NCBI RefSeq assembly: GCF_003054045.1
Contig: NZ_QBKH01000007.1
Span: forward strand, 124,001 to 188,000
Direction of reading: 5' to 3'
Source: Sphingobacterium faecium
GTDB taxonomy: Bacteria > Bacteroidota > Bacteroidia > Sphingobacteriales > Sphingobacteriaceae
DNA: 64,000 nt
Part shown: positions 1 to 64,000 of the stretch, piece after piece
How positions within the stretch are numbered: position 1 is the stretch's first letter
Layout: each line of letters opens with the position of its first letter
The notes under the pieces: model-generated
The model's database searches: none
What the model was told of the DNA's origin: nothing
The model's input: the letters and a program-made list of their open reading frames with translations, nothing else
Program-made: the position numbers and the translations under genes

Positions 1-1468
1 CAGGATTTGAAGTACCCCAAGCCACTTCTGCTAAAGCTAACAATCGAGGAAAAAGCATATACTCTACATGCTTGAAATTTGTAATGTATTCCGTCCACAT
101 ATTTGCTTGTGGTCCCAAAATATGTTTCGCTTCTTGCGTATTCAATTCATTAGGAATTGGATTGAAACTGTACACCTTATCCAAACGTAATTCTGCACTA
201 AAAGCCAAAGGTTCTGACTGTGGATTACCTTGATAATAATCCAAATACATATGACTTACTGGAGTCATAATCGCATCATGTCCAGTCTTAGCTGCATGAA
301 TACCACCTTCAACACCTGTCCAACTCATCACGGTAGCATTCGGGGCTAAGCCACCTTCTAAAATTTCATCCCAACCAATGATACTTTTATCTTTTGCATT
401 GATATATTTCTCCATTCGTTTGATGAAATAAGATTGCAATTCAAATTCATCTTTCAAACCTTCCTTCTTAATGAGATCTTGGCAGTGTGCACAGGCTTTC
501 CATCTTGTTTTCGGAGCCTCATCACCCCCGATATGGATATAATGACTTGGGAACAAAGTGACGACTTCATCAATCACGTCCTCCAATAAGTCAAAGGTTT
601 CTTCCTTTGGGCAATAGATATCATCCATGACACCCCAAGATGTTCCAACTGTAAACGGTCCACCTGTACAAGAAAGTTCAGGGTACGCAGCCAAAGCTGC
701 CAGCGCATGACCGGGCATCTCAATTTCAGGAATCACTTCAATATGTAGCTTTTTTGCATAAGCCACGACATCTTTAACCTGTTCCTGTGTATAAAATCCG
801 CCATAACGACCATCATTCGTTAATTTGGAATCTTTAACATCTTCTGTTACCGCACGAAAAGCACCGATCGCAGTTAGCTTTGGATGACTTTTAATTTCTA
901 TACGCCATCCCTGATCATCAGTAAGATGCCAATGAAACTTGTTCATTTTATAACGCGATAAATAATCTAAAAATAATTTGATCTCATCAGCAGTAAAGAA
1001 ATGTCTACTCACATCAAGATGTGCCCCTCTATACGTAAATTTAGCATAATCCTTTATTGATAATGCTGGTATGCTACCTTTTGTTTGATTTTCTTCTACA
1101 AGCTGTAACAAGGTTTGAACAGCATAAAAAGCAGCATCATCTGTAGATGCGGAGATCACAATTCCTTTAGCATCGATTTTTAATTCATAATAATCGTGCT
1201 GACCTGCCACCTGATGATTTATTTTTTGGAAACGTACCGTGCCGGATTTTTTAAGGGTTACTTTTGATTGCAACAAACCCTCCAATTGATGAGCTAGATA
1301 TTTAGACTGTGCTTCAAATGTGCTCCTTCCGATCACGAGATTGCCCTTCAAAGAAAATGAAGCCTGTTGCAATACTTCCAGATGTTGAGGCATCGGAATG
1401 ATATATTGCTGTCCAAATGAAGATAAAGAACAGAAGAAGATAAAACTGAAAAATAGGATTTTACGCAT
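1..1468 (-). CDS. Beta-N-acetylhexosaminidase, GH20 (3' end missing)
   Basis: This is an exported glycosidase that removes terminal N-acetylhexosamine from glycans. The frame is open from an ATG at 1468 to the window edge, so the C-terminus is missing. Residues 1-19 form a signal peptide (MRKILFFSFIFFCSLSSFGQ). A GH20b-like N-terminal domain follows, then the catalytic barrel starting near YRGAHLDVSRHFF. The conserved HIGGDEAPKTRW motif, around residue 315, holds the adjacent Asp-Glu pair used in substrate-assisted catalysis, and FHWHLTDDQGWRIEIK is also typical of the family. It lies downstream of pepP, separated by a strong hairpin terminator, so it is probably transcribed on its own. The family call is secure; the substrate (chitooligosaccharide or host glycan) is not. 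Confidence 0.93.
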   Translation of the reverse strand, partial: MRKILFFSFIFFCSLSSFGQQYIIPMPQHLEVLQQASFSLKGNLVIGRSTFEAQSKYLAHQLEGLLQSKVTLKKSGTVRFQKINHQVAGQHDYYELKIDAKGIVISASTDDAAFYAVQTLLQLVEENQTKGSIPALSIKDYAKFTYRGAHLDVSRHFFTADEIKLFLDYLSRYKMNKFHWHLTDDQGWRIEIKSHPKLTAIGAFRAVTEDVKDSKLTNDGRYGGFYTQEQVKDVVAYAKKLHIEVIPEIEMPGHALAALAAYPELSCTGGPFTVGTSWGVMDDIYCPKEETFDLLEDVIDEVVTLFPSHYIHIGGDEAPKTRWKACAHCQDLIKKEGLKDEFELQSYFIKRMEKYINAKDKSIIGWDEILEGGLAPNATVMSWTGVEGGIHAAKTGHDAIMTPVSHMYLDYYQGNPQSEPLAFSAELRLDKVYSFNPIPNELNTQEAKHILGPQANMWTEYITNFKHVEYMLFPRLLALAEVAWGTSNP

Positions 1469-1540
1469 GATATGATTTGGTCTTTCAGCAAAAATAACAT
1501 TATTTTCAAATAATTAAAACGTTATAGCATATCAATTTTA

Positions 1541-1580
1541 TCACAAAAAAGGGGGATCATGTGATCCCCCTTTTTTGTGA
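1541..1580 (-). terminator. Hairpin terminator after pepP
   Basis: There is a perfect 19-bp inverted repeat around a 2-nt centre: the left arm TCACAAAAAAGGGGGATCA (1541-1559) matches the right arm at 1562-1580. The GC-rich GGGGGATCA core flanked by A6/T6 makes a terminator in either direction. It sits between pepP and the hexosaminidase gene, both on the minus strand. Confidence 0.85.
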
Positions 1581-1599
1581 CAGCGCTTATGGCAATCCA

Positions 1600-3375
1600 T
1601 TAAATCGCAGCTGTTTTATTTTTCAACCAAGCTTGCTCATCATCATTCAATCGGCTTTTCAATTGATCGAAAACCCATTGATTATACTGATTCAACCAGT
1701 TGATATGCTGTTGATCTAATAAGGTTTTATCAACCAAATCTGTTGCGATATAACAAATAGTTAAGGTTTCAAAATCCATAAAATCACCAAATATCGAAGA
1801 ATCCGCATTTCGAGATAACACTAAATTTTCAATACGGATCCCATGCTTTCCTTCGCGGTATAAACCCGGCTCAATAGAACTAATCATTCCAACTTCTATA
1901 GCAACATCAATATTTGCTGAATTAAATGTCTGCGGTCCTTCGTGCACATTCAAGAAAAAACCTACACCATGTCCAGTTCCATGACCATAATTGCGTAATG
2001 TAGCCCAAATCGGACGACGGGTAATGGCATCAATCTGATACCCCTTAGATCCTTGCGGAAAAATAGCTTGACTTCCTTCAATAGTACCTTTTAATACAAT
2101 GGTATAATCTTCTTTTTCTTGTTGTGTGATCTCACCCAAAGAAACAACACGCGTGATATCAGTAGTACCCGTTTGATATTGGCCACCTGAGTCCACCAGC
2201 AATAATCCTTTTGATTTTAGCGCATAGTTGCTATCAACAGTTGCAGAATAATGTGGCAATGCGCCGTGATCTAAATAACCTGCGATGGTATTGAAACTAA
2301 TATCGTTGAAGCCAGGTTGCTCCTCTCTAAATTCCTGCAACCTTGCTGCAATAGATATTTCAGATTGATCACCCTCTGGCACCGCTGTTTCCAACCATTT
2401 AAAAAATTTGGTCAGCGCAACACCATCATTGATCATCGTTTCACGCGTATGTGCAATTTCCACTTCATTCTTCACTGCTTTTAATGAAGTCGAAGGATTG
2501 ATTTTTTCAATAATATTAACCGCAGCTGGTATAGCGTCATAGATAGCAAAACATGTTCGCTTAGGATCGATCAATATAGAATCTAGCGTTAAATGGTCAA
2601 CCTGAGCATATACTTCTTCATAAGGTTTCACCTGTACACCCGAAGCTTGCAAACTTGCTCTGGTAGCTTCATCCAATTTAACAGGCTCAATATATAAGAT
2701 GGCTTCATCAGCTGTTACGTAAACAAATCCTAAAACAACTGGATTACAAGGAACATCACGACCACGGATATTGAGCAACCAAGCAAGATCATCTAAAGAA
2801 GAAATAAGATGCGCCTGCGCTCTATTCTTAGCCAGCACATTACGTACAGCAGCTAATTTAGATGCTGTTGATTGACCTGTTGTTGTATCCGCCAATAGAT
2901 ATGCTTTTGCGGTAGGTAAAGCAGGTCTTCCTTCCCAAAGCGGTGATAGTAAATCCACATGACCGTCGACAATAATATCAAGTGGTTTCAATATTTGTTG
3001 TACCGATTGCGCAACTAACAAAGAAGCCAAATTTCCATCAAATGCAACTTTTGATCCTTTTGTTAGTTTTTCGCCCAACCATTCTGCATATTCCGCATTA
3101 CCTTGAACTTTTAATTTTACCAATTCAAATCCAGTACCAGCCAATTGTTCATTTGCTTGAACAAAATAACGAGTATCTGTCCATAACCCCGCAAAATCTT
3201 GTGTAATAACTAACGTACCTGCTGAACCCGTAAAACCCGAAGTCCATGCAATACATTTATAACGATCTGGTAAATATTCACTTATATGCGGATCAGAAGA
3301 AGGGATAATGTAACCATCAACACCTTGATCTTTCATCAGACTTCTTATTGCCGCTAATTTTTCTGAATGCGTCAT
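1600..3375 (-). CDS. pepP: Xaa-Pro aminopeptidase (M24B)
   Basis: This metallo-aminopeptidase removes an N-terminal residue preceding proline. Two creatinase-type N-terminal domains lead into the pita-bread M24 fold. Metal ligands can be read in VDSGGQYQTGTTDIT (two Asp, about residues 395 and 406 from the ATG), GHGTGHGVGF (His 469), SIEPGLY (Glu 502) and GIRIENL (Glu 516). A C-terminal M24 extension follows, giving the long eukaryote-like form. The longest frame begins with TTG at 3399; the ATG at 3375 starts MTHSEKLAAIRSLM, which is a typical beginning for the family, so I chose it. There is no signal peptide, so it is probably cytosolic. It is followed by a terminator hairpin. Confidence 0.95.
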   Translation of the reverse strand: MTHSEKLAAIRSLMKDQGVDGYIIPSSDPHISEYLPDRYKCIAWTSGFTGSAGTLVITQDFAGLWTDTRYFVQANEQLAGTGFELVKLKVQGNAEYAEWLGEKLTKGSKVAFDGNLASLLVAQSVQQILKPLDIIVDGHVDLLSPLWEGRPALPTAKAYLLADTTTGQSTASKLAAVRNVLAKNRAQAHLISSLDDLAWLLNIRGRDVPCNPVVLGFVYVTADEAILYIEPVKLDEATRASLQASGVQVKPYEEVYAQVDHLTLDSILIDPKRTCFAIYDAIPAAVNIIEKINPSTSLKAVKNEVEIAHTRETMINDGVALTKFFKWLETAVPEGDQSEISIAARLQEFREEQPGFNDISFNTIAGYLDHGALPHYSATVDSNYALKSKGLLLVDSGGQYQTGTTDITRVVSLGEITQQEKEDYTIVLKGTIEGSQAIFPQGSKGYQIDAITRRPIWATLRNYGHGTGHGVGFFLNVHEGPQTFNSANIDVAIEVGMISSIEPGLYREGKHGIRIENLVLSRNADSSIFGDFMDFETLTICYIATDLVDKTLLDQQHINWLNQYNQWVFDQLKSRLNDDEQAWLKNKTAAI

Positions 3376-3458
3376 TGTTTCTCTAATTTTATCATGCAAG
3401 TTAGGAAAATTTCAAGAAGTAAACCACTAATCCTTATTTTAGGTCTGCGATAATGGCA

Positions 3459-4586
3459 TCAAAATAAGCTATCATATCCAGCATCGAGATACCAATTGAG
3501 CGTGCGGTAAAAAGGGAAAAGGTGACTTTCTTCTTGGGCAGGAATATAGCTAGACAGTCCTGAAAAATTAGTAATGGGCTTACCTAAAAAAGTGGGGGTA
3601 TTCGCTTTAAATATGACAGCCTTGCTGACTGCAGACTTTAAAGGCATTAACTCTTCCGATGGAAGATGTTTCTCAAATAGATCTAAAAAATCATATGCTT
3701 TAACAGGACTACTAGGATCTAGATCCAAGCGCTGTACGTTATTTCTGTTAATCTCGGAGATGAACGATGGGTTTCGAGACAACAATTGCGCTGTCTCATG
3801 TGCGAGGGCAGAAAGTTGCCTAGTATCTACCAGTGAAAAAGTAGCAGACTGCTCTAAACCTTTTTTTTGTTGATAATACGCCATATATGCATTTGCGATT
3901 GCGGTCAATCCATGTTTAACATCTTCATCAAATAATAAAGAGTTGATCTGATGGTAAGGCATGCCGACACTCAATACTTCAGTGGGAGATGCGAGAATAT
4001 AGGGCGCAACATCTCGAAGTTCATATAACACTTCTACAGATGCCATAGAACAAGCATCAAAAATAAGAAAATCCAATCCTTGAGGTAAGGCTGATTGAAG
4101 TTGTTGTACATCCATACGTCTAAAATGATCATCTCCAAAAGATCTAGTACTCCATTGGCCAAGATTTGCAGGAGCCCAGTTGGTTGCATGAGACCATAAA
4201 ATAGCTCCATACCCATGCGACACAGAGAGACTTTTCATATCCGCAAATATGATTTTCATCATCTCTGGATCGGAAGAGTCATGATCGCTATATGTTTTAA
4301 GAACCTTACTTTTAATCTCTGGACTAGTATCGTGCTGAATTTCATATATTTTGGGCTGCTGACCAAATAGCCTGGCATAGACCAACAATTTACCATCGAT
4401 ACCCACAAATCCTTCTTCCATCTGATTAAGATTTTTATAAGCATCAGCAGATAAGCTATTGTTTGCGGCCATATAGACCATCACTGTACGAGAAGTTATC
4501 GGAGCAACGGTATCATCATCTTTCTGGGCACAACTCGTGACAAAAAGCAAGATAATACAACTATATAAAAAATTTAAATCACGCAT
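3459..4586 (-). CDS. Clostripain-like cysteine peptidase lipoprotein (C11)
   Basis: This is a surface or periplasmic cysteine peptidase of the clostripain (C11) family, which normally cuts after Arg or Lys. The N-terminus MRDLNFLYSCIILLFVTSC is a lipoprotein signal with the lipidated Cys at 19. The fold opens with TVMVYMAANNSLS; the catalytic His is in LWSHATNW (His133) and the catalytic Cys in FLIFDACSMASVE (Cys179). Its 375 residues fit a C11 domain with little extra. It is upstream of pepP (59 bp apart) and downstream of two fimbrillin-like lipoprotein genes on the same strand. A role in processing surface proteins is possible, but that is inference. The substrate is unknown. Confidence 0.88.
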   Translation of the reverse strand: MRDLNFLYSCIILLFVTSCAQKDDDTVAPITSRTVMVYMAANNSLSADAYKNLNQMEEGFVGIDGKLLVYARLFGQQPKIYEIQHDTSPEIKSKVLKTYSDHDSSDPEMMKIIFADMKSLSVSHGYGAILWSHATNWAPANLGQWSTRSFGDDHFRRMDVQQLQSALPQGLDFLIFDACSMASVEVLYELRDVAPYILASPTEVLSVGMPYHQINSLLFDEDVKHGLTAIANAYMAYYQQKKGLEQSATFSLVDTRQLSALAHETAQLLSRNPSFISEINRNNVQRLDLDPSSPVKAYDFLDLFEKHLPSEELMPLKSAVSKAVIFKANTPTFLGKPITNFSGLSSYIPAQEESHLFPFYRTLNWYLDAGYDSLF

Positions 4587-4670
4587 GTATGACGATAAAA
4601 TAAAATCTAATATAAATCATTTATGAAATAGATTCAGGTAGGAAAATAATCAGAATAGCTAAATAGGAAT

Positions 4671-4703
4671 AAACAAGAAGAGAAAAGGATTCTCTTCTTG
4701 TTT
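4671..4703 (-). terminator. Hairpin after the fimbrillin-like genes
   Basis: A 14-bp perfect inverted repeat, AAACAAGAAGAGAA (4671-4684) with TTCTCTTCTTGTTT (4690-4703) and loop AAGGA, lies 27 bp beyond the stop of the fimbrillin-like gene. The following U-rich tract is short and interrupted, so this may be a weak terminator or an RNA-stabilising stem. Confidence 0.55.
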
Positions 4704-4729
4704 ACAACTTTATGGATTAATCGACCCTA

Positions 4730-6136
4730 TTATTTTGTGCCGACAAGTTTGATATCATCTATACGGTAACCATTTGTATTTCCTGTTTCTGTGCTATAGA
4801 ATTCGAGCGTAATACGATTACTATGAGCAATTTCGGAGATATCAATAGTAGCATATGTATTTGCCTCAGCCTCCAGTACTCCTGTAGGAACAGCCAGTTC
4901 TATACCATTAACACGAACTTTTACTCCTGCTGTTGGTAGGCTTGCTGCATTACCAGCCAACTTATAAGATAACTTCAGATTGGTCGCTCCAGTAGCATTA
5001 ATTCCTTCAATTTTAAACCCGGTATCTTTGTTAGCTGGCAGCCACACATGTGCATTTATTTTTGAAGTTGCACGTATATCTGCATAAGTAGCCGTATACA
5101 GATCCGAATACGTCAGCCCAGTTGCACTATATCCGGTGTAAGTTCCTATTCTTTCTTTTTTCGATGCATCAAGTTCACCAAAAGTTTCAAAGAAAAGTGT
5201 TTCTTCTTTTCCAGGATTAGTAGGAGTCTGACCGCCATCAATATCAACGTTAACAGATCCGCCCGGTACTGTTGTCCAGTCTGTAATAGTACCCATACCT
5301 GTTACTGCGACTTCATGACCAGCATCATTTTTCAATAAAACAATATCGTATGTATATTTTTTGCCCGCTTCATACGTCGTATTAGCAGGCAAAGTCCATT
5401 TAAATGTTCCTGATGCTAATGTGAAGACCACCTCTTTAGCAGAAAAATCACCAGGAAGCAAGATTGCTTCTACCAGCTGTACTCCCGTGTGTGCAGTAGT
5501 TTTTGCTGTAACATCCTGCGCAGCGGAAGCTCCGCTTAATATACCAGTCGCTAAATCTAACGTTGCAGCAGTATTTACATTGTTGTATACCACCTGTAGT
5601 CCATTCACATCTGTCAAACCATTTCCTGGTTTAACAGTCAATTCCACTTTACTCAGTTTATGACTAAAAGTAAGATTTGCAGCTCCGCTAGCTTTTGTCA
5701 ATGCTGTTGCATTATTGGAGTAAAGCACGTCAATAGCAGCTGGAACACTCTGATTTTCAACGGCAACAGGCAATATTGCTCCTTCAAGATTTGTTGTATA
5801 TGGATAGTATGCAATAAAATCTACTGATCCTGTCTGTGGATAGTTGATGATATCTGCTCCTTGTCCAGAGAAATTACCATTACCGCCAGTACTATATTTT
5901 TTATTGGCGGCTAATGGATTAGACAATCCATTACCTTGCTTCATAAATACACCTATAGCATCGTCAGCATCCCAGGCATTACCTGTGACACGAGTAGTTA
6001 CACCACCCACAATCGAAGAAGTAAATTGCACTTGTGCATTATCATTTGTTCCCAAATCGCGATAATCATCGCTTTTACAAGAATGTCCTAAAACAATCAG
6101 TGCTAATGCAGCACCTAGAAATTGGTTCTTTTTCAT
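4730..6136 (-). CDS. Fimbrillin-family (Mfa-like) lipoprotein with C-terminal binding-type domain
   Basis: This is a predicted outer-surface lipoprotein. MKKNQFLGAALALIVLGHSC ends in the lipidated Cys20. Residues about 35-270 form the fimbrillin (Mfa-like) domain seen in Bacteroidota fimbriae and adhesins; TTRVTGNAWDADDAIGVFM and VDFIAYYPY are its hallmarks. Residues about 305-468 (from ETLFFETFGELDASKK to IDDIKLVGTK) look like a beta-sandwich of the cleaved-adhesin or carbohydrate-binding kind. The gene follows the fimbrillin-nuclease gene by 44 bp on the same strand and is probably co-transcribed. Whether it assembles into a pilus or is a free lipoprotein cannot be told; no typical fimbrial chaperone or anchor gene is nearby. 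Confidence 0.82.
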   Translation of the reverse strand: MKKNQFLGAALALIVLGHSCKSDDYRDLGTNDNAQVQFTSSIVGGVTTRVTGNAWDADDAIGVFMKQGNGLSNPLAANKKYSTGGNGNFSGQGADIINYPQTGSVDFIAYYPYTTNLEGAILPVAVENQSVPAAIDVLYSNNATALTKASGAANLTFSHKLSKVELTVKPGNGLTDVNGLQVVYNNVNTAATLDLATGILSGASAAQDVTAKTTAHTGVQLVEAILLPGDFSAKEVVFTLASGTFKWTLPANTTYEAGKKYTYDIVLLKNDAGHEVAVTGMGTITDWTTVPGGSVNVDIDGGQTPTNPGKEETLFFETFGELDASKKERIGTYTGYSATGLTYSDLYTATYADIRATSKINAHVWLPANKDTGFKIEGINATGATNLKLSYKLAGNAASLPTAGVKVRVNGIELAVPTGVLEAEANTYATIDISEIAHSNRITLEFYSTETGNTNGYRIDDIKLVGTK

Positions 6137-6180
6137 GTTTTGTTTATGAATAATTGATTTAATAATGTATGATCATATAG

Positions 6181-7755
6181 CTATTTACGCCATATCTGTG
6201 TATTGATAGTCGATTTAGTTTCCTGATCTAATGCAGGGAAAAATGTAAATCCAGTTTCTTTCTCCAGAGATTCAACCGTCACCGTATAGCTCATGTAATC
6301 TGTATTAGTCGGCGTCACATTGTTCATACGAAATCCTATAGTATAATAATCCGAACCTCTTTTCATAGCCAATACTTTGTAATAATATTTGGGTTTTGCT
6401 ACATCTTTCCCTGAATTGTCCTTCACATAATCGACGACCTTGTCTGTTGCAGTCGTCACCATAGCACCCGTCACCACATACATCGTATCTACTCCGGACT
6501 GAGTAGTCCAGGTACGGACTTTATTTTCAAGATCAGCCCATAAACCCTGATTTAAGGATCTATTCTGCGGCGTCATATTTGTATAATAGAAAGTAGATGC
6601 ATTTTCCGCGAAATTGTACGTACGGTCTCCGCTCGGTAGCTGATGACCACGGTCGAGCAATAACGTAGCGTTATTAGGATATCCCCGTTCTAGATTTGCT
6701 TGAAAACTCGATGAGAATGCCGGGTCGTAGGCCCAGACATCTGTCCGTTTCTGGCTTCCGAGATAATCCTTACTTAATGGGTAAGCTACCCAATAAGCCA
6801 CCTTATATTCAGTATCATACAACATAGAATAATTTCTCCTCGTAGAAGACGACATGTTGATATTGTACTTCAGAGTAGCACTTTCAGAGATAACCGGCAA
6901 CTCCATATAAGATGTTGTAGGCTGAGGATTAACACTTCCATCTTTCCCCAGTGTGATGTCATACTGATATCGGTAACCTTTTTCATAGGTTGTCCCCTCC
7001 CCTATATTCCAAGTGTAGGATTTTCCATCCATCTTTGTAAATACGATTTTATTTTGAGCAGTAAGTGTACCTGGATAAATCGTCCATTCAACAATTGTTT
7101 CATTTGAAGCATTTTGCGATACCCGAGCAGGAATATCTGTGTTGGTATTAACTTGTGCCCATTGTCCCGAAGAAAGATTGAAGCTCGCGATCGAGGGCAA
7201 TGCCATAAAATGGACCCTTAACCCATTTAAATCTGATCCCTTAATTTTAAGTTCCACTTTAGTCATTTGTCGATCAAACGATAAGGCTACCGGACCTTGA
7301 CCAGAAGTCAACCCTGTCGTGTTTCTGGCTACCATAAAATCGAGCAGAGCTTGATTCTCCTGGTTCGCAATATTTAGTGAAGGTGTAAGTGTACCCTGTT
7401 CTTGATAAGGATAATACGCCACAAAGCTCACCTTACTTCCCATTGGAAATTCTAGCGAAGCCTGTTCATTTTGAGGGGAAAAATTGCCATTACCATTTGT
7501 TGTGTAAGGTTGGTTAAAACCCTTGTTTATAATCGACGTTTCATCTAAAGCAACACCATTCTGGAACATAAAAATTCCAATGGCATCATGAGCACTCCAC
7601 TGAGTACCTTGCACTCTTGTTTGCGGAAGACCCGCAATTTTACTTGAAAAATATACCTGATTGGAGGTATTCTTTGAAATTAGGTCAGTTTCCTTACGGC
7701 ATGAAGAAAACATTAAAGCCACGCACCCTAGCAAATAAAGCCAGTTCTTTCTCAT
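6181..7755 (-). CDS. Fimbrillin-domain lipoprotein fused to a DNA/RNA non-specific endonuclease
   Basis: This is a two-part surface protein. MRKNWLYLLGCVALMFSSC is a lipoprotein signal (Cys19). Residues about 33-270 are a fimbrillin domain with the same landmarks as the next gene (QTRVQGTQWSAHDAIGIFM, VSFVAYYPY). Residues about 285-524 are a Serratia-nuclease-type domain: LLLDRGHQLPSGD holds the catalytic His371 in the DRGH motif, and YYTNMTPQNRSLNQGLW holds the metal-ligand Asn402. The predicted activity is sugar-non-specific, Mg-dependent cleavage of DNA and RNA outside the cell. It is the first gene of a likely two-gene operon. No immunity gene is adjacent, which fits nutrient or biofilm DNA use better than a toxin, but this is inference. 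Confidence 0.87.
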   Translation of the reverse strand: MRKNWLYLLGCVALMFSSCRKETDLISKNTSNQVYFSSKIAGLPQTRVQGTQWSAHDAIGIFMFQNGVALDETSIINKGFNQPYTTNGNGNFSPQNEQASLEFPMGSKVSFVAYYPYQEQGTLTPSLNIANQENQALLDFMVARNTTGLTSGQGPVALSFDRQMTKVELKIKGSDLNGLRVHFMALPSIASFNLSSGQWAQVNTNTDIPARVSQNASNETIVEWTIYPGTLTAQNKIVFTKMDGKSYTWNIGEGTTYEKGYRYQYDITLGKDGSVNPQPTTSYMELPVISESATLKYNINMSSSTRRNYSMLYDTEYKVAYWVAYPLSKDYLGSQKRTDVWAYDPAFSSSFQANLERGYPNNATLLLDRGHQLPSGDRTYNFAENASTFYYTNMTPQNRSLNQGLWADLENKVRTWTTQSGVDTMYVVTGAMVTTATDKVVDYVKDNSGKDVAKPKYYYKVLAMKRGSDYYTIGFRMNNVTPTNTDYMSYTVTVESLEKETGFTFFPALDQETKSTINTQIWRK

Positions 7756-7808
7756 CTACTTAAATTAATATAATACCCAATACGAGGTTGATATCCTAAA
7801 TCAACGCT

Positions 7809-7816
7809 CAAAATTA
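7809..7816 (-). promoter_or_regulatory. Bacteroidota -7 box, fimbrillin-nuclease operon
   Basis: The minus strand reads TAATTTTG, an exact TAnnTTTG match, 54 bp upstream of the start at 7755. No clear -33 TTTG is seen. Such an 8-mer can occur by chance in AT-rich DNA, so confidence is moderate. Confidence 0.45.
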
Positions 7817-8016
7817 ACGCTCCAAAAATAACATAAGGTTAATGAATTTTTAATATTTTATTAAGCTTTTTTATCAAAACAATAAAAAAAACAAACTAAA
7901 AACATCTACAATAATCATTTAAATGTACTATCAATCCTTAGTAATCAGGTTATTAGGAAATTAAATTTAGAGCAAATAACTAGATTTATGGAACGCTATC
8001 GCACTTATCATGCATA

Positions 8017-8038
8017 ACCATATCAATATTGATATGGT
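8017..8038. repeat. 22-bp perfect palindrome
   Basis: ACCATATCAATATTGATATG plus GT reads identically on both strands. It lies far from both flanking genes, 262 bp upstream of the fimbrillin operon start and about 400 bp upstream of dacB. It could be a dimeric-regulator site or a relic. Confidence 0.5.
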
Positions 8039-8210
8039 CATCATCATCAAAGACACGGCATGATAAATTTAGCTATCAAGAAACCTTAAATAAAAACATG
8101 AACAATTAAAAATTAACTTATTATTAATTCAAGTTAATGATATACAGGAATGTATAAGAAGAATGATTAAAACTTTGCGATAAATTGTACACGTTGCTAT
8201 TGAAACCTGA

Positions 8211-8363
8211 AGTATCGTAAAATACCATCAATCGTTTTCAAGAATACCTGAACATCTTGAATATCAATTTTTAGATCAAGTAGAACAATCTCGGTTTTAT
8301 TTATTTGATGAAAATATAGAATTAGATCTAAGTAAGATTTACAGACAAAAATGGAGAGATTAA
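8211..8363 (+). pseudogene. Possible remnant of a decayed gene
   Basis: Fifty codons are open between stops with no ATG, GTG or TTG start. The translated composition is protein-like (for example RIPEHLEYQFLDQVEQSRFY, then LFDENIELDLSKIY). Shorter open stretches precede it in other frames (IQVNDIQECIRRMIKTLR, then LKLCDKLYTLLLKPEVS), as expected for a frameshifted relic. I do not recognise a family, and chance remains possible. Confidence 0.25.
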
Positions 8364-8441
8364 ATGTCAATTTTTGACTTTCATATTAAACATTTCTGAC
8401 CAAACAATAGTACCTTTATGAAAACAGAAAGATTATTATTA

Positions 8442-9863
8442 ATGAAAACCAGTAAAACCCTAACCCTTCTTAGTATTTGTTTATTCCCGTTACTCCATAC
8501 ATCCGCATTCTCACAATCTCCATCAAAATCCAGAATTGAAGAAGCTTATCGTCAATTTGAAAATGATCCGTCTTTAAAAAATGCCACAGCTTCTCTGACA
8601 GTATTAGATGCAAATACAGGAATGCCCATTTTCCAACATAATCAAGAAGTAGGCTTGGCTACTGCGTCAACGATGAAAGTCATTACCGCAGCTACTGCAT
8701 TTGATATTTTGGGAAAGGATTTCAAATTCCAAACAAATCTATCTTATACAGGAACTATTCAGGCAGATGGTGTATTGGAAGGTGATATCATTATTGAAGG
8801 ATCTGGAGATCCTACTTTAGGAAGTAGCCGTTATCCCGAGTCAACAGAAGAACAAGTCATTAATAAATGGATATATGTCATCCAGAATGCAGGTATTAAA
8901 GAAATAAAAGGTCGTATCATAGGTGATGACACACGCTATCAAGGGTATAAAGTTCCTGGAGGTTGGATCTGGTCTGATATCGGAAATTACTATGGCGCTG
9001 GCGTCTCCTCGCTCAACTGGAGAGAGAATGCAGTAGGTGTAGTCTTCTCACCCAATGAGACAATCGGAAAGCCAGCTCCTATAAAAAAATTGACCGCAGA
9101 TCTTCCTTATCTCAAAATTATAAATGAAGTGACAACCGGTAAAAATGGATCCGGTGATCAAGTATATGCCTATTCGGGCCCATACGCTTCCACGATCTAC
9201 ATCCGTGGCACTTATGGATTAGATCTTAAAAAGACAATTGAGATTTCCGTTCCTGACCCAGCGTACGATGTTGCCTTCCAATTAGGAAAAGCACTGGAGC
9301 ATGTGGGTATTAAAACTGCAGCATCACCAAGTAATGGTCAAGCTCTTGCTGGAACAACAATCATAAAACATCATCTAGATACCCATGAATCTCCAGATCT
9401 GGCCGCTATAGTTTATTGGTTCAATCAAAAGAGCATCAATCTTTATGGTGAAGCACTTTTAAAAGCAATTGCCTATCAAACTGCACAAAAAACAGAAACG
9501 AGTGAGGGTGCATCTTTTATACAGAAATATTGGGAAAACAAATTAAAGATCAATAGCAGCGAGCTTAACAATCAAGATGGATCTGGTCTTTCTCCTCAAA
9601 ATCGAGTTACGACAGCAGCAATGGCCAAAATTATGCAATATGCACAATCACAATCTTGGTTTCCCGAATTTTATAAAAGTTTACCAGAATACAATAATAT
9701 GAAAATGAAAAGTGGTACGATCGGAGGTGCATTGGGCTATACAGGTATTCAGAATAACAGTTCAGGAGAGAAATTTACCTTTACCCTCTTGGTCAACAAT
9801 TATTCCGGATCAAGCACCGCCATGCGCAAACGAATGTTCACTCTACTTGATGTCTTAAAATAA
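8442..9863 (+). CDS. dacB: D-alanyl-D-alanine carboxypeptidase/endopeptidase (S13, PBP4 type)
   Basis: This periplasmic penicillin-binding protein trims or opens peptidoglycan cross-links. The three active-site motifs of the serine acyl-transferases are present: STMK (catalytic Ser76 from this start), SIN in NQKSINLYGEAL, and KSG in MKMKSGTIGG. The long insertion between the first two motifs is typical of family S13. A signal peptide (KTLTLLSICLFPLLHTSAFSQ) precedes it. An in-frame ATG at 8418 would add eight residues, but a promoter-like box TACCTTTA (8411-8418) overlaps that ATG, so I prefer 8442. The gene stands alone; maeB follows with its own promoter. Confidence 0.93.
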   Translation: MKTSKTLTLLSICLFPLLHTSAFSQSPSKSRIEEAYRQFENDPSLKNATASLTVLDANTGMPIFQHNQEVGLATASTMKVITAATAFDILGKDFKFQTNLSYTGTIQADGVLEGDIIIEGSGDPTLGSSRYPESTEEQVINKWIYVIQNAGIKEIKGRIIGDDTRYQGYKVPGGWIWSDIGNYYGAGVSSLNWRENAVGVVFSPNETIGKPAPIKKLTADLPYLKIINEVTTGKNGSGDQVYAYSGPYASTIYIRGTYGLDLKKTIEISVPDPAYDVAFQLGKALEHVGIKTAASPSNGQALAGTTIIKHHLDTHESPDLAAIVYWFNQKSINLYGEALLKAIAYQTAQKTETSEGASFIQKYWENKLKINSSELNNQDGSGLSPQNRVTTAAMAKIMQYAQSQSWFPEFYKSLPEYNNMKMKSGTIGGALGYTGIQNNSSGEKFTFTLLVNNYSGSSTAMRKRMFTLLDVLK

Positions 9864-9922
9864 ATTGACCCTTCAGAATAAATTTTTGACTAGTTATCAT
9901 TTCTTTCTCAAAAAAAGAATGA

Positions 9923-9930
9923 TACATTTG
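9923..9930 (+). promoter_or_regulatory. -7 box of the maeB promoter
   Basis: TACATTTG matches TAnnTTTG exactly, 42 bp before the maeB ATG. It directly abuts the right arm of an imperfect 11-bp hairpin (9895-9924) that follows dacB, so the promoter overlaps the possible dacB terminator. Confidence 0.55.
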
Positions 9931-9972
9931 TAACCTTAGTTTAACAAACTAGCACTATATAAAAGAATTAAA

Positions 9973-12252
9973 ATGAGTAATGTAAATCGTAAACAAGCGG
10001 CATTAGACTACCACTCAATGGGTAGACCTGGTAAAATAGCTGTTGTGCCGACAAAGCCAACAAATTCTCAAAGAGACTTATCGCTAGCTTATTCGCCAGG
10101 TGTTGCTGAGCCTTGTTTAGCTATCGCTGCAAACAATGAAGACGCTTACAAATATACCGCAAAAGGTAATTTAGTTGCGGTAATTAGTAATGGTACAGCC
10201 GTATTAGGTCTTGGTGATATCGGTGCTGTAGCTGGTAAACCAGTTATGGAAGGTAAAGGTTTATTATTTAAGATCTTCGCTGATATCGATGTTTTTGACA
10301 TTGAACTTGATACTAAAAATGTAGATGAGTTTGTCAACATTGTGAAAGCAATGGAACCTACATTTGGAGGTATCAACCTAGAAGATATTAAAGCTCCAGA
10401 GTGTTTTGAAATTGAAAGACGCTTGAAAGCTGAAATGAATATTCCAGTGATGCACGATGATCAACATGGTACAGCTATTATCTCCTGCGCCGCATTGATC
10501 AACGCTTGTGAACTGATCAATAAAAATATCGAGGATGTAAAAATCGTTGTAAACGGTGCTGGTGCAGCTGCAATTTCATGTACAGGAATGTACGTTTCTG
10601 CTGGTGCTAGAAAAGAAAATATTGTCATGTTAGACAGTAAAGGGGTTATCCGTCGTGACCGTGAAACATTGGATGCGATGAAAGCAACTTATGCTACTGA
10701 TCGTGATATCCATACTCTTGCTGATGCGGTTAATGGTGCTGATGTATTTATCGGACTTTCTGCAGCAGACGTATTGACAGCAGAAATGTTATTGACGATG
10801 GCTAATCAGCCAATTGTATTAGCAATGGCCAATCCTAATCCAGAGATCGCCTACGATTTAGCAATTGCAACACGTAACGACGTGATCATGGGCACTGGAC
10901 GTTCGGATTATCCAAACCAAGTAAACAACGTATTAGGTTTCCCTTATATCTTCCGTGGTGCTTTAGACGTACGTGCGACAGCAATCAATGAAGAAATGAA
11001 AGTTGCAGCAACTAAAGCGATTGCGGACCTTGCTAAGCAACCCGTTCCTGAGGAAGTTAATCTAGCTTATAATACCAATAATCTTAAATTCTCTGCCGAT
11101 TATATTATTCCAAAACCAAATGATCCACGTTTGATCACTGAAGTTTCGGTAGCAGTAGCGAAAGCGGCAATTGCATCGGGTGTTGCAAAACATACCATCG
11201 AAGATTGGGATAAATACAGAGAGACACTTCGCAAGAGATTAGGACAAGATGATGCCATCATGCGCAATTTGACAATGGCAGCAAAACGTAATCCTAAACG
11301 CGTTGTATTTGCTGAAGCAGATAATTATAAAACACTTCGTGCAGCACAAATCGTCAAAGAAGAAGGTATTGCAATTCCTATTTTATTAGGTAAAAAAGGT
11401 AAAATCAATGCCTTAATTAATGAATACGGATTTGAATTAGCTGACGTACAAATTATTGATCCAGTGGAAGAAATGGAATCAGAGCGTGTCAATGAGTATG
11501 TCGAACATTTATTTGTGAAAAGACAACGCCGTGGTCTTTCTAAATTAGATGCTAAAAAACTTTTAATTGATCGCAATTACTTCGGAGCAAGTATGGTTCA
11601 ATTTGGAGATGCTGACACGTTGATCTCAGGATTAACAAAAAACTATGCCAATACCATTAAACCTGCCATCCATGTCATTGGAGCTAAAGAAGGTAGCCGT
11701 ATTGCAGGTATGTACATGATGTTAACCAAAAAAGGTCCTATTTTCTTAGGTGATACAACCGTTAACAAAGAGCCTTCTGCAAAAGAATTAGCGGATATTA
11801 CCGTATTGCTGGATAAAGCCGTTAGAAAAATGAATGTAAGCCCTCGTATTGCTTTACTTTCTTATTCTAACTTCGGTTCTAACGAAGGAAATACACCGAC
11901 AAAAGTACGCGAAGCGATTAAAATCGTTCACAAAGAGCATCCAGAAATTGTAGCAGATGGTGATCTACAAGCAAACTTTGCACTTAATAGTGATTTGTTA
12001 GAAGCAAATTTCCCATTCAGTACATTGAAAGGACAACCAGCAAATACTTTGGTATTCCCGAATTTAGAATCGGGTAATATTGCATACAAATTATTACAAG
12101 AAGTAGGTAACGCTGAAGCTGTCGGTCCAATCTTATTGGGTATGAACAAACCTGTGCACGTATTACAATTAGATAGTTCCGTTCGCGAAATCGTGAATAT
12201 GGTAACGATCGCTGTAGTCGATGTACAGTCACACGAAAAACAAGGTAATTAA
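9973..12252 (+). CDS. maeB: NADP-dependent malic enzyme with C-terminal phosphotransacetylase-like domain
   Basis: This enzyme oxidatively decarboxylates malate to pyruvate, giving NADPH. Residues about 1-430 are the malic enzyme part: [10 protein letters not shown] near the start, the metal/substrate motif [10 protein letters not shown], and the nucleotide fold [12 protein letters not shown]. Residues about 430-759 are the phosphotransacetylase-like domain that in MaeB-type enzymes acts as a regulatory module (acetyl-CoA sensing in characterised members) rather than as a transferase. The 759-residue length fits MaeB. RuvA follows by 18 bp and may be co-transcribed. Confidence 0.96.
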
Positions 12253-12270
12253 TTCTTTTTCCGTATCGCT

Positions 12271-12852
12271 ATGTATGCATATTTTAACGGGAAATTAGCA
12301 CATAAAGCTCCCACTCACGTCGTTCTCGATGTGGGTGGAATTGGCTATTATATCCACATTTCCTTAAATACATTTTCCTTAATAAAAGACCAGGAACAGT
12401 GTAAGCTATTCATCTCTTTTCAGGTAAGGGAAGATGCACATACGCTTTACGGTTTTGCAACTGAAGGAGAAAAGAAGTTATTTGAAAATCTGATTTCGGT
12501 ATCTGGCATCGGTCCAAATACAGGACGTATGATTCTTTCATCCAATACTCCAGAAGAAATTCAATCTGCCATAGTCAATGGACAGGTGACACTCATTCAG
12601 AAAATAAAAGGTATTGGTCCTAAAACAGCACAACGCTTGATTTTAGAATTGCAAGATAAATTGAAAAAACAAGGTGTAGAATCCCTTTCAACGATTCCGA
12701 TGGCACAGTCTTTACCAGACGAAGCACTATCTGCCTTAGTCATGTTAGGTTTCAACAAAGCCACTTCGGAAAAAGTATTAAATGCTGTTATTCAAACAGA
12801 TCCAAATCTGACAGTAGAAGGTATGATCAAATTGGCTTTAAAGAAATTGTAA
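12271..12852 (+). CDS. ruvA: Holliday junction branch migration protein RuvA
   Basis: RuvA binds four-way DNA junctions and loads the RuvB motor. Length (193 residues) and domain order are standard: an OB-fold N-terminus (MYAYFNGKLAHKAPTHVVLD), two helix-hairpin-helix motifs (ISVSGIGPNTGRMIL and IKGIGPKTAQRLILEL), and a C-terminal domain that contacts RuvB (DEALSALVMLGFNKATSEKVL). RuvB and RuvC are not adjacent. It lies 18 bp after maeB and ends just before a strong terminator. Confidence 0.96.
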   Translation: MYAYFNGKLAHKAPTHVVLDVGGIGYYIHISLNTFSLIKDQEQCKLFISFQVREDAHTLYGFATEGEKKLFENLISVSGIGPNTGRMILSSNTPEEIQSAIVNGQVTLIQKIKGIGPKTAQRLILELQDKLKKQGVESLSTIPMAQSLPDEALSALVMLGFNKATSEKVLNAVIQTDPNLTVEGMIKLALKKL

Positions 12853-12882
12853 TCTGCCAAAGAAAGAATTTTAATATTTTAC

Positions 12883-12931
12883 AAGCGCTATTATTCTGTT
12901 AACTTTGAACAGCATAATAGCGCTTTTTTTT
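12883..12931 (+). terminator. ruvA terminator whose loop holds the next promoter box
   Basis: The arm AAGCGCTATTAT (12883-12894) pairs with ATAATAGCGCTT (12914-12925), extended inward by CTGTT/AACAG, with loop AACTTTG and a U-run to 12931. The next gene's ATG follows immediately at 12932. The longest reading frame of that gene runs through this hairpin, which argues against the upstream start. Confidence 0.85.
12900..12907 (+). promoter_or_regulatory. -7 box inside the ruvA terminator loop
   Basis: TAACTTTG matches TAnnTTTG exactly and occupies the loop of the ruvA terminator. Transcription would start near 12912, past the left arm, so the new transcript could not form the terminator. No clear -33 TTTG is visible, only a T-run near 12877. 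Confidence 0.55.
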
Positions 12932-13411
12932 ATGGCAGAAGATTTAACGATAAACAAAGGAACAAAAGAAGATCAATATATCGGTCTAGTTCCCCAAATC
13001 AAAGGTTTGGTCACAGGAGAAACAAACCAAATTGCTAATCTGGCAAATATCGCAGCAGCATTGAAGGAGCAATTCAATTTCTTTTGGGTAGGTTTTTACC
13101 TGATCGAAGGTGAGCAGCTCGTACTCGGTCCATTTCAAGGACCTGTAGCCTGTACACGCATTCAATACGGGCGTGGAGTTTGCGGCACTTCTTGGAAAGA
13201 AAATAAAACCATAATCGTACCCAATGTGGATGAATTCCCTGGGCATATAGCTTGTAGTTCACTTTCAAAATCAGAAATCGTTATTCCGATTTATAAAAAC
13301 AAGAACATCATTGGCATTTTGGATGTGGACAGCGATGAGCTAAATGCATTCGATGATATCGATGCTCAATATTTAACCGAAATCGTCTCTTTACTATCTG
13401 AAACAGATTAA
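12932..13411 (+). CDS. msrC: GAF-domain free methionine-(R)-sulfoxide reductase
   Basis: This enzyme reduces free methionine-R-sulfoxide, repairing oxidised methionine. The 159-residue protein is a single GAF domain with the three Cys of the family: PVACTRIQYGRGVCGTSW (Cys74 and Cys84 from this start) and HIACSSLSKSEIVIP (Cys108, the catalytic position in characterised enzymes). WVGFYLIEGEQLVLGPFQG is also typical. An upstream in-frame ATG at 12905 lies inside a terminator hairpin, so the start at 12932 is preferred. The stop codon overlaps the converging WD40 gene by 4 bp. Confidence 0.92.
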   Translation: MAEDLTINKGTKEDQYIGLVPQIKGLVTGETNQIANLANIAAALKEQFNFFWVGFYLIEGEQLVLGPFQGPVACTRIQYGRGVCGTSWKENKTIIVPNVDEFPGHIACSSLSKSEIVIPIYKNKNIIGILDVDSDELNAFDDIDAQYLTEIVSLLSETD

Positions 13412-14328
13412 GATAATTTAAGTTCCCAGACCTTGATGAGTTTATCATCACCCGCTGTCAAGAAATATTGACCAGCATCCATCCAAAGTCCGGTATTGAT
13501 CGATAGCGTATGGGAATCATAAAATTTATCACGGTTAATAACTTTTAGCAAAGCTAATGTTTCCTCATCCCAAATTTTGAATGATTTGTCACGGCTTACT
13601 GTGGCAAAAATAGGATAATTGGGATGTGGATAGATCCCATATACGGTAAACATATGCGGCACAAAACTATACTGCTCTTTCAAGCTTGCTACCTCCGATA
13701 TTTTGATAGCAGCATCTCTAGCTCCACTAATAAGTTTGAGGTTATTACGCGAGAAGATAAGACTAGTAATCGGCATGCTGTGCTTTTGATTCGCTAACAA
13801 GAAATGATAGTCTTCTGCAGAAAATAAAAATATATCTCCATTTTTATCTCCAAATGCAATTTTCTTTTGATCATGCGATAAAGCAATGGTACGAATAGTA
13901 TTCGATGAGATGGCAAATTCATATATTTTCTTATAATCTTTCAAGCACCATACACTCGCGACACCATCCTCTCCTACAGCCACCAATTCATTTTTAGCAG
14001 GAATACTCTGAAGTGCAAAAATAGCTTTGCTTGAGACCAGCAGATTAGCGATCAACTTTTGGTTCTCAACATCAACAATCATGACCTTCCCCTCACGAAG
14101 TGCGATAGCCAGATAAGACGTATTGGGTATTAAATGTAATGCATAAATCGAAGAACTAACTGCACATAAAATACGTTTGAATGTTCTACTTTGCAAATCC
14201 CATTCAACAACACCTTTATCATTTCCTCCAGAAAAAAATGTATGCGCAAAATACCCTTTTTCTAAAGCGAATATTGGATTTTGATGCCCTGTTAATGTTG
14301 CTGCTAGCTCTATTTCAAATTTATCCAT
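13408..14328 (-). CDS. WD40-repeat protein
   Basis: This is a predicted seven-bladed beta-propeller scaffold. Repeats end in recognisable blade closures: SGGNDKGVVEWDL, GEDGVASVWCL, SGARDAAIKISEV, VSRDKSFKIWDEE and TAGDDKLIKVWELKLS. There is no signal peptide or membrane segment, so it is probably cytoplasmic. The longest frame begins with TTG at 14349, inside a near-consensus -7 box (TCAATTTG on this strand); the ATGs at 14334 or 14328 are the realistic starts, and MDKFEIELAATLTGH reads well. The partner is unknown. It lies downstream of hisIE but is separated by a long inverted repeat and has its own promoter-like box. Confidence 0.85.
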   Translation of the reverse strand: MDKFEIELAATLTGHQNPIFALEKGYFAHTFFSGGNDKGVVEWDLQSRTFKRILCAVSSSIYALHLIPNTSYLAIALREGKVMIVDVENQKLIANLLVSSKAIFALQSIPAKNELVAVGEDGVASVWCLKDYKKIYEFAISSNTIRTIALSHDQKKIAFGDKNGDIFLFSAEDYHFLLANQKHSMPITSLIFSRNNLKLISGARDAAIKISEVASLKEQYSFVPHMFTVYGIYPHPNYPIFATVSRDKSFKIWDEETLALLKVINRDKFYDSHTLSINTGLWMDAGQYFLTAGDDKLIKVWELKLS

Positions 14329-14353
14329 AATCATAATTCCCCTATACAAATTG

Positions 14354-14403
14354 AGATCAATTTACTTTCATATCCGGATGATGTTATGAAAGTAAATTGA
14401 TCT
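14354..14403. repeat. 19-bp perfect inverted repeat with 12-nt loop
   Basis: AGATCAATTTACTTTCATA (14354-14372) pairs perfectly with 14385-14403; the loop is TCCGGATGATGT. It lies between hisIE and the WD40 gene, and its edge touches the WD40 promoter-like box. There is no U-run on either side, so it is not a standard terminator. A regulatory stem or relic is possible. Confidence 0.6.
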
Positions 14404-14514
14404 ATTATTTTCTGAAGGCACACCAAAGCGCACCTTTATTATCCTAATTCCCCACTGATTTTTTGAGTAAATCGTATGGTGGAAATGGAATGCATCCTAT
14501 TAATTATAAGCGCA

Positions 14515-15099
14515 TTACTGATGTCTACTCTCTAAATTTTTAGCGATAGTCTCCAAAGAAATACCCTTCTCTCTCAATAAAACCAAAAGATGGAAAAATA
14601 AATCTGAGGTTTCATTGATAAAGTCATGTTCAGTTTCAGCCAATGCTGCAATAACAGTTTCCACAGCCTCTTCACCTACTTTTTGAGCAATTTTATTAAT
14701 CCCTTTTGAACGTAAACGATTGACGTAAGATTCGTCAGAAGGAAATTCGTAGCGATGTTTAATAATACGCTCTAACTCCAGCACGAAATTTTGGTTGAAT
14801 TCCGTATTAAAACAACTGCGACTACCCGTATGGCAAGTTGGTCCAGCAGGTCTTGCCTTAATTAATACCGTATCTTGGTCACAATCAATATGTAGACCCA
14901 CAACTTCCAGAAAGTTACCACTTTCTTCACCCTTAGTCCATAATCGATTTTTACTTCTCGAAAAAAAAGTAACGCGCTTTTCGGCTTGTGTCTTTTGCCA
15001 TGCTTCTTCATTCATATAGCCGAGCATCAACACTTCCAATGTTTGGGCGTCTTGTACAATCACTGGGACAAGTCCGTCACTTTTTGAAAAATCTAACAT
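14515..15099 (-). CDS. hisIE: Bifunctional phosphoribosyl-AMP cyclohydrolase / phosphoribosyl-ATP pyrophosphatase
   Basis: This enzyme carries out steps 2 and 3 of histidine synthesis. The N-terminal HisI half starts MLDFSKSDGLVPVIVQD and holds the metal motif HIDCDQDTVLIKARPAGPTC with the following CHTGSRSCF. The HisE half begins near LERIIKHRYEFPSDESYVNR and includes KVGEEAVETVIAAL, an all-helical pyrophosphatase. A longer start at 15153 (MSDMKLTYS...) is possible; the inner ATG matches the family start better. It is the last his gene of the cluster, separated from hisF by a tract of GGTTAGA-type repeats. Confidence 0.95.
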   Translation of the reverse strand: MLDFSKSDGLVPVIVQDAQTLEVLMLGYMNEEAWQKTQAEKRVTFFSRSKNRLWTKGEESGNFLEVVGLHIDCDQDTVLIKARPAGPTCHTGSRSCFNTEFNQNFVLELERIIKHRYEFPSDESYVNRLRSKGINKIAQKVGEEAVETVIAALAETEHDFINETSDLFFHLLVLLREKGISLETIAKNLESRHQ

Positions 15100-15154
15100 T
15101 TCTATTTTTATATTGTATGGAAGTCTAGAGTAGGTCAACTTCATATCACTCATG

Positions 15155-15221
15155 CTCTAACCTACTAACGATTTAACTTCCCTAACGATCTAACCTTCTA
15201 ACCTTCTCACCCTCTAACCTT
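15155..15221. repeat. Degenerate CTAACCT (GGTTAGA) short repeats
   Basis: The hisF-hisIE junction is built of degenerate units such as CTAACCTACTAACG, CTAACCTTCTAACC and CTCTAACC. On the coding strand they read as GGTTAGA copies. The tract is purine-only-like on that strand and unlike flanking DNA. If the outer hisIE start at 15153 is used, the tract is purely intergenic. Confidence 0.6.
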
Positions 15222-15972
15222 ATCTTACCACAAGGCCATTACTCCTTAAAGTATTTTTTAATTCTGGGATCAATATTTCCCCATAATGAAAGACAGAAGC
15301 AGCCAAAGCAGCATCAACATTCGCTTGTTGAAAGACATCCACAAAATGCTGTTGATTACCAGCTCCACCTGACGCAATTAATGGAATCGTAATAGAATCA
15401 TTGATTTTTTTCAGTAATCCATTATCAAATCCATTTTTAGTACCATCATGATCCATAGAGGTCAATAAAATCTCGCCAGCACCTCGCTCTTGAGCCTCAC
15501 GAACCCATTCCTCAGTTTTTATTTCTGTTTTGATGCGTCCTCCACTTAAATGGACAAAATTTTGTCCTTCTAAATAGCGCGTATCAATTGCAACAACTAC
15601 AAATTGTGCTCCAAAAGCTGCTGCCAGATCATTAATTAATTGCGGATTGCGAACAGCAGCCGAATTGATCGAAATCTTATCCGCTCCAGCATTCAATAAG
15701 ATCTCGGCATCTTTCATTTCATTAATTCCACCCCCTATTGTAAATGGAATATTCACTTGACGAGCCACAGCTTTCACCAAATCAATCGTTGTTTTACGAC
15801 CTTCATGAGTAGCTGCAATATCTAAAAAGACTAATTCATCTGCTCCTTGCTCAGAATATTGCCAAGCCAGTTCAACAGGGTCACCAGCATCGCGTAAGTC
15901 AACAAAATTGACTCCCTTTACTGTACGCCCATCTTTAACATCGAGGCAAGGAATTATGCGTTTAGCTAACAT
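15220..15972 (-). CDS. hisF: Imidazole glycerol phosphate synthase cyclase subunit
   Basis: HisF is the cyclase half of the HisH-HisF enzyme that makes imidazole glycerol phosphate and AICAR. The 250-residue TIM barrel opens with [22 protein letters not shown], with the catalytic Asp in CLDVKDG. Phosphate-binding loops are [11 protein letters not shown] and [15 protein letters not shown], and a second catalytic Asp is in [11 protein letters not shown]. It lies two bases after hisA, a typical tightly packed operon junction. Confidence 0.97.
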
Positions 15973-15974
15973 CC

Positions 15975-16727
15975 TTAGAAGTTAATTAACGATTTCAGAT
16001 TCCAATCTTTGATTTCTTCAATGGTAATTCTATTTTCATATATCGCTTTTCCAACGACAACAGATTCCATAGACCCTAATGCCTTTAAATTGCTGATATC
16101 TTCCATAGAACTGATACCTCCAGATCCAATTAATTTGATAATTGGGGAGTGATCTAATAATTTCTTATATAACTCAACTCCTGCACCACCTAATTTGCCA
16201 TCCTTACTAATATCAGTACATAAGAATCGGTAAAAGCCTAATGCAAGACACTTATCGATATACTCAATTAATTTGATCGGTGATGACTCTAACCAACCTG
16301 AATATTTAATCACCTCGTCCAATACATCAATTGCGATCACAATATGATCGGCATATTTTACTTTGCCTTCGTTCAAGGTGCTCAACTCTTCCAAAAATGA
16401 TGGATTAGTAATCGCTTGTGTACCCACAATAACTCGGTAGATACCAGCATCAACTAATTCCTTAACTTTTTCAATACTGCGAACACCGCCACCGTATTGA
16501 ATCTTCATCTCTGTTTTTTGGATGATGTCAAATAAATATTCCTGATTACTAAAATCACCTTTTGCACCATTAAGATCAATGATATGTACCAATTCAGTAC
16601 CATTTGCATGATACTTCTCGATCTGCTCTTCTAAACTGATTTCATAAGTAGTCACGTCATCGTAGTTTCCTTCTCTCAAACGAACAACTTTCTTATCTAA
16701 TACGTCAATAGCGGGTATAATATACAT
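15975..16727 (-). CDS. hisA: ProFAR isomerase
   Basis: HisA isomerises the aminoaldose ProFAR to PRFAR. It is a 250-residue TIM barrel: [20 protein letters not shown] carries the catalytic Asp, and IQYGGGVRS and [11 protein letters not shown] are the phosphate-binding loops. [19 protein letters not shown] supplies the second acid. It lies between hisH (20 bp) and hisF (2 bp), in the usual order. Confidence 0.96.
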
Positions 16728-16746
16728 TGTAAACTTTTTTTATTTG

Positions 16747-17340
16747 CTAACTTAATTTTGAAAAATTTAATAATAACTGCTCACCTGCTTTTCCAGATTT
16801 TTCAGGGTGGAATTGTACACCGTAAAAATTGTCCTTGGATATTGCAGCCGAAAAGGGTAATCCATATGCACACATCGCAGCAGTATATGCTGTATCATAT
16901 TCAATGAAATAGGAATGCACAAAGTAAAAATAAGCATTATCTTCTATATTGCTGAATAATGGATTGTCATTTCTAATCGATACGCTATTCCATCCCATAT
17001 GCGGAACTTTCTCCTTGATTTTTTGATCAAAGTGTAAAGTCTTTAAAGGAATAATGGATAGTAGATCTGCATTTCCTTCCTCTGAAAAATCGGTCAATAA
17101 TTGCATACCAACACAAATACCTAATACTGGTTTTTGAATCGTATGTATACATTCAGCCAATCCAGAAGCTTGTAACTTTTGCATAGCTGCTCCTGCATGC
17201 CCTACTCCAGGAATGATGATGCGGTCGTACTGATCTAACTCTTCTTCCCGATTAACCATACCATAAGTAAGCCCCACACGTTCTAAAGCTGCTGTCAATG
17301 AAAAAATATTACCAGCTCCGTAATTTATAATTCCTATCAT
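16747..17340 (-). CDS. hisH: Imidazole glycerol phosphate synthase glutaminase subunit
   Basis: HisH hydrolyses glutamine and channels ammonia to HisF. It is a class I glutamine amidotransferase: the nucleophile Cys is in VLGICVGMQLL, and the His-Glu pair is in VQFHPEKSGKAGEQ. The oxyanion region follows RIIIPGVGHAGAAM. The longest frame starts at 17394, but MIGIINYGAGNIFSLTAAL at 17340 is the standard family N-terminus and leaves a 57-bp spacer after hisB. Confidence 0.96.
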   Translation of the reverse strand: MIGIINYGAGNIFSLTAALERVGLTYGMVNREEELDQYDRIIIPGVGHAGAAMQKLQASGLAECIHTIQKPVLGICVGMQLLTDFSEEGNADLLSIIPLKTLHFDQKIKEKVPHMGWNSVSIRNDNPLFSNIEDNAYFYFVHSYFIEYDTAYTAAMCAYGLPFSAAISKDNFYGVQFHPEKSGKAGEQLLLNFSKLS

Positions 17341-17397
17341 TTTTATCGTTTTTAGAGTGGATTGATTAGACTCAAATCCATCAGCTCTCCCCACTTT

Positions 17398-18537
17398 CTA
17401 TAAAACTCCTTTAGTACTCGGAAGCTCCATATTGTCAGCATCACGTCGTACAGCTTTCTTTATTGATTTGGCAAAAGCCTTAAAGATCGCTTCAATTTTA
17501 TGATGCTCATTGTCACCTTCAGCTTTAATATTCAAGTTTGACTTGGAAGCATCGGAGAACGATTTGAAAAAATGGAAAAACATCTCTGTCGGCATATCAC
17601 CAATTTTCTCCCGCTTGAACGCTGCATCCCAAACAATCCAGTTACGTCCACCAAAATCCAATGCAACTTGTGCTAGGCAATCATCCATCGGCAAAGTGTA
17701 GGAATAACGCTCAATACCACGTTTATCACCCAATACCTTTAAAAATATTTCACCTAGAGCTATACCCGTATCTTCTATCGTATGATGTTCATCAATATGT
17801 AGATCTCCTTTTGCTTTAACGGTCAAGTCGATCGCACCATGTCGTGCTATTTGATCTAACATATGATCAAAAAAAGGTAATCCCGTTTCTATATCAGCTT
17901 TTCCTGAACCATCTAAATTCAATTTGATATAAATATCAGTTTCATTCGTTTTACGATGATGTTCTCCAGTACGTGTACCCAATTTCAGATATTCATAGAT
18001 AGACTTCCAATCGGTTGTCTCCAAACCTACTGTTTCGCTATCGATCAGTACATTTTCTAAAATACCTAGGTCATCATTATTACGCAACCAAATAGCTTTG
18101 GCTCCCAAATTTTGAGCCAATTTCACATCATTTACACGATCTCCGATAACAAAAGACTGCGCTAAATTATATTGTGAAGGATCAAAATAATCCAATAACA
18201 TACCAATGCCAGGTTTACGTGTTGCCGCATTTTCATGTGGAAATGTACGGTCGATATGCTCATTTGAAAAAACAACTCCTTCTGCTGCAAAAGTGTCTAT
18301 GATAAATTGATGGACAGGCCAAAAATTTTCCTCTGGATGTACATCAGTACCTAGACCATCTTGATTGGATACTAATACGAAGTCGAAATCTAATTCTTTC
18401 GCGATACGTGGAAGGTATTGCAATGCACCTGGGTAAAATTTAAGTTTAGCAAAAGAATCAATTTGTTGATCCTCTGGTTCCAAAATTAAAGTACCATCGC
18501 GGTCGATAAACAATACACGTTTGAGCTGATTAGGCAT
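17398..18537 (-). CDS. hisB: Bifunctional histidinol-phosphatase / imidazoleglycerol-phosphate dehydratase
   Basis: One protein carries out two steps of histidine synthesis. Residues 1-165 are a HAD-type phosphatase ([17 protein letters not shown], with the nucleophile Asp; [24 protein letters not shown]). Residues about 185-379 are the dehydratase, with metal-binding repeats [35 protein letters not shown] and [16 protein letters not shown]. The fusion is common in Bacteroidota and enteric bacteria. It lies 3 bp after hisC. Confidence 0.97.
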
Positions 18538-18540
18538 TTT

Positions 18541-19599
18541 TTAAATATTGATTGTGGTTAATTTTTCTAATAATATTTGATTTTCTTCTGGTGTACCGAT
18601 TGTAATGCGCAGACATCCTTCACAGAGTTCTACCTTCGAACGGTCACGAACGATAATACCTTGATCCACCAAATGCGTATACACACCTCTTGGATCATTC
18701 ATTTTTACTAAGACAAAGTTTGCATCTGAAGGCGTAATATGTTGCACCATTTCCAATTGTTGCAATGCTTGCACCAATTTCTCCCGTTCTTCTACAGTTT
18801 GCTTAATCCAGCTGTTGACTTGATCGACATTTTCTAATGCTTCTAGGACGATATCTTGAGTCGCTTGATTGATGTTATAAGGTGGTTTTATTTTATTGAA
18901 CACAGCAATAATTTCAACACTGGCAAAAGCCATCCCTAACCGCAAAGCAGCTAATCCCCAAGCTTTTGAAAGGGTTTGCAAAACTACCAAATTTTCATAT
19001 TCAGCTAATTCTTGAGTAAATGATTTTGTTTGCGAGAAATTGATATAAGCTTCGTCTACGACGACCAAACCATCAAAATTATTCAAGATGGTTTCAATAT
19101 CATGACGGTTGATACTATTTCCCGTAGGATTATTTGGTGAACAAATAAAAATCAATTTGGTATGCTCATCAACTGCTTCTGCTATGGCCGGAAGATCTAA
19201 TTGATAATCACGTGTCAAATTGATCTTGCGAAAGGCAACATCGTTAATGTTGGCTGATACTTCATACATACCGTATGTTGGTGGCACCAAAATCACATTA
19301 TCGACCCCAGGATTACAAAATGCACGAAACAGGATATCGATGGCTTCATCGCTTCCATTACCTAAAAACATATTGGCTGCAGGAACACCTTTGATCTGTG
19401 ACAACTTATGCTTTACTTGATGTTGAAGAGGATCAGGATAACGGTTGTAGTTATGCGCTAAAGGAGAACCAAAAGCGTTTTCATTGGCATCGATTAATAT
19501 CGACGCTTCCCCCTTGAATTCATCTCTAGCAGAAGAATAAGGTACGAGATTTTTAATATTTTCCCGTAATAGTTTCGTTAAGTTGAATGGAGTATCCAT
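18541..19599 (-). CDS. hisC: Histidinol-phosphate aminotransferase
   Basis: This PLP enzyme makes histidinol phosphate from imidazole acetol phosphate. Landmarks of the fold type I aminotransferases are visible: ILIDANENAFGSPL, FLGNGSDEAIDILFRAF, FICSPNNPTGNS, VVVDEAYINFS, and TLSKAWGLAALRLGMAF with the PLP-binding Lys. Length (352) is normal. It is the first his gene of the run in this window; hisG and hisD, usually upstream in relatives, are not here. Confidence 0.96.
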   Translation of the reverse strand: MDTPFNLTKLLRENIKNLVPYSSARDEFKGEASILIDANENAFGSPLAHNYNRYPDPLQHQVKHKLSQIKGVPAANMFLGNGSDEAIDILFRAFCNPGVDNVILVPPTYGMYEVSANINDVAFRKINLTRDYQLDLPAIAEAVDEHTKLIFICSPNNPTGNSINRHDIETILNNFDGLVVVDEAYINFSQTKSFTQELAEYENLVVLQTLSKAWGLAALRLGMAFASVEIIAVFNKIKPPYNINQATQDIVLEALENVDQVNSWIKQTVEEREKLVQALQQLEMVQHITPSDANFVLVKMNDPRGVYTHLVDQGIIVRDRSKVELCEGCLRITIGTPEENQILLEKLTTINI

Positions 19600-19677
19600 T
19601 AATTTATTAAATTTTAAATCGTAAACTTAGATAAATTTGCTTAGATACACAATCCTATTTTGCGCATCCAAGTAAAA

Positions 19678-19800
19678 TTATTCGTTAGCATATCTATTTA
19701 ATATGTCTTCTTGTATGTTCTGTAATGATGATATTTCCCTAGGCTTTTGAGATTTTTCATGGATCGAAAATCTACAAATATCATTTATACGCTGAACCAT
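19678..19800 (-). CDS. Candidate small protein, 40 residues, overlapping the end of rnz
   Basis: An ATG inside the last codons of rnz (16-bp overlap, different frame) opens a 40-codon frame ending at TAA 19678. The translation looks protein-like: MVQRINDICRFSIHEKSQKP at the start and SSLQNIQEDILNRYANE at the end. The overlap suggests translational coupling to rnz, and the frame fills most of the gap to hisC. I recognise no family, there is no signal peptide, and a chance frame of this length is possible. Confidence 0.4.
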   Translation of the reverse strand: MVQRINDICRFSIHEKSQKPREISSLQNIQEDILNRYANE

Positions 19801-20696
19801 TTTCCTTCTTGAGATAGCATAGTATCTGGGAAAATGGACTGCGCTTCCAATAATAAGGGTTGTAGATCTTTATATCGTGCAGAATAATGTCCTAGCAACA
19901 ATTTATGGGCATGAGTTTCTTTTGCGATTTCTCCTGCCTCCAAAGCTGTAGTATGAAAGGTTTCTTTTGCACGATCAACCATTTCATGGAGAAAGGTAGA
20001 TTCGTGATAAATCAATGTCGCATACTGAATATAAGGCAGGTAGTTGGCTGTACGAACAGTGTCAGAACAATATACATAACTTCTGGATAATGGTGCTGGT
20101 AAAGTAAAAGCATCAGCTTTGAATACCTGTCCATCTTCACGGACATAGTCTACCCCATTTTTTAACAGTTGATAATAGGCTACCGGTATTTTTGCTTTTT
20201 CGATTTCGTCTACCAGAAGGTGCCTCGAACGTGGTCCTTCATCAAAACGAAATCCCGTACATGCAATACGGTGGGTCAACGGAAAAGTGCTTACTTTGAT
20301 GGATCGATTTTCAAAAATCACCTGTGGTTCTTCAGCAGAAGTTTCATGAAAGATTAAATCGTAACGCAGTATGGTTTCCGAATATTTGAACTGGACGGCT
20401 AGTATCTCATCTAAACCTTTTGGTCCGTATAGATGTAGATTACTCTTACGCCCTATCAAGTGCATGGAGGACAATAGCCCGACTAAACCGAGATAATGAT
20501 CTCCATGCAAGTGACTGATAAAAATATGATTAATCTTATTGCTTTTAATTCCATAGCGAGTCAGTTGCATCTGAGTACCCTCACCACAATCAACTAAAAA
20601 CAATTGTTCATTGAAGTTTATCACTTGACTCGTTGGATGCCTATCGTACATAGGCGTGGCCGAGCTGTTTCCTAAAATCAAAACTTCAAAACGCAT
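19785..20696 (-). CDS. rnz: Ribonuclease Z
   Basis: RNase Z is a zinc endonuclease that cuts the 3' trailer of tRNA precursors lacking encoded CCA. The metallo-beta-lactamase core is clear: FISHLHGDHYLGLVGLLSS is the main zinc motif, with LVDCGEGTQMQL before it and YCSDTVRT, YHESTF and KLLLGHYSARY supplying further ligands. 303 residues is the normal short bacterial form. It follows the STAS gene with a single base between stop and start (TAATATG). Confidence 0.95.
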   Translation of the reverse strand: MRFEVLILGNSSATPMYDRHPTSQVINFNEQLFLVDCGEGTQMQLTRYGIKSNKINHIFISHLHGDHYLGLVGLLSSMHLIGRKSNLHLYGPKGLDEILAVQFKYSETILRYDLIFHETSAEEPQVIFENRSIKVSTFPLTHRIACTGFRFDEGPRSRHLLVDEIEKAKIPVAYYQLLKNGVDYVREDGQVFKADAFTLPAPLSRSYVYCSDTVRTANYLPYIQYATLIYHESTFLHEMVDRAKETFHTTALEAGEIAKETHAHKLLLGHYSARYKDLQPLLLEAQSIFPDTMLSQEGKWFSV

Positions 20697-20697
20697 A

Positions 20698-21078
20698 TTA
20701 TTTTTCTTTCTCGCCTCTATAATCCAATTCTAGCTCATGTGCAAAAACACGATCTTCGGCATCCTTAACCGAATTAACAAGGATAAATTTGGTTTGCAAA
20801 TGCGACATTTCCAGCACATCAAGAACTTCTGAATCTAAATTTGCAAGAATAAAAAGTCCACCACTTGAATCACAAAGACGATTCGCCAATAGCGCCAAAC
20901 GAATACTGCTTTCGTCTATTTTTCGCACATTGGATAGATCTAAAATGATATTACGCTGACCAACCGTATTTCTCAGCAAAAACTCACCCTTCAACTTCAC
21001 CGCTTTCTCTGCATCTAAGTTATCACAAAGAGGTTCTATCACAATATAACGGTCATGCTTATCAATCGTATATTTCAT
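20698..21078 (-). CDS. STAS-domain protein (anti-sigma factor antagonist type)
   Basis: This 126-residue protein is a single STAS domain, as in SpoIIAA-type anti-sigma factor antagonists. The core NIILDLSNVRKIDESSIRLALLANRL resembles the phosphorylation-site loop, with Ser at DESS where the antagonists have a phosphorylatable Ser. No kinase or sigma factor partner is adjacent. It lies 17 bp downstream of purC and one base upstream of rnz, so it is probably co-transcribed with both. Its partner and role are unknown. Confidence 0.8.
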   Translation of the reverse strand: MKYTIDKHDRYIVIEPLCDNLDAEKAVKLKGEFLLRNTVGQRNIILDLSNVRKIDESSIRLALLANRLCDSSGGLFILANLDSEVLDVLEMSHLQTKFILVNSVKDAEDRVFAHELELDYRGEKEK

Positions 21079-21095
21079 AATTTAGATTCTTTCAA

Positions 21096-22046
21096 TTAAT
21101 ACTTCAATTCTTTTAAAGCCTGTGAAACATGACGTTCAACACGGTTTAAAACGTCTTCCTGATCTGGATAGACAAACTTCTCGCCCACAATATGCTCATA
21201 AAGTTCGATATATCGCTCAGAAATTGATTTTATTATTTCATCAGTCATTTCTGGCACTTGTTGTCCATCCTTACCCTGAAATCCATTTTCAATTAACCAC
21301 TTACGAACAAACTCTTTGGACAACTGCTTTTGTGGCTCACCACTTGCCTGACGTTCAGCATAACCTTCCGCATAAAAATAACGCGACGAATCAGGCGTAT
21401 GAATTTCATCAATCAAGATGATTTCGCCATCTTTTTTTCCAAATTCATATTTCGTATCGACTAAGATCAACCCTCTTTCTGCAGCGATCTCTGTACCACG
21501 TTGAAACAATGCTTTTGTATATTTTTCCAACTGGATATAATCAGCTTCGCTTACGATTCCCTGAGCTAAAATAGCTGTTCTTGAAATATCCTCATCATGA
21601 CCCACTGCCGCTTTGGTAGTCGGTGTGATAATAGGTTCAGGCAATTTATCGTTTTCTTTGAGTCCTTCTGGCAATGTTTCACCACATACCGAACGCTTAC
21701 CTGCACTATACTCACGCCATGCATGACCAGATAAATAACCACGGATCACCATCTCTACTTTGAAAGGCTCACACATTTTACCAATAGTCACACTTGGATC
21801 TGGAACAGAAACTACCCAATTTGGGATAATATCTTCAGTTGCTTTCAAAAATTTAGCTGCAATTTGGTTCAAGACCTGACCCTTGTAGGGAATAGGCTTG
21901 GGCAACACGACATCAAATGCCGATATACGGTCGGAAGCAACCATCGCCAAATATTTATGTGCAATGGTATACACATCACGTACTTTACCTCTATAAAAAG
22001 CGGTTTGATCTTCGAAATTAAAATTTGTTTCTTGTATTGCGTTCAT
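21096..22046 (-). CDS. purC: SAICAR synthetase (long Bacteroidota form)
   Basis: PurC joins aspartate to CAIR in purine synthesis. Recognisable blocks are [60 protein letters not shown] and [21 protein letters not shown]. The 316-residue length is longer than the E. coli enzyme and typical of Bacteroidota. It is in line with the downstream STAS protein and rnz. Confidence 0.96.
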
Positions 22047-22092
22047 ATTATGAGTAGATAGTCTTTCACTATCTCATTTTTATTATTGACTA

Positions 22093-23118
22093 TTAAATAT
22101 CTCCGTATGCTTCTAAAATACGTTTTACCAATTTATGACGTACGACATCTGCCCCACTTAAATGCACAATATCGATTCCTTCAATATTATCCAGCAACCG
22201 AACGGCTGTCGCCAATCCTGATTGGTTTTTTCTTGGTAAATCGATTTGTGTTACATCACCTGTCACAATGAATTTTGCAGTGGGCCCCATTCGGGTCAAA
22301 AACATTTTAAGCTGCATATCTGTCGCATTTTGAGCCTCATCCAATATCACAAAACAGTTATCCAAAGTACGACCCCGCATAAATGCCAATGGAGCAACTT
22401 CAATCGTCCTGTTTTCCAGATATCCTTTTAATTTTTCAGGAGGAATCATATCATCAAGTGCATCATACAATGGACGAAGATAGGGATCCACTTTTTCCTT
22501 CAAATCTCCTGGTAAAAACCCTAAATTTTCACCAGCTTCTACTGCCGGACGAGTCAGGATGATGCGTTTGATCTCCTTGTTGCGCAACGCACGAACAGCT
22601 AAGGCAACAGCAGTATAAGTTTTTCCTGTACCCGCAGGACCAATAGCAAATAGAATATCGCTTTTAGAAATGCTATCCACCATCTTTCTTTGATTAGGTG
22701 TACGTGCACGAACAATAATACCATTTGGACCATATACAATAGGTTCTGCACCGATCGATGCCGCTTTTTCTGCCAGCAACTTTTCCTCTTGTTCTGCAGA
22801 TCCCGAGGTTGCCTGCATCAGATTTTCCAAATCCATCAAAGAAAGTTTGTTATACTTTTCCAAGTGGCTGATAACATCGTTGAAGGAATTTTTAAAAGAT
22901 TCGAGTTGTTTTTCATCCCCCAATACTTTCATCTCATTACCTCTAGCGACAATCCTCAATTTGGGATATTGCTTTTTCATATAGTCAAAGTGCTCATTTT
23001 GAGACCCCCAAAGTATCGCTAGATTGACATCATCCAATGTAATTTGTAATTCGTTCAAATCATTCAATTTAAGGTGAATTATTTCCGTAATGGTAACATC
23101 CCAACGACCATCAACCAA
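22093..23118 (-). CDS. phoH: PhoH-like ATPase
   Basis: This P-loop ATPase belongs to the PhoH/YbeZ family, implicated in RNA metabolism and ribosome maturation. The Walker A motif is FAIGPAGTGKTYTAVALAV and Walker B is CFVILDEAQNATDMQLKMF; FIVTGDVTQIDLPRKNQSGL is family-typical. There is no ATG before residue 39. TTG at 23118 gives the longest form and coincides with the start site predicted from a TATTTTTG box; an internal TTG at 23058 (NELQITLDDVNLAILWG) is the other option and would resemble relatives that begin MNEL. Its C-terminus is complete. Confidence 0.92.
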   Translation of the reverse strand: MVDGRWDVTITEIIHLKLNDLNELQITLDDVNLAILWGSQNEHFDYMKKQYPKLRIVARGNEMKVLGDEKQLESFKNSFNDVISHLEKYNKLSLMDLENLMQATSGSAEQEEKLLAEKAASIGAEPIVYGPNGIIVRARTPNQRKMVDSISKSDILFAIGPAGTGKTYTAVALAVRALRNKEIKRIILTRPAVEAGENLGFLPGDLKEKVDPYLRPLYDALDDMIPPEKLKGYLENRTIEVAPLAFMRGRTLDNCFVILDEAQNATDMQLKMFLTRMGPTAKFIVTGDVTQIDLPRKNQSGLATAVRLLDNIEGIDIVHLSGADVVRHKLVKRILEAYGDI

Positions 23119-23122
23119 TATT

Positions 23123-23130
23123 CAAAAATA
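23123..23130 (-). promoter_or_regulatory. -7 box of the phoH promoter
   Basis: The minus strand reads TATTTTTG (exact TAnnTTTG). It is five bases upstream of the TTG at 23118, so the transcript would begin at about that codon. No -33 TTTG was found. Confidence 0.5.
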
Positions 23131-23293
23131 CAGTATTAATATGAATTCTGACAGCAGAATATAGAATAAAAATAAAAAAAAGAGTTCATTATTTATTTTT
23201 ATATTGGTGGCTATCAAGATTAAAAACTCCGTTCTTAAATGGACGGTATCGAATATGATGAATCTATTTATTTTTATCAGAAGACATTACGTA

Positions 23294-23301
23294 CTTTTGT
23301 A
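23294..23301 (+). promoter_or_regulatory. -7 box, SAM hydroxide adenosyltransferase gene
   Basis: TACTTTTG is an exact TAnnTTTG match; a T-rich stretch lies about 20 bp upstream in place of a clear -33 box. It would give a 5' leader of roughly 107 nt. Confidence 0.45.
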
Positions 23302-23413
23302 TACCTTTTCTTTTTTTTGAGTTAATTTTACATTAATTTTGAGGTTTTGGTTGATAGATTAAATCCATAACAAAAAGAAATACAGGGTATATCATAAAGG
23401 GAAATAAACAAGA

Positions 23414-24202
23414 ATGGGAGTTATTACATTAACAACAGATTTAGGACATAAAGATTTCTATCAGGCAGCATTAAAAGGCAGTTTGATATCGGAACTCCCC
23501 GATGTCCGAATTGTTGATATTACGCATGAGATACCTGCCTTCAATATTCCGAGAGCGGCATTTGTATTGGCTAACGCCTATCATTATTTCCCTAAGAAAA
23601 CGGTTCATATTATCGGAATTAACACTTTATTTCATGAAGGCTCCCGTTATGTAGCGATGAAATACAACGATCATTTTTTTGTTGGTGCTGATAATGGAAT
23701 ATTTAGTCTGCTCTTAAACGGACAACAACCTCAGGAACTTGTTGAAATTAACTTAATTCAGGATCTTCGATACCTGCATTTCCCACTGGCAGACATCTTG
23801 ACCAAATCAGCTTGTCATATTGCAAAAGGAGGTAAGTTAACCGCCATTGGCAATACAATTGACCAAACCGTAGAAAAAGTAACTTTACAACCGATATTTG
23901 ACAACGACACTATTCGTGGAAATGTAGTCTATGTCGATGCTTTTGGAAATGCAATCACAAATATTTCTAAAGAACTTTTCAACCGTGTTCAAAAAGGAAG
24001 AAGCTTCACGTTATACTTTAAAAGAAGTGAAACCATCACCAATCTTTCTTGGAATTATAATGAAGTAACCGAAGGAGAGAAACTCTGCCTTTTTGGAATT
24101 AGCAATTTTCTGGAAATTGCCATGAATAAAGCCAATGCAAGTCAGCTCTTAGGTTTATTTGATGATGAATCACATATCATCCGGATCGAATTCCACAATT
24201 AG
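23414..24202 (+). CDS. S-adenosyl-L-methionine hydroxide adenosyltransferase family protein (DUF62)
   Basis: Characterised members use SAM and water to give adenosine and methionine, and relatives include the fluorinase. The N-terminus GVITLTTDLGHKDFYQAALK carries the conserved Asp and the region VRIVDITHEIPAFNIPRAAFVL is the family signature. The C-terminal beta-barrel holds VVYVDAFGNAITNIS. The length of 262 is standard. It is divergent from phoH. Its biological role in this organism is not obvious from context. Confidence 0.9.
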   Translation: MGVITLTTDLGHKDFYQAALKGSLISELPDVRIVDITHEIPAFNIPRAAFVLANAYHYFPKKTVHIIGINTLFHEGSRYVAMKYNDHFFVGADNGIFSLLLNGQQPQELVEINLIQDLRYLHFPLADILTKSACHIAKGGKLTAIGNTIDQTVEKVTLQPIFDNDTIRGNVVYVDAFGNAITNISKELFNRVQKGRSFTLYFKRSETITNLSWNYNEVTEGEKLCLFGISNFLEIAMNKANASQLLGLFDDESHIIRIEFHN

Positions 24203-24271
24203 TTTCTAGACCAATAATTAAACTTTTTGACTATTCATTTGTCTTATCGAAGGTTTTAAAAATATCTTAAT

Positions 24272-24796
24272 ATGCAGTCATTAAAGCGACTTTCTATTCT
24301 TTTTCTCTTTTTAATAAGCTTATCTGCCTCTGCTCAAAATGCAGACTCCACTTCCTTTGAAGCACAACGAATGCGTGTCAATAAACTCATTGAAGACCGA
24401 AAGGTAAAATTTGGAGAATATGATATGAGTTTGGAGAAGAAAACAGGAATATTTGGACTGTTTAAATCAAAAGATGATATGCAAAAGACGATCGATATCT
24501 TAAAAAATATCGTCATCACCGATAATAATATCTTTCTTGAAACACGTAGGCTTATCAGCATCAAAGATGATGAAAAACAGAAATTCCAAAACCTAGCTTC
24601 TGAATATGACAAACAGGTTTCAGCTTATATGGCAACTATCAATAAGCTGCAAAAAGAGAATGAAAAGCTCAAAAAAGAACTCAATAACATAGATTCTGGT
24701 GATAAAAGCACAAATATTTTTCTATATATCGCCCTCGGTATCATAGCCGTACTGGGATATTTGCTTTATCAAAACCAAAAAATTACTAAAGGATGA
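24272..24796 (+). CDS. Predicted membrane-anchored coiled-coil protein, unknown family
   Basis: The protein begins with a signal peptide (MQSLKRLSILFLFLISLSAS, cut after AQN), then a 100-residue helical part rich in Lys, Glu and Asp, with a likely coiled coil in QVSAYMATINKLQKENEKLK. A single C-terminal membrane helix follows (IFLYIALGIIAVLGYLLYQ) with a short basic tail. It is probably an inner-membrane protein facing the periplasm. It lies 69 bp downstream of the SAM enzyme gene and may share its transcript. No function is assigned. Confidence 0.8.
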   Translation: MQSLKRLSILFLFLISLSASAQNADSTSFEAQRMRVNKLIEDRKVKFGEYDMSLEKKTGIFGLFKSKDDMQKTIDILKNIVITDNNIFLETRRLISIKDDEKQKFQNLASEYDKQVSAYMATINKLQKENEKLKKELNNIDSGDKSTNIFLYIALGIIAVLGYLLYQNQKITKG

Positions 24797-24818
24797 TAAG
24801 TGATTGACCTAGAGTGCT

Positions 24819-24826
24819 TATTTTTG
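24819..24826 (+). promoter_or_regulatory. -7 box of the ABC exporter gene
   Basis: TATTTTTG is an exact TAnnTTTG match 28 bp before the ATG at 24855. The -33 box is unclear. Confidence 0.45.
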
Positions 24827-24854
24827 CAGGTCTCAATATTAAATTGATGGTGCT

Positions 24855-26687
24855 ATGGCAAGAGGATTTAACAGCGGAAATAAACAAGAAGAAGAACTAC
24901 CAAAACCGAAACTTAATAAGGAATTATTTAAAAAAGCGGCACAAATACTTTCATATCTAAAACCTTATAGAACAAAGTTTTTGTTAGGCATGCTATTTTT
25001 AGCGCTTTCTAGTTTAGCGATGCTGACGTTCCCTGCACTTTTGGGTGCTATGATCGACGCAGCGGAAGGTAGGCAAACCTACAAATGGCTTCCTGCAAAC
25101 GTATTCGAAATCGGTTCAATCGCTTTCGCAATTCTCACCTTTACTTCAATTGTTTCTTTTTTTAGAATTCGCTTATTCGTTGAAATAGCGGAGAAATCCC
25201 TAGCTTGTATACGAAGAGATTCTTACCAGAAATTAATGTCTCTTCCCATGGAGTTTTTCGCAAACAGACGCGTGGGTGAACTCAACAGCAGACTCTCTGC
25301 AGATTTGGCCCAAATACAGGATACCATGACCACAACGCTGGCTGAAATTTTAAGACAATGTATCAGTCTATCATTTGGCGTTGCTTTATTGGTTTTTGTA
25401 TCTCCTAAGTTGGCTTTAATGAATCTCTGCATATTACCCATACTGGTTATTACCGCTATTGTCTTTGGTAAATTTATCCGTAATCTCTCACGTCAAGCTC
25501 AAGATAAATTAGCTGAATCAAATACCATTGTTCAAGAAACCTTACAGGGCATTAGTAATGTAAAAGCTTTTGTAAATGAATATTATGAAACCAAGAGATA
25601 TGCGAATAAGCTTGACGCAGTTGTCACATTAGCAGTTAAAGGAGCTACTTATCGTGGCGCATTTGCTTCTTTTATTATCTTCTGCATATTTGGAGCAGTC
25701 ATTGCCGTCATTTGGTATGGTTCGACACTTGTATTTCTAGGCGAAATGTCTGTCGGAGACTTGACGACCTATATTTTATATTCGATGTTTGTTGCTGGTT
25801 CGATGGGAAGTTTTCCAGAACTCTATGCTAACATCCAAAAAGCACTGGGATCAAGTGAACGGGTTTTGGAAATCTTAAGTGAGGAACAAGAACCGATCAC
25901 GATTGATGAAACTTCTAAGGAAATCAGAAAACATTTCCATGGAGACCTTACCTTCAACAACGTATCCTTTTCTTACCCAAGTAGGCCAGATATTAAAATT
26001 TTAAAAAATATTACCTTTCATGCCAAAGCGGGACAAAAGATTGCTATCGTCGGTCCAAGTGGTATTGGAAAGTCAACCATCGCATCATTGGTGCTCCAGT
26101 TTTATAAACCGGATGGTGGTGAAATTCTATATGATGGCATGACCAGTGAAGATTACCTATTATCCGACATCCGTAACCAAGTCGCTATTGTACCCCAAGA
26201 TGTTCTTTTATTTGGTGGTACTATCCGTGAAAATATTGCCTATGGCCGATTGGATGCCGAAGCAGATCATATCATTACCGCTTCAAAACGAGCTAATGCC
26301 CACGAATTTATCATGAACTTTCCAGAAGGTTATGACACATTAGTAGGTGAAAGAGGGGTTAAATTATCTGGCGGCCAACGCCAACGGATCGCCATCGCCC
26401 GTGCATTATTAAAAGACCCAGCTATTTTAATCTTAGATGAAGCAACCTCGTCACTAGATTCTGAATCAGAAAGACAAGTTCAGATGGCACTGGAAGAACT
26501 GATGAGAGGTCGCACTTCCATCATCATCGCACATCGATTGTCTACAATTGTGGACTCTGATCAAATTATGGTAATCGAAAATGGTACCGTATCAGAATCC
26601 GGTAATCATATTGAACTGATGAGCAAAGGCAGTGGACTTTACCATCATCTGTACTCCTTACAGTCAAAACAAAAGATTCAAATGTAA
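24855..26687 (+). CDS. ABC transporter, fused permease and ATPase (MsbA type)
   Basis: This is a homodimer-type exporter. The N-terminal half (about residues 40-330) has the six-helix exporter permease with SAMLTFPALLGAMID and the intracellular-loop region VGELNSRLSADLAQIQDTM. The ATPase half has Walker A GPSGIGKST, signature LSGGQRQRIAIARAL, Walker B ILILDEATSSLD and the switch His in IIAHRLSTI. At 610 residues it resembles the lipid-A-core flippase MsbA and multidrug exporters; the substrate cannot be told. It has its own promoter box and is followed by a YtxH gene. Confidence 0.9.
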   Translation: MARGFNSGNKQEEELPKPKLNKELFKKAAQILSYLKPYRTKFLLGMLFLALSSLAMLTFPALLGAMIDAAEGRQTYKWLPANVFEIGSIAFAILTFTSIVSFFRIRLFVEIAEKSLACIRRDSYQKLMSLPMEFFANRRVGELNSRLSADLAQIQDTMTTTLAEILRQCISLSFGVALLVFVSPKLALMNLCILPILVITAIVFGKFIRNLSRQAQDKLAESNTIVQETLQGISNVKAFVNEYYETKRYANKLDAVVTLAVKGATYRGAFASFIIFCIFGAVIAVIWYGSTLVFLGEMSVGDLTTYILYSMFVAGSMGSFPELYANIQKALGSSERVLEILSEEQEPITIDETSKEIRKHFHGDLTFNNVSFSYPSRPDIKILKNITFHAKAGQKIAIVGPSGIGKSTIASLVLQFYKPDGGEILYDGMTSEDYLLSDIRNQVAIVPQDVLLFGGTIRENIAYGRLDAEADHIITASKRANAHEFIMNFPEGYDTLVGERGVKLSGGQRQRIAIARALLKDPAILILDEATSSLDSESERQVQMALEELMRGRTSIIIAHRLSTIVDSDQIMVIENGTVSESGNHIELMSKGSGLYHHLYSLQSKQKIQM

Positions 26688-26783
26688 AAATTTGTTAATT
26701 CAGTATCCCTTTAAAACTTTTCTCTTACTCAGCTGTTTATTTGGTATCATAGTTGAATGAACTAAATGAGAAGAATATAAAAT

Positions 26784-27200
26784 ATGAGCGATATGAAAAA
26801 TAAAAATGGATTAGTAGCATTTGCGTTAGTAGGTTTAGCAGCAGGTGCTGCAGCATGGTATTTATTAGGTACTGATGACGGTAAAAAACAATTAAGTCGT
26901 GCTAATGACGGTATTAAAGATCTAACTCGTTCTTTAAAAGACGTATCAAAAAGAGAAGCTAAAAGAGCACGTAAATTAGCAAATCAAGCATCTGAAGAAT
27001 TACATGCTTTAAAAAACAAAGCATCAGAAAGTTTTGACTCGTTGAAAGATAAAGCTTCAGACGAATTAGATTCTTTAAAATATAAAGCAAAAGAAGCAGG
27101 TAAAGAAGCATTGAACAATACTAATGGAGCAGCGCATAAATTAGCTGATCACGTTGACGATGCTGTTGATGCAGCAAAAAGTAAAGTTGATAAAGCTTAA
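26784..27200 (+). CDS. YtxH-domain protein
   Basis: This 138-residue protein has one N-terminal membrane segment (GLVAFALVGLAAGAAAWYLLG) followed by a long charged helix. The helix contains repeating blocks of the form LKNKASESFDSLKDKASDEL. The YtxH/general-stress family has this layout, and in some bacteria it is stress induced. No partner can be inferred from the surroundings. Confidence 0.82.
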   Translation: MSDMKNKNGLVAFALVGLAAGAAAWYLLGTDDGKKQLSRANDGIKDLTRSLKDVSKREAKRARKLANQASEELHALKNKASESFDSLKDKASDELDSLKYKAKEAGKEALNNTNGAAHKLADHVDDAVDAAKSKVDKA

Positions 27201-27259
27201 TACTTTTTAAAATTTACTTCCTCATTGCAGTATTCACGCAGCATATTACATTTCATTTG

Positions 27260-27267
27260 TATCTTTG
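27260..27267 (+). promoter_or_regulatory. -7 box of the ccmB promoter
   Basis: TATCTTTG is an exact TAnnTTTG match ending seven bases before the ATG at 27274; transcription would begin a base or two before the start codon, so the message is close to leaderless. The TTG at 27265, which starts a longer frame, lies inside the box and is unlikely to be used. Confidence 0.5.
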
Positions 27268-27273
27268 TGCTGT

Positions 27274-27933
27274 ATGAATTTACTACAACAGGTAAAAACT
27301 TTAGTCTATAAAGATGCTATTCTAGAATGGCGATCAAAATATGCCATCAATAGCATTTTACTATATGTAATATCTACAGTATTTGTTTGCTACCAAGCAT
27401 TCAAATCTGTAGATGCTACCATATGGAATGCGCTCTTTTGGATCATTATGCTATTTGCATCAGTCAATGCAATAAATAAAAGCTTTATCCAAGAAAGTCA
27501 ACAGCGCCAGCTCTATTATTATTCCATCGTCAACCCTAGAGCAATCATCCTCTCCAAGATTTTCTACAATATGTGTTTAATGGCATTTTTGGCTGTTATT
27601 GCATTTTTAACTTATTCTGTAGTTTTCAGAAATCCATTAGGTGATCCTTCTTTATATTTTTTTACGGTCATCCTAGGCAGTATTAGTTTCGCTTCAGTAT
27701 TCACGATGGTATCCGGTATTACTTCAAAAGCTGGAAACAATAGCACCCTAATGGCCATCTTAAGTTTTCCAGTTATTATCCCCTTACTCATTGTGTTGAT
27801 TAAGCTCTCACAAAATGCCATGCAAGGAATAGATAGGACACAAAGTATCAATGAAATCGTCGTTTTAATTGCAATTAATATCATCACAATCACTGTTTCT
27901 TTATTGTTATTTCCTTACCTTTGGCGTGATTAA
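27274..27933 (+). CDS. ccmB: Heme exporter permease subunit CcmB
   Basis: CcmB is a membrane subunit of the ABC complex that releases holo-CcmE in cytochrome c maturation. The 219-residue protein has six hydrophobic segments; typical parts are VKTLVYKDAILEWRSKYAIN, FASVNAINKSFIQESQQRQL and the C-terminal INIITITVSLLLFPYLWRD. It is 33 bp upstream of ccmC. The ATPase gene ccmA is not in this operon. Confidence 0.92.
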   Translation: MNLLQQVKTLVYKDAILEWRSKYAINSILLYVISTVFVCYQAFKSVDATIWNALFWIIMLFASVNAINKSFIQESQQRQLYYYSIVNPRAIILSKIFYNMCLMAFLAVIAFLTYSVVFRNPLGDPSLYFFTVILGSISFASVFTMVSGITSKAGNNSTLMAILSFPVIIPLLIVLIKLSQNAMQGIDRTQSINEIVVLIAINIITITVSLLLFPYLWRD

Positions 27934-27966
27934 TTGCTCAATTACAGTTTTTAAATATTCATTATA

Positions 27967-28632
27967 ATGAGAAAAAGTTGGTGGAAAATTTTGGCAGTAG
28001 TCTTAATTTCATTAGTCATAATCGCAGGTCTACTTGCCCCTGTACCTGTCTTGCCTATTCTTCATGAAAGTATCCGAAATGTATACTTCCATGTCCCGAT
28101 GTGGACCGCTATGCTTGTCCTATATTTCATCTCCGTCATCTACAGTATCAAATACCTCAATACGGGAAAGCAAGAGTATGATTTTATGGCCGTAGAGGCT
28201 GTAAACACAGGAATTACCTTTTGTTTCATGGGTCTAGCTACCGGTATGCTATGGGCAAATATAACATGGGGGGATCCTTGGCCTAACGATCCGAAATTAA
28301 ACGGATCTGCCATTGCTACATTGATGTATTTGGCCTACCTAGTATTAAGAAATGCCCTTGAAGAAGAACAAAAAAGAGCAAAAATATCTGCTGTATATAA
28401 TATTTTCTCCTTCCCGATCATGATCGTTTTGCTCTATATATTGCCGAAATTAACAGATTCTTTACATCCTGGAAGTGGTGGAAATTCGACTTTTGGTAAT
28501 TTGGATATGAACAATCAATTAAGACCCGTATTTTACACGGCTGTTATAGGTTGGATTTTAATCGGTACTTGGATGCTCTCATTGCGCTATCGTATGCGTC
28601 TCATCGAGAGCAAACAAAATGAAATTAATTAA
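27967..28632 (+). CDS. ccmC: Heme exporter CcmC
   Basis: CcmC presents heme to the chaperone CcmE at the outer face of the inner membrane. It has six membrane segments and the Trp-rich heme-handling motif WANITWGDPWPNDPKLNGS (the WWD domain), with a conserved His in NVYFHVPMWTAML. The 221-residue length is standard. It lies between ccmB and the small CcmD-like gene. Confidence 0.93.
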   Translation: MRKSWWKILAVVLISLVIIAGLLAPVPVLPILHESIRNVYFHVPMWTAMLVLYFISVIYSIKYLNTGKQEYDFMAVEAVNTGITFCFMGLATGMLWANITWGDPWPNDPKLNGSAIATLMYLAYLVLRNALEEEQKRAKISAVYNIFSFPIMIVLLYILPKLTDSLHPGSGGNSTFGNLDMNNQLRPVFYTAVIGWILIGTWMLSLRYRMRLIESKQNEIN

Positions 28633-28656
28633 TTTTTAAAATTTATTACACTTGAT

Positions 28657-28872
28657 ATGAAAAAGTTATCACTGTCTATCGCTTTAGTATTAATGTCAAC
28701 ACTGAATATATTTGCTCAAAGCGATATTGATATGGCGACGGGGCTAAGAAGTTCAGGTAAAATATATGTGGTTGTTTTGGTCATGCTCGTTCTATTTTTC
28801 GGAGTAGCCAGTTATTTATTTATCTTGGATAGAAAAATAACCAAATTGGAGAAGAAACAAGATCAAAAATAA
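28657..28872 (+). CDS. CcmD-family protein
   Basis: This 71-residue protein has a signal-like N-terminus (LSLSIALVLMSTLNIFAQ), a single membrane helix (KIYVVVLVMLVLFFGVASYL) and a charged tail. Its place, 24 bp after ccmC, is that of ccmD, which ties CcmC to the transporter. Identity rests on position and layout as well as the FLDRKITKLEKK-like ending. Confidence 0.75.
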   Translation: MKKLSLSIALVLMSTLNIFAQSDIDMATGLRSSGKIYVVVLVMLVLFFGVASYLFILDRKITKLEKKQDQK

Positions 28873-28894
28873 GAGCAGCTCAAGATCTTTAAAG

Positions 28895-28927
28895 CAATGC
28901 TATCATATGGGAAATATGATGGCATTG
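28895..28927 (+). terminator. Hairpin after the ccm genes
   Basis: A 13-bp stem (CAATGCTATCATA with TATGATGGCATTG, one G-U pair) with loop TGGGAAA follows the CcmD-like gene; a short T-rich stretch follows. Confidence 0.55.
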
Positions 28928-28996
28928 TTGGTTTTAACAATTCCAATTCGAAATTAAAATAGTAATATTGTAGGTAATAAATGAAAAAGGGTATAC

Positions 28997-29980
28997 ATGA
29001 TTATCAGTCAATTTAGGAAATACACACCCATTAATATCGTTCTTCTTATCCTTATCGGGTTTTTCTTATGCTTTGGCGTATTCATTCACCTCCCTGAAAA
29101 ACTTACTCCAATCCTATTTGAACCTGCATTAGGAAACTTATTGGGCAAAGATGCGATCAATACCCTATCACCTCAAATGAATGTGCTCGTCACATTAGGT
29201 TTGACAATTATTCAGGCGACCATACTGAATCGTATCATCGGCCACTTCAACTTATTGGGCAAACCTAGTTTTTTGGTGGCTCTTATGTATTTGACATTAG
29301 CAAGTCTATTTTTACCGTTTCTAGTCATATCTCCTACACTCATCTGTAATTTCATTTCCGTATGGATGTTAAGCAAATTACTGAGTCTATATCGGCAGCA
29401 TGATATCAAAGCGCTCATGTTTGATTTAGGTATGATCGTCGCGATTGGTAGCTTAATTTATTTCCCTTTTATCATCATGTTTCTCTTGCTCTGGATTAGT
29501 TTGATTATTTTCAGACCGTTCAATTGGCGAGAGTGGGTTTCACCCTTACTGGGATTTGCCACCATCTATTTTATTCTTGCCGTCATTTACCTTTGGTTAG
29601 GACGTATCCAGGATTTCTATAGCATCTGGCTCCCTTTGACCAAAACATTTCCAACAACAGTTGAAATGGAAATCCATGATTATTTTGTGTTGATTCCCAT
29701 TCTATTCAATTTGATTCTTTTTCTATTTATTCTAAAAGATAATTTTTTCAAGAGTGTTGTACATATTCGAAAATCATTTCAGCTCTTATTTTTCATGTTA
29801 ATATTAGCCTTAGGTTCATTCTATTGGAACAAGCAAATAACAGAAACACATTTTCTATTATGTGCTCCACCCTTAGCAATTTATATGGCTTACTATTTCA
29901 CACATGCTAAGAAAAAGTGGGTTTTTGAAAGTGTATATACGATCATTATTTTAACAATATTGTATTTTCAATTTTTCTAA
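28997..29980 (+). CDS. DUF6427-family membrane protein
   Basis: This 327-residue inner-membrane protein has about eight to ten hydrophobic segments, among them INIVLLILIGFFLCFGVFIHL and FQLLFFMLILALGSFYW. It matches by overall pattern the Bacteroidota protein DUF6427 (sometimes mislabelled as a carotene monooxygenase). Members have no assigned role; relatives often sit near envelope genes. It is preceded by the ccm hairpin and followed by an intergenic region of about 220 bp. Confidence 0.7.
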   Translation: MIISQFRKYTPINIVLLILIGFFLCFGVFIHLPEKLTPILFEPALGNLLGKDAINTLSPQMNVLVTLGLTIIQATILNRIIGHFNLLGKPSFLVALMYLTLASLFLPFLVISPTLICNFISVWMLSKLLSLYRQHDIKALMFDLGMIVAIGSLIYFPFIIMFLLLWISLIIFRPFNWREWVSPLLGFATIYFILAVIYLWLGRIQDFYSIWLPLTKTFPTTVEMEIHDYFVLIPILFNLILFLFILKDNFFKSVVHIRKSFQLLFFMLILALGSFYWNKQITETHFLLCAPPLAIYMAYYFTHAKKKWVFESVYTIIILTILYFQFF

Positions 29981-30046
29981 AATTTTAGGAATCAGTAGTT
30001 TAACCTTTTTTAACAAAATCAACTCTACAAGGTCGCAAAAATTAAA

Positions 30047-30054
30047 TAGTTTTG
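30047..30054 (+). promoter_or_regulatory. -7 box upstream of the barrel-lptC operon
   Basis: TAGTTTTG is an exact TAnnTTTG match, 148 bp before the ATG at 30202. The intervening region holds no other exact box. The long leader lowers confidence. Confidence 0.35.
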
Positions 30055-30201
30055 TATGCTGAGAAGATCATCATAAATTATAAATTGGAATCGATTTTTG
30101 ACCCATTTTAACGGTCTTTCGCATATATTTAGAATCTTTGAACACAAAAATTAATATATCATTTAAATAAAATATAAGTTTCGCAACTTTAATCTATAAT
30201 C

Positions 30202-31527
30202 ATGCAGAAACGCTTTTTAAGCTCCATTACAAATAAAGTACCTCAAGTGTTATTGACTTTAGGCTTATTATACAGCTCGTCAGCAGCATTTGCGCAGAAG
30301 TCGACGTCTGCATCTCCTTATTCACAGTTCGGCTTTGGCCAAATGCGTGAAGATTTACTCCCGCAACAACGCGCTATGGGTGGTTTATCAACTGCTATTC
30401 GCTATTTTGGATCAGTATACAATACCAATCCAAGCAATCCGGCTTCTTATTCTGCAGCTCAGTTCAGTACTTTCGATGCCGGATTATATGGTAACTATAC
30501 ACAATTGAGCAGCAGTAACAAGTCTGATAATACCGCAGATTTTGCTTTCAGTCATATAACAATGACTTTCCCGATGAAAAAAGCGGGCGGTATCAGTATG
30601 GGGCTTTTACCTTATTCTGATTTAGGATACAACTCAAATAGTGTACAAAAGTTAGATTCTATCAATTATAGAAAAGTGTTCACAGGAGAAGGTGGTATTA
30701 CCAAAGCATACTTCGGTTACGGTGTTAATGTGACCAAAAACTTGAGCGTGGGTGCTAATATTTCTTATTTATTTGGAACATTAAATGATTTTAGCCGAAC
30801 AGAATTCCCTTATAACTATGGAGCTCTGAATGTTCAACTTCAAGATAAACGCGAGATCCAAGGTGTTAGTTTTGATTACGGAGCACAGTACTATGCAACC
30901 ATCAAAAAAGAGTATTCATTAACAATTGGTTACTCTGGATCACTTAACAATGCCATCCATGACCGCACCACATCTTATACCACGCGTATAGCACCGTCGG
31001 CGAATAGCGAAGACTCAAATATTGCATTAGATACCATTTATAGCACCGATCGCGTTAGAAGAGATCTAAACCTTCCATTGAAACATAACGTCGGGATTAC
31101 ATTTGCAAAAACGAACCGTTGGTTAGTAGGGGCTGAATTTAAATATGCAGATTGGTCTAAGTTTCAAGTCAGAAAAGGTGAAGCAAACTTAAAAACAAAC
31201 TATGGCTTTGCTATTGGTGGACAGATCACACCAGATCCAACTTCCTTTAAATACACAAACTTAATGGATTACCGTATAGGCTTCCGTTACAATAAAACCC
31301 AATATTTTATCAACAAGCAAGATATCAATGATATGGCGATTACCTTTGGTGTGGGACTTCCATTAGCAAGAAACCCATATTCAGGAGCTTTTTCCAAAAT
31401 CAATATCTCCGCAGAATTGGGACAAATGGGAACGATCAATAACAGCTTGATCAGAGAAAGATACGTAAACTTGAATGTTGGTTTCACCTTGAATGACCGT
31501 TGGTTTAGAAAGAATTCAATTGATTAA
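30202..31527 (+). CDS. Outer-membrane beta-barrel protein (FadL/OmpP1-like)
   Basis: This is a predicted 14-strand outer-membrane barrel. After a signal peptide (VLLTLGLLYSSSAAFAQ) the mature protein starts with SPYSQFGFGQMREDLLPQQR, and the pattern of alternating aromatic and small residues continues to the C-terminal RYVNLNVGFTLNDRWFRK. PSNPASYSAAQFSTFDAGL is common in the Bacteroidota FadL-like group. Its gene is next to lptC, a recurrent pairing that suggests an envelope-assembly or lipid role. A transport substrate is not evident. Confidence 0.82.
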   Translation: MQKRFLSSITNKVPQVLLTLGLLYSSSAAFAQKSTSASPYSQFGFGQMREDLLPQQRAMGGLSTAIRYFGSVYNTNPSNPASYSAAQFSTFDAGLYGNYTQLSSSNKSDNTADFAFSHITMTFPMKKAGGISMGLLPYSDLGYNSNSVQKLDSINYRKVFTGEGGITKAYFGYGVNVTKNLSVGANISYLFGTLNDFSRTEFPYNYGALNVQLQDKREIQGVSFDYGAQYYATIKKEYSLTIGYSGSLNNAIHDRTTSYTTRIAPSANSEDSNIALDTIYSTDRVRRDLNLPLKHNVGITFAKTNRWLVGAEFKYADWSKFQVRKGEANLKTNYGFAIGGQITPDPTSFKYTNLMDYRIGFRYNKTQYFINKQDINDMAITFGVGLPLARNPYSGAFSKINISAELGQMGTINNSLIRERYVNLNVGFTLNDRWFRKNSID

Positions 31528-31540
31528 TCAAGAGATAGTT

Positions 31541-32149
31541 ATGGCAACGCATACAATTGCCTCAAAAAAGCATTATACATTGCCTCTACTGCTCCTTCTT
31601 GCAGTAGGGGCAATATTCTTTACAGCATGTGAACCCGATCTCAAGGAAGTGGATCGCATTGCAAATCTTAAAAAAGAAGAGGCTGTAGATATTTCCCGTC
31701 ATGTCAATGTGATCTACAGCGATTCTACTGTCGTAAAAGCAGAGATGAGCGCACCGGAAATGCGGATCAAACATGACAGTACACAAGTCTATGAATTTCC
31801 GCAGGGAATAAAAATCATATTCTACGACAAAGATGTACGCGAGACCCAAAGGATCACCTCCGATTATGCCATTCAACATGAAGCTGCAAAGACAACAACC
31901 TTTAAAAAGAATGTTGTCGTAACAATGGCAGATGGATCCATCATCAAAACAGATGAAATCATCTACGATGAAGCAAACGAATCTTTTTACAATCACATGC
32001 CGATAACGGCTTATTTCAAAGACAATAGAGGAAATCTACAAGGCTCGTCATTCACCTCAGATAAGGATTTTAAGAAAATAAATATCCAAAATTCAACCGG
32101 AGTGATGATCGTCAAAGACAATAGTATGTTCCCTTCATTTGGTCAATAA
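31541..32149 (+). CDS. lptC: LPS export protein LptC
   Basis: LptC passes lipopolysaccharide from LptBFG to the periplasmic bridge. An N-terminal segment (LPLLLLLAVGAIFFTAC) looks like a membrane anchor or lipoprotein signal, and ADGSIIKTDEIIYDEANESF is the LptC/OstA-type jellyroll signature. The longest frame starts at 31493 inside the preceding gene; MATHTIASKKHYTLP at 31541 is preferred, 13 bp after the barrel gene stop. The pair forms one transcription unit. Confidence 0.87.
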   Translation: MATHTIASKKHYTLPLLLLLAVGAIFFTACEPDLKEVDRIANLKKEEAVDISRHVNVIYSDSTVVKAEMSAPEMRIKHDSTQVYEFPQGIKIIFYDKDVRETQRITSDYAIQHEAAKTTTFKKNVVVTMADGSIIKTDEIIYDEANESFYNHMPITAYFKDNRGNLQGSSFTSDKDFKKINIQNSTGVMIVKDNSMFPSFGQ

Positions 32150-32225
32150 AATCCGATCAAAACAAATTTGAATGAAATAAGTTTCGCTTAATCAGAAATT
32201 ATTACTCTTTTTTTTATAAAAATTG

Positions 32226-32233
32226 TATCTTGC
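32226..32233 (+). promoter_or_regulatory. Near-consensus -7 box of ppiD
   Basis: TATCTTGC has one mismatch to TAnnTTTG, preceded by a T-run about 20 bp upstream, 78 bp before the ppiD ATG. A small ATTTAGG/CCTAAAT hairpin lies in the resulting leader. Confidence 0.3.
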
Positions 32234-32310
32234 ACCGCATTTAGGCATACTATTTCCTAAATAATGGTATTAACAAGTATTTAAACAATAATAAACACAA
32301 TAAACAGACT

Positions 32311-34416
32311 ATGGGATTAATGAGCTTTTTGCGCAACCGAGCTGGTTTCATATTAACAGGAGCTATGGCTGTGGCAATTCTAGCATTTTTATTAGGAGAT
32401 GTTGTCAAATCTGGAACTCCGTTTTGGGCTAAAAACCAAAATCGCGTAGGAGAAATAAACGGAGAGAAAATCGATGTACAAGAATTCAACCAACAAGTTG
32501 ATCAAACAGCAGAAATGTTTAAACAACAAATGGGTGGAAACTTGACTCCTCAAATGAAATCATATGCTGTACAACAGGTATGGAATCAACTGTTGCAAAA
32601 AGAAATCCTAAAAGGTGAAATCGAAAAAATCGGTTTAGAGGTTAGTAAAAATGAATTGAATGATTTAGTAACGGGTAAGAATCCTTCCAATCAAATCGTT
32701 CAAGCTTTTACAGATCCGCAAACGGGACAATTTAATCGCAACCAGCTTGTCACATTCATTTCACAAGTAAATACCTCTGGTAATGCTCAGGCTGCTCAAC
32801 AATGGGAAATGTTATTAGCTGCTGTTAAAGAAGAACGTCTAAACAACAAATACACAAGTTTATTAAACAACAGTGTATACGTCACTTCTTTAGAGGCTAA
32901 CGATGAATATCAACAACGCAATAAATTAGCAAATTTCAAATACGTATTATTGGATTATGCATCAGTTAAAGATAGTGAAATCAAAATCACGGATGCTGAC
33001 TACCAAGCTTATTACGATGAGCATAAAAACTCATTCAAAAATCAAGAAGAAACACGCACTGTACAATATGTAGTAGTTGATGCTCGCCCAACAGCAAAAG
33101 ATATCAATTTTGCAAAAGAGACGATCAACAAATTAAAAGCAGAATTAGCGACTTCTACAAACGATTCATTATTTGCTTCGATCAACTCCGATAATAAATA
33201 CCCATATACTTTTGTTAAGAAAGGTCAATTAAGTCCTGCTTTAGACTCTGTTCTTTTCAATGTTCCTGCTGGAACAATTGTAGGTCCTTATGAATCTAAT
33301 GGTTTATTTGAAATTGCAAAAGTTGCACAAACGACTGTAGGTCCAGATTCGGTAAAAGCAAGTCACATCCTATTGAATGCGACTGCAGAAGGCGGTGTTC
33401 AGAAAGCATTAGCAAAAGCTGACTCGATCAAAGGTTTATTGGCTAAAGGGGAGAGCTTCTCTTCACTAGCAGTTCAATTTAGTACTGACGAGGGTAGTAA
33501 AATAAATGGTGGAGAATTAGGAACTTTTGCACGTGGCCGTATGGTCCCTGTTTTTGACAATGCAGTTTTTAATGGAAAAACAGGTGATATCAAAGTAGTG
33601 GAATCACAATTTGGTGTACATATCATCAAAATCGAAAATCAAATTGGTTCTGCAAAATACGTTAAAGCGGCAATCGTAGATAAGGCGATTATCAGCGGCA
33701 AAGAAACTTTAAGCAATGCGCATAGTAAAGCCAATGCATTCTTAACAGTTGCTACAGAACAAAACTTCGCTCAAGAAGCTCAAAAATTAGGTTTAAAAGC
33801 AGCAACGGCTTCTCGTGTGTTAGCGATGGACAACACATTAGATGGTAATGAAGCTCCTAGAGAATTGATCAAATGGGCTTTCGAAGCTAAAAAAGGAGAG
33901 ATCTCGGATCGCGTTTTTGAAACAGAACAATCTTATATCTTAGCACATCTTGTAGACGTTCAACCTAAAGGTGTTTTACCTTTGGCAGCTGTGAAAAAAG
34001 ATATTGAGCCTGCGGTTAAAAATGCCGTAAAAGCAAAATTACTAACAGAAAAAATGAATGCTGCGTTAAGTGGAGCTGCTTCTCTTGATCAGGTAGGGCA
34101 AAAATTAGGTAAAACTCCAGTAGCTGTTGAAAATATCGTATTGGCAAATCCAGTTATCCCTGGAGTATCTTTAGAAAACAAAGTGGTAGGTACTGTATTT
34201 GGTTTACAACCAAACAAACCATCTAAAGCCATTGAAGGTGCACAAGGTGTATACGCTGTTCAAGTGAATGGCTTTGTTAACCCTGCTGCTATTCCTGATT
34301 TAAATGCTCAGAAAAAACAAATTTTAGCTGGAAAACTTCAACGTTCATGGGCTTCTATTTTCAAAGCTTTACAAGATAAATCAGAAATCACTGACAATCG
34401 CGTGAAATTCTTTTAA
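32311..34416 (+). CDS. ppiD: Membrane-anchored peptidyl-prolyl isomerase (PpiD/SurA type)
   Basis: This is a periplasmic folding chaperone anchored by one N-terminal helix (FLRNRAGFILTGAMAVAILAFLLG). A SurA-like N-terminal domain follows (GEINGEKIDVQEFNQQVDQTAE). The parvulin domain is near residue 350: VKASHILLNATAEGG through GELGTFARGRMVPVFDNAVF and FGVHIIKIENQ. A C-terminal helical part ends at residue 701. It probably assists outer-membrane protein folding. A strong terminator (34439-34467) follows. Confidence 0.93.
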   Translation: MGLMSFLRNRAGFILTGAMAVAILAFLLGDVVKSGTPFWAKNQNRVGEINGEKIDVQEFNQQVDQTAEMFKQQMGGNLTPQMKSYAVQQVWNQLLQKEILKGEIEKIGLEVSKNELNDLVTGKNPSNQIVQAFTDPQTGQFNRNQLVTFISQVNTSGNAQAAQQWEMLLAAVKEERLNNKYTSLLNNSVYVTSLEANDEYQQRNKLANFKYVLLDYASVKDSEIKITDADYQAYYDEHKNSFKNQEETRTVQYVVVDARPTAKDINFAKETINKLKAELATSTNDSLFASINSDNKYPYTFVKKGQLSPALDSVLFNVPAGTIVGPYESNGLFEIAKVAQTTVGPDSVKASHILLNATAEGGVQKALAKADSIKGLLAKGESFSSLAVQFSTDEGSKINGGELGTFARGRMVPVFDNAVFNGKTGDIKVVESQFGVHIIKIENQIGSAKYVKAAIVDKAIISGKETLSNAHSKANAFLTVATEQNFAQEAQKLGLKAATASRVLAMDNTLDGNEAPRELIKWAFEAKKGEISDRVFETEQSYILAHLVDVQPKGVLPLAAVKKDIEPAVKNAVKAKLLTEKMNAALSGAASLDQVGQKLGKTPVAVENIVLANPVIPGVSLENKVVGTVFGLQPNKPSKAIEGAQGVYAVQVNGFVNPAAIPDLNAQKKQILAGKLQRSWASIFKALQDKSEITDNRVKFF

Positions 34417-34428
34417 GATATTTTTAAT

Positions 34429-34436
34429 TAACTTTG
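34429..34436 (+). promoter_or_regulatory. -7 box placed just before the ppiD terminator
   Basis: TAACTTTG is an exact TAnnTTTG match that ends three bases before the ppiD terminator hairpin. The predicted start (about 34441) falls in the hairpin's left arm. Confidence 0.5.
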
Positions 34437-34438
34437 TA

Positions 34439-34467
34439 GCCGGACGAGTATATCGTCCGGCTTTTTT
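34439..34467 (+). terminator. ppiD terminator in the leader of the next gene
   Basis: GCCGGACGA (34439-34447) pairs with TCGTCCGGC (34453-34461), loop GTATA, then six T. It lies 22 bp after the ppiD stop and 11 bp before the next start codon. Confidence 0.85.
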
Positions 34468-34477
34468 ATTATTTGAT

Positions 34478-34990
34478 ATGGATATTCAAACTGACATTGT
34501 AAATAAAGTTGCTCAAAGTGGTATCATCACCGTTGATCTGGCAAAATTCAAACCGACAGGTGAACTTGTCGAGTATGATATCAAGGATAATCTTTTTCAT
34601 GGCTTGATCTTAAAAGAGAAAGACTTTAGAGATTTTATCAAAACCCACGACTGGGCGGCCTATACAGGTAAACATGTAGCCATTACATGTTCTTCTGATG
34701 CAATCGTTCAAACTTGGGCATATATGCTATTGGCAACCAAATTAGAACCATTTGCAACAACTGTAGTATTTGGAGATCTGGATGAGTTAGAACGCATCCT
34801 ATATGCCAAATCTATTGCTGAAATCGATATGACAGCATATACAGACCAACGGGTGGTCGTGAAAGGTTGTGGCGATATCAAAATTCCTGAATCTGCCTTT
34901 GTACAATTTTCTACGAGCTTGGCCAAAGTAGCTAAAAGTATCATGTATGGAGAACCCTGTTCTACCGTTCCCGTGTTTAAACGTAAATAG
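34478..34990 (+). CDS. DUF2480-family protein
   Basis: This 170-residue soluble protein is a Bacteroidota-specific family of unknown function. The recognisable parts are VNKVAQSGIITVDLAKFKP, LFHGLILKEKDFRDFIKTHDW and VFGDLDELERILYAKSI, with one Cys in ITCSSDAIVQTW and two in the C-terminal half. There is no signal peptide. It sits at the head of a group of uncharacterised genes (DUF3108 and DUF3109), possibly a housekeeping set in this phylum. Confidence 0.78.
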   Translation: MDIQTDIVNKVAQSGIITVDLAKFKPTGELVEYDIKDNLFHGLILKEKDFRDFIKTHDWAAYTGKHVAITCSSDAIVQTWAYMLLATKLEPFATTVVFGDLDELERILYAKSIAEIDMTAYTDQRVVVKGCGDIKIPESAFVQFSTSLAKVAKSIMYGEPCSTVPVFKRK

Positions 34991-35010
34991 CGGTATTCGT
35001 AATTTCAAAA

Positions 35011-35018
35011 TATTTTTG
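35011..35018 (+). promoter_or_regulatory. -7 box of the DUF3108 gene
   Basis: TATTTTTG is an exact TAnnTTTG match 14 bp before the ATG at 35032, giving a leader of about 9 nt. Confidence 0.5.
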
Positions 35019-35031
35019 TATTCTTACGTAT

Positions 35032-35817
35032 ATGAAAAAGCTAGTCTCGTTAACACTCTTAGTGCTCAGTTTCTGCGGTCAGATATTTGCTCAAGAACTC
35101 CCTCATTTAAAAGAATCTGCATTTAAAGGCGGTGAAAAATTGCAATATAAGTTGAAATACGGATTTTTATCTGCAGCCACAGGTTTATTAACGGTAACAG
35201 ATACTAAAAGTGGTAATGGTGCACCTGCATTCAGATTGTATGCAACAGGCAAGACAGCGGGAGCTTTTGCTTTGTACACCGTAAAAAATGAATACAATTC
35301 ATATATTGATGGCAAGTCCTACCTCCCTTATTACTATACCGAAAATATAAGAGAAGGCGGATACAGACGTAATGACAAGGTAACGTTCGATCAGAAAACA
35401 AGAGCAGTAAGTGGAAACAAGGGCGACTTTAAAAGTACAGTTTCACAAACTTTTGATTTATTATCAGCCTATTATTTTGCAAGAAACTTGGATCTCTCAT
35501 CTGTCAAAGCAGGAGATTCTTTTAAATTAACCTATTTCTTAAATGACGAGATTGCAACTTTAGGGATCAAATATATTGGTGTTGAAACCATAAAAACAGA
35601 TTTAGGATCTTTAGAATGTCTTAAATTCAGTCCGGAGATAAAACCAGGCAGAATTTTCAAGAAAAACAGTAAGTTATATCTTTGGGTCACCAATGATGGA
35701 AACCGTATTCCGGTAAAAGCTAACGTAGACATTTTGATAGGCTCTGTAACATTAGAACTTATACAAGCCGATGGCTTGAAACATAAACTTGGCCAAAGGG
35801 CGAGTTATTCAAAATAA
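35032..35817 (+). CDS. DUF3108-family periplasmic protein
   Basis: This 261-residue exported protein has a signal peptide (LVSLTLLVLSFCGQIFAQ) followed by the beta-rich DUF3108 fold: FKGGEKLQYKLKYGFLSAATGLLTV near the start and LYLWVTNDGNRIPVKANVDIL near the end. The family is found in the periplasm of many Gram-negative bacteria; no enzymatic role is established. It is 9 bp upstream of the DUF3109 gene, so the two are probably co-transcribed. Confidence 0.82.
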   Translation: MKKLVSLTLLVLSFCGQIFAQELPHLKESAFKGGEKLQYKLKYGFLSAATGLLTVTDTKSGNGAPAFRLYATGKTAGAFALYTVKNEYNSYIDGKSYLPYYYTENIREGGYRRNDKVTFDQKTRAVSGNKGDFKSTVSQTFDLLSAYYFARNLDLSSVKAGDSFKLTYFLNDEIATLGIKYIGVETIKTDLGSLECLKFSPEIKPGRIFKKNSKLYLWVTNDGNRIPVKANVDILIGSVTLELIQADGLKHKLGQRASYSK

Positions 35818-35825
35818 ATAATATC

Positions 35826-36389
35826 ATGATAGAAGTAGGAAATGTATTAGTGCACGAAGATTTGATTAACAATGATTTCGTATGCAATCTTTCCAAATGC
35901 AAAGGCATTTGCTGTATAGAAGGGGATTCTGGCGCTCCATTGAAACAAAATGAGCTGGCTATACTCGAGGAGATCTATCCAAAAGTAAAACCTTATATGA
36001 CAGCTAAAGGCATAGAGGCAATAGAAGAGCAAGGGACACATGTGATCGATATGGATGGTGATTTAACCACGCCATGTGTGGATGGAAATAAAGAATGTGC
36101 GTATGTCACATGGGAAAACGGAATTACAAAATGTGCCATCGAGAAAGCCTATGAGCTAGGAGATATCAATTGGAAAAAACCAATTTCATGTCACCTCTAC
36201 CCTATCCGTACGACCAACTATCCTGAATTTGATGTACTTCATTATGACAGATGGCATATTTGCAAAGACGCTTGTACATTCGGCAAAGAGCTACAGGTCC
36301 CTGTGTACAAGTTCCTTAAAGATCCATTGATCCGCGAGTATGGTGACGAATGGTACCAAAAATTAGAAAATGCCGTAGATTCATTATAA
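35826..36389 (+). CDS. DUF3109-family cysteine-rich protein
   Basis: This 187-residue cytoplasmic protein has a cysteine pattern consistent with metal or iron-sulfur binding: FVCNLSKCKGICCIEG near the start, then CVDGNKECAYV, CAIEKAYELG, CHLYPIRTTNYPE and CKDACTFG. The arrangement resembles the YkgJ/CxxC group of zinc or iron-cluster proteins. The function is unknown. It follows the DUF3108 gene by 9 bp. Confidence 0.8.
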   Translation: MIEVGNVLVHEDLINNDFVCNLSKCKGICCIEGDSGAPLKQNELAILEEIYPKVKPYMTAKGIEAIEEQGTHVIDMDGDLTTPCVDGNKECAYVTWENGITKCAIEKAYELGDINWKKPISCHLYPIRTTNYPEFDVLHYDRWHICKDACTFGKELQVPVYKFLKDPLIREYGDEWYQKLENAVDSL

Positions 36390-36447
36390 TCTATTGCTTA
36401 TATTTATAGACATTTAAGGAGATAACAGTGGTTTTTAACCATCTTTC

Positions 36448-37419
36448 ATGCTGAAATTAAAAGAAATACAACGTCCCATCCTCAAGGAATTGGCAACTTT
36501 TGAAACTGAATTTAAAGCTTCAATGAAAAGTTCCATTCCTCTGTTAGATCGTATTACAGGATATATTGTAAAAACCAAAGGAAAACAGATGCGTCCAATG
36601 TTTGTTTTCTTTTCGGCAGGTCTCTGTAACGGTATAAAAGACTCAACCTATCGTGGTGCTTCATTAGTCGAATTACTGCATACCGCTTCATTAGTACATG
36701 ATGACGTCGTGGACAATGCCAATGAACGTAGAGGCTTCTTTTCTGTAAATGCGCTTTGGAAAAACAAAGTATCCGTATTGGTTGGAGATTTTTTACTTTC
36801 AAAAGGATTACTACTTTCGGTAAAACATCAGGAATACGATTTGCTAAAAATTGTTTCAGAGGCTGTCGAACAAATGAGTGAAGGCGAATTATTACAGATT
36901 GAAAAAGCACGAAAACTAGATATCGAAGAGTCAATTTATTTTGAAGTCATCCGTCAAAAGACAGCCTCATTGATTGCGTCCTGTTGTGCTTGCGGAGCTT
37001 CTTCTTCTGGAGCTGATGCAGAAACAGTAAAAAAGCTCCATACTTTTGGTGAAAAAATCGGAATCGCTTTTCAGATAAAAGATGATTTATTTGATTTTGG
37101 AATAGATGATGTAGGCAAACCACTCGGTAATGATATCAAGGAGAAAAAAATGACTTTGCCGCTCATATATGCTTTGAATCAATCCGATAAATCGGAAAAA
37201 AGAAGAATTATCAATTTGGTAAAAAACCATAGTGAAGACAACAAAAAAGTAGCAGAAGTCATTGCCTTCGTAAGACAAAGTGGAGGATTGGAATATGCAA
37301 CTGAAAAAATGTTGGATTACCAAAAAGATGCTTTTAAAATATTAGATGAATTTCCTGATAATCAATATAAAACAGGATTACTAGAACTTGTCAAATTTAC
37401 AACTGAAAGAAAAAAATAG
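36448..37419 (+). CDS. Polyprenyl diphosphate synthase
   Basis: This trans-prenyltransferase makes the long isoprenoid chain for menaquinone. The first Asp-rich motif is in HDDVVDNANERRG and the second in QIKDDLFDFG; the substrate-binding GKQMRPMFVFFSAG and KKMTLPLIYALNQ are normal. Chain length (probably C30-C40) cannot be told from sequence here. It is followed 3 bp later by terC, with which it seems to be co-transcribed. Confidence 0.93.
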   Translation: MLKLKEIQRPILKELATFETEFKASMKSSIPLLDRITGYIVKTKGKQMRPMFVFFSAGLCNGIKDSTYRGASLVELLHTASLVHDDVVDNANERRGFFSVNALWKNKVSVLVGDFLLSKGLLLSVKHQEYDLLKIVSEAVEQMSEGELLQIEKARKLDIEESIYFEVIRQKTASLIASCCACGASSSGADAETVKKLHTFGEKIGIAFQIKDDLFDFGIDDVGKPLGNDIKEKKMTLPLIYALNQSDKSEKRRIINLVKNHSEDNKKVAEVIAFVRQSGGLEYATEKMLDYQKDAFKILDEFPDNQYKTGLLELVKFTTERKK

Positions 37420-37422
37420 AAA

Positions 37423-38481
37423 ATGAGTCACGAGATCATGTTTTTTGGAGGATTTTTAATCTTCATTATTTTAATGTTAGCGATCGATTTAGGTGTGTTT
37501 TCAAAAGGAGACAAAACTGTATCCCTAAAAAGTGCCGCCATCATGAGTTTTATCTGGGTACTCTTAGCCTTAGGATTTTACTGGGTATTACGTCACTATG
37601 GCCACGAACTGCACAATATTCATGATTTAGATCACTTACAACAAGTCATCAAAGCCCATCTACATGATGTTAAAATCATTCCTGGGGATCTAGAGGGAAG
37701 CATCGCATTATATAATAATAACCTTGCTTTAGAATTTATCACAGGCTATGTGGTCGAATATGCACTATCTGTTGATAATATCTTCGTCATGGTACTCCTA
37801 TTTTCATCTTTCGGTATACCAGAGCGTTACTACCATAAAGTATTGGTATGGGGAGTTATTGGAGCCGTACTCATGCGCTTTATCTTCATTTTCCTAGGCG
37901 CTGCCTTGATAACAAAATTTGGTTGGATCTTATACATCTTCGGTGGATTCTTATTGATTACCGGCATCAAGATGTTCTTAAATAGAAATCAAGAAGATGA
38001 AGTAGATCCACAAAATCACCCTGTTGTAAAATTTGCCTCGAAATATTTTAAAGTAACACCAAAACTAGATGGAGGACACTTCTTCCACGTAGAAAACGGA
38101 GTGAAATATATGACTCCATTATTCTTGGTTTTACTGGTGATCGAATTTACAGATTTGATCTTCGCAGTAGATTCAATCCCTGCAATCTTCTCCGTGACAA
38201 AAGATGCTTACGTCGTATTTTTCTCCAATATCTTTGCGGTACTGGGTTTACGTTCTATGTTCTTCTTATTGGTCAATATCATCCACAAGTTCCATTACTT
38301 AAAGGTAGGATTAGCATTTTTATTAATATTTATCGGTTTGAAAATGTTACTTCACCATTGGCTAGTACAAATTGGTTTCTCCACATCCCATTCGTTGATC
38401 ATCATCGTTAGCATTTTAGTGATTAGCGTAGTTGCATCCTTAATGTTTCCGAAGAAACAAGATCTCAAAATAGAAAATTAA
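37423..38481 (+). CDS. TerC/Alx-family membrane protein
   Basis: This inner-membrane protein has seven to nine hydrophobic segments. The family's conserved acidic membrane motifs are present: VEYALSVDNIFVMVLLF and LVIEFTDLIFAVDSIPAIF. Relatives (Alx, TerC) take part in manganese export or in exported-protein metalation and tellurite resistance. The 352-residue form with a non-conserved loop near residues 65-100 matches Alx-like members. A strong terminator overlaps its stop codon. Confidence 0.9.
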   Translation: MSHEIMFFGGFLIFIILMLAIDLGVFSKGDKTVSLKSAAIMSFIWVLLALGFYWVLRHYGHELHNIHDLDHLQQVIKAHLHDVKIIPGDLEGSIALYNNNLALEFITGYVVEYALSVDNIFVMVLLFSSFGIPERYYHKVLVWGVIGAVLMRFIFIFLGAALITKFGWILYIFGGFLLITGIKMFLNRNQEDEVDPQNHPVVKFASKYFKVTPKLDGGHFFHVENGVKYMTPLFLVLLVIEFTDLIFAVDSIPAIFSVTKDAYVVFFSNIFAVLGLRSMFFLLVNIIHKFHYLKVGLAFLLIFIGLKMLLHHWLVQIGFSTSHSLIIIVSILVISVVASLMFPKKQDLKIEN

Positions 38482-38516
38482 CAAACAACGGGGCTTTAAA
38501 AGCCCCGTTGTTTGTT
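38480..38516 (+). terminator. Terminator after terC
   Basis: AACAAACAACGGGGCTT pairs perfectly with AAGCCCCGTTGTTTGTT around a 3-nt loop; the left arm begins on the last base of the terC stop codon. Confidence 0.85.
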
Positions 38517-38611
38517 CAGCACAATTTTATTACAATCAATTTGAACGATTCGCACACTGATAACTGAATTTATTTTTAATTTAGCATTATAAAATCATTA
38601 ACATTTAAAAA

Positions 38612-39799
38612 ATGAATTGGAATAAATCACTCGTATTAGCAGCATCCCTATTTGCGGCTTCATTACAAGTAGTACAGGCTCAGGACAATTTAATTAATGC
38701 CCTAAAAACAAATCAAAATGATAACAGTAAAGCAGGATTTACTTTTACTGAAATCATTAATTTAAAAAATACTTCTGTTAAAAATCAAGGTTCTTCCGGT
38801 ACATGTTGGTCTTACTCGGGCAACTCGTTTTTAGAGTCAGAAATGATCAGAATGGGAAAAGAGCCCGTTGAGATTTCACAGATTTTCTCTGCTCGTAATA
38901 CCTATTTAGGTAAAGCCAAAAATTACGTTCGTTTACACGGTGGATTGTCTTTAGGTGAAGGTGGTCAATTTCATGATGTTTTAAATGCATTCCGTCACTA
39001 CGGTGCTTTGCCACAGACAGAGTACACAGGTCTACACTATGGATCTGATAAAAATAACTTCGGCGAGATGACCAATATGTTGGATGCTATGTTAGCTACT
39101 TTTGTAAAGAGCAAAACATTAACGCCAAACTGGGAAAAGGCATATACTGCGGCAATGGACTCGTATTTAGGTGAAGTCCCTAAAAACTTCCAATACAAAG
39201 GTAAAAGCTATACTCCTCGTACATTTGCTGATCAAGTGATTGGTATCAAACCAGACGAATACGTAGGTATAGCCTCTGTTACCGATCAACCTTACTACAA
39301 TAAATTTGTATTATTGATTCCTGATAACTGGTCATTTGATAATTTTTATAATGTTCAAATCAATGATTTGACTGATATCATTGACAATGCATTGAATAAT
39401 GGATATACAGTAGCTTGGGCAACAGATGTCTCTGAGAAAAGCTTTAGCTGGAAAAATGGTGTGGCATATGTACCTGCAAAACCATACGAGCAGATGACTC
39501 CACAAGAACAACAAGAAATGTTTGTTGGTCCTAAACCGGAAGCAAAAATTACAGCTGAAGAAAGACAAAAAGCATTTGATAACTACCAAACAACGGATGA
39601 TCATGGTATGCACATCGTTGGATTGGCTAAAGATCAAACAGGTAAAGAATACTATATCGTTAAAAACTCGTGGGGTGTAACCAACGATTATAAAGGTTAC
39701 TTGTACGTAACAAAAGAATTTGTTCGTTACAAAACAACATCACTTTTAGTTCATAAAGACGGTATTCAAAAAGATTTAAAGTCTAAAATGAAGATCTAA
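38612..39799 (+). CDS. Exported C1B cysteine aminopeptidase (bleomycin hydrolase/PepC type)
   Basis: This peptidase has the papain-fold catalytic residues: Cys65 in QGSSGTCWSYSGN, His in DDHGMHIVGLAKD and Asn in VKNSWGVTNDYKGY. Length and spacing match the bleomycin hydrolase/PepC type, but a signal peptide (LVLAASLFAASLQVVQAQ) shows that this copy is exported, so it is probably a periplasmic peptide-trimming enzyme. It is flanked by terminators on both sides and is transcribed alone. Confidence 0.9.
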   Translation: MNWNKSLVLAASLFAASLQVVQAQDNLINALKTNQNDNSKAGFTFTEIINLKNTSVKNQGSSGTCWSYSGNSFLESEMIRMGKEPVEISQIFSARNTYLGKAKNYVRLHGGLSLGEGGQFHDVLNAFRHYGALPQTEYTGLHYGSDKNNFGEMTNMLDAMLATFVKSKTLTPNWEKAYTAAMDSYLGEVPKNFQYKGKSYTPRTFADQVIGIKPDEYVGIASVTDQPYYNKFVLLIPDNWSFDNFYNVQINDLTDIIDNALNNGYTVAWATDVSEKSFSWKNGVAYVPAKPYEQMTPQEQQEMFVGPKPEAKITAEERQKAFDNYQTTDDHGMHIVGLAKDQTGKEYYIVKNSWGVTNDYKGYLYVTKEFVRYKTTSLLVHKDGIQKDLKSKMKI

Positions 39800-39820
39800 T
39801 CCCACATAAACGAAGATTAT

Positions 39821-39862
39821 AAAATAGGTTGCAGAAATAAATTTCTGCAACCTATTTTTTTT
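39821..39862 (+). terminator. Terminator after the C1 peptidase gene
   Basis: AAAATAGGTTGCAGAAAT (39821-39838) pairs with ATTTCTGCAACCTATTTT around AA; a T-run follows to 39862. Confidence 0.82.
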
Positions 39863-39876
39863 ACAATTTTATTACA

Positions 39877-39884
39877 TAACTTTA
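39877..39884 (+). promoter_or_regulatory. Near-consensus -7 box of the thioredoxin-protein gene
   Basis: TAACTTTA has one mismatch to TAnnTTTG, 44 bp before the ATG at 39928 and 15 bp past the preceding terminator. Confidence 0.3.
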
Positions 39885-39927
39885 GTATAATTACAAATTA
39901 ATTAATAACACTATCTACTAATTGGTT

Positions 39928-41157
39928 ATGAAAAAGATATTATTGTTCCTCCTAATTTTACCTTTCATCGCGATAGGGCAAGAGAAAGGGATAACATTTG
40001 AGCAGGGGCTGAACTGGAACCAAATTAAAGAAAAGGCAAAGAAAGAAAATAAATATATTTTCGTTGATATATTTACAACTTGGTGTGGACCGTGCAAATA
40101 CATGTCATCGACTGTATTCCCTCAAAAAAAAGTCGGCGATTTCTTCAATGCACAATTCGTAAGTACTAAAATCCAGATGGATAAAACGGATAAAGATAAC
40201 GAAGAAATCAAAAGTTGGTATGAAGAAGCAGAGCGCTTTGCTAAAGATTATAACATAGCAGCATATCCGACTTTCCTGATTTTCAACCCACAAGGAGAAC
40301 TTGTCCACCGTATGGTTGGAGGTGGTGATGCCGATGAATTTATTGAACGTAGCAAAGACGCATTAAGACCCGAGACTCAGTATTATTCGTTATTAAAAGC
40401 ATTTCACGATAATCCAACAGATCTAGCACTAGCACATCGAATGGTTAGAGCAGCAAACACGGCTTACGACGAAGCCACTGTGACACAAGCGGAAGATATC
40501 ATCATCTCCCATACCAAACCTGAAAATTTAACAAAAGAATGCGCAGCCTATCTGATTGCAAATACACGTACATCTAGGTCGAAAGCTTTTGAATTACTGC
40601 GTGACAATCCTGAAAAAATTGATGCCTTATTAGAGAAAAATGGCTCTGCAAATCGGGTACTTGCTACAGTAGCAATCAACGAAGTATTAGGAACAAAAAT
40701 TGACTTTAATACAGAACCTAATTGGGAAGCTTTAAAAGCTGAAATATCCGGCAAATACAGCAACATCAATTTTGACCCTATATTCAAACTGATGAAAGCA
40801 CAGTATTATGTGCAATCGCGTGATTGGTCATCCTTAACAGATATCGTGAACAGTTACTTAACATCAGAAGATCTCACATCAAATCAATTGAATAGCTTTG
40901 CATGGGAAATCTTTGAAAATAGTACCGATGCAGCATGCCTTGATGCAGCTTTAAAATGGAGTAAGAAAGCTGTTGAGCAAGATGCTAGAAGTGCATATTT
41001 AGATACTTACGCCAACTTATTATATAAAAAGGGCGATAAAACAAATGCGATAAAGTGGCAAGAACAAGCATTGTCACTGGCGAATGATGACGAACAAGAT
41101 AATTATTCTGATACACTATCGAAAATGAAAAGTGATCTTCCTACTTGGGAATTGTAA
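39928..41157 (+). CDS. Exported thioredoxin-fold protein with C-terminal helical repeats
   Basis: The protein has a signal peptide (KKILLFLLILPFIAIGQ), then a thioredoxin domain with the redox motif TTWCGPCKYM at about residues 50-60 and the cis-Pro in NIAAYPTFLIF. Residues about 160-409 are helical with repeat-like segments (LDAALKWSKKAVEQDARSAY then KGDKTNAIKWQEQALSLAND) resembling TPR. It probably acts as a periplasmic disulfide reductase or scaffold. The longest frame begins with TTG at 39922; the ATG at 39928 is preferred. Confidence 0.87.
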   Translation: MKKILLFLLILPFIAIGQEKGITFEQGLNWNQIKEKAKKENKYIFVDIFTTWCGPCKYMSSTVFPQKKVGDFFNAQFVSTKIQMDKTDKDNEEIKSWYEEAERFAKDYNIAAYPTFLIFNPQGELVHRMVGGGDADEFIERSKDALRPETQYYSLLKAFHDNPTDLALAHRMVRAANTAYDEATVTQAEDIIISHTKPENLTKECAAYLIANTRTSRSKAFELLRDNPEKIDALLEKNGSANRVLATVAINEVLGTKIDFNTEPNWEALKAEISGKYSNINFDPIFKLMKAQYYVQSRDWSSLTDIVNSYLTSEDLTSNQLNSFAWEIFENSTDAACLDAALKWSKKAVEQDARSAYLDTYANLLYKKGDKTNAIKWQEQALSLANDDEQDNYSDTLSKMKSDLPTWEL

Positions 41158-41176
41158 TCATAGCGTTTGTATTAAG

Positions 41177-41221
41177 CATTAAAAAGGGTTGAAAATAAAT
41201 AATTTTCAACCCTTTTTAATG
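41177..41221. terminator. Convergent terminator between thioredoxin-protein and dehydrogenase genes
   Basis: A 20-bp stem with loop AAATA, core AAAAAGGGTTGAAAAT, is flanked by A-runs and T-runs, so it can stop transcription from both sides. Confidence 0.87.
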
Positions 41222-41237
41222 ACAAGCTGATTCGTGA

Positions 41238-42287
41238 TTAACTATTTTTTAAAGATTTCATATCAATTACAAATCGATATTTCACATCAGACTTAATCAT
41301 ACGTTCATATGCTGTATTGATATCTTGAATATTAATCACTTCTACATCCGAAACGATTCCATGCTCACCACAGAAATCTAACATTTCTTGTGTTTCTTGA
41401 ATACCACCAATCAATGATCCCGCTAAGTTTCTACGCTTGCCGATCAATAAACCACCATGAACAGCAGGAAGAGGTTCAACTGCTCCCACAATACACATCG
41501 TTTTATCCAATTTCAACAAATTCAAATAAGGATTGACATCATGTCCGACAGGAATCGTATTTAATAAAAAATCAAAGCTATTCGTATGAGCCTTTAACTG
41601 TTCCGCATCTTTTGATATCAACACCTCATCAGCACCTAATTTTTTTGCATCTTCTCCTTTTTCAGGTGATGTCGTGATCATCACAACATGAGCTCCAATG
41701 GCTTTAGCAAATTTAACGCCCATGTGCCCCAATCCACCAAGACCAATAACCCCAACTTTATCCCCTTTTTTCACATTCCAATGGCGTAAAGGTGACCATG
41801 TTGTAATACCCGCACATAATAATGGTGCAGCTGCTTTTACATCAATATTTGTCGGAATACTCAAGACGAAATCTTCTTCCACCACAATGTTCTCCGAATA
41901 TCCGCCATAAGTAATACCACCGTACTTCGATTTAGAGCTATTATAGGTGCCGATCATACCACTTTCACAGTATTGTTCCAATCCTTCATCACATGGATGA
42001 CAATGCTTACAAGACTCGACCATACAGCCAACACCAACAAGATCTCCGACCTTATACTTGGTTACCTTTGGACCAACCTCCAATACACGACCTATAATCT
42101 CATGTCCTGGAACCACAGGATAATGCGGTTGTCCCCATTCTGCTCTTGCTGTATGAATATCGCTATGGCAAACGCCACAATATTCAATATCAATAAAAAC
42201 ATCTTTATCCTGCAAATCGCGACGTTGGATTTGATGTGGTTTTAAATCTTCAGCCTCTGAAAAGGCTGCATATGCTTTTGTACTCAT
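41238..42287 (-). CDS. Zinc-dependent alcohol dehydrogenase (cinnamyl alcohol dehydrogenase/YahK type)
   Basis: This medium-chain dehydrogenase reduces aldehydes with NAD(P)H. The catalytic zinc ligands are in YCGVCHSDIH and VVPGHEIIG; the structural zinc Cys are in GCMVESCKHCHPCDEGLEQYC. The coenzyme fold is VGVIGLGGLGHMGVKFAK. The 349-residue length and segment order match YahK-type broad-range aldehyde reductases. It is separated from the upstream peptidase gene by a terminator. Confidence 0.93.
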   Translation of the reverse strand: MSTKAYAAFSEAEDLKPHQIQRRDLQDKDVFIDIEYCGVCHSDIHTARAEWGQPHYPVVPGHEIIGRVLEVGPKVTKYKVGDLVGVGCMVESCKHCHPCDEGLEQYCESGMIGTYNSSKSKYGGITYGGYSENIVVEEDFVLSIPTNIDVKAAAPLLCAGITTWSPLRHWNVKKGDKVGVIGLGGLGHMGVKFAKAIGAHVVMITTSPEKGEDAKKLGADEVLISKDAEQLKAHTNSFDFLLNTIPVGHDVNPYLNLLKLDKTMCIVGAVEPLPAVHGGLLIGKRRNLAGSLIGGIQETQEMLDFCGEHGIVSDVEVINIQDINTAYERMIKSDVKYRFVIDMKSLKNS

Positions 42288-42325
42288 GCTCTTCTATTTT
42301 AAGTAAAAATAAAGCTTTTCATAAA

Positions 42326-42352
42326 AAATCCACTCCTGTTGAGAGTGGATTT
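42326..42352 (-). terminator. Terminator after the prolyl oligopeptidase gene
   Basis: AAATCCACTC pairs with GAGTGGATTT around CCTGTT-rich loop; the minus strand then reads a U-run. Confidence 0.8.
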
Positions 42353-42367
42353 ACTTTGATATGATAT

Positions 42368-44485
42368 TTATTTCAGTGTTTTGACACCCATATTCCACAA
42401 GGTAAATGCATATTTATCGGCAGTTTCGTTAATCACCACCTCTGTGGAGCGTCCTGCACCGTGTCCAGCCTTCGTTTCGATCCGAATCAACACAGGACGG
42501 TCACATTTTTGTTTTGCCTGTAGTTCGGAGACAAATTTATAAGAATGGGCAGGGACTACGCGGTCATCGTGATCTCCAGTTGTAACCAATGTTGCGGGAT
42601 AGCAAATGCCATCTTTTACATTGTGGACCGGCGAATAACCTTTTAAGTAATCAAACATCTCTTTACTATCCTGAGCAGTCCCGTAATCATAACCCCATCC
42701 TGCACCTGCAGTAAAAGTATGGTAACGAAGCATATCCAATACCCCTACTGCCGGTAACGCTACTTTTGCAATCGTAGGATTTAACGTTATCGTAGCACCG
42801 ACAAGCAATCCGCCATTTGATCCGCCAGATAAAGCGGTATAATCTGGTGATGTATAACCATTACTTTGCAGATATTGAGCCGCAGCAATGAAATCATTAA
42901 ATACATTTAACTTGTTGAACTGGCGACCACCATCATGCCATTTTTGCCCATATTCACCACCGCCACGTAAATTAGCAACAGCATAGACGCCCCCATTTTG
43001 AATCCAGTTGGCTGTTGATACACTAAACGCAGGAGTCAAACTGATATTAAACCCACCGTAACCATAGACAATAGTTGGATTTTTTCCATCAAGCTTTAAA
43101 CCTTTTTTATAAGTGATGATCATCGGTATCTTAGTGCCATCTTTTGACGTATAGAACACCTGTTTAGACTCAAATTCATCCGAATTAAACTTTACTTTTG
43201 GCTTAATATAAACCTCAGATTGTCCATTGTCCACATTAAATTTAAAGCTTGTCGATGGGGTGATATAATTAGAGAAACCATAATAAATCGTTTTCTCTTT
43301 TTTCTTACCAGAAAATCCACCAGCACTACCTACACCGGGTAATTGAATCTCACGGATCTTTTTACCTGTGTAATCGTATTGCTCAATAACTGAAATCGCA
43401 TCTTTTAGATAATTCGCAAATAAATATCCACCTCCGGTAGATACATTTAATACATGCTCCGTCTCCGGAATCACATCAACCCAGTTTTTAGATTCCGGTT
43501 GACGAATATTCATTTTCACCAATTTATTGTTAGGTGCATTTAAATTCGTCTGTACATAAAAAGTCTCCCCATCATTATCGATGATATTGGTACTACTCCC
43601 AAAACCACTTAAGATATTCACAATTTTACTGCCCGGCTTAGATAGATCCTGTACATACAGTTCGTTGCCCGTAGTTGTATTGGCAGCTGAAATAATTAAA
43701 AATTTCTCATCATCAGTCAGATATGCCCCTATATAACGACGGGGAACTTCTGTACCTCCGAAAATCATTTTATCCGTAGACTGTGCAGTCCCCAATTGAT
43801 GGAAGTATACCTTATGCTGATCTGTTTTTTCAGACAATTCCGAGCCTTTAGGCTTATCATAGCTAGAATAATAAAAACCGGTATTTCCTTTCCACGAGAT
43901 ACCTGAAAATTTAATATCGATCAAAGTCTCACCGATCTGTTTTTTGTCTGCGGTATTCAAGATGATGACTTTTCTCCAATCAGAACCACCTTCTGAAATC
44001 GAATAGGCCATCAAGCTCCCATCTTTTGAAAAACTCACATCCGATAACGATGTTGACCCATCTTTAGAAAATGTATTCGGGTTTAAGAAAATTTCTTCTT
44101 GACCACCTTTATTTGATTTCCTATATAAGACAGCATGTTGCTGTAAACCATCATTTTTATAGAAATAGGTATAAGCGCCCTCTACAAATGGTGTACCCAC
44201 TTTTTCGTAATTCCAGATATCTGTCAATTGTTTTTTCAACTGATCACGATAAGGAATCTGAGCCAAATAATCGTAGGTCAATTTATTCTGTGCAACAACC
44301 CAAGATTTGGTGTCACTAGCCAAATCATCTTCTAACCAACGGTAAGGATCAGGAACTGATTCTCCAAAATACTGATCGACTACTTGACCTTTCTTTGTTT
44401 CGGGATATTTCAGTTCTTGGGCATTTCCTAGATGTGCGGACGACATAGCGATTACTGTTAAAATTAAACTCAGTTTTTTATTCAT
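42368..44485 (-). CDS. Prolyl oligopeptidase (S9A), exported
   Basis: The enzyme cuts short peptides after proline. A signal peptide (SLILTVIAMSSAHLGNAQ) is followed by the seven-bladed propeller (residues about 60-430) and the alpha/beta-hydrolase domain. The catalytic Ser lies in ALSGGSNGGLLVG, Asp in TTGDHDDRVVPAHSY, and His in ETKAGHGAGRST. The length of 705 is normal. The export signal fits a periplasmic peptide-degrading role alongside other exported peptidases here. Confidence 0.94.
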   Translation of the reverse strand: MNKKLSLILTVIAMSSAHLGNAQELKYPETKKGQVVDQYFGESVPDPYRWLEDDLASDTKSWVVAQNKLTYDYLAQIPYRDQLKKQLTDIWNYEKVGTPFVEGAYTYFYKNDGLQQHAVLYRKSNKGGQEEIFLNPNTFSKDGSTSLSDVSFSKDGSLMAYSISEGGSDWRKVIILNTADKKQIGETLIDIKFSGISWKGNTGFYYSSYDKPKGSELSEKTDQHKVYFHQLGTAQSTDKMIFGGTEVPRRYIGAYLTDDEKFLIISAANTTTGNELYVQDLSKPGSKIVNILSGFGSSTNIIDNDGETFYVQTNLNAPNNKLVKMNIRQPESKNWVDVIPETEHVLNVSTGGGYLFANYLKDAISVIEQYDYTGKKIREIQLPGVGSAGGFSGKKKEKTIYYGFSNYITPSTSFKFNVDNGQSEVYIKPKVKFNSDEFESKQVFYTSKDGTKIPMIITYKKGLKLDGKNPTIVYGYGGFNISLTPAFSVSTANWIQNGGVYAVANLRGGGEYGQKWHDGGRQFNKLNVFNDFIAAAQYLQSNGYTSPDYTALSGGSNGGLLVGATITLNPTIAKVALPAVGVLDMLRYHTFTAGAGWGYDYGTAQDSKEMFDYLKGYSPVHNVKDGICYPATLVTTGDHDDRVVPAHSYKFVSELQAKQKCDRPVLIRIETKAGHGAGRSTEVVINETADKYAFTLWNMGVKTLK

Positions 44486-44636
44486 ATTTTTTGAAATGAG
44501 GTTATAAACAAATTTAATAAATTTATCACATGTTTAGCCTGATTAAAAAAGAATTAGATTCTTCAAACTTTTTACAATCTAAATTCGTTTATTGCAAAAA
44601 ATACCCGATTTTACGGAAGCAAAAACGAAATACCGA

Positions 44637-46811
44637 ATGATACATAAATTATTTTTTACGCTAAGCTTATGGGCTAGTATCCAAGTCACGACAACATATG
44701 CACAAAGTCATACAGCGTTACCCATCCATCAATACCGAGTTACAGAAACAAAAATCAATGATTTGATTCACACCAAACTGGATGTTAAGTTTGACTATGC
44801 CAAACGTTACCTGTATGGACAAGAATGGGTAACACTAAAACCGCACTTTTATCCAACAGATTCTCTCCGCTTGGATGCAAAAGGAATGGATATTAAAGAA
44901 GTTTCTTTACTGCATGATCAGCAAAAAACAGCCTTAAAATATGCCTATGATGGTGAGTCGATACTGATCAATCTAGGAAAAACATTTCAATCCACAGATC
45001 AATACACGATCTACATATCATATGTAGCTAAACCGGATGAACTAAAAGCAAAAGGAAGTGCTGCCATTAGTGATGCCAAAGGTCTTTACTTTATTAATCC
45101 AGATGGAAAAGATCCCAATAAACCGATCCAGATATGGACACAAGGAGAAACAGAAGCTTCATCCGCATGGTTTCCTACAATAGATAAGCCGGCTCAAAAA
45201 ACGACATCGGATATTTCGATTACTGTCCAAGATCAATATACCACATTATCCAATGGTGCATTAACAAACCAGCAAAAGCATGCGGATGGAACGCGAACAG
45301 ATACGTGGATAATGACACAAGCTCATGCTCCATACTTATTTATGATGGCTGTTGGTGATTTCAAAATCACAAATGACCATTACAAATCGATTCCTGTAGA
45401 CTATTATTTGGAACCAAAGTATGCCCCATATGCTAAAGAAATATTTGGAAAAACACCAGCCATGATGGCTTACTACAGCCAAGTTTTAGGCGTAGAATAC
45501 CCCTGGAATAAATATGCACAAGTAGTCGCTCGGGATTATGTTTCTGGAGCAATGGAAAATACAACCGCCACATTACATGGTGAACCTGTTCAAAAGACAA
45601 CCCGAGAATTATTAGATGATAATGAAGAAGGAACCATTGCACATGAACTCTTTCATCAATGGTTTGGTGATCTTGTGACAGCTGAGTCATGGTCAAATCT
45701 CACGATGAATGAATCTTTTGCAACCTTTGGTGAGGTCATCTGGCATGGTCATGATGGAGGTCAGGACAAAGAAGATAAATCACGTTTTGAAAAACTGCAA
45801 AGCTATTTAAGATCTTCTAAAAATGGTAAAAGTCAAACACTGGCACGTTTTTATTATCATGATAAAGAGGATATGTTTGATAATGTTTCTTATTCTAAAG
45901 GTTCTGTAATTTTATATGCATTAAAAAATCAGATGGGTGATGCCGCTTTTTATCAATCGCTACAAAAATATTTGACAGACAATGCGCATAAAACAGGAGA
46001 AACACATCAGCTAAGACTCGCCATGGAAGAAATCACAGGAAAAGATTGGAGTCCCTATTTTAATCAATGGTATTATCAAGGTGGCCACCCCATCCTTGAC
46101 ATTCAATACACCTATGAACATGGCATGCAAAAAATAGCAATAAAACAGGTGCAAGATAGTACAGTACAAACGTTCACTTTACCTTTACATATTGATTTTT
46201 ATACTGCAAATGGCAAAGAGACTAAGGCTATTGTGATGAATCAACGTGCTCAGGAATTTAGCTTCCCTTTTGCTCAAAAACCAGATTTTATAGATTTTGA
46301 CCCCGCAAAGATATTAGTAGGCGAAGTTCAGGACAATAAAACACAAGCTGATTATTGCTATCAATATAAAAATGCACCGACCTATTACAACCGAAGCAAA
46401 GCAATCGATTATGCCTTATACCATAAAAATCCGGAGACAACACAACTATTGGTATCAGCATTAAATGATCAAGAGGAAGATATTCGAGCAGTTGCTATTC
46501 AGGGCTTGGATTTATCTGATCCTATCATCAAGAAAATGGTGGAAACAAAGATTATAGCCATGGCGCAGCAGGATAGTAAAACAAAAGTTCGTGCATCTGC
46601 CATATTTGCTTTGGGGAACAGTGGAAATCAAAAAAATTTAGCCGTAATTGAGAAGGGATTGAAAGAACAATCATATGCTGTCATAAGTGCTTCCTTATAT
46701 GCGATTAAAAAATTAGCGCCATCAAAATTAGACCGCTCCATTGCTGCTCTCGATTCAGAGGCAAAAATATATTTAGCCACGTTGATCAAAAAACTTAAAA
46801 ACAATTCGTAA
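44637..46811 (+). CDS. M1-family zinc aminopeptidase
   Basis: This zinc exopeptidase removes N-terminal residues. A signal peptide (KLFFTLSLWASIQVTTTYAQ) precedes it. The substrate motif is SGAMENTTATL, and the zinc motif HELFHQWFGDLV has His336, Glu337 and His340, with the third ligand Glu in NLTMNESFATFGE. The C-terminal 130 residues (TQLLVSALNDQEEDIRAVAI and KVRASAIFALGNSGNQKNL) look like HEAT repeats. The longest frame begins with TTG at 44592; the ATG at 44637 starts the signal peptide. Confidence 0.92.
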   Translation: MIHKLFFTLSLWASIQVTTTYAQSHTALPIHQYRVTETKINDLIHTKLDVKFDYAKRYLYGQEWVTLKPHFYPTDSLRLDAKGMDIKEVSLLHDQQKTALKYAYDGESILINLGKTFQSTDQYTIYISYVAKPDELKAKGSAAISDAKGLYFINPDGKDPNKPIQIWTQGETEASSAWFPTIDKPAQKTTSDISITVQDQYTTLSNGALTNQQKHADGTRTDTWIMTQAHAPYLFMMAVGDFKITNDHYKSIPVDYYLEPKYAPYAKEIFGKTPAMMAYYSQVLGVEYPWNKYAQVVARDYVSGAMENTTATLHGEPVQKTTRELLDDNEEGTIAHELFHQWFGDLVTAESWSNLTMNESFATFGEVIWHGHDGGQDKEDKSRFEKLQSYLRSSKNGKSQTLARFYYHDKEDMFDNVSYSKGSVILYALKNQMGDAAFYQSLQKYLTDNAHKTGETHQLRLAMEEITGKDWSPYFNQWYYQGGHPILDIQYTYEHGMQKIAIKQVQDSTVQTFTLPLHIDFYTANGKETKAIVMNQRAQEFSFPFAQKPDFIDFDPAKILVGEVQDNKTQADYCYQYKNAPTYYNRSKAIDYALYHKNPETTQLLVSALNDQEEDIRAVAIQGLDLSDPIIKKMVETKIIAMAQQDSKTKVRASAIFALGNSGNQKNLAVIEKGLKEQSYAVISASLYAIKKLAPSKLDRSIAALDSEAKIYLATLIKKLKNNS

Positions 46812-46977
46812 AAAGAAGATTTACATTTCGGTACTTCCACTGCAAACGACGTCTGCATAGTCAGGATACATGGATCGCACCTATAGCCTTGTGAAGTATC
46901 GAGTAAAAAACTAAAACGAATGCACGTGTTTTCACAGACCCTGTCACGTCAATTGTAAATAAACAGACAGATCTCAG

Positions 46978-47008
46978 TTTGAAATCCGAAGTGATTTAGG
47001 TAGTTTTG
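46978..47008 (+). promoter_or_regulatory. Full Bacteroidota promoter of the lpxH-like gene, near-leaderless
   Basis: TTTG (46978-46981), 19 nt spacer, TAGTTTTG (47001-47008). This is the best promoter match in the window. The ATG at 47014 starts only five bases after the box, so the message should begin at or within a base of the start codon. Confidence 0.75.
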
Positions 47009-47013
47009 ACCAC

Positions 47014-47763
47014 ATGTCAACAGCAAAAAATATCTATTTCGCTTCGGATTTTCATTTGGGTTCTTATCCCCAAAGTAAATCTAAAGAAAGAGAGCGTCTG
47101 ATCATATCATGGCTCGACCATATTAAAGCAGATGCATCAGAACTTTATTTGGTGGGCGATATTTTTGACTTTTGGTTTGAATACAGAACCGTCGTTCCAA
47201 AAGGGTATATACGTTTTCTTGGAAAACTGGCAGAGTTAGTTGATTTAGGAATCAAATTAACCATTTTTAAAGGTAATCATGATATGTGGATGTTCGATTA
47301 CTTTAAAGAAGAACTACAAGCTACTATCATTGATGATGAACTCCTGATAACACGAGATAACAAATCATTCTACATTCATCACGGCGATGGTTTAGGAGCA
47401 GGCGACTATAAGTATAAAATCTTAAAAAGATTTTTCCGAAGTACCATCTGTCAATGGCTTTTTGCTCGTCTACACCCCAATTTAGGTATTGGTATCGCCT
47501 CCCGTTGGTCAAAGCACAGCCGACTTGCTAATCACGAAGATGAACAATTTTTAGGCGAAGATAAAGAATGGTTAATTGGTTATGCTCAGGAGATAGAAGC
47601 CAAACAGCACCATGATTTTTATATATTCGGTCACCGTCATTTACCCTATGACAGGAAACTTTCCGAAGAAAGCCGTGTTTTAAATTTGGGCGAATGGATG
47701 AATGAGCATACGTATGCCGTTTGGAATGGTCACGAACTCCTACTTGAAAAATGGACGGATTAA
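47014..47763 (+). CDS. lpxH: UDP-2,3-diacylglucosamine diphosphatase-like metallophosphatase
   Basis: The predicted role is lipid A synthesis: hydrolysis of UDP-diacylglucosamine to lipid X. The calcineurin-type metal motifs are all present: FASDFHLGS, LVGDIFDFWFEYR, FKGNHDMWMFDYF, YIHHGDGLG and IFGHRHLPYD. The insertion and 249-residue length resemble LpxH/LpxH2. Alternatively it may be a related YbbF-type phosphatase. The 3' end overlaps the next gene by 13 bp. Confidence 0.86.
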   Translation: MSTAKNIYFASDFHLGSYPQSKSKERERLIISWLDHIKADASELYLVGDIFDFWFEYRTVVPKGYIRFLGKLAELVDLGIKLTIFKGNHDMWMFDYFKEELQATIIDDELLITRDNKSFYIHHGDGLGAGDYKYKILKRFFRSTICQWLFARLHPNLGIGIASRWSKHSRLANHEDEQFLGEDKEWLIGYAQEIEAKQHHDFYIFGHRHLPYDRKLSEESRVLNLGEWMNEHTYAVWNGHELLLEKWTD

Positions 47764-48329
47764 AAAAAAGTTTACGCGATTGTTTGTTGAGTTACTATCC
47801 GCTTGAGGAAGAGGATATCGATGCTATCGAAGCAATCACTACTGAAGTGAATATCCCTCGCAATACGATCATCATCCAACAAGACAAGCTACAACATGAT
47901 ATCTACCTCCTATCTTCTGGATTAGCTCGTGTTTACTATGAAGTACCTAATCGCGAAATAACATTAGATTTTAATGATGCCGGATGCATGCTCATGTCCA
48001 TCAATACGTATGCACGTAATGAACCTGGCTATGAGAATATCGCTATAGTGGAAGATGCTATTTTATTCAAAATAAATTCTACAGCACTATTTAAGCTATA
48101 TGAAGAAAATATCCGAATTGCTAATCTGGGAAGAAAAATCGCGGAATATGAATTCATCAAAATCGAACAAAGAGCAATGTCCAAACTTTTTAATACTGCT
48201 CAAAGTAGATATATGGATCTCCTATCCAAATACCCGACTTATATCAACCGCATCAAATTGGGTTATATCGCATCCTATTTAGGCATTTCTCAAGTAACCC
48301 TAAGTCGTATTCGAGCTTCCATTCGTTAA
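47751..48329 (+). CDS. Crp/Fnr-family transcription regulator
   Basis: The regulator has a cyclic-nucleotide-binding-like domain (residues about 20-125: IPRNTIIIQQDKLQHDIYLL and GLARVYYEVPNREITLDF) and a C-terminal helix-turn-helix (LGYIASYLGISQVTLSRIR). No Cys cluster for iron-sulfur binding is seen, so it is not FNR-like in oxygen sensing. The ligand is unknown. It overlaps lpxH by 13 bp, which suggests coupling, and is followed by an SMR transporter gene that may be a target. Confidence 0.85.
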   Translation: MDGLKKSLRDCLLSYYPLEEEDIDAIEAITTEVNIPRNTIIIQQDKLQHDIYLLSSGLARVYYEVPNREITLDFNDAGCMLMSINTYARNEPGYENIAIVEDAILFKINSTALFKLYEENIRIANLGRKIAEYEFIKIEQRAMSKLFNTAQSRYMDLLSKYPTYINRIKLGYIASYLGISQVTLSRIRASIR

Positions 48330-48392
48330 TTTTTTAACATTGGTAAAAAATAATTTCATCAATTGTAGCCATCTTTGTAAAAAAATAAGGTT

Positions 48393-48722
48393 ATGAACTG
48401 GATATTATTAATATTAGGCGGACTATTCGAAATTGGATTTACGACTTGCTTAGGAAAAGCGAAACAGAGTGAAGGCTCTGCCATGTACCTTTGGTACTTT
48501 GGATTTGTACTTTCTTTATTTTTAAGCATGGGATTATTAATCAAAGCAACGCAAACCTTACCACTAGGTACAGCTTATGCCGTGTGGACAGGAATCGGTG
48601 CCGTAGGAACCGTATTAATTGGTATATTTTTCTTTAAAGAACCAGCAGATTTCTGGCGCATATTCTTCATTTTCACTCTTATCGCATCTATTGTAGGCTT
48701 GAAGGCAGTTTCTTCACATTAA
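48393..48722 (+). CDS. Small multidrug resistance-family exporter
   Basis: This 109-residue SMR protein has four membrane helices and the essential Glu in ILGGLFEIGFTTCLG (helix 1). The short motif LPLGTAYAVWTGIGAVGTVL matches the SugE/Gdx-like and QacE-like groups; which cation it exports (guanidinium or quaternary ammonium) cannot be settled here. I saw no guanidine riboswitch upstream. The gene follows the Crp-family regulator by 63 bp. Confidence 0.87.
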   Translation: MNWILLILGGLFEIGFTTCLGKAKQSEGSAMYLWYFGFVLSLFLSMGLLIKATQTLPLGTAYAVWTGIGAVGTVLIGIFFFKEPADFWRIFFIFTLIASIVGLKAVSSH

Positions 48723-48757
48723 GCGATAGAACTATTATAAAAACGACAAAATTTCTT

Positions 48758-48765
48758 TACTTTTG
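48758..48765 (+). promoter_or_regulatory. -7 box of the prfA promoter
   Basis: TACTTTTG is an exact TAnnTTTG match, 49 bp before the prfA ATG, in the gap after the SMR gene. Confidence 0.45.
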
Positions 48766-48814
48766 TAAGCTTAAAAGCTCATGCGCATGACGCTGGGTTT
48801 GAATAATGTGAATT

Positions 48815-49888
48815 ATGTTAGAAAAATTACAGGCGATAAAAGAAAGATGGGAAGAAGTGGAGGCTGAATTAGGCAATCCAGATACCATCAAAGATATGAA
48901 GCGTTTTGCTAAATTAAATAAAGAATACAAAGATTTAGGCAAGATTGTAGACCAATACCATATCTACAGAAATATGGTGAGCAATATCGAAACCAATAAA
49001 GATATCATCAGCAATGAGAAAGATCAAGAGCTTCGCGATATGGCGAAAGAAGAGCTTGATGAATTATTAGGTGCAAAAGAAGAGAAAGAGGACGAAATCC
49101 GAATGATGCTTATTCCTAAGGATCCTGAAGATGATAAGAATGCAATTATCGAGATCCGTGGTGGTACAGGCGGTGATGAAGCAGCTTTATTTGCTGGTGA
49201 TTTATACCGGATGTATACTCGTTTCTTTGAAACAAAGGGCTGGAGAGTAGAAGTAATGGATGTGACAGAAGGAACTTCTGGTGGCTATAAAGAGGTAATC
49301 TTGAAAGTTATTGGTGAAGATACTTACGGACAGTTGAAATATGAATCAGGCGTACACCGTGTACAACGTGTACCTGATACAGAAACTCAAGGTCGTGTAC
49401 ATACTTCAGCGGCATCAGTTGCTGTTCTTCCCGAGGCAGAAGAAGTCGATGTTGACATCAATCCAGGTGATGTGGAGATGCATACTTCTCGTTCTGGTGG
49501 TGCTGGTGGACAAAACGTAAATAAAGTAGAAACGAAAGTACAATTGACACATAAGCCATCAGGAATTGTTGTCGTTTGTCAAGTCGAACGTTCACAATTA
49601 GCGAACCGTGAGTTGGCGATGGAAATGCTTCGGACTAAACTTTACGAGATCGAATTGAACAAAAAGAATGGTTCAATTGCTGCAAAAAGAAAGACTTTAG
49701 TATCAACGGGTGACCGTTCAGCAAAAATCCGCACCTATAACTACCCTCAAGGAAGATTTACAGAGCACCGTATTGGTATGACAACATATAATTTACCAGC
49801 TATTTTGGACGGTGATATTCAGTCAATTATAGACGCATTACAGTTTGCTGAGAATGCAGAAAAGATGAAAGACGGAGCTGTAGACTAG
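48815..49888 (+). CDS. prfA: Peptide chain release factor 1
   Basis: RF1 reads UAA and UAG and triggers release. The GGQ motif is in [18 protein letters not shown], and the codon-reading loop region [14 protein letters not shown] matches the RF1 rather than the RF2 (SPF) form. The N-terminal coiled coil (residues 1-100) and the length of 357 are normal. It is followed by the tRNA-Asp array. Confidence 0.97.
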
Positions 49889-49928
49889 TTTTTTTTAAAA
49901 TAATATTAGCAAATAAAGAAATAAACGC

Positions 49929-49936
49929 TATATTTG
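49929..49936 (+). promoter_or_regulatory. -7 box of the tRNA-Asp array
   Basis: TATATTTG is an exact TAnnTTTG match 26 bp before the first tRNA. A small hairpin (ACCTTC/GAAGGT, 49940-49957) lies in the 5' leader before the first mature end. Confidence 0.5.
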
Positions 49937-49961
49937 CACACCTTCAAGAGAGAAGGTAAAC

Positions 49962-50035
49962 GGTCTGGTAGTTCAGCTGGTTAGAATACATGCCTGTCAC
50001 GCATGGGGTCGCGGGTTCGAGTCCCGTCCAGACCG
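49962..50035 (+). tRNA. tRNA-Asp(GTC), copy 1
   Basis: It folds as a tRNA: acceptor GGTCTGG/CCAGACC, anticodon loop CTGTCAC (GTC), T-arm GGGTTCGAGTCCC, 74 nt. No CCA is encoded after the discriminator G, so the end must be added. The body is identical to copies 2-4 except the acceptor-stem pair 5:68 (T-A here). Confidence 0.95.
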
Positions 50036-50085
50036 CTAAAAACTGAGAGTAATCTCGAATAGTTCTTTAACAACATTTAAAATTT

Positions 50086-50159
50086 GGTCCGGTAGTTCAG
50101 CTGGTTAGAATACATGCCTGTCACGCATGGGGTCGCGGGTTCGAGTCCCGTCCGGACCG
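50086..50159 (+). tRNA. tRNA-Asp(GTC), copy 2
   Basis: The same structure as copy 1 with acceptor GGTCCGG/CCGGACC (pair 5:68 is C-G). CCA is encoded immediately after the discriminator. It is 50 nt from copy 1. Confidence 0.95.
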
Positions 50160-50188
50160 CCAATTTTAAATAAATCTTTACATTTTTC

Positions 50189-50262
50189 GGTCTGGTAGTT
50201 CAGCTGGTTAGAATACATGCCTGTCACGCATGGGGTCGCGGGTTCGAGTCCCGTCCAGACCG
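50189..50262 (+). tRNA. tRNA-Asp(GTC), copy 3
   Basis: Identical to copy 1 (acceptor T-A at pair 5:68), but with an encoded CCA. It is 29 nt from copy 2. Confidence 0.95.
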
Positions 50263-50279
50263 CCAAAAAATAGTAAAAC

Positions 50280-50353
50280 GGTCCGGTAGTTCAGCTGGTT
50301 AGAATACATGCCTGTCACGCATGGGGTCGCGGGTTCGAGTCCCGTCCGGACCG
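50280..50353 (+). tRNA. tRNA-Asp(GTC), copy 4
   Basis: Identical to copy 2 (acceptor C-G at pair 5:68) but without an encoded CCA. It is 17 nt from copy 3 and is followed by the array terminator. Confidence 0.95.
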
Positions 50354-50359
50354 CTGATT

Positions 50360-50393
50360 AGAAAAGCTTTCAATGCAAATTGAAAGCTTTTCT
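50360..50393 (+). terminator. Terminator of the tRNA-Asp array
   Basis: AGAAAAGCTTTCAA pairs perfectly with TTGAAAGCTTTTCT around TGCAAA; a mixed T-rich stretch follows. Confidence 0.85.
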
Positions 50394-50672
50394 TGTTTAT
50401 ATCCAGATTCCACTTCGGATCTCTCAGACTGATACCCCCCACGGAGAGATAATCTCAACGATCATTTTACTAACCAAATCTGATCATCTTTTTATATCTC
50501 GATCAAATCGGTTTATCTCAAAAACACGCACATTTTATTCATATAAATCATTGTTCTTCAAAAGCTCAAGAACACATGCACACCATATACAATAAGTTGC
50601 TCTTGCGCTTTCTATGGGGAAAAAAGTAAGATCAATCCTATTATTAAATATCATAAACAGATGACACAAAAA
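50394..50672. other. Intergenic region without a visible gene
   Basis: About 280 bp between the tRNA array terminator and the terminator of the beta-galactosidase gene. Open frames up to 71 codons exist but their translation is not protein-like, and one begins inside the tRNA terminator. I see no regulatory site. Confidence 0.6.
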
Positions 50673-50707
50673 AGAAGCCTCCGTATGCAGGACATACAGA
50701 GGCTTCT
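50673..50707 (-). terminator. Terminator after the beta-galactosidase gene
   Basis: AGAAGCCT pairs with AGGCTTCT, and GTATG with CATAC inside; the minus strand then runs into TTTTTT. Confidence 0.8.
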
Positions 50708-50729
50708 CCAATCTTTTATTTTAACACTG

Positions 50730-53700
50730 CTATTCTGCGCTCACAGAGAATTCTGCAGCAGAAGCAAAGTCTTGTCCGTTTTGAGAACTTAATGCTGTAA
50801 AACGAATAAAACGCCCTTTTACTGACTTTATCAATGTGACCGTTTTCGGTTTTCCATTATTTTCAAAATTTCCTTCCGCGATAGGATCACTCCAATTTTT
50901 ACCATCACTGCTTATTTGCAATTTATACCCTTTGATATTACCATTACCACCACCTTGACGCGGAGTATACGTAAATGCTTTGATGGTTTTAATGGCATTC
51001 GCATCAAAATCAATCCAATGTGGATATTGCGCCACTGTAACCGAATACATCGAGTGCCATATGGTACTTGGATCACCATCTAATACATGAGAAGCTTCGC
51101 CCTCTCCCGTTTCTTCACTGGAGGCAAAAACGACCTGCATCGGGATACTTTCAATCTTAGGAAACTCAAAAGAAGCTTTCAATTTTTCATTTCCCTGAGC
51201 CCAAGCGGTCACGATACCGCCCTCACGTAAGTTGACAGGAGATTTGAATAGTTGTGGTTTCCCTTTACCAATAGTATAGTACAATGCTGCAGATGCCTGC
51301 TCACTTGCGATATGTAAATCACCGTTACGACTTCTCGAAACTGAGATTGGCATATCCCCAGCTAGAGAGACTTGAGATTTTTGACTATAATCTTGTTTGG
51401 AGACAGGACGAATGATAAATCCAAATGATGTTGATTTAGCTTTAACACGATCTTGCTCCAATGGAGGTCCTTGTCCACAACTATTTCCACCTAAACCAGT
51501 AACTGCAGCATCTACATGCAGATGTGTGCCCGAGCTTTTTGGTAATTTATAGGGGTGACTCGCTAACGTTAATTCCATCTCACTCCAAGGTAATGCAGAA
51601 GTTGACATATGATCTTTAGCAATAAATACCACACCACTTCCAGCAGCATCTGTTAAAGCAGTCCAACGCACCTCTTCATTATTGCTCATACTTTGAGGAT
51701 TCGGCCATGGAACAAATTGATCTTTAACGGTGCTCTTATGCAGTTCAATATGTTGTGCAGTTTTACGATCTGCATAGTTATTGATAGGACCTCTTCCGTA
51801 ATAGGTGTAGTTGCTATATTGTTCAGGTAGCTGTAGGCTATAACCTAATCTAGCCAGCGCAAAAGTTTCATCATTAGAAGTCACGTTTGCCGCTAATTCG
51901 AGCGAACCATCTGGGTACACTGTCCACACCTGATTCGTTGTAAACTTAAAGTCATGAGCACCAAACGGTCTATCTTTATGTTCTTCAATCGTGTAAGTAC
52001 CAGAAGTACCACCATGGATCGTCGCCGCATGGGGAGCTTGAGACTCGACCATAAACGACAAGACAATCGCTCCATCCGGTCTTGTGTACATCGAATTGGA
52101 TAACGCTTTATGTTTTAGATTATGCAGCCCTTTTTGAAACCATTGTTGGTAAGCCCAATTATCATTATCGACAGGCGCACGGAAAGCATCTAATTTAGGA
52201 CCTTCTCCATCACGAATCACTTGTTTGCCGGCATAGGTCAAGCTATATATACTTCCATTTTCAGTATCAAATTTGATGATAAAATCAGTGCCTTTAACAA
52301 CTTTTAGTTTTTGTTCATCAACAAGATGCAATTTACCTTTAGTCTGGACCTCAGCAATGGATGATCTTCCTGTCGCTGCTTTTACAAGCAACTGTTCCTC
52401 CATTTGTACATATCCTTTAGGAGCCCATAATTGATCCTTAGCCAATAAGAACTGTACTTTAACAAAGTATTCCGACTGCTTGTTGAATTTTTCAATATCC
52501 AAAGGTAAGGTAATTACCTTTTTCTCACGTGCAGCAATTACATCACCTTTCCATACTGGCATAGGTTTTTGCACCTCTACCCCATTTTCATATAAAGACC
52601 AAACGATATCATAATCAGCCAAAGAAGTAAAATAGTTCTTATTAAAGATCTCCACTTTACCCTGTATGATATCAATAGCTTTTACACCTACGTTCTGGTA
52701 CACTTTCTTCACCTCATAATATTGCGGTTTAGGTTTCATATCAGCGAAAATCAATCCATTATTGACAAATGTGCCATCATTTGGCTTATCTCCAAAATCA
52801 CCACCATAAGCCAGGAATTTTTCACCAGATTGTTTATCATAATAATACATCGCTTGATCGATCCAATCCCAAGTTGCACCCCCCATAAAGAAATTAGTCG
52901 ACTCAATGGCTTCCCAATAATCAATCAGATTACCTGATGCATTTCCCATCGAATGCGCATATTCCGAAATATGGAAGGGGTACTTCATCTTGAACTGCCC
53001 TTTTACTGCCTGACGCACCCATTCTATGGAAGGATATTGGTTAGAACCGATATCAACAATACTGTTATTTCGTTCATATTGAACAGGCCGCGAAGTGTCA
53101 AATTTTTTAATCGCATCATATGCCGCTACAAAATTGTTTCCAGGACCAGCCTCATTTCCTAATGACCATAATACAATGGAAGGATGATTTACATTGGCAT
53201 GGATCATCTCCAAATTACGCGCGACGTGAGCATTCTTCCACTCAGGAGGATGTGATAGAGAAGCATCTCCATAATAGTATTCATGACTTTCAATATTAGC
53301 TTCATCTTCCAAATAAATACCATACTTATCACAGAGATAATACCAATAAGGATCATCTGGATAATGCGAATTACGGACATGATTGATATTCGCTTTTTTC
53401 ATTAAGATGATCTCTTTTTCCATCTGTTCATGAGTCACCACTTTTCCTTTCTCCGGATTAGACTCATGACGGTTGACACCTTTAAGTTTTACAGTCTTAC
53501 CGTTTAAATAAAAATAACGACCTGCCAATCCAAACTCATCGTCTGAAGCTTTGGTATCTTTGATTTCTACTTTGCGGAAACCAACATAAGTTGCAGTTGT
53601 TTCTAGTATTTTATTTTTACTATCCTTCAATTCAGCGACCAAGGTATACCGATATGGACGCTCAGCTGACCATTTGTTTGGATTATCAACCTGCAAAATT

Positions 53701-54773
53701 GCTTCCACAAGAGATGAGCTATTGGGATTCACATCGACAATACGAGTCGAAACCAGATTGGCTTGAATAGCCTTGTTCGCATCACTATACAACTCATTTT
53801 CATATAAACTATAGGCTATTTTAAGTCCTTTCACTACCTTTTTGTCTTTATTTAGAATTTCAGACTTAATAGCCAGTGTTCCATGCTGATAGTGGGCATC
53901 CAGATCAGGAATAGCAATTAAATCACGGATTTGAACCTTTGGTTTTGATGTCAACGCAACGGTTCTAAATATGCCTGGTAGTCGAAACATATCCTGTGCT
54001 TCTATAAAAGAAGCATCTGAATTACGATAAACTTCCACAGCAACCACATTTTCACCTTTCTTATTCAAATAATCCGTGATGTTGAAAGAAGCCACATTAC
54101 GTGAGTTTTTGGAAAAGCCGACATATTTTCCATTGATCCATAAGTAAAAAAATGAATCTACTCCATCAAAATTAATATAGATATCACGACCATCCCAATT
54201 TGTAGGTACCGTAAACGATCGTCGATAGGATCCAACTTCATTGCGATATATATAAGTTGTCCAATGTTTTGGAGGAGTACGCATCACCCCGCCGCGCCAA
54301 TCATCCACCTTTACCTGATGTTGAAATATGACAGGTTGGTTGACATAAATAGGCACACCGTACTTGAGTGTACCATCCTTTTGAATGCCCGCAATGTTCC
54401 AACTCATCGGCACACCGACATTATCCCAAGAGGAAACATCAGTTTTAGGATCAAAAAAATTCTTAGGCCTTTCATCCGGAGTCTTTACCCAATTAAATTT
54501 CCAAGTACCATTGAGTGATTGCCAATATGAGCTATTTTCAGGTAATACCTGACGTGCACTATGCGCATCTTGGAAGGAGAAAAAATAAGCATGTGGCTGT
54601 TCTTTATTGAGAGCCAGATCTTGTGGCGATTCCCACTCTTTCCCTGTAGGGATAGTCTCGACTCCATAACGAAACCCTACAATCGGATCTCCGATTTGTG
54701 CGTTCGATTGGAAGGTCGATGCGAATAAAACTGTCATTACACAGCTGATCCGCATAGATAATGATTTGATCAT
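50730..54773 (-). CDS. Beta-galactosidase, GH2, with C-terminal accessory domains
   Basis: This large exported enzyme splits terminal beta-galactose from glycans. After a signal peptide (SCVMTVLFASTFQSNAQ) the GH2 domains run from about residue 60: sugar-binding domain, immunoglobulin-like domain, catalytic barrel and the beta-galactosidase small-chain domain. The acid/base Glu541 is in SLGNEAGPGNN and the nucleophile Glu604 in FHISEYAHSMG. Residues about 1145-1205 resemble the chitobiase/hexosaminidase C-terminal domain, and about 1215-1345 are an F5/8 type C (CBM32-like) module with LDGDPSTIWHSMYS. The 1347-residue length exceeds E. coli LacZ for this reason. It is transcribed alone; no SusC/SusD pair is near. 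Confidence 0.94.
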   Translation of the reverse strand: MIKSLSMRISCVMTVLFASTFQSNAQIGDPIVGFRYGVETIPTGKEWESPQDLALNKEQPHAYFFSFQDAHSARQVLPENSSYWQSLNGTWKFNWVKTPDERPKNFFDPKTDVSSWDNVGVPMSWNIAGIQKDGTLKYGVPIYVNQPVIFQHQVKVDDWRGGVMRTPPKHWTTYIYRNEVGSYRRSFTVPTNWDGRDIYINFDGVDSFFYLWINGKYVGFSKNSRNVASFNITDYLNKKGENVVAVEVYRNSDASFIEAQDMFRLPGIFRTVALTSKPKVQIRDLIAIPDLDAHYQHGTLAIKSEILNKDKKVVKGLKIAYSLYENELYSDANKAIQANLVSTRIVDVNPNSSSLVEAILQVDNPNKWSAERPYRYTLVAELKDSKNKILETTATYVGFRKVEIKDTKASDDEFGLAGRYFYLNGKTVKLKGVNRHESNPEKGKVVTHEQMEKEIILMKKANINHVRNSHYPDDPYWYYLCDKYGIYLEDEANIESHEYYYGDASLSHPPEWKNAHVARNLEMIHANVNHPSIVLWSLGNEAGPGNNFVAAYDAIKKFDTSRPVQYERNNSIVDIGSNQYPSIEWVRQAVKGQFKMKYPFHISEYAHSMGNASGNLIDYWEAIESTNFFMGGATWDWIDQAMYYYDKQSGEKFLAYGGDFGDKPNDGTFVNNGLIFADMKPKPQYYEVKKVYQNVGVKAIDIIQGKVEIFNKNYFTSLADYDIVWSLYENGVEVQKPMPVWKGDVIAAREKKVITLPLDIEKFNKQSEYFVKVQFLLAKDQLWAPKGYVQMEEQLLVKAATGRSSIAEVQTKGKLHLVDEQKLKVVKGTDFIIKFDTENGSIYSLTYAGKQVIRDGEGPKLDAFRAPVDNDNWAYQQWFQKGLHNLKHKALSNSMYTRPDGAIVLSFMVESQAPHAATIHGGTSGTYTIEEHKDRPFGAHDFKFTTNQVWTVYPDGSLELAANVTSNDETFALARLGYSLQLPEQYSNYTYYGRGPINNYADRKTAQHIELHKSTVKDQFVPWPNPQSMSNNEEVRWTALTDAAGSGVVFIAKDHMSTSALPWSEMELTLASHPYKLPKSSGTHLHVDAAVTGLGGNSCGQGPPLEQDRVKAKSTSFGFIIRPVSKQDYSQKSQVSLAGDMPISVSRSRNGDLHIASEQASAALYYTIGKGKPQLFKSPVNLREGGIVTAWAQGNEKLKASFEFPKIESIPMQVVFASSEETGEGEASHVLDGDPSTIWHSMYSVTVAQYPHWIDFDANAIKTIKAFTYTPRQGGGNGNIKGYKLQISSDGKNWSDPIAEGNFENNGKPKTVTLIKSVKGRFIRFTALSSQNGQDFASAAEFSVSAE

Positions 54774-55111
54774 ATTGAATTATTAAATAGAGGTTGTATA
54801 CAAAAATATAAGCAATATAATGAAATACAAGTCGCTACAATTAATCATTCGATTGCGTAAAATTTCTATGTATAAACGGAACTGTTTCAGTTACTTCAAA
54901 AAAATAGCTAGAAAATACGGATCAAACTAAAGGGGCTTGCTATCCAATGTAATCTTCACTCATACCAAAACGCTCTTTTTTTCGTTTAAAAAATTTACGC
55001 TTATCAAAAAAAAAGAGTAGGTTTGGCCTGAAAGTAGAATGGTTTTTTCTACGAAACATCATAAATATTAAACTCGTTGGGTTACTATTAGTTATATTAA
55101 GGTATTAATAG
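54774..55111. other. Divergent spacer holding a possible 40-codon gene
   Basis: This 338-bp stretch separates the beta-galactosidase gene from the sigma factor gene. It holds a 40-codon frame on the minus strand (54940-55062). The remaining DNA is AT-rich; no exact TAnnTTTG box was found for either flanking gene. Confidence 0.6.
54940..55062 (-). CDS. Candidate small basic protein, 40 residues
   Basis: A frame from ATG 55062 to TAG 54940 gives a 40-residue basic peptide. Its end reads RKKERFGMSEDYIG and its middle is rich in Phe, Lys and Arg (FFFDKRKFFKRK). It is divergent to the ECF sigma factor gene and in line with, but 166 bp upstream of, the beta-galactosidase gene. The non-random C-terminal sequence suggests a genuine gene, but no family is recognised, no clear promoter is seen and chance cannot be excluded. 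Confidence 0.4.
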   Translation of the reverse strand: MMFRRKNHSTFRPNLLFFFDKRKFFKRKKERFGMSEDYIG

Positions 55112-55681
55112 GTGAGTAAGATCAGTAAATCAAATAAGCTCCAGAGTGATGAGCAAATCATAGCCGGTATTCAATCGGGTAGTAGTATTGCACTAGATGC
55201 GATATATGAATTATACTACCCCTCTATTGCCCACATGATTTATCAAAATAACGGAAGCGAAGATGAGGCAAAAGATATCTTTCAAGAAGCAGTAATCGTG
55301 CTTTACGACAAGATTTCAAAAGGTAATTTTGAATTAAGCAGTAAGCTTAAAACTTATCTTTATTCGATTTGCAGAAGACTTTGGCTTAAGCAGTTAAATC
55401 GTGCAGGTTTTGGTTCAGTAGACATCCGAGGTTACGAAGATTCGCTACCAGATAACGATGATATTGAGCAACATCAGGAGCTTGATAAAAAGTTTGATCA
55501 AATGGAACATGCCATGTCCCTTTTAGGAGAACCTTGCAAAACCATCCTTCATGATTTTTATATCCAAAACCGCTCGATGCAGGATATCTGCGAGAAGTTT
55601 GGATATACGAATACGGACAATGCCAAAACTCAAAAATATAAATGCCTGCAAAGATTGAAAAAACTATTTTTCACGCAGTAA
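55112..55681 (+). CDS. ECF-type RNA polymerase sigma factor
   Basis: The protein has sigma70 region 2 (residues about 20-90: SIALDAIYELYYPSIAHMIY and EDEAKDIFQEAVIVLYDKIS) and region 4 (about 125-185: EPCKTILHDFYIQNRSMQDI and TQKYKCLQRLKKLF), without region 3, as in the ECF group. The start is GTG. It is 19 bp upstream of a membrane protein with an anti-sigma-like N-terminus, so the two probably form a sigma/anti-sigma pair. The target promoters are unknown. Confidence 0.9.
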   Translation: MSKISKSNKLQSDEQIIAGIQSGSSIALDAIYELYYPSIAHMIYQNNGSEDEAKDIFQEAVIVLYDKISKGNFELSSKLKTYLYSICRRLWLKQLNRAGFGSVDIRGYEDSLPDNDDIEQHQELDKKFDQMEHAMSLLGEPCKTILHDFYIQNRSMQDICEKFGYTNTDNAKTQKYKCLQRLKKLFFTQ

Positions 55682-55700
55682 CGAAATAGCATAACAAACA

Positions 55701-56819
55701 ATGAGTATGATGAGTCAACAAGAATTTTTTGAATTAGCAGATCGCTATCTCAGAGATGAAATGGTAAAAGAAGAGCGTTCTTCTTTTGAATCTTTCTGTG
55801 CAGAAAATCCTTCTTTCTCGGCACAACTAACGCAACACCGTGAATTTCTTAATAATTTGAAAGAAACTCAAGCTCGCGTAGATTTTAAGCAGCAACTTGC
55901 ACAAACTGCTAAAGGATATCATCAATCCCACCATCAAGCTCAGGTGATCCCGATGAAGCAAACAAAAATTGTTTCTTTATGGGCCAAATTGAAAGCAAGT
56001 TCACTTGTAGCAGCAGCTGTAGCTGTAGTAGCCGTATTTTCAACACTATGGATTTCAGGCTATTATAAAAACATTGATAAAGCCAACACAGACTATAGTG
56101 CATTAAAACGCGATATGAACAATGTGAAGAAAGATGTCAATGAACATAATGCTGCACTTAAAAGTATCAACAATAAGTCTACTAAAGCAAATGAAGCCTC
56201 TGCTAGCCAATTTGGAGCCACAGGTTTTATGGTTTCCAATAACGGTTATGTGGTTACAAATTATCACGTAGTAAGTGGTGCCGATTCTATTTACTTACAA
56301 AATAATAAAGGAGAATCTTATAAAGCACAAGTGATCCATTCAGATGCAGCCAATGATTTAGCGATCTTATTAATAGAAGATGTTAATTTTAAAAGAGGTA
56401 AGGCCCTGCCTTACACGTTTAAAACAGGAGCTTCTGATTTAGGAGAAGATATTTACACCATAGGCTTCCCTCGTGATGAGGCAGTTTATGGTCAAGGATA
56501 TTTGAGTTCTGCCACAGGATATGCCGGCGATACCATCGCATATCAAATCTCAATTCCGGTGAATCCCGGAAATAGTGGCGGTCCAGTTATGGATACAAAA
56601 GGAAATGTTATCGGAATCATCTCCGGTAAACAAAGAGGCATCGATGGAGCTGCATTTGCGATCAAAACAAAATCAATCTTAAAAGCTTTAGATGAAATTC
56701 CTGCAGACTCCCTACAAGGACAGGTAAAATTAAATAAGAAAAACATGCTTTCTGGTCTTTCACGAACAGAACAAATAAAGAGATTACAAGATTATATATA
56801 CATGGTTAAGGTGTATTAA
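55701..56819 (+). CDS. Membrane serine protease (S1C) with anti-sigma-like cytoplasmic domain
   Basis: Domain order: cytoplasmic part (residues 1-97) with a helical, anti-sigma/zinc-finger-like arrangement (QEFFELADRYLRDEMVKEER), one membrane helix (about 98-119), a coiled linker (YSALKRDMNNVKKDVNEH), and a periplasmic trypsin-like domain. The triad is complete: His189 in VVTNYHVVSG, Asp219 in AANDLAILLIE, Ser292 in VNPGNSGGPVMD. There is no PDZ domain, unlike DegP. It follows the ECF sigma gene by 19 bp. A model is that the N-terminus holds the sigma factor and the outer protease senses or cleaves in response to envelope stress; that is inference. Confidence 0.85.
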   Translation: MSMMSQQEFFELADRYLRDEMVKEERSSFESFCAENPSFSAQLTQHREFLNNLKETQARVDFKQQLAQTAKGYHQSHHQAQVIPMKQTKIVSLWAKLKASSLVAAAVAVVAVFSTLWISGYYKNIDKANTDYSALKRDMNNVKKDVNEHNAALKSINNKSTKANEASASQFGATGFMVSNNGYVVTNYHVVSGADSIYLQNNKGESYKAQVIHSDAANDLAILLIEDVNFKRGKALPYTFKTGASDLGEDIYTIGFPRDEAVYGQGYLSSATGYAGDTIAYQISIPVNPGNSGGPVMDTKGNVIGIISGKQRGIDGAAFAIKTKSILKALDEIPADSLQGQVKLNKKNMLSGLSRTEQIKRLQDYIYMVKVY

Positions 56820-56839
56820 TTGCGATCAAGCATACCAAG

Positions 56840-56875
56840 AAAAAGGGATCAATATTTATTATTGATCCCTTTTTT
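56840..56875. terminator. Convergent terminator between the protease and peroxiredoxin genes
   Basis: AAAAAGGGATCAATA pairs perfectly with TATTGATCCCTTTTT around TTTAT, flanked by A- and T-runs, usable from both directions. Confidence 0.87.
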
Positions 56876-56894
56876 AATGAATGACTGCCCACCC

Positions 56895-57530
56895 CTATAA
56901 GTTTGGTTGCGGGGTCGTTCTTAAGTAAGGTTTAATCTCTTTGAAACCCTTTGGAAATTTCGCCGGAATATCTTCTGTTTTTATAGCCGGAACCACAATT
57001 ACGTCCTCACCATGTTTCCAGTCGGCTGGTGTTGCTACTGAATAATCAGCTGTTAATTGTAGGGAATCGATCACACGTAAGATTTCATCAAAATTACGTC
57101 CCGTAGATGCAGGATAAGTTAATGTCAACTTGATTTTCTTATCTGGCCCAATTATAAATACCGAACGTACTGTAACTGTAGCAGAAGCATTAGGATGGAT
57201 CATATCATACAATTCAGACACATGTTTATCTTCATCAGCAATAATCGGAAAATTAACAGTTGTATCCTGTGTTTCGTTAATATCTTCAATCCAGGCCAAA
57301 TGGTCTTTTAATGGATCTACACTTAAGGCAATAGCTTTCACGCCTCTTTTGTCAAACTCTGATTTTAATTTTGCTGTACGCCCTAACTCAGTAGTACATA
57401 CAGGTGTATAGTCTGAAGGGTGAGAAAAAAACACAACCCAACTATCTTGAATATACTCATGGAAATCAATATCTCCTATGGTTGTCTGCGCTTTAAAATT
57501 TGGCGCTTCATCTCCTAATCTTAAACTCAT
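56895..57530 (-). CDS. Peroxiredoxin, 1-Cys (Prx6) type
   Basis: It reduces peroxides through a peroxidatic Cys in SHPSDYTPVCTTELGRTAKL (about residue 46 from this start). The long C-terminal part (TPADWKHGEDVIVVPAIK, FPKGFKEIKPYLR) is the Prx6-type dimerisation extension, and there is no second conserved resolving Cys. The longest frame uses a GTG at 57554; MSLRLGDEAPNF at 57530 is the family start. A full promoter lies about 36 bp upstream. Confidence 0.93.
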   Translation of the reverse strand: MSLRLGDEAPNFKAQTTIGDIDFHEYIQDSWVVFFSHPSDYTPVCTTELGRTAKLKSEFDKRGVKAIALSVDPLKDHLAWIEDINETQDTTVNFPIIADEDKHVSELYDMIHPNASATVTVRSVFIIGPDKKIKLTLTYPASTGRNFDEILRVIDSLQLTADYSVATPADWKHGEDVIVVPAIKTEDIPAKFPKGFKEIKPYLRTTPQPNL

Positions 57531-57565
57531 ATCTATTTTTTTTAAGTTATACACTATATACTCTA

Positions 57566-57595
57566 CAAATATAGTAGATTTTTATTCATAACAAA
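57566..57595 (-). promoter_or_regulatory. Peroxiredoxin promoter, -33 TTTG and -7 TATATTTG
   Basis: The minus strand has TTTG (57592-57595), an 18-nt spacer and TATATTTG (57566-57573). This is a full match to the Bacteroidota consensus, with transcription expected near 57561. Confidence 0.7.
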
Positions 57596-57638
57596 GTCAA
57601 AGCTTATTTTTTTACAATAGTTAACAAAAAATTATATG

Positions 57639-57664
57639 TTTTTATTATGCAAGCATAATAAAAA
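57639..57664. promoter_or_regulatory. 12-bp inverted repeat between divergent promoters
   Basis: TTTTTATTATGC (57639-57650) and GCATAATAAAAA (57653-57664) are mirror arms around AA. The element lies in the -33 region of the acyl-CoA dehydrogenase promoter (its -7-like TATATTTA is at 57670-57677) and upstream of the divergent peroxiredoxin promoter, a fitting place for an operator. Confidence 0.45.
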
Positions 57665-57705
57665 ATAAGTATATTTACTTACAAACCATTACCAATGTAC
57701 ACATT

Positions 57706-58845
57706 ATGAATTTTGAATTAAACGAAGAATATAAAATGATTCAGGAGGCTGCACGAGATTTTGCGCAGCAAGATTTAAAACCTGGTGTAATAGAAAGGGA
57801 TGAAAAAGCAGCATTTCCTTATGAGCAGATCAAGAAAATGGGCGAATTAGGTTTCATGGGCATGATGGTCTCCAGCCAATATGGCGGTGCTGGTTTAGAT
57901 GCATTAGCTTATACCCTAGTGCTGGAAGAAATTGCTAAAATTGATGCATCTGCCGCTGTGGTTATGTCGGTTAATAATTCTCTTGTCTGTTATGGACTTG
58001 AAACTTACGGCACGGAGGAGCAAAAAGAAAAGTACTTAAGACCATTAGCCAGCGGTGAAAAACTAGGTGCATTTGCCCTATCAGAACCAGAGGCAGGATC
58101 TGATGCCACCTCACAACATACAACAGCAATAGATCAAGGAGATCACTATGTGTTGAATGGTACCAAAAATTGGATTACCAATGGTGGAAATGCCGACATC
58201 TATCTCATCATAGCTCAAACCCATCCTGAAAAAGCACATCGAGGAATTAATGTTTTGATTGTGGAAAAAGGGATGCCTGGCTTCACTATTGGCCCAAAAG
58301 AAAATAAATTAGGAATACGTAGTTCAGACACACATTCACTCTTATTCTCAGATGTCAAAGTGCCCAAAGAAAATCGAATTGGAGAAGATGGATTCGGATT
58401 TAAATTTGCCATGAAAACATTAGATGGCGGAAGAATTGGTATTGCGGCACAAGCTCTGGGTATTGCTGCTGGAGCTTATGAACTTGCTCTCGCATATGCT
58501 CAAGAACGTAAAACTTTTGGCAAACCCATTTCTGATCACCAAGCGATCCAGTTTAAACTCGCTGATATGGAGGTTGAAATAGAGGCGGCAAGGCTACTCA
58601 CTTATAAAGCCGCTTGGACCAAAGATCAGGGATTGCCGTATAGCAAAGAAGCTGCTATGGCCAAGCTTCATGCCTCAGAAGTCGCCATGAAAACAAGTAT
58701 TGAAGCGGTACAAATACATGGAGGTTACGGATATGTAAAAGAATATCATGTAGAACGGATGATGCGTGATGCAAAAATAACACAGATCTATGAAGGAACT
58801 TCTGAAATACAACGATTAGTTATTGCACGAGAAATCCTAAAATAA
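57706..58845 (+). CDS. Acyl-CoA dehydrogenase (short-chain/butyryl type)
   Basis: This FAD enzyme makes the first oxidation of acyl-CoA. It contains the FAD-contact block EPEAGSDATSQHT and the C-terminal catalytic Glu in ITQIYEGTSEIQRLVIAREIL. The 379-residue length and the region GLDALAYTLVLEEIAKIDASAAV match the short-chain/butyryl-CoA class. It is transcribed alone, divergent from peroxiredoxin. No electron transfer flavoprotein gene is adjacent. Confidence 0.94.
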   Translation: MNFELNEEYKMIQEAARDFAQQDLKPGVIERDEKAAFPYEQIKKMGELGFMGMMVSSQYGGAGLDALAYTLVLEEIAKIDASAAVVMSVNNSLVCYGLETYGTEEQKEKYLRPLASGEKLGAFALSEPEAGSDATSQHTTAIDQGDHYVLNGTKNWITNGGNADIYLIIAQTHPEKAHRGINVLIVEKGMPGFTIGPKENKLGIRSSDTHSLLFSDVKVPKENRIGEDGFGFKFAMKTLDGGRIGIAAQALGIAAGAYELALAYAQERKTFGKPISDHQAIQFKLADMEVEIEAARLLTYKAAWTKDQGLPYSKEAAMAKLHASEVAMKTSIEAVQIHGGYGYVKEYHVERMMRDAKITQIYEGTSEIQRLVIAREILK

Positions 58846-58882
58846 TCATATAAAGGGAATGAATTGTTCCCTTTATATGATT
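58844..58882 (+). terminator. Hairpin after the acyl-CoA dehydrogenase gene
   Basis: A perfect 16-bp stem AATCATATAAAGGGAA with its partner around TGAATTG starts inside the stop codon. No U-run follows, so it may be a stabilising stem or a weak terminator. Confidence 0.6.
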
Positions 58883-58950
58883 CAGACCGGACATCACACC
58901 TCTTAAAAATTACTTTTTAACTGACAACAATCCCGATGTGCTGAATTGTT

Positions 58951-59349
58951 TTATGCAAGTTTACTCGCTATTGTTGCTAAATAGCCATAATCCTCAAAAG
59001 CAAAATTTGAGGTCTCCTGCATCACATAATTTAACAACAGCTTAGCTTTGAGCAGTAAAGTTTGCTGTTCCGCTATATCGTGACTTTTTAGTCCATCGTG
59101 CATCAATAACAGAGCAAGAGGCCTTATCTGTTCTACATCCAACTCCTCTTTCACGTAGTTGATTAAAGCCTCATCCGTTACTGTTAGAAAAAAAACACGG
59201 CTTTTCTTAAAAAACTCATCATAAGCTTTATCAAAAACAAGGGAAGATGATTTATCAAAAACATGCTGTTCATCGACAAGTAATCTCAAAAACTTACCCA
59301 TTTCATTGGTCCAATTCAACAATGAATTACTTTCAAATCTTATTCCCAT
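58951..59349 (-). CDS. Unknown protein coupled to proA
   Basis: This 132-residue, all-helical protein has no signal peptide or membrane segment. It starts one base after the proA stop (TAGTATG), so it is translationally coupled to proline synthesis. Its sequence carries no motif I know; blocks such as ALINYVKEELDVEQIRPLAL and LLLKAKLLLNYVMQETSNFA suggest helical repeats. A role with ProA or ProB is only suggested by position. Confidence 0.72.
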   Translation of the reverse strand: MGIRFESNSLLNWTNEMGKFLRLLVDEQHVFDKSSSLVFDKAYDEFFKKSRVFFLTVTDEALINYVKEELDVEQIRPLALLLMHDGLKSHDIAEQQTLLLKAKLLLNYVMQETSNFAFEDYGYLATIASKLA

Positions 59350-59350
59350 A

Positions 59351-60598
59351 CTATCTTATTTGTCCATTACCCGTTACATACCATTTTTCCGTCACTAATT
59401 TCTCCAACGCAAAAGGTCCCCTCGCGTGAAGCTTTTGTGTAGAAATACCGATTTCTGCTCCTAAACCAAACTCTCCACCATCTGTAAATCTGGTGGAGGC
59501 ATTCGCGTATACCGCAGCAGCATCCACAGCATTCATAAATCGTTCCAATTTTTCAGCATCATTAGAAACGATACATTCTGAATGTCTTGAAGAGTAAGTC
59601 GCAATATGCCTCAAGGCGTTATCAAGCCCATCCAATACTTTTATGGAACATTTTAAATCTAAAAACTCACGTCCAAAATCAGCATCGTCCGCCTTTTGCA
59701 AATAAGGATACTTCAGTTGCTCCAAAATAACATAGCTTTTCTCATCCGCAAAAATCTCCACTTGTGCTTTTTGAAAAGGAATAATGATACCATGAAGAAA
59801 GGAATCTGCAATCTGCTCATCTAATAATACCGTATCCAATGCATTACATACAGATGGTCTAGATATTTTAGCATTAGCAACAATAGCTATAGCTTTGTCA
59901 ATTGTAGCAGATTGCTCCACATACGTATGGCACACCCCTGCCCCTGTCTCGATAACCGGAACTTTAGCATGAGCGCGAACAAAATCAATCAACGATTGTG
60001 AACCCCGCGGTATAATGATATCTACATACTTCGTTGCCGTTAGCAATTCCTGCACAAATTTACGATCAGTCGGAAGAAGCTGGACAATATTGGGATTCAA
60101 CTGATTTTTAAGCAGTACCTGCTGAATGATTTCAATTAATACACTATTGGTATGAAAAGCATCAGTGCCTCCCCTTAACAAGCACACATTACCAGATCGT
60201 AGACATAATGCCGCAACATCGATCGTCACATTAGGTCTTGATTCATAAATGACAGCAACAACCCCTAGAGGAACAGCCTTTTTTTCCAACAGTAATCCAT
60301 TTTCCAATATCCGCTTGCTTAATAGTTGCCCGGATGGATCAGGAAGCTGAGCGACATCTAAAACACTTTTAGCTAATGCTTGTATCCGATCTTCATTTAG
60401 AATCAATCGGTCTCTTTTGGGATCATTGATATCTACTAATTGCACATCCTTCTCGTTTTCCAAAAGAATAGCCTCAACGTTCTTCAGTAGTGCATCCGCG
60501 AGATCCTGTAAGACTAGCTGCTTCTTATCTGAATCCACTTGATTGATGTCTCGAGTAGCAGCCAATGCTCCCTCTAATTGTTTTGTGATATTTTCCAT
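59351..60598 (-). CDS. proA: Gamma-glutamyl phosphate reductase
   Basis: ProA reduces glutamyl-5-phosphate to the semialdehyde in proline synthesis. The catalytic Cys is in KISRPSVCNALDTVLL, and the nucleotide-binding part includes VAVIYESRPNVTIDVAALCL and GVCHTYVEQSATIDKAIAI. The longest frame starts at 60625; MENITKQLEGALAATR at 60598 sits one base after the proB stop (TAGTATG) and has the usual ProA beginning. It is the middle gene of the proB-proA-unknown operon. Confidence 0.96.
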   Translation of the reverse strand: MENITKQLEGALAATRDINQVDSDKKQLVLQDLADALLKNVEAILLENEKDVQLVDINDPKRDRLILNEDRIQALAKSVLDVAQLPDPSGQLLSKRILENGLLLEKKAVPLGVVAVIYESRPNVTIDVAALCLRSGNVCLLRGGTDAFHTNSVLIEIIQQVLLKNQLNPNIVQLLPTDRKFVQELLTATKYVDIIIPRGSQSLIDFVRAHAKVPVIETGAGVCHTYVEQSATIDKAIAIVANAKISRPSVCNALDTVLLDEQIADSFLHGIIIPFQKAQVEIFADEKSYVILEQLKYPYLQKADDADFGREFLDLKCSIKVLDGLDNALRHIATYSSRHSECIVSNDAEKLERFMNAVDAAAVYANASTRFTDGGEFGLGAEIGISTQKLHARGPFALEKLVTEKWYVTGNGQIR

Positions 60599-60599
60599 A

Positions 60600-61634
60600 C
60601 TATAACAATACGATATCATCAGCATGAGCCAATACGATATCTGTTCGCTTTTCTTTATCTATTAAATCGCCAGCATCCCATTTTGATTTCGCGACAGCAA
60701 CAATATTTTCTGTCTCATCAAAAACCTGAAAAACTTCTCCTGCCTCAAACGGCTGTACCACGTCCTTTACACCGACTAACAGCAGACTTTTCCGCTGTAA
60801 TAATGCTTGTACTGCACCCTGATCAATAATGACTTTTCCCTTAATTAAACTACCGCTTGCCAGCCATTTATTGCGCGAAGAAACTTTCTTTAGCTGAGCC
60901 AAACATATAGTTCCCGTTTCACCCTTTATTGCTTTCAACAATGCATTTTCAGTTTGCATACTAAAGATCACCGCCCGAATACCCATCTGATTAGCCAAGC
61001 GAGCAAAATTCAATTTAGAAGTCATACCCCCCAAACCTACTGAAGATTTATCTGTACGCGCTAATGAAAGCGCTGCCTTATCAATCACTTTCAATTCGGG
61101 AATAACATTTCCTTTTGCATCCAAAACCCCAAGTACAGAAGTACTAAATAAGATTTGTTCAGCACCAAATCCAACCGCAATTAATGTTGCAAGTTCATCA
61201 TTATCAGAAAATTTCAATTCTTTATTACTGACCACATCATTCTCATTCGCCACAGGAATAATATTATTTTTCCATAACGTCTCATAAGTGCTTTTCAATT
61301 GTACAAATTGATTCCTATTGGCAAAATGCTGGCGTTCACATAAACTTTGAGCCAATGCAATTTTAAAGGGTTTAAAATAAGTACTATAGAGTTGTAATAA
61401 CAGCGGATTTCCAATTGCCGCAGCCGCTTTGCGCTCAGACAATGTTCCAGCATAACGTGTCAAAAACTTTTTACCAGCTGCAACAGCACCTGATGAAACC
61501 AGAACGATATTATAATAAGGCTGTAGTTGAGCAACTTGTCTTGCAATTTCTAATAGTGTTCGTTCATCTACTTCTCCATCCGAAGTAGTAATGGAAGCCG
61601 AGCCAAACTTGATGACAATTATTGGCTTTTTCAT
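60600..61634 (-). CDS. proB: Glutamate 5-kinase with PUA domain
   Basis: ProB phosphorylates glutamate as the first step of proline synthesis and is the usual feedback-inhibited enzyme. The amino-acid-kinase fold begins IVIKFGSASITTSDGEVDER and has IVLVSSGAVAAGKKFL and NENDVVSNKELKFSDNDEL. Residues about 265-344 are the PUA domain (LIKGKVIIDQGAVQALLQRK). proA follows one base after its stop. proC is not here. Confidence 0.96.
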   Translation of the reverse strand: MKKPIIVIKFGSASITTSDGEVDERTLLEIARQVAQLQPYYNIVLVSSGAVAAGKKFLTRYAGTLSERKAAAAIGNPLLLQLYSTYFKPFKIALAQSLCERQHFANRNQFVQLKSTYETLWKNNIIPVANENDVVSNKELKFSDNDELATLIAVGFGAEQILFSTSVLGVLDAKGNVIPELKVIDKAALSLARTDKSSVGLGGMTSKLNFARLANQMGIRAVIFSMQTENALLKAIKGETGTICLAQLKKVSSRNKWLASGSLIKGKVIIDQGAVQALLQRKSLLLVGVKDVVQPFEAGEVFQVFDETENIVAVAKSKWDAGDLIDKEKRTDIVLAHADDIVLL

Positions 61635-61792
61635 GTATATATTTTGTTTAGTTGATTAGGTGTTAACTTATTCTTATAAAAATAATGAAGCCTTTTGACA
61701 AAAGAAAGGTTTATGAAAAATAATCGACCAAATAAGTATATTTTCTATGGTACAGTTTATGTAGGAATACTTACAATTCAAACACCAACATT

Positions 61793-62215
61793 ATGAAACA
61801 ATCACTCAATATGGTTATGGTTGCTACGGTTATGTTTATGTCTTGCCAATCCGAGAACAAACAAGCAACACAATCTGCGCAAACTCCAGTAGTTGGTGCA
61901 GACAAAGACGCTCACGGTTGTATAGCAAGTGCAGGCTATACGTGGTCCAGCTTAAAAGATAGCTGTGTACGTCCCTTCGAACAAATACAATTGGATATTA
62001 TCGATAATAAAGAAAGCTATGAAACAGCGGCATTCCTAATCGTTGACGAAAAGAAACAAGCGGCAGAAGTTTTCCTAAAAGAAAGCCCTGAAAGCATCGT
62101 CCTAAAACATGTCCAAGCATATGAATATGAAAATGAAGATTATAAATTGATACAAGATCAACATTGCTGGACCCTGATTAAAGGAAATCAAAAACTTTAT
62201 AAAGAAAAACCATAA
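61793..62215 (+). CDS. Small exported lipoprotein with a GCxxSAGYTWS motif
   Basis: A 140-residue lipoprotein with the lipobox MFMSC (Cys18). The mature part carries DAHGCIASAGYTWSSLKDSC near residue 42-56, a short Cys-rich motif seen in a group of uncharacterised Bacteroidota lipoproteins (from memory of the pattern, not checked). The remainder is mixed alpha and beta. I do not know its function. It has a possible -7 box (TATATTTT) about 55 bp upstream and converges with a barrel gene through a shared terminator. Confidence 0.75.
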   Translation: MKQSLNMVMVATVMFMSCQSENKQATQSAQTPVVGADKDAHGCIASAGYTWSSLKDSCVRPFEQIQLDIIDNKESYETAAFLIVDEKKQAAEVFLKESPESIVLKHVQAYEYENEDYKLIQDQHCWTLIKGNQKLYKEKP

Positions 62216-62248
62216 ACATAAAAGCCAGATTACTCTGGCTTTTATGTT
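62215..62248. terminator. Convergent terminator between lipoprotein and barrel genes
   Basis: AACATAAAAGCCAGA pairs perfectly with TCTGGCTTTTATGTT around TTAC. The stem overlaps the stop codons of both genes. Confidence 0.87.
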
Positions 62249-62885
62249 ACTTTTTATGCAAAGAATAACTCAGTCCAACAGAAAAAACACCATTTTTAAC
62301 TTCCTTAGAGGTATTTGGACTGATATTACGCAGACCTAATTGGTACGCCATACTGAGTCCAATCCCGTAATTAGACTTAAATCCCCAAGAAAAATTAATA
62401 CCGTAATCTTGTTTCTTAAAGTCTCCCGATTCATCATCAATCTTCAAATCATATTCCCCTAAAATACCGTCATACTTTCCACTCAAAGCATATCCCAAGT
62501 AGGGGCCAGCTCCAGCATACACCTGTCCAACTCCTATATTTACATTATAGATGAAATTAACAGGTATGTTTAGTGCCAAAAGAGTTTCTTTTGACCAAAC
62601 ATTCTCATTAGCATACTTACTCTGCCCACCTTGTCCACCAATCAACACCTCAGGTTGCACAGATAAACCACCAATAATAGGCAGCTCTACAAATGCTCCG
62701 GCTTGAACAGATGATAATGATTTTGCATTGAAAGTAGTTGCATACTTCTGTGTAGTATGTAGTGATGATGTAACATAGTTAATCTTAACACCATATTTTG
62801 GTTTCCAGGACACCTTTTCTTGAGCCACAGCAAACCTACATGTGCCCATTAAGCACAAAGACAGAAAATAATATTTAGTTTTCAT
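62247..62885 (-). CDS. Outer-membrane beta-barrel protein (PorT/OmpX-like size)
   Basis: A 212-residue predicted eight-strand barrel. After the signal peptide (YFLSLCLMGTCRFAVAQ) come alternating amphipathic strands such as VQAGAFVELPIIGGLSVQPE, VGQVYAGAGPYLGYAL and GINFSWGFKSNYGIGLSM, ending with GVFSVGLSYSLHKK. Family members in this phylum are common and mostly uncharacterised. A palindromic element lies 70-95 bp upstream of its start. Confidence 0.82.
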   Translation of the reverse strand: MKTKYYFLSLCLMGTCRFAVAQEKVSWKPKYGVKINYVTSSLHTTQKYATTFNAKSLSSVQAGAFVELPIIGGLSVQPEVLIGGQGGQSKYANENVWSKETLLALNIPVNFIYNVNIGVGQVYAGAGPYLGYALSGKYDGILGEYDLKIDDESGDFKKQDYGINFSWGFKSNYGIGLSMAYQLGLRNISPNTSKEVKNGVFSVGLSYSLHKK

Positions 62886-62952
62886 TTACGATAGATTGTT
62901 TAATCATCGCAAATATGTATTTTAAATATCCTTAAAATAGACTATTTTACAT

Positions 62953-62981
62953 TGTTTAACAAAGTTTAAACTTCGTTAACA
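62953..62981. promoter_or_regulatory. Palindromic element upstream of the barrel gene
   Basis: The core AACAAAGTTTAAACTTCGTT is a 20-bp palindrome with a single mismatch pair, flanked by TGTTT and AACA. Further TTAAC and GTTAAC units follow at 62996. It lies 73-96 bp before the barrel start codon, a plausible operator. Confidence 0.4.
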
Positions 62982-63090
62982 TATATTAATATTGATTAAC
63001 AAATCACAGCATTAATCCTATTCTTTTTTGCATCTTTTAACTAAACTTAATTTTGTTTAATAGCCTTACTGATACAATAAAAACTGACCC

Positions 63091-64000
63091 TTAAGAAAAT
63101 CGTTCATTAAACGTTTTCTCTAGCGAGAACATTTCATCCCTAAGTTTGGCAGCCTCTAAAAAGTCCATCTCTTTAGCTGCCTTTTCCATTTTCTTACGAA
63201 CGGTATCAATCGCTTTTTTAAGCTCTTTTTCTCCCAAATATTGCAAGACTGGATCAGCAGCAATTGCTACAGATGGATCCGGTTCAACATATATTTGTTG
63301 TTCTAAACCATTAAAATCTGCGACAGAGGTTTGCTCCATAATTTCCGCTTTCGTTTTACCAACAGTACGTGGAGTAATATGATGCTCTTCATTATATTTC
63401 ATCTGTTTCTCACGTCTACGATTGGTTTCATCAATCGTCAAAGTCATACTATCAGTCATCCGATCAGCGTACATGATCACCCGTCCCTTATCATTACGGG
63501 CAGCACGACCAATCGTTTGAATCAATGACCTTTGCGAACGTAAAAAACCTTCCTTATCTGCATCTAATATCGCTACAAGAGTTACTTCAGGCAAATCGAG
63601 TCCTTCCCTTAACAAGTTTACGCCCACCAGCACGTCAAACTCGCCGAGGCGTAATCCACGTAAAATTTCGACCCGTTCTAATGTCTTTACTTCAGAGTGG
63701 ATATAACGAACTTTGATATTCAACTTCGTCATATACTTGGTCAACTCTTCAGCCATCCGTTTCGTTAACGTAGTAGCCAGTACACGACCACCTGCCTTAA
63801 TGGCCTTGTCAGCCTCTTCCAGAAAATCATCCACCTGATTGATTGCCGGATGTACTTCAATGATCGGATCTAGCAAACCAGTAGGACGAATCACTTGCTC
63901 CACAAAAACACCCTCTGTTTGTTGCAATTCGTAGTCTCCCGGAGTTGCAGAAACATAGATGGTTTGATTGGTCAAGGATTCAAATTCCGGAAAATTCAGA
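63091..64000 (-). CDS. uvrB: UvrABC excision nuclease subunit B (5' part missing)
   Basis: UvrB is the damage-verifying helicase of nucleotide excision repair. The window shows only the C-terminal 303 codons: the frame runs on past 64000 ([12 protein letters not shown], then [13 protein letters not shown]). It holds helicase motifs including [20 protein letters not shown] and [20 protein letters not shown], the [13 protein letters not shown]-type region, and the C-terminal UVR motif ([19 protein letters not shown]) that binds UvrC. The stop is at 63091. Confidence 0.97.

Follow-up and report, generated by a model that had tools for sequence, protein, structure and literature searches.

A predicted one-chain anti-sigma factor and serine protease paired with an ECF sigma factor in Sphingobacterium faecium and related Bacteroidota

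In the sigmaE system of Escherichia coli, the anti-sigma factor RseA is a protein of its own, distinct from the protease DegS, whose PDZ domain senses OMP tails. The proteobacterial rpoE/algU-mucA-mucB-mucD operon encodes a sigma factor, an anti-sigma factor and an HtrA protease together, each from its own gene, MucD being a soluble protein with a PDZ domain. To our knowledge, no sigma-binding N-terminus has been described for MarP-family or other membrane-anchored HtrA proteases. We also know of no serine protease domain in the self-cleaving or RIP-processed anti-sigma factors, i.e. those of the FecR/FoxR type and RsgI.

Within the Bacteroidota, the Dma and EcfO-Reo systems of Bacteroides and Phocaeicola have a tether and an outer-membrane-spanning part (a beta-barrel in Dma) and no protease, and their regulons include surface lipoproteins (NigD) (PMC13088901, PMC13114119). 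Brevibacillus HtrAw, a membrane-anchored protease with a trypsin-like domain and a PDZ domain, cuts off its own membrane anchor intermolecularly on meeting unfolded substrate, and its authors took autoprocessing of this kind to be frequent in HtrA proteases (PMC5359297). Only 6% of Bacteroidetes ECF factors have a class I anti-sigma domain nearby, compared with 32% on average (PMC7406223). Part of this gap may be explained by anti-sigma families, the present one among them, that are too divergent for such searches.

The locus described here lies in a 64,000-nt stretch (the window) of the S. faecium genome (contig NZ_QBKH01000007.1, positions 124,001 to 188,000), where an ECF sigma factor gene is followed after 19 bp by the gene of a membrane protein (table 1). 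A preliminary description of the window, made from its letters, had proposed that a sigma-binding segment and a sensor protease may be joined in this protein. The coordinates, start codons, intergenic gap and protein lengths given there proved exact on re-reading. The first gene had been called an ECF sigma factor, and its product matched TIGR02937 over residues 27-184 with 74.8 bits (cut-off 42.9), which confirmed its assignment to the ECF (sigma-70 group 4) factors. The second protein is single-copy in the genome, the only further match being a 516-aa HtrA-like protein (L002). A literature search found no paper on a fusion of an anti-sigma factor with a protease of the trypsin type, though ECF group annotations may contain a mention of one.

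Table 1. Features of the sigma factor operon (positions in the window)
Feature	Position	Strand	Basis or details
Predicted autoregulatory promoter of the ECF factor	55079..55108	+	GGGTTAC 55079-55085, 16-bp spacer, GTATTAA 55102-55108, ending 3 nt ahead of the GTG
ECF sigma factor gene	55112..55681	+	189 aa, GTG start; TIGR02937 5.7e-21, Pfam Sigma70_r2 1.1e-8
Gene of the predicted anti-sigma/protease membrane protein	55701..56819	+	372 aa, ATG start
Cytoplasmic helical anti-sigma-like domain, residues 1-97	55701..55991	+	hhalign, AlphaFold, weak Foldseek matches
Single membrane helix, residues ~98-120	55992..56060	+	one hydrophobic peak in all 89 distinct orthologues
Periplasmic coil/linker, residues 121-168	56061..56204	+	conservation profile; invariant L135; candidate self-cleavage region
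Trypsin/HtrA-like serine protease domain, residues 169-335	56205..56705	+	Trypsin_2, PDB matches, catalytic triad
Conserved C-terminal tail, residues 336-372	56706..56816	+	conservation profile; position of the PDZ domain in DegS
Likely terminator	56845..56875	+	inverted repeat GGGATCAATA/TATTGATCCC, then a run of T, as read from the sequence

Orthologues of the membrane protein are widely distributed. In the order-wide sample a match was found in 201/201 genomes, and in 200 of these it was essentially full-length, with an E-value of about 1e-75 or better. A second family, taken to be the Chitinophagaceae from the named relatives, had essentially full-length matches in 112 of 119 sampled genomes, and in a wider sample of the phylum 42 of 395 genomes matched at 1e-20, and in 29 of these the match extended over the greater part of the chain. 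Named carriers are Sphingobacterium, Pedobacter, Mucilaginibacter, Chitinophaga, Hymenobacter and relatives. In some Chitinophagaceae (G676:C10, G674:C14, G606:C22 and G657:C4) there is also a second, more divergent match, which covers only the coil, protease and tail part.

The preliminary description had made its proposal depend on two points, the conservation of the gene pairing and the similarity of residues 1-97 to anti-sigma domains, and the first of these held in several families: a sigma factor gene lay directly upstream on the same strand in 99 of 99 full-length loci (some of which are duplicates). Many relatives have overlapping genes, or hardly anything beyond the stop codon between the two. 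The conservation of the orthologues and of their pairing is not a matter of chance. Where it was sampled (Sphingobacteriales, Chitinophagaceae, and Hymenobacter and its kin), the pair of sigma factor and anti-sigma/protease protein is near-universal, and it can now be given a candidate partner, promoter and regulon.

The periplasmic part of the protein contains a trypsin-like domain (Trypsin_2, 6.6e-25, residues 173-306), for which the PDB matches were DegP, MucD, AlgW, DegS and HhoA, with E-values down to 7.8e-18. The residues H189, D219 and S292 (codons 56265-56267, 56355-56357 and 56574-56576) were invariant in 37/37 aligned orthologues, and a PDZ domain was found neither by the domain search of the 372-aa protein nor among the top families of its orthologues. 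A trypsin-like domain with an intact triad and without PDZ, preceded by one membrane helix, had been read from the DNA beforehand, and both features were upheld, the hydrophobic segment before the protease domain being single in every distinct orthologue.

In the 37-member alignment, the protease domain is the best conserved long region (2.93 bits), conservation of the linker is not strong (1.91 bits), and residues 353-372 of the tail (56757-56816, ending RTEQIKRLQDYIYMVKVY) reach 2.99 bits. On the basis of this profile, the C-terminal tail is the best candidate for a control element in place of a PDZ domain. The whole protein has one cysteine, located in the anti-sigma part, so that the protease domain cannot contain a disulfide switch.

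Described families with a related architecture were considered. As in DegS, a membrane anchor and a trypsin-like domain with an intact triad were found, but membership was rejected because a PDZ domain was not found and TIGR02038 gave 67 bits against a cut-off of 423. The best NCBIfam match was the MarP model NF033740 (2.9e-26), and the membrane-anchored trypsin-like domain is common to both; membership in this family was also rejected, the score being 92.4 bits against a cut-off of 250 and only one membrane helix being present. A barrel of the Dma type was ruled out, as the C-terminal part consists of the trypsin-like domain and a short tail.

The functionally nearest systems are RseA/DegS and, inside the phylum, Dma/Reo. 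An ECF factor, a single-pass anti-sigma protein (here predicted), a periplasmic protease of the trypsin/HtrA type and an encoded M50 site-2 protease (G000:C1:638565-639818, 8.9e-60) are shared with the E. coli sigmaE-RseA-DegS-RseP system, whereas here the presumed inhibitor and first protease form a single polypeptide, which has no PDZ domain and carries a conserved tail of 37 residues in that position. Joint encoding of sigma factor, anti-sigma factor and HtrA protease is shared with the algU operon, in which, unlike here, the genes are separate. With Dma/Reo the protein has in common its phylum, an N-terminal anti-sigma domain (here predicted), one membrane helix and an unusual extracytoplasmic sensor; the targets reported for those systems are NigD proteins, whereas the targets predicted here are PG1828-family lipoproteins (see below).

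Taken together, the locus is rather probably a one-chain envelope-stress switch resembling RseA plus DegS, in which an inhibitor and a site-1-type protease are fused and which, under autoregulation, drives envelope lipoproteins. Without stress, residues 1-97 would hold the ECF factor at the cytoplasmic side of the membrane, as domain similarity and pairing suggest. A periplasmic cue would activate the trypsin-like domain, which may then cut its own chain, or that of a neighbour in an oligomer, in the coil at about residues 121-168 between membrane and protease. By analogy with RseA, the shortened membrane fragment would be cleared by the M50 site-2 protease and cytosolic proteases, and the freed sigma factor would transcribe from the sequence GGGTTAC-N15/16-GTATTAA, i.e. 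its own operon (positive feedback) and the genes of PG1828-family lipoproteins. The autoprocessing of HtrAw is a precedent for the proposed self-cut (PMC5359297). An extracytoplasmic cleavage that precedes intramembrane proteolysis would be shared, under this model, with the FecR/FoxR-type and RsgI anti-sigma factors (PMC9249621, PMC12203970).

It was also considered that the anti-sigma function is genuine but the first cut is made by another protease, the trypsin domain being a sensor of misfolded proteins or an anchored stress effector. This would fit with the separate HtrA-like protein in the genome, with the fact that no cleavage site was identified in the chain, and with the situation in proteobacteria, where the HtrA gene is often a separate effector in the rpoE operon; among 68 distant HtrA loci, 21 had an ECF gene in the vicinity, in most cases some 2 kb upstream of the HtrA gene and in no case immediately adjacent. 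We nevertheless regard it as unlikely, given the invariant triad, the strong conservation of the protease domain, a physical fusion that is kept across families, and the ability of HtrA enzymes to cut their own membrane anchors (PMC5359297). If the fused switch is real, the RseA/DegS pathway would here be reduced to its simplest form, a single chain that is both inhibitor and first protease. With this layout, cleavage in cis could be told from cleavage in trans with a single point mutation (S292A) and one reporter.

The proposed inhibitory function depends on the N-terminal part, for which AlphaFold (residues 1-100) gave a pLDDT of 86.6, about 97 in the core, and three helices (residues 6-17, 23-35 and 37-81), in line with the cytoplasmic helical segment of the preliminary description. 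A classical anti-sigma family, the members of which adjoin their own ECF genes, was gathered from relatives and its profile was compared with that of the N-terminus by hhalign. The two profiles matched with 93.7% probability (E 1.9e-7) over the motif ERYLxGEMxxxERxxFExLRxxNPE, while reversed and column-shuffled control profiles gave no match; with other hhalign settings the value for the true pair was 65% (E 8e-6). A Foldseek search of the N-terminus against 350,542 PDB chains returned 16 matches, all weak (E about 4 and up), six of which were chains of the SigK-RskA, AlgU-MucA and SigL-RslA complexes, with SigK-RskA and AlgU-MucA chains, at weak E-values, in the first two ranks.

Direct sequence searches were less informative. 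When PDB sequences were searched with the N-terminal profile, the top matches were a fusion protein and nuclear receptors, and no anti-sigma chain was among the best 60; a phmmer search of the PDB with the N-terminus of a classical anti-sigma factor gave no matches. The model NF052375 (classical anti-sigma) scored 21.2 bits with the whole protein and 22.7 bits with residues 1-133, far below its cut-off of 100 bits, and among 37 orthologues it matched 15, and an anti-sigmaE model matched five, likewise below the cut-off. Matches of Spectrin, DUF948, phage scaffold and similar Pfam families to the helical parts were under the cut-off and were set aside as helix/coil noise. A classical NF052375-family anti-sigma factor is also encoded in the S. 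faecium genome, beside its own ECF gene (L186, G000:C2:399568-400317).

The evidence from profile comparison and predicted fold that residues 1-97 are remotely homologous to anti-sigma domains is good but not conclusive, and with clean controls the second point on which the preliminary description had relied also stood. From this similarity and the gene pairing, we infer that residues 1-97 bind the partner sigma factor. In some relatives both genes lie in the same frame, and reading the single stop as a residue, as a modelling device only, gave one chain of sigma factor and N-terminus. For the chain from one relative (L005), AlphaFold gave a pTM of 0.75, with 36 of 297 residues at pLDDT below 50, suggesting a packed arrangement of the two parts. 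In a fold search the model matched ECF factors, with an rmsd of about 13 Å to anti-sigma-bound and about 20-25 Å to most holoenzyme-bound structures. It showed no close superposition on solved sigma/anti-sigma complexes (TM not above 0.26) and is therefore a hint rather than a proof of docking.

As the similarity is remote, and as an autoregulatory promoter would by itself explain co-transcription, the protein might instead be a membrane-anchored quality-control protease of the HtrA type, with an N-terminus that has nothing to do with sigma binding and a sigma factor that merely drives its transcription. Several observations make this even less likely than a first cut by another protease, namely the profile-profile match with its clean controls, the enrichment of anti-sigma complex chains among the fold matches, the sigma factor gene that is never separated from the protease gene, and a cytoplasmic helical domain, needless for a plain anchor, in nearly all orthologues.

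Alignment of the sequences upstream of the sigma factor gene revealed the motif GGGTTAC-N15/16-GTATTAA, which was found ahead of the operon at 82 of the 89 orthologous loci, compared with 0.02 expected from shuffled sequences. In S. faecium the operon itself has the sole exact match; matches with two mismatches were dismissed, as their total of 25 sites was exceeded by the 72 of the reversed control. The 61 genomes of the order contained the motif 208 times and its reversed control 19 times. Between GTATTAA, the putative -10 box, and the start codon, which is almost always GTG, the distance is 3 nt in 41 of the 82 loci, Sphingobacteriaceae included, and about 9-13 nt in many others. Where it is 3 nt, a leaderless or nearly leaderless sigma factor mRNA is predicted.

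Many genomes have several additional motif sites close to the operon, spaced at 300-400 bp and as a rule pointing away from it; the first box is often followed by CCTTTT. The genes downstream of these sites encode lipoproteins of 60-90 residues, whose repeats are rich in D-S/T-A/T-V. Among 94 distinct exact sites in the Sphingobacteriales loci that were read, a small lipoprotein gene follows at 49 and the sigma factor gene at 34, a proportion that is biased upwards because the presence of the motif or the operon guided the choice of loci. The same arrangement of motif and lipoprotein was seen in Chitinophagaceae. The promoter motif of the operon, which also precedes arrays of PG1828-family lipoprotein genes, is newly found here; the preliminary description, while supported as to the unit of sigma factor and protease, had missed both the promoter and the lipoprotein targets.

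In S. faecium the two best matches to the PG1828 family (NF050142, cut-off 50 bits) scored 56.6 and 47.8 bits, i.e. above and just under the cut-off. Their genes (G000:C3:106241-106423 and 106601-106792) are not linked to the operon; two of the genome's four motif sites with one mismatch are located ahead of them, at distances of 41 and 44 nt, and the other two such sites are at C5:435304 and C11:102983. The products (L285, 2206-2424 and 2569-2793) have 72 and 74 aa, a shared signal peptide and DSAxxxV heptad repeats, which recall the alanine-zipper lipoproteins of the Lpp type.

At PG1828-family loci sampled from genomes with the switch, the motif was present in 4/4, while it was absent at the PG1828-family genes of six out of six sampled genomes outside the range of the system (L333-L336, L338 and L342), five of which were listed without a homologue at 1e-20. 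Several of these PG1828-family genes have a housekeeping-like TATCTTTG box, which suggests that the lipoprotein gene has been rewired to, or away from, this sigma factor. The motif links the operon to the PG1828-family genes, and the sigma factor is accordingly a predicted driver of their transcription. That GGGTTAC-N15-GTATTAA serves a different sigma factor or is the binding site of a transcription factor, with the lipoproteins outside this regulon, is quite improbable, although the 5.3-Mb genome has 39 sigma-70 region 2 matches as candidate readers and a motif ending only 3 nt before the GTG in Sphingobacteriaceae is an unusual geometry. Against it, the sole exact site in the genome belongs to the operon itself, the arrangement of two boxes around a 15-16 bp spacer is classic for ECF factors, and the PG1828 genes sampled from lineages without the system have no motif.

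Many Bacteroidota from soil and water appear to have a fused switch that controls its own genes and tiny envelope lipoproteins. In a wider reading, which we put forward tentatively, this would be a widespread one-protein device of the phylum, i.e. an anti-sigma factor with its own site-1 protease, triggered to self-cleavage by stress, with the tail replacing PDZ and with tiny Lpp-like lipoproteins as the main output. The predicted output offers an entry to the control of small envelope lipoproteins in these bacteria. The divergent neighbour of the operon (50730-54773) encodes a beta-galactosidase of family 2, which has 1347 aa and an F5/8 type C domain at its C-terminus.
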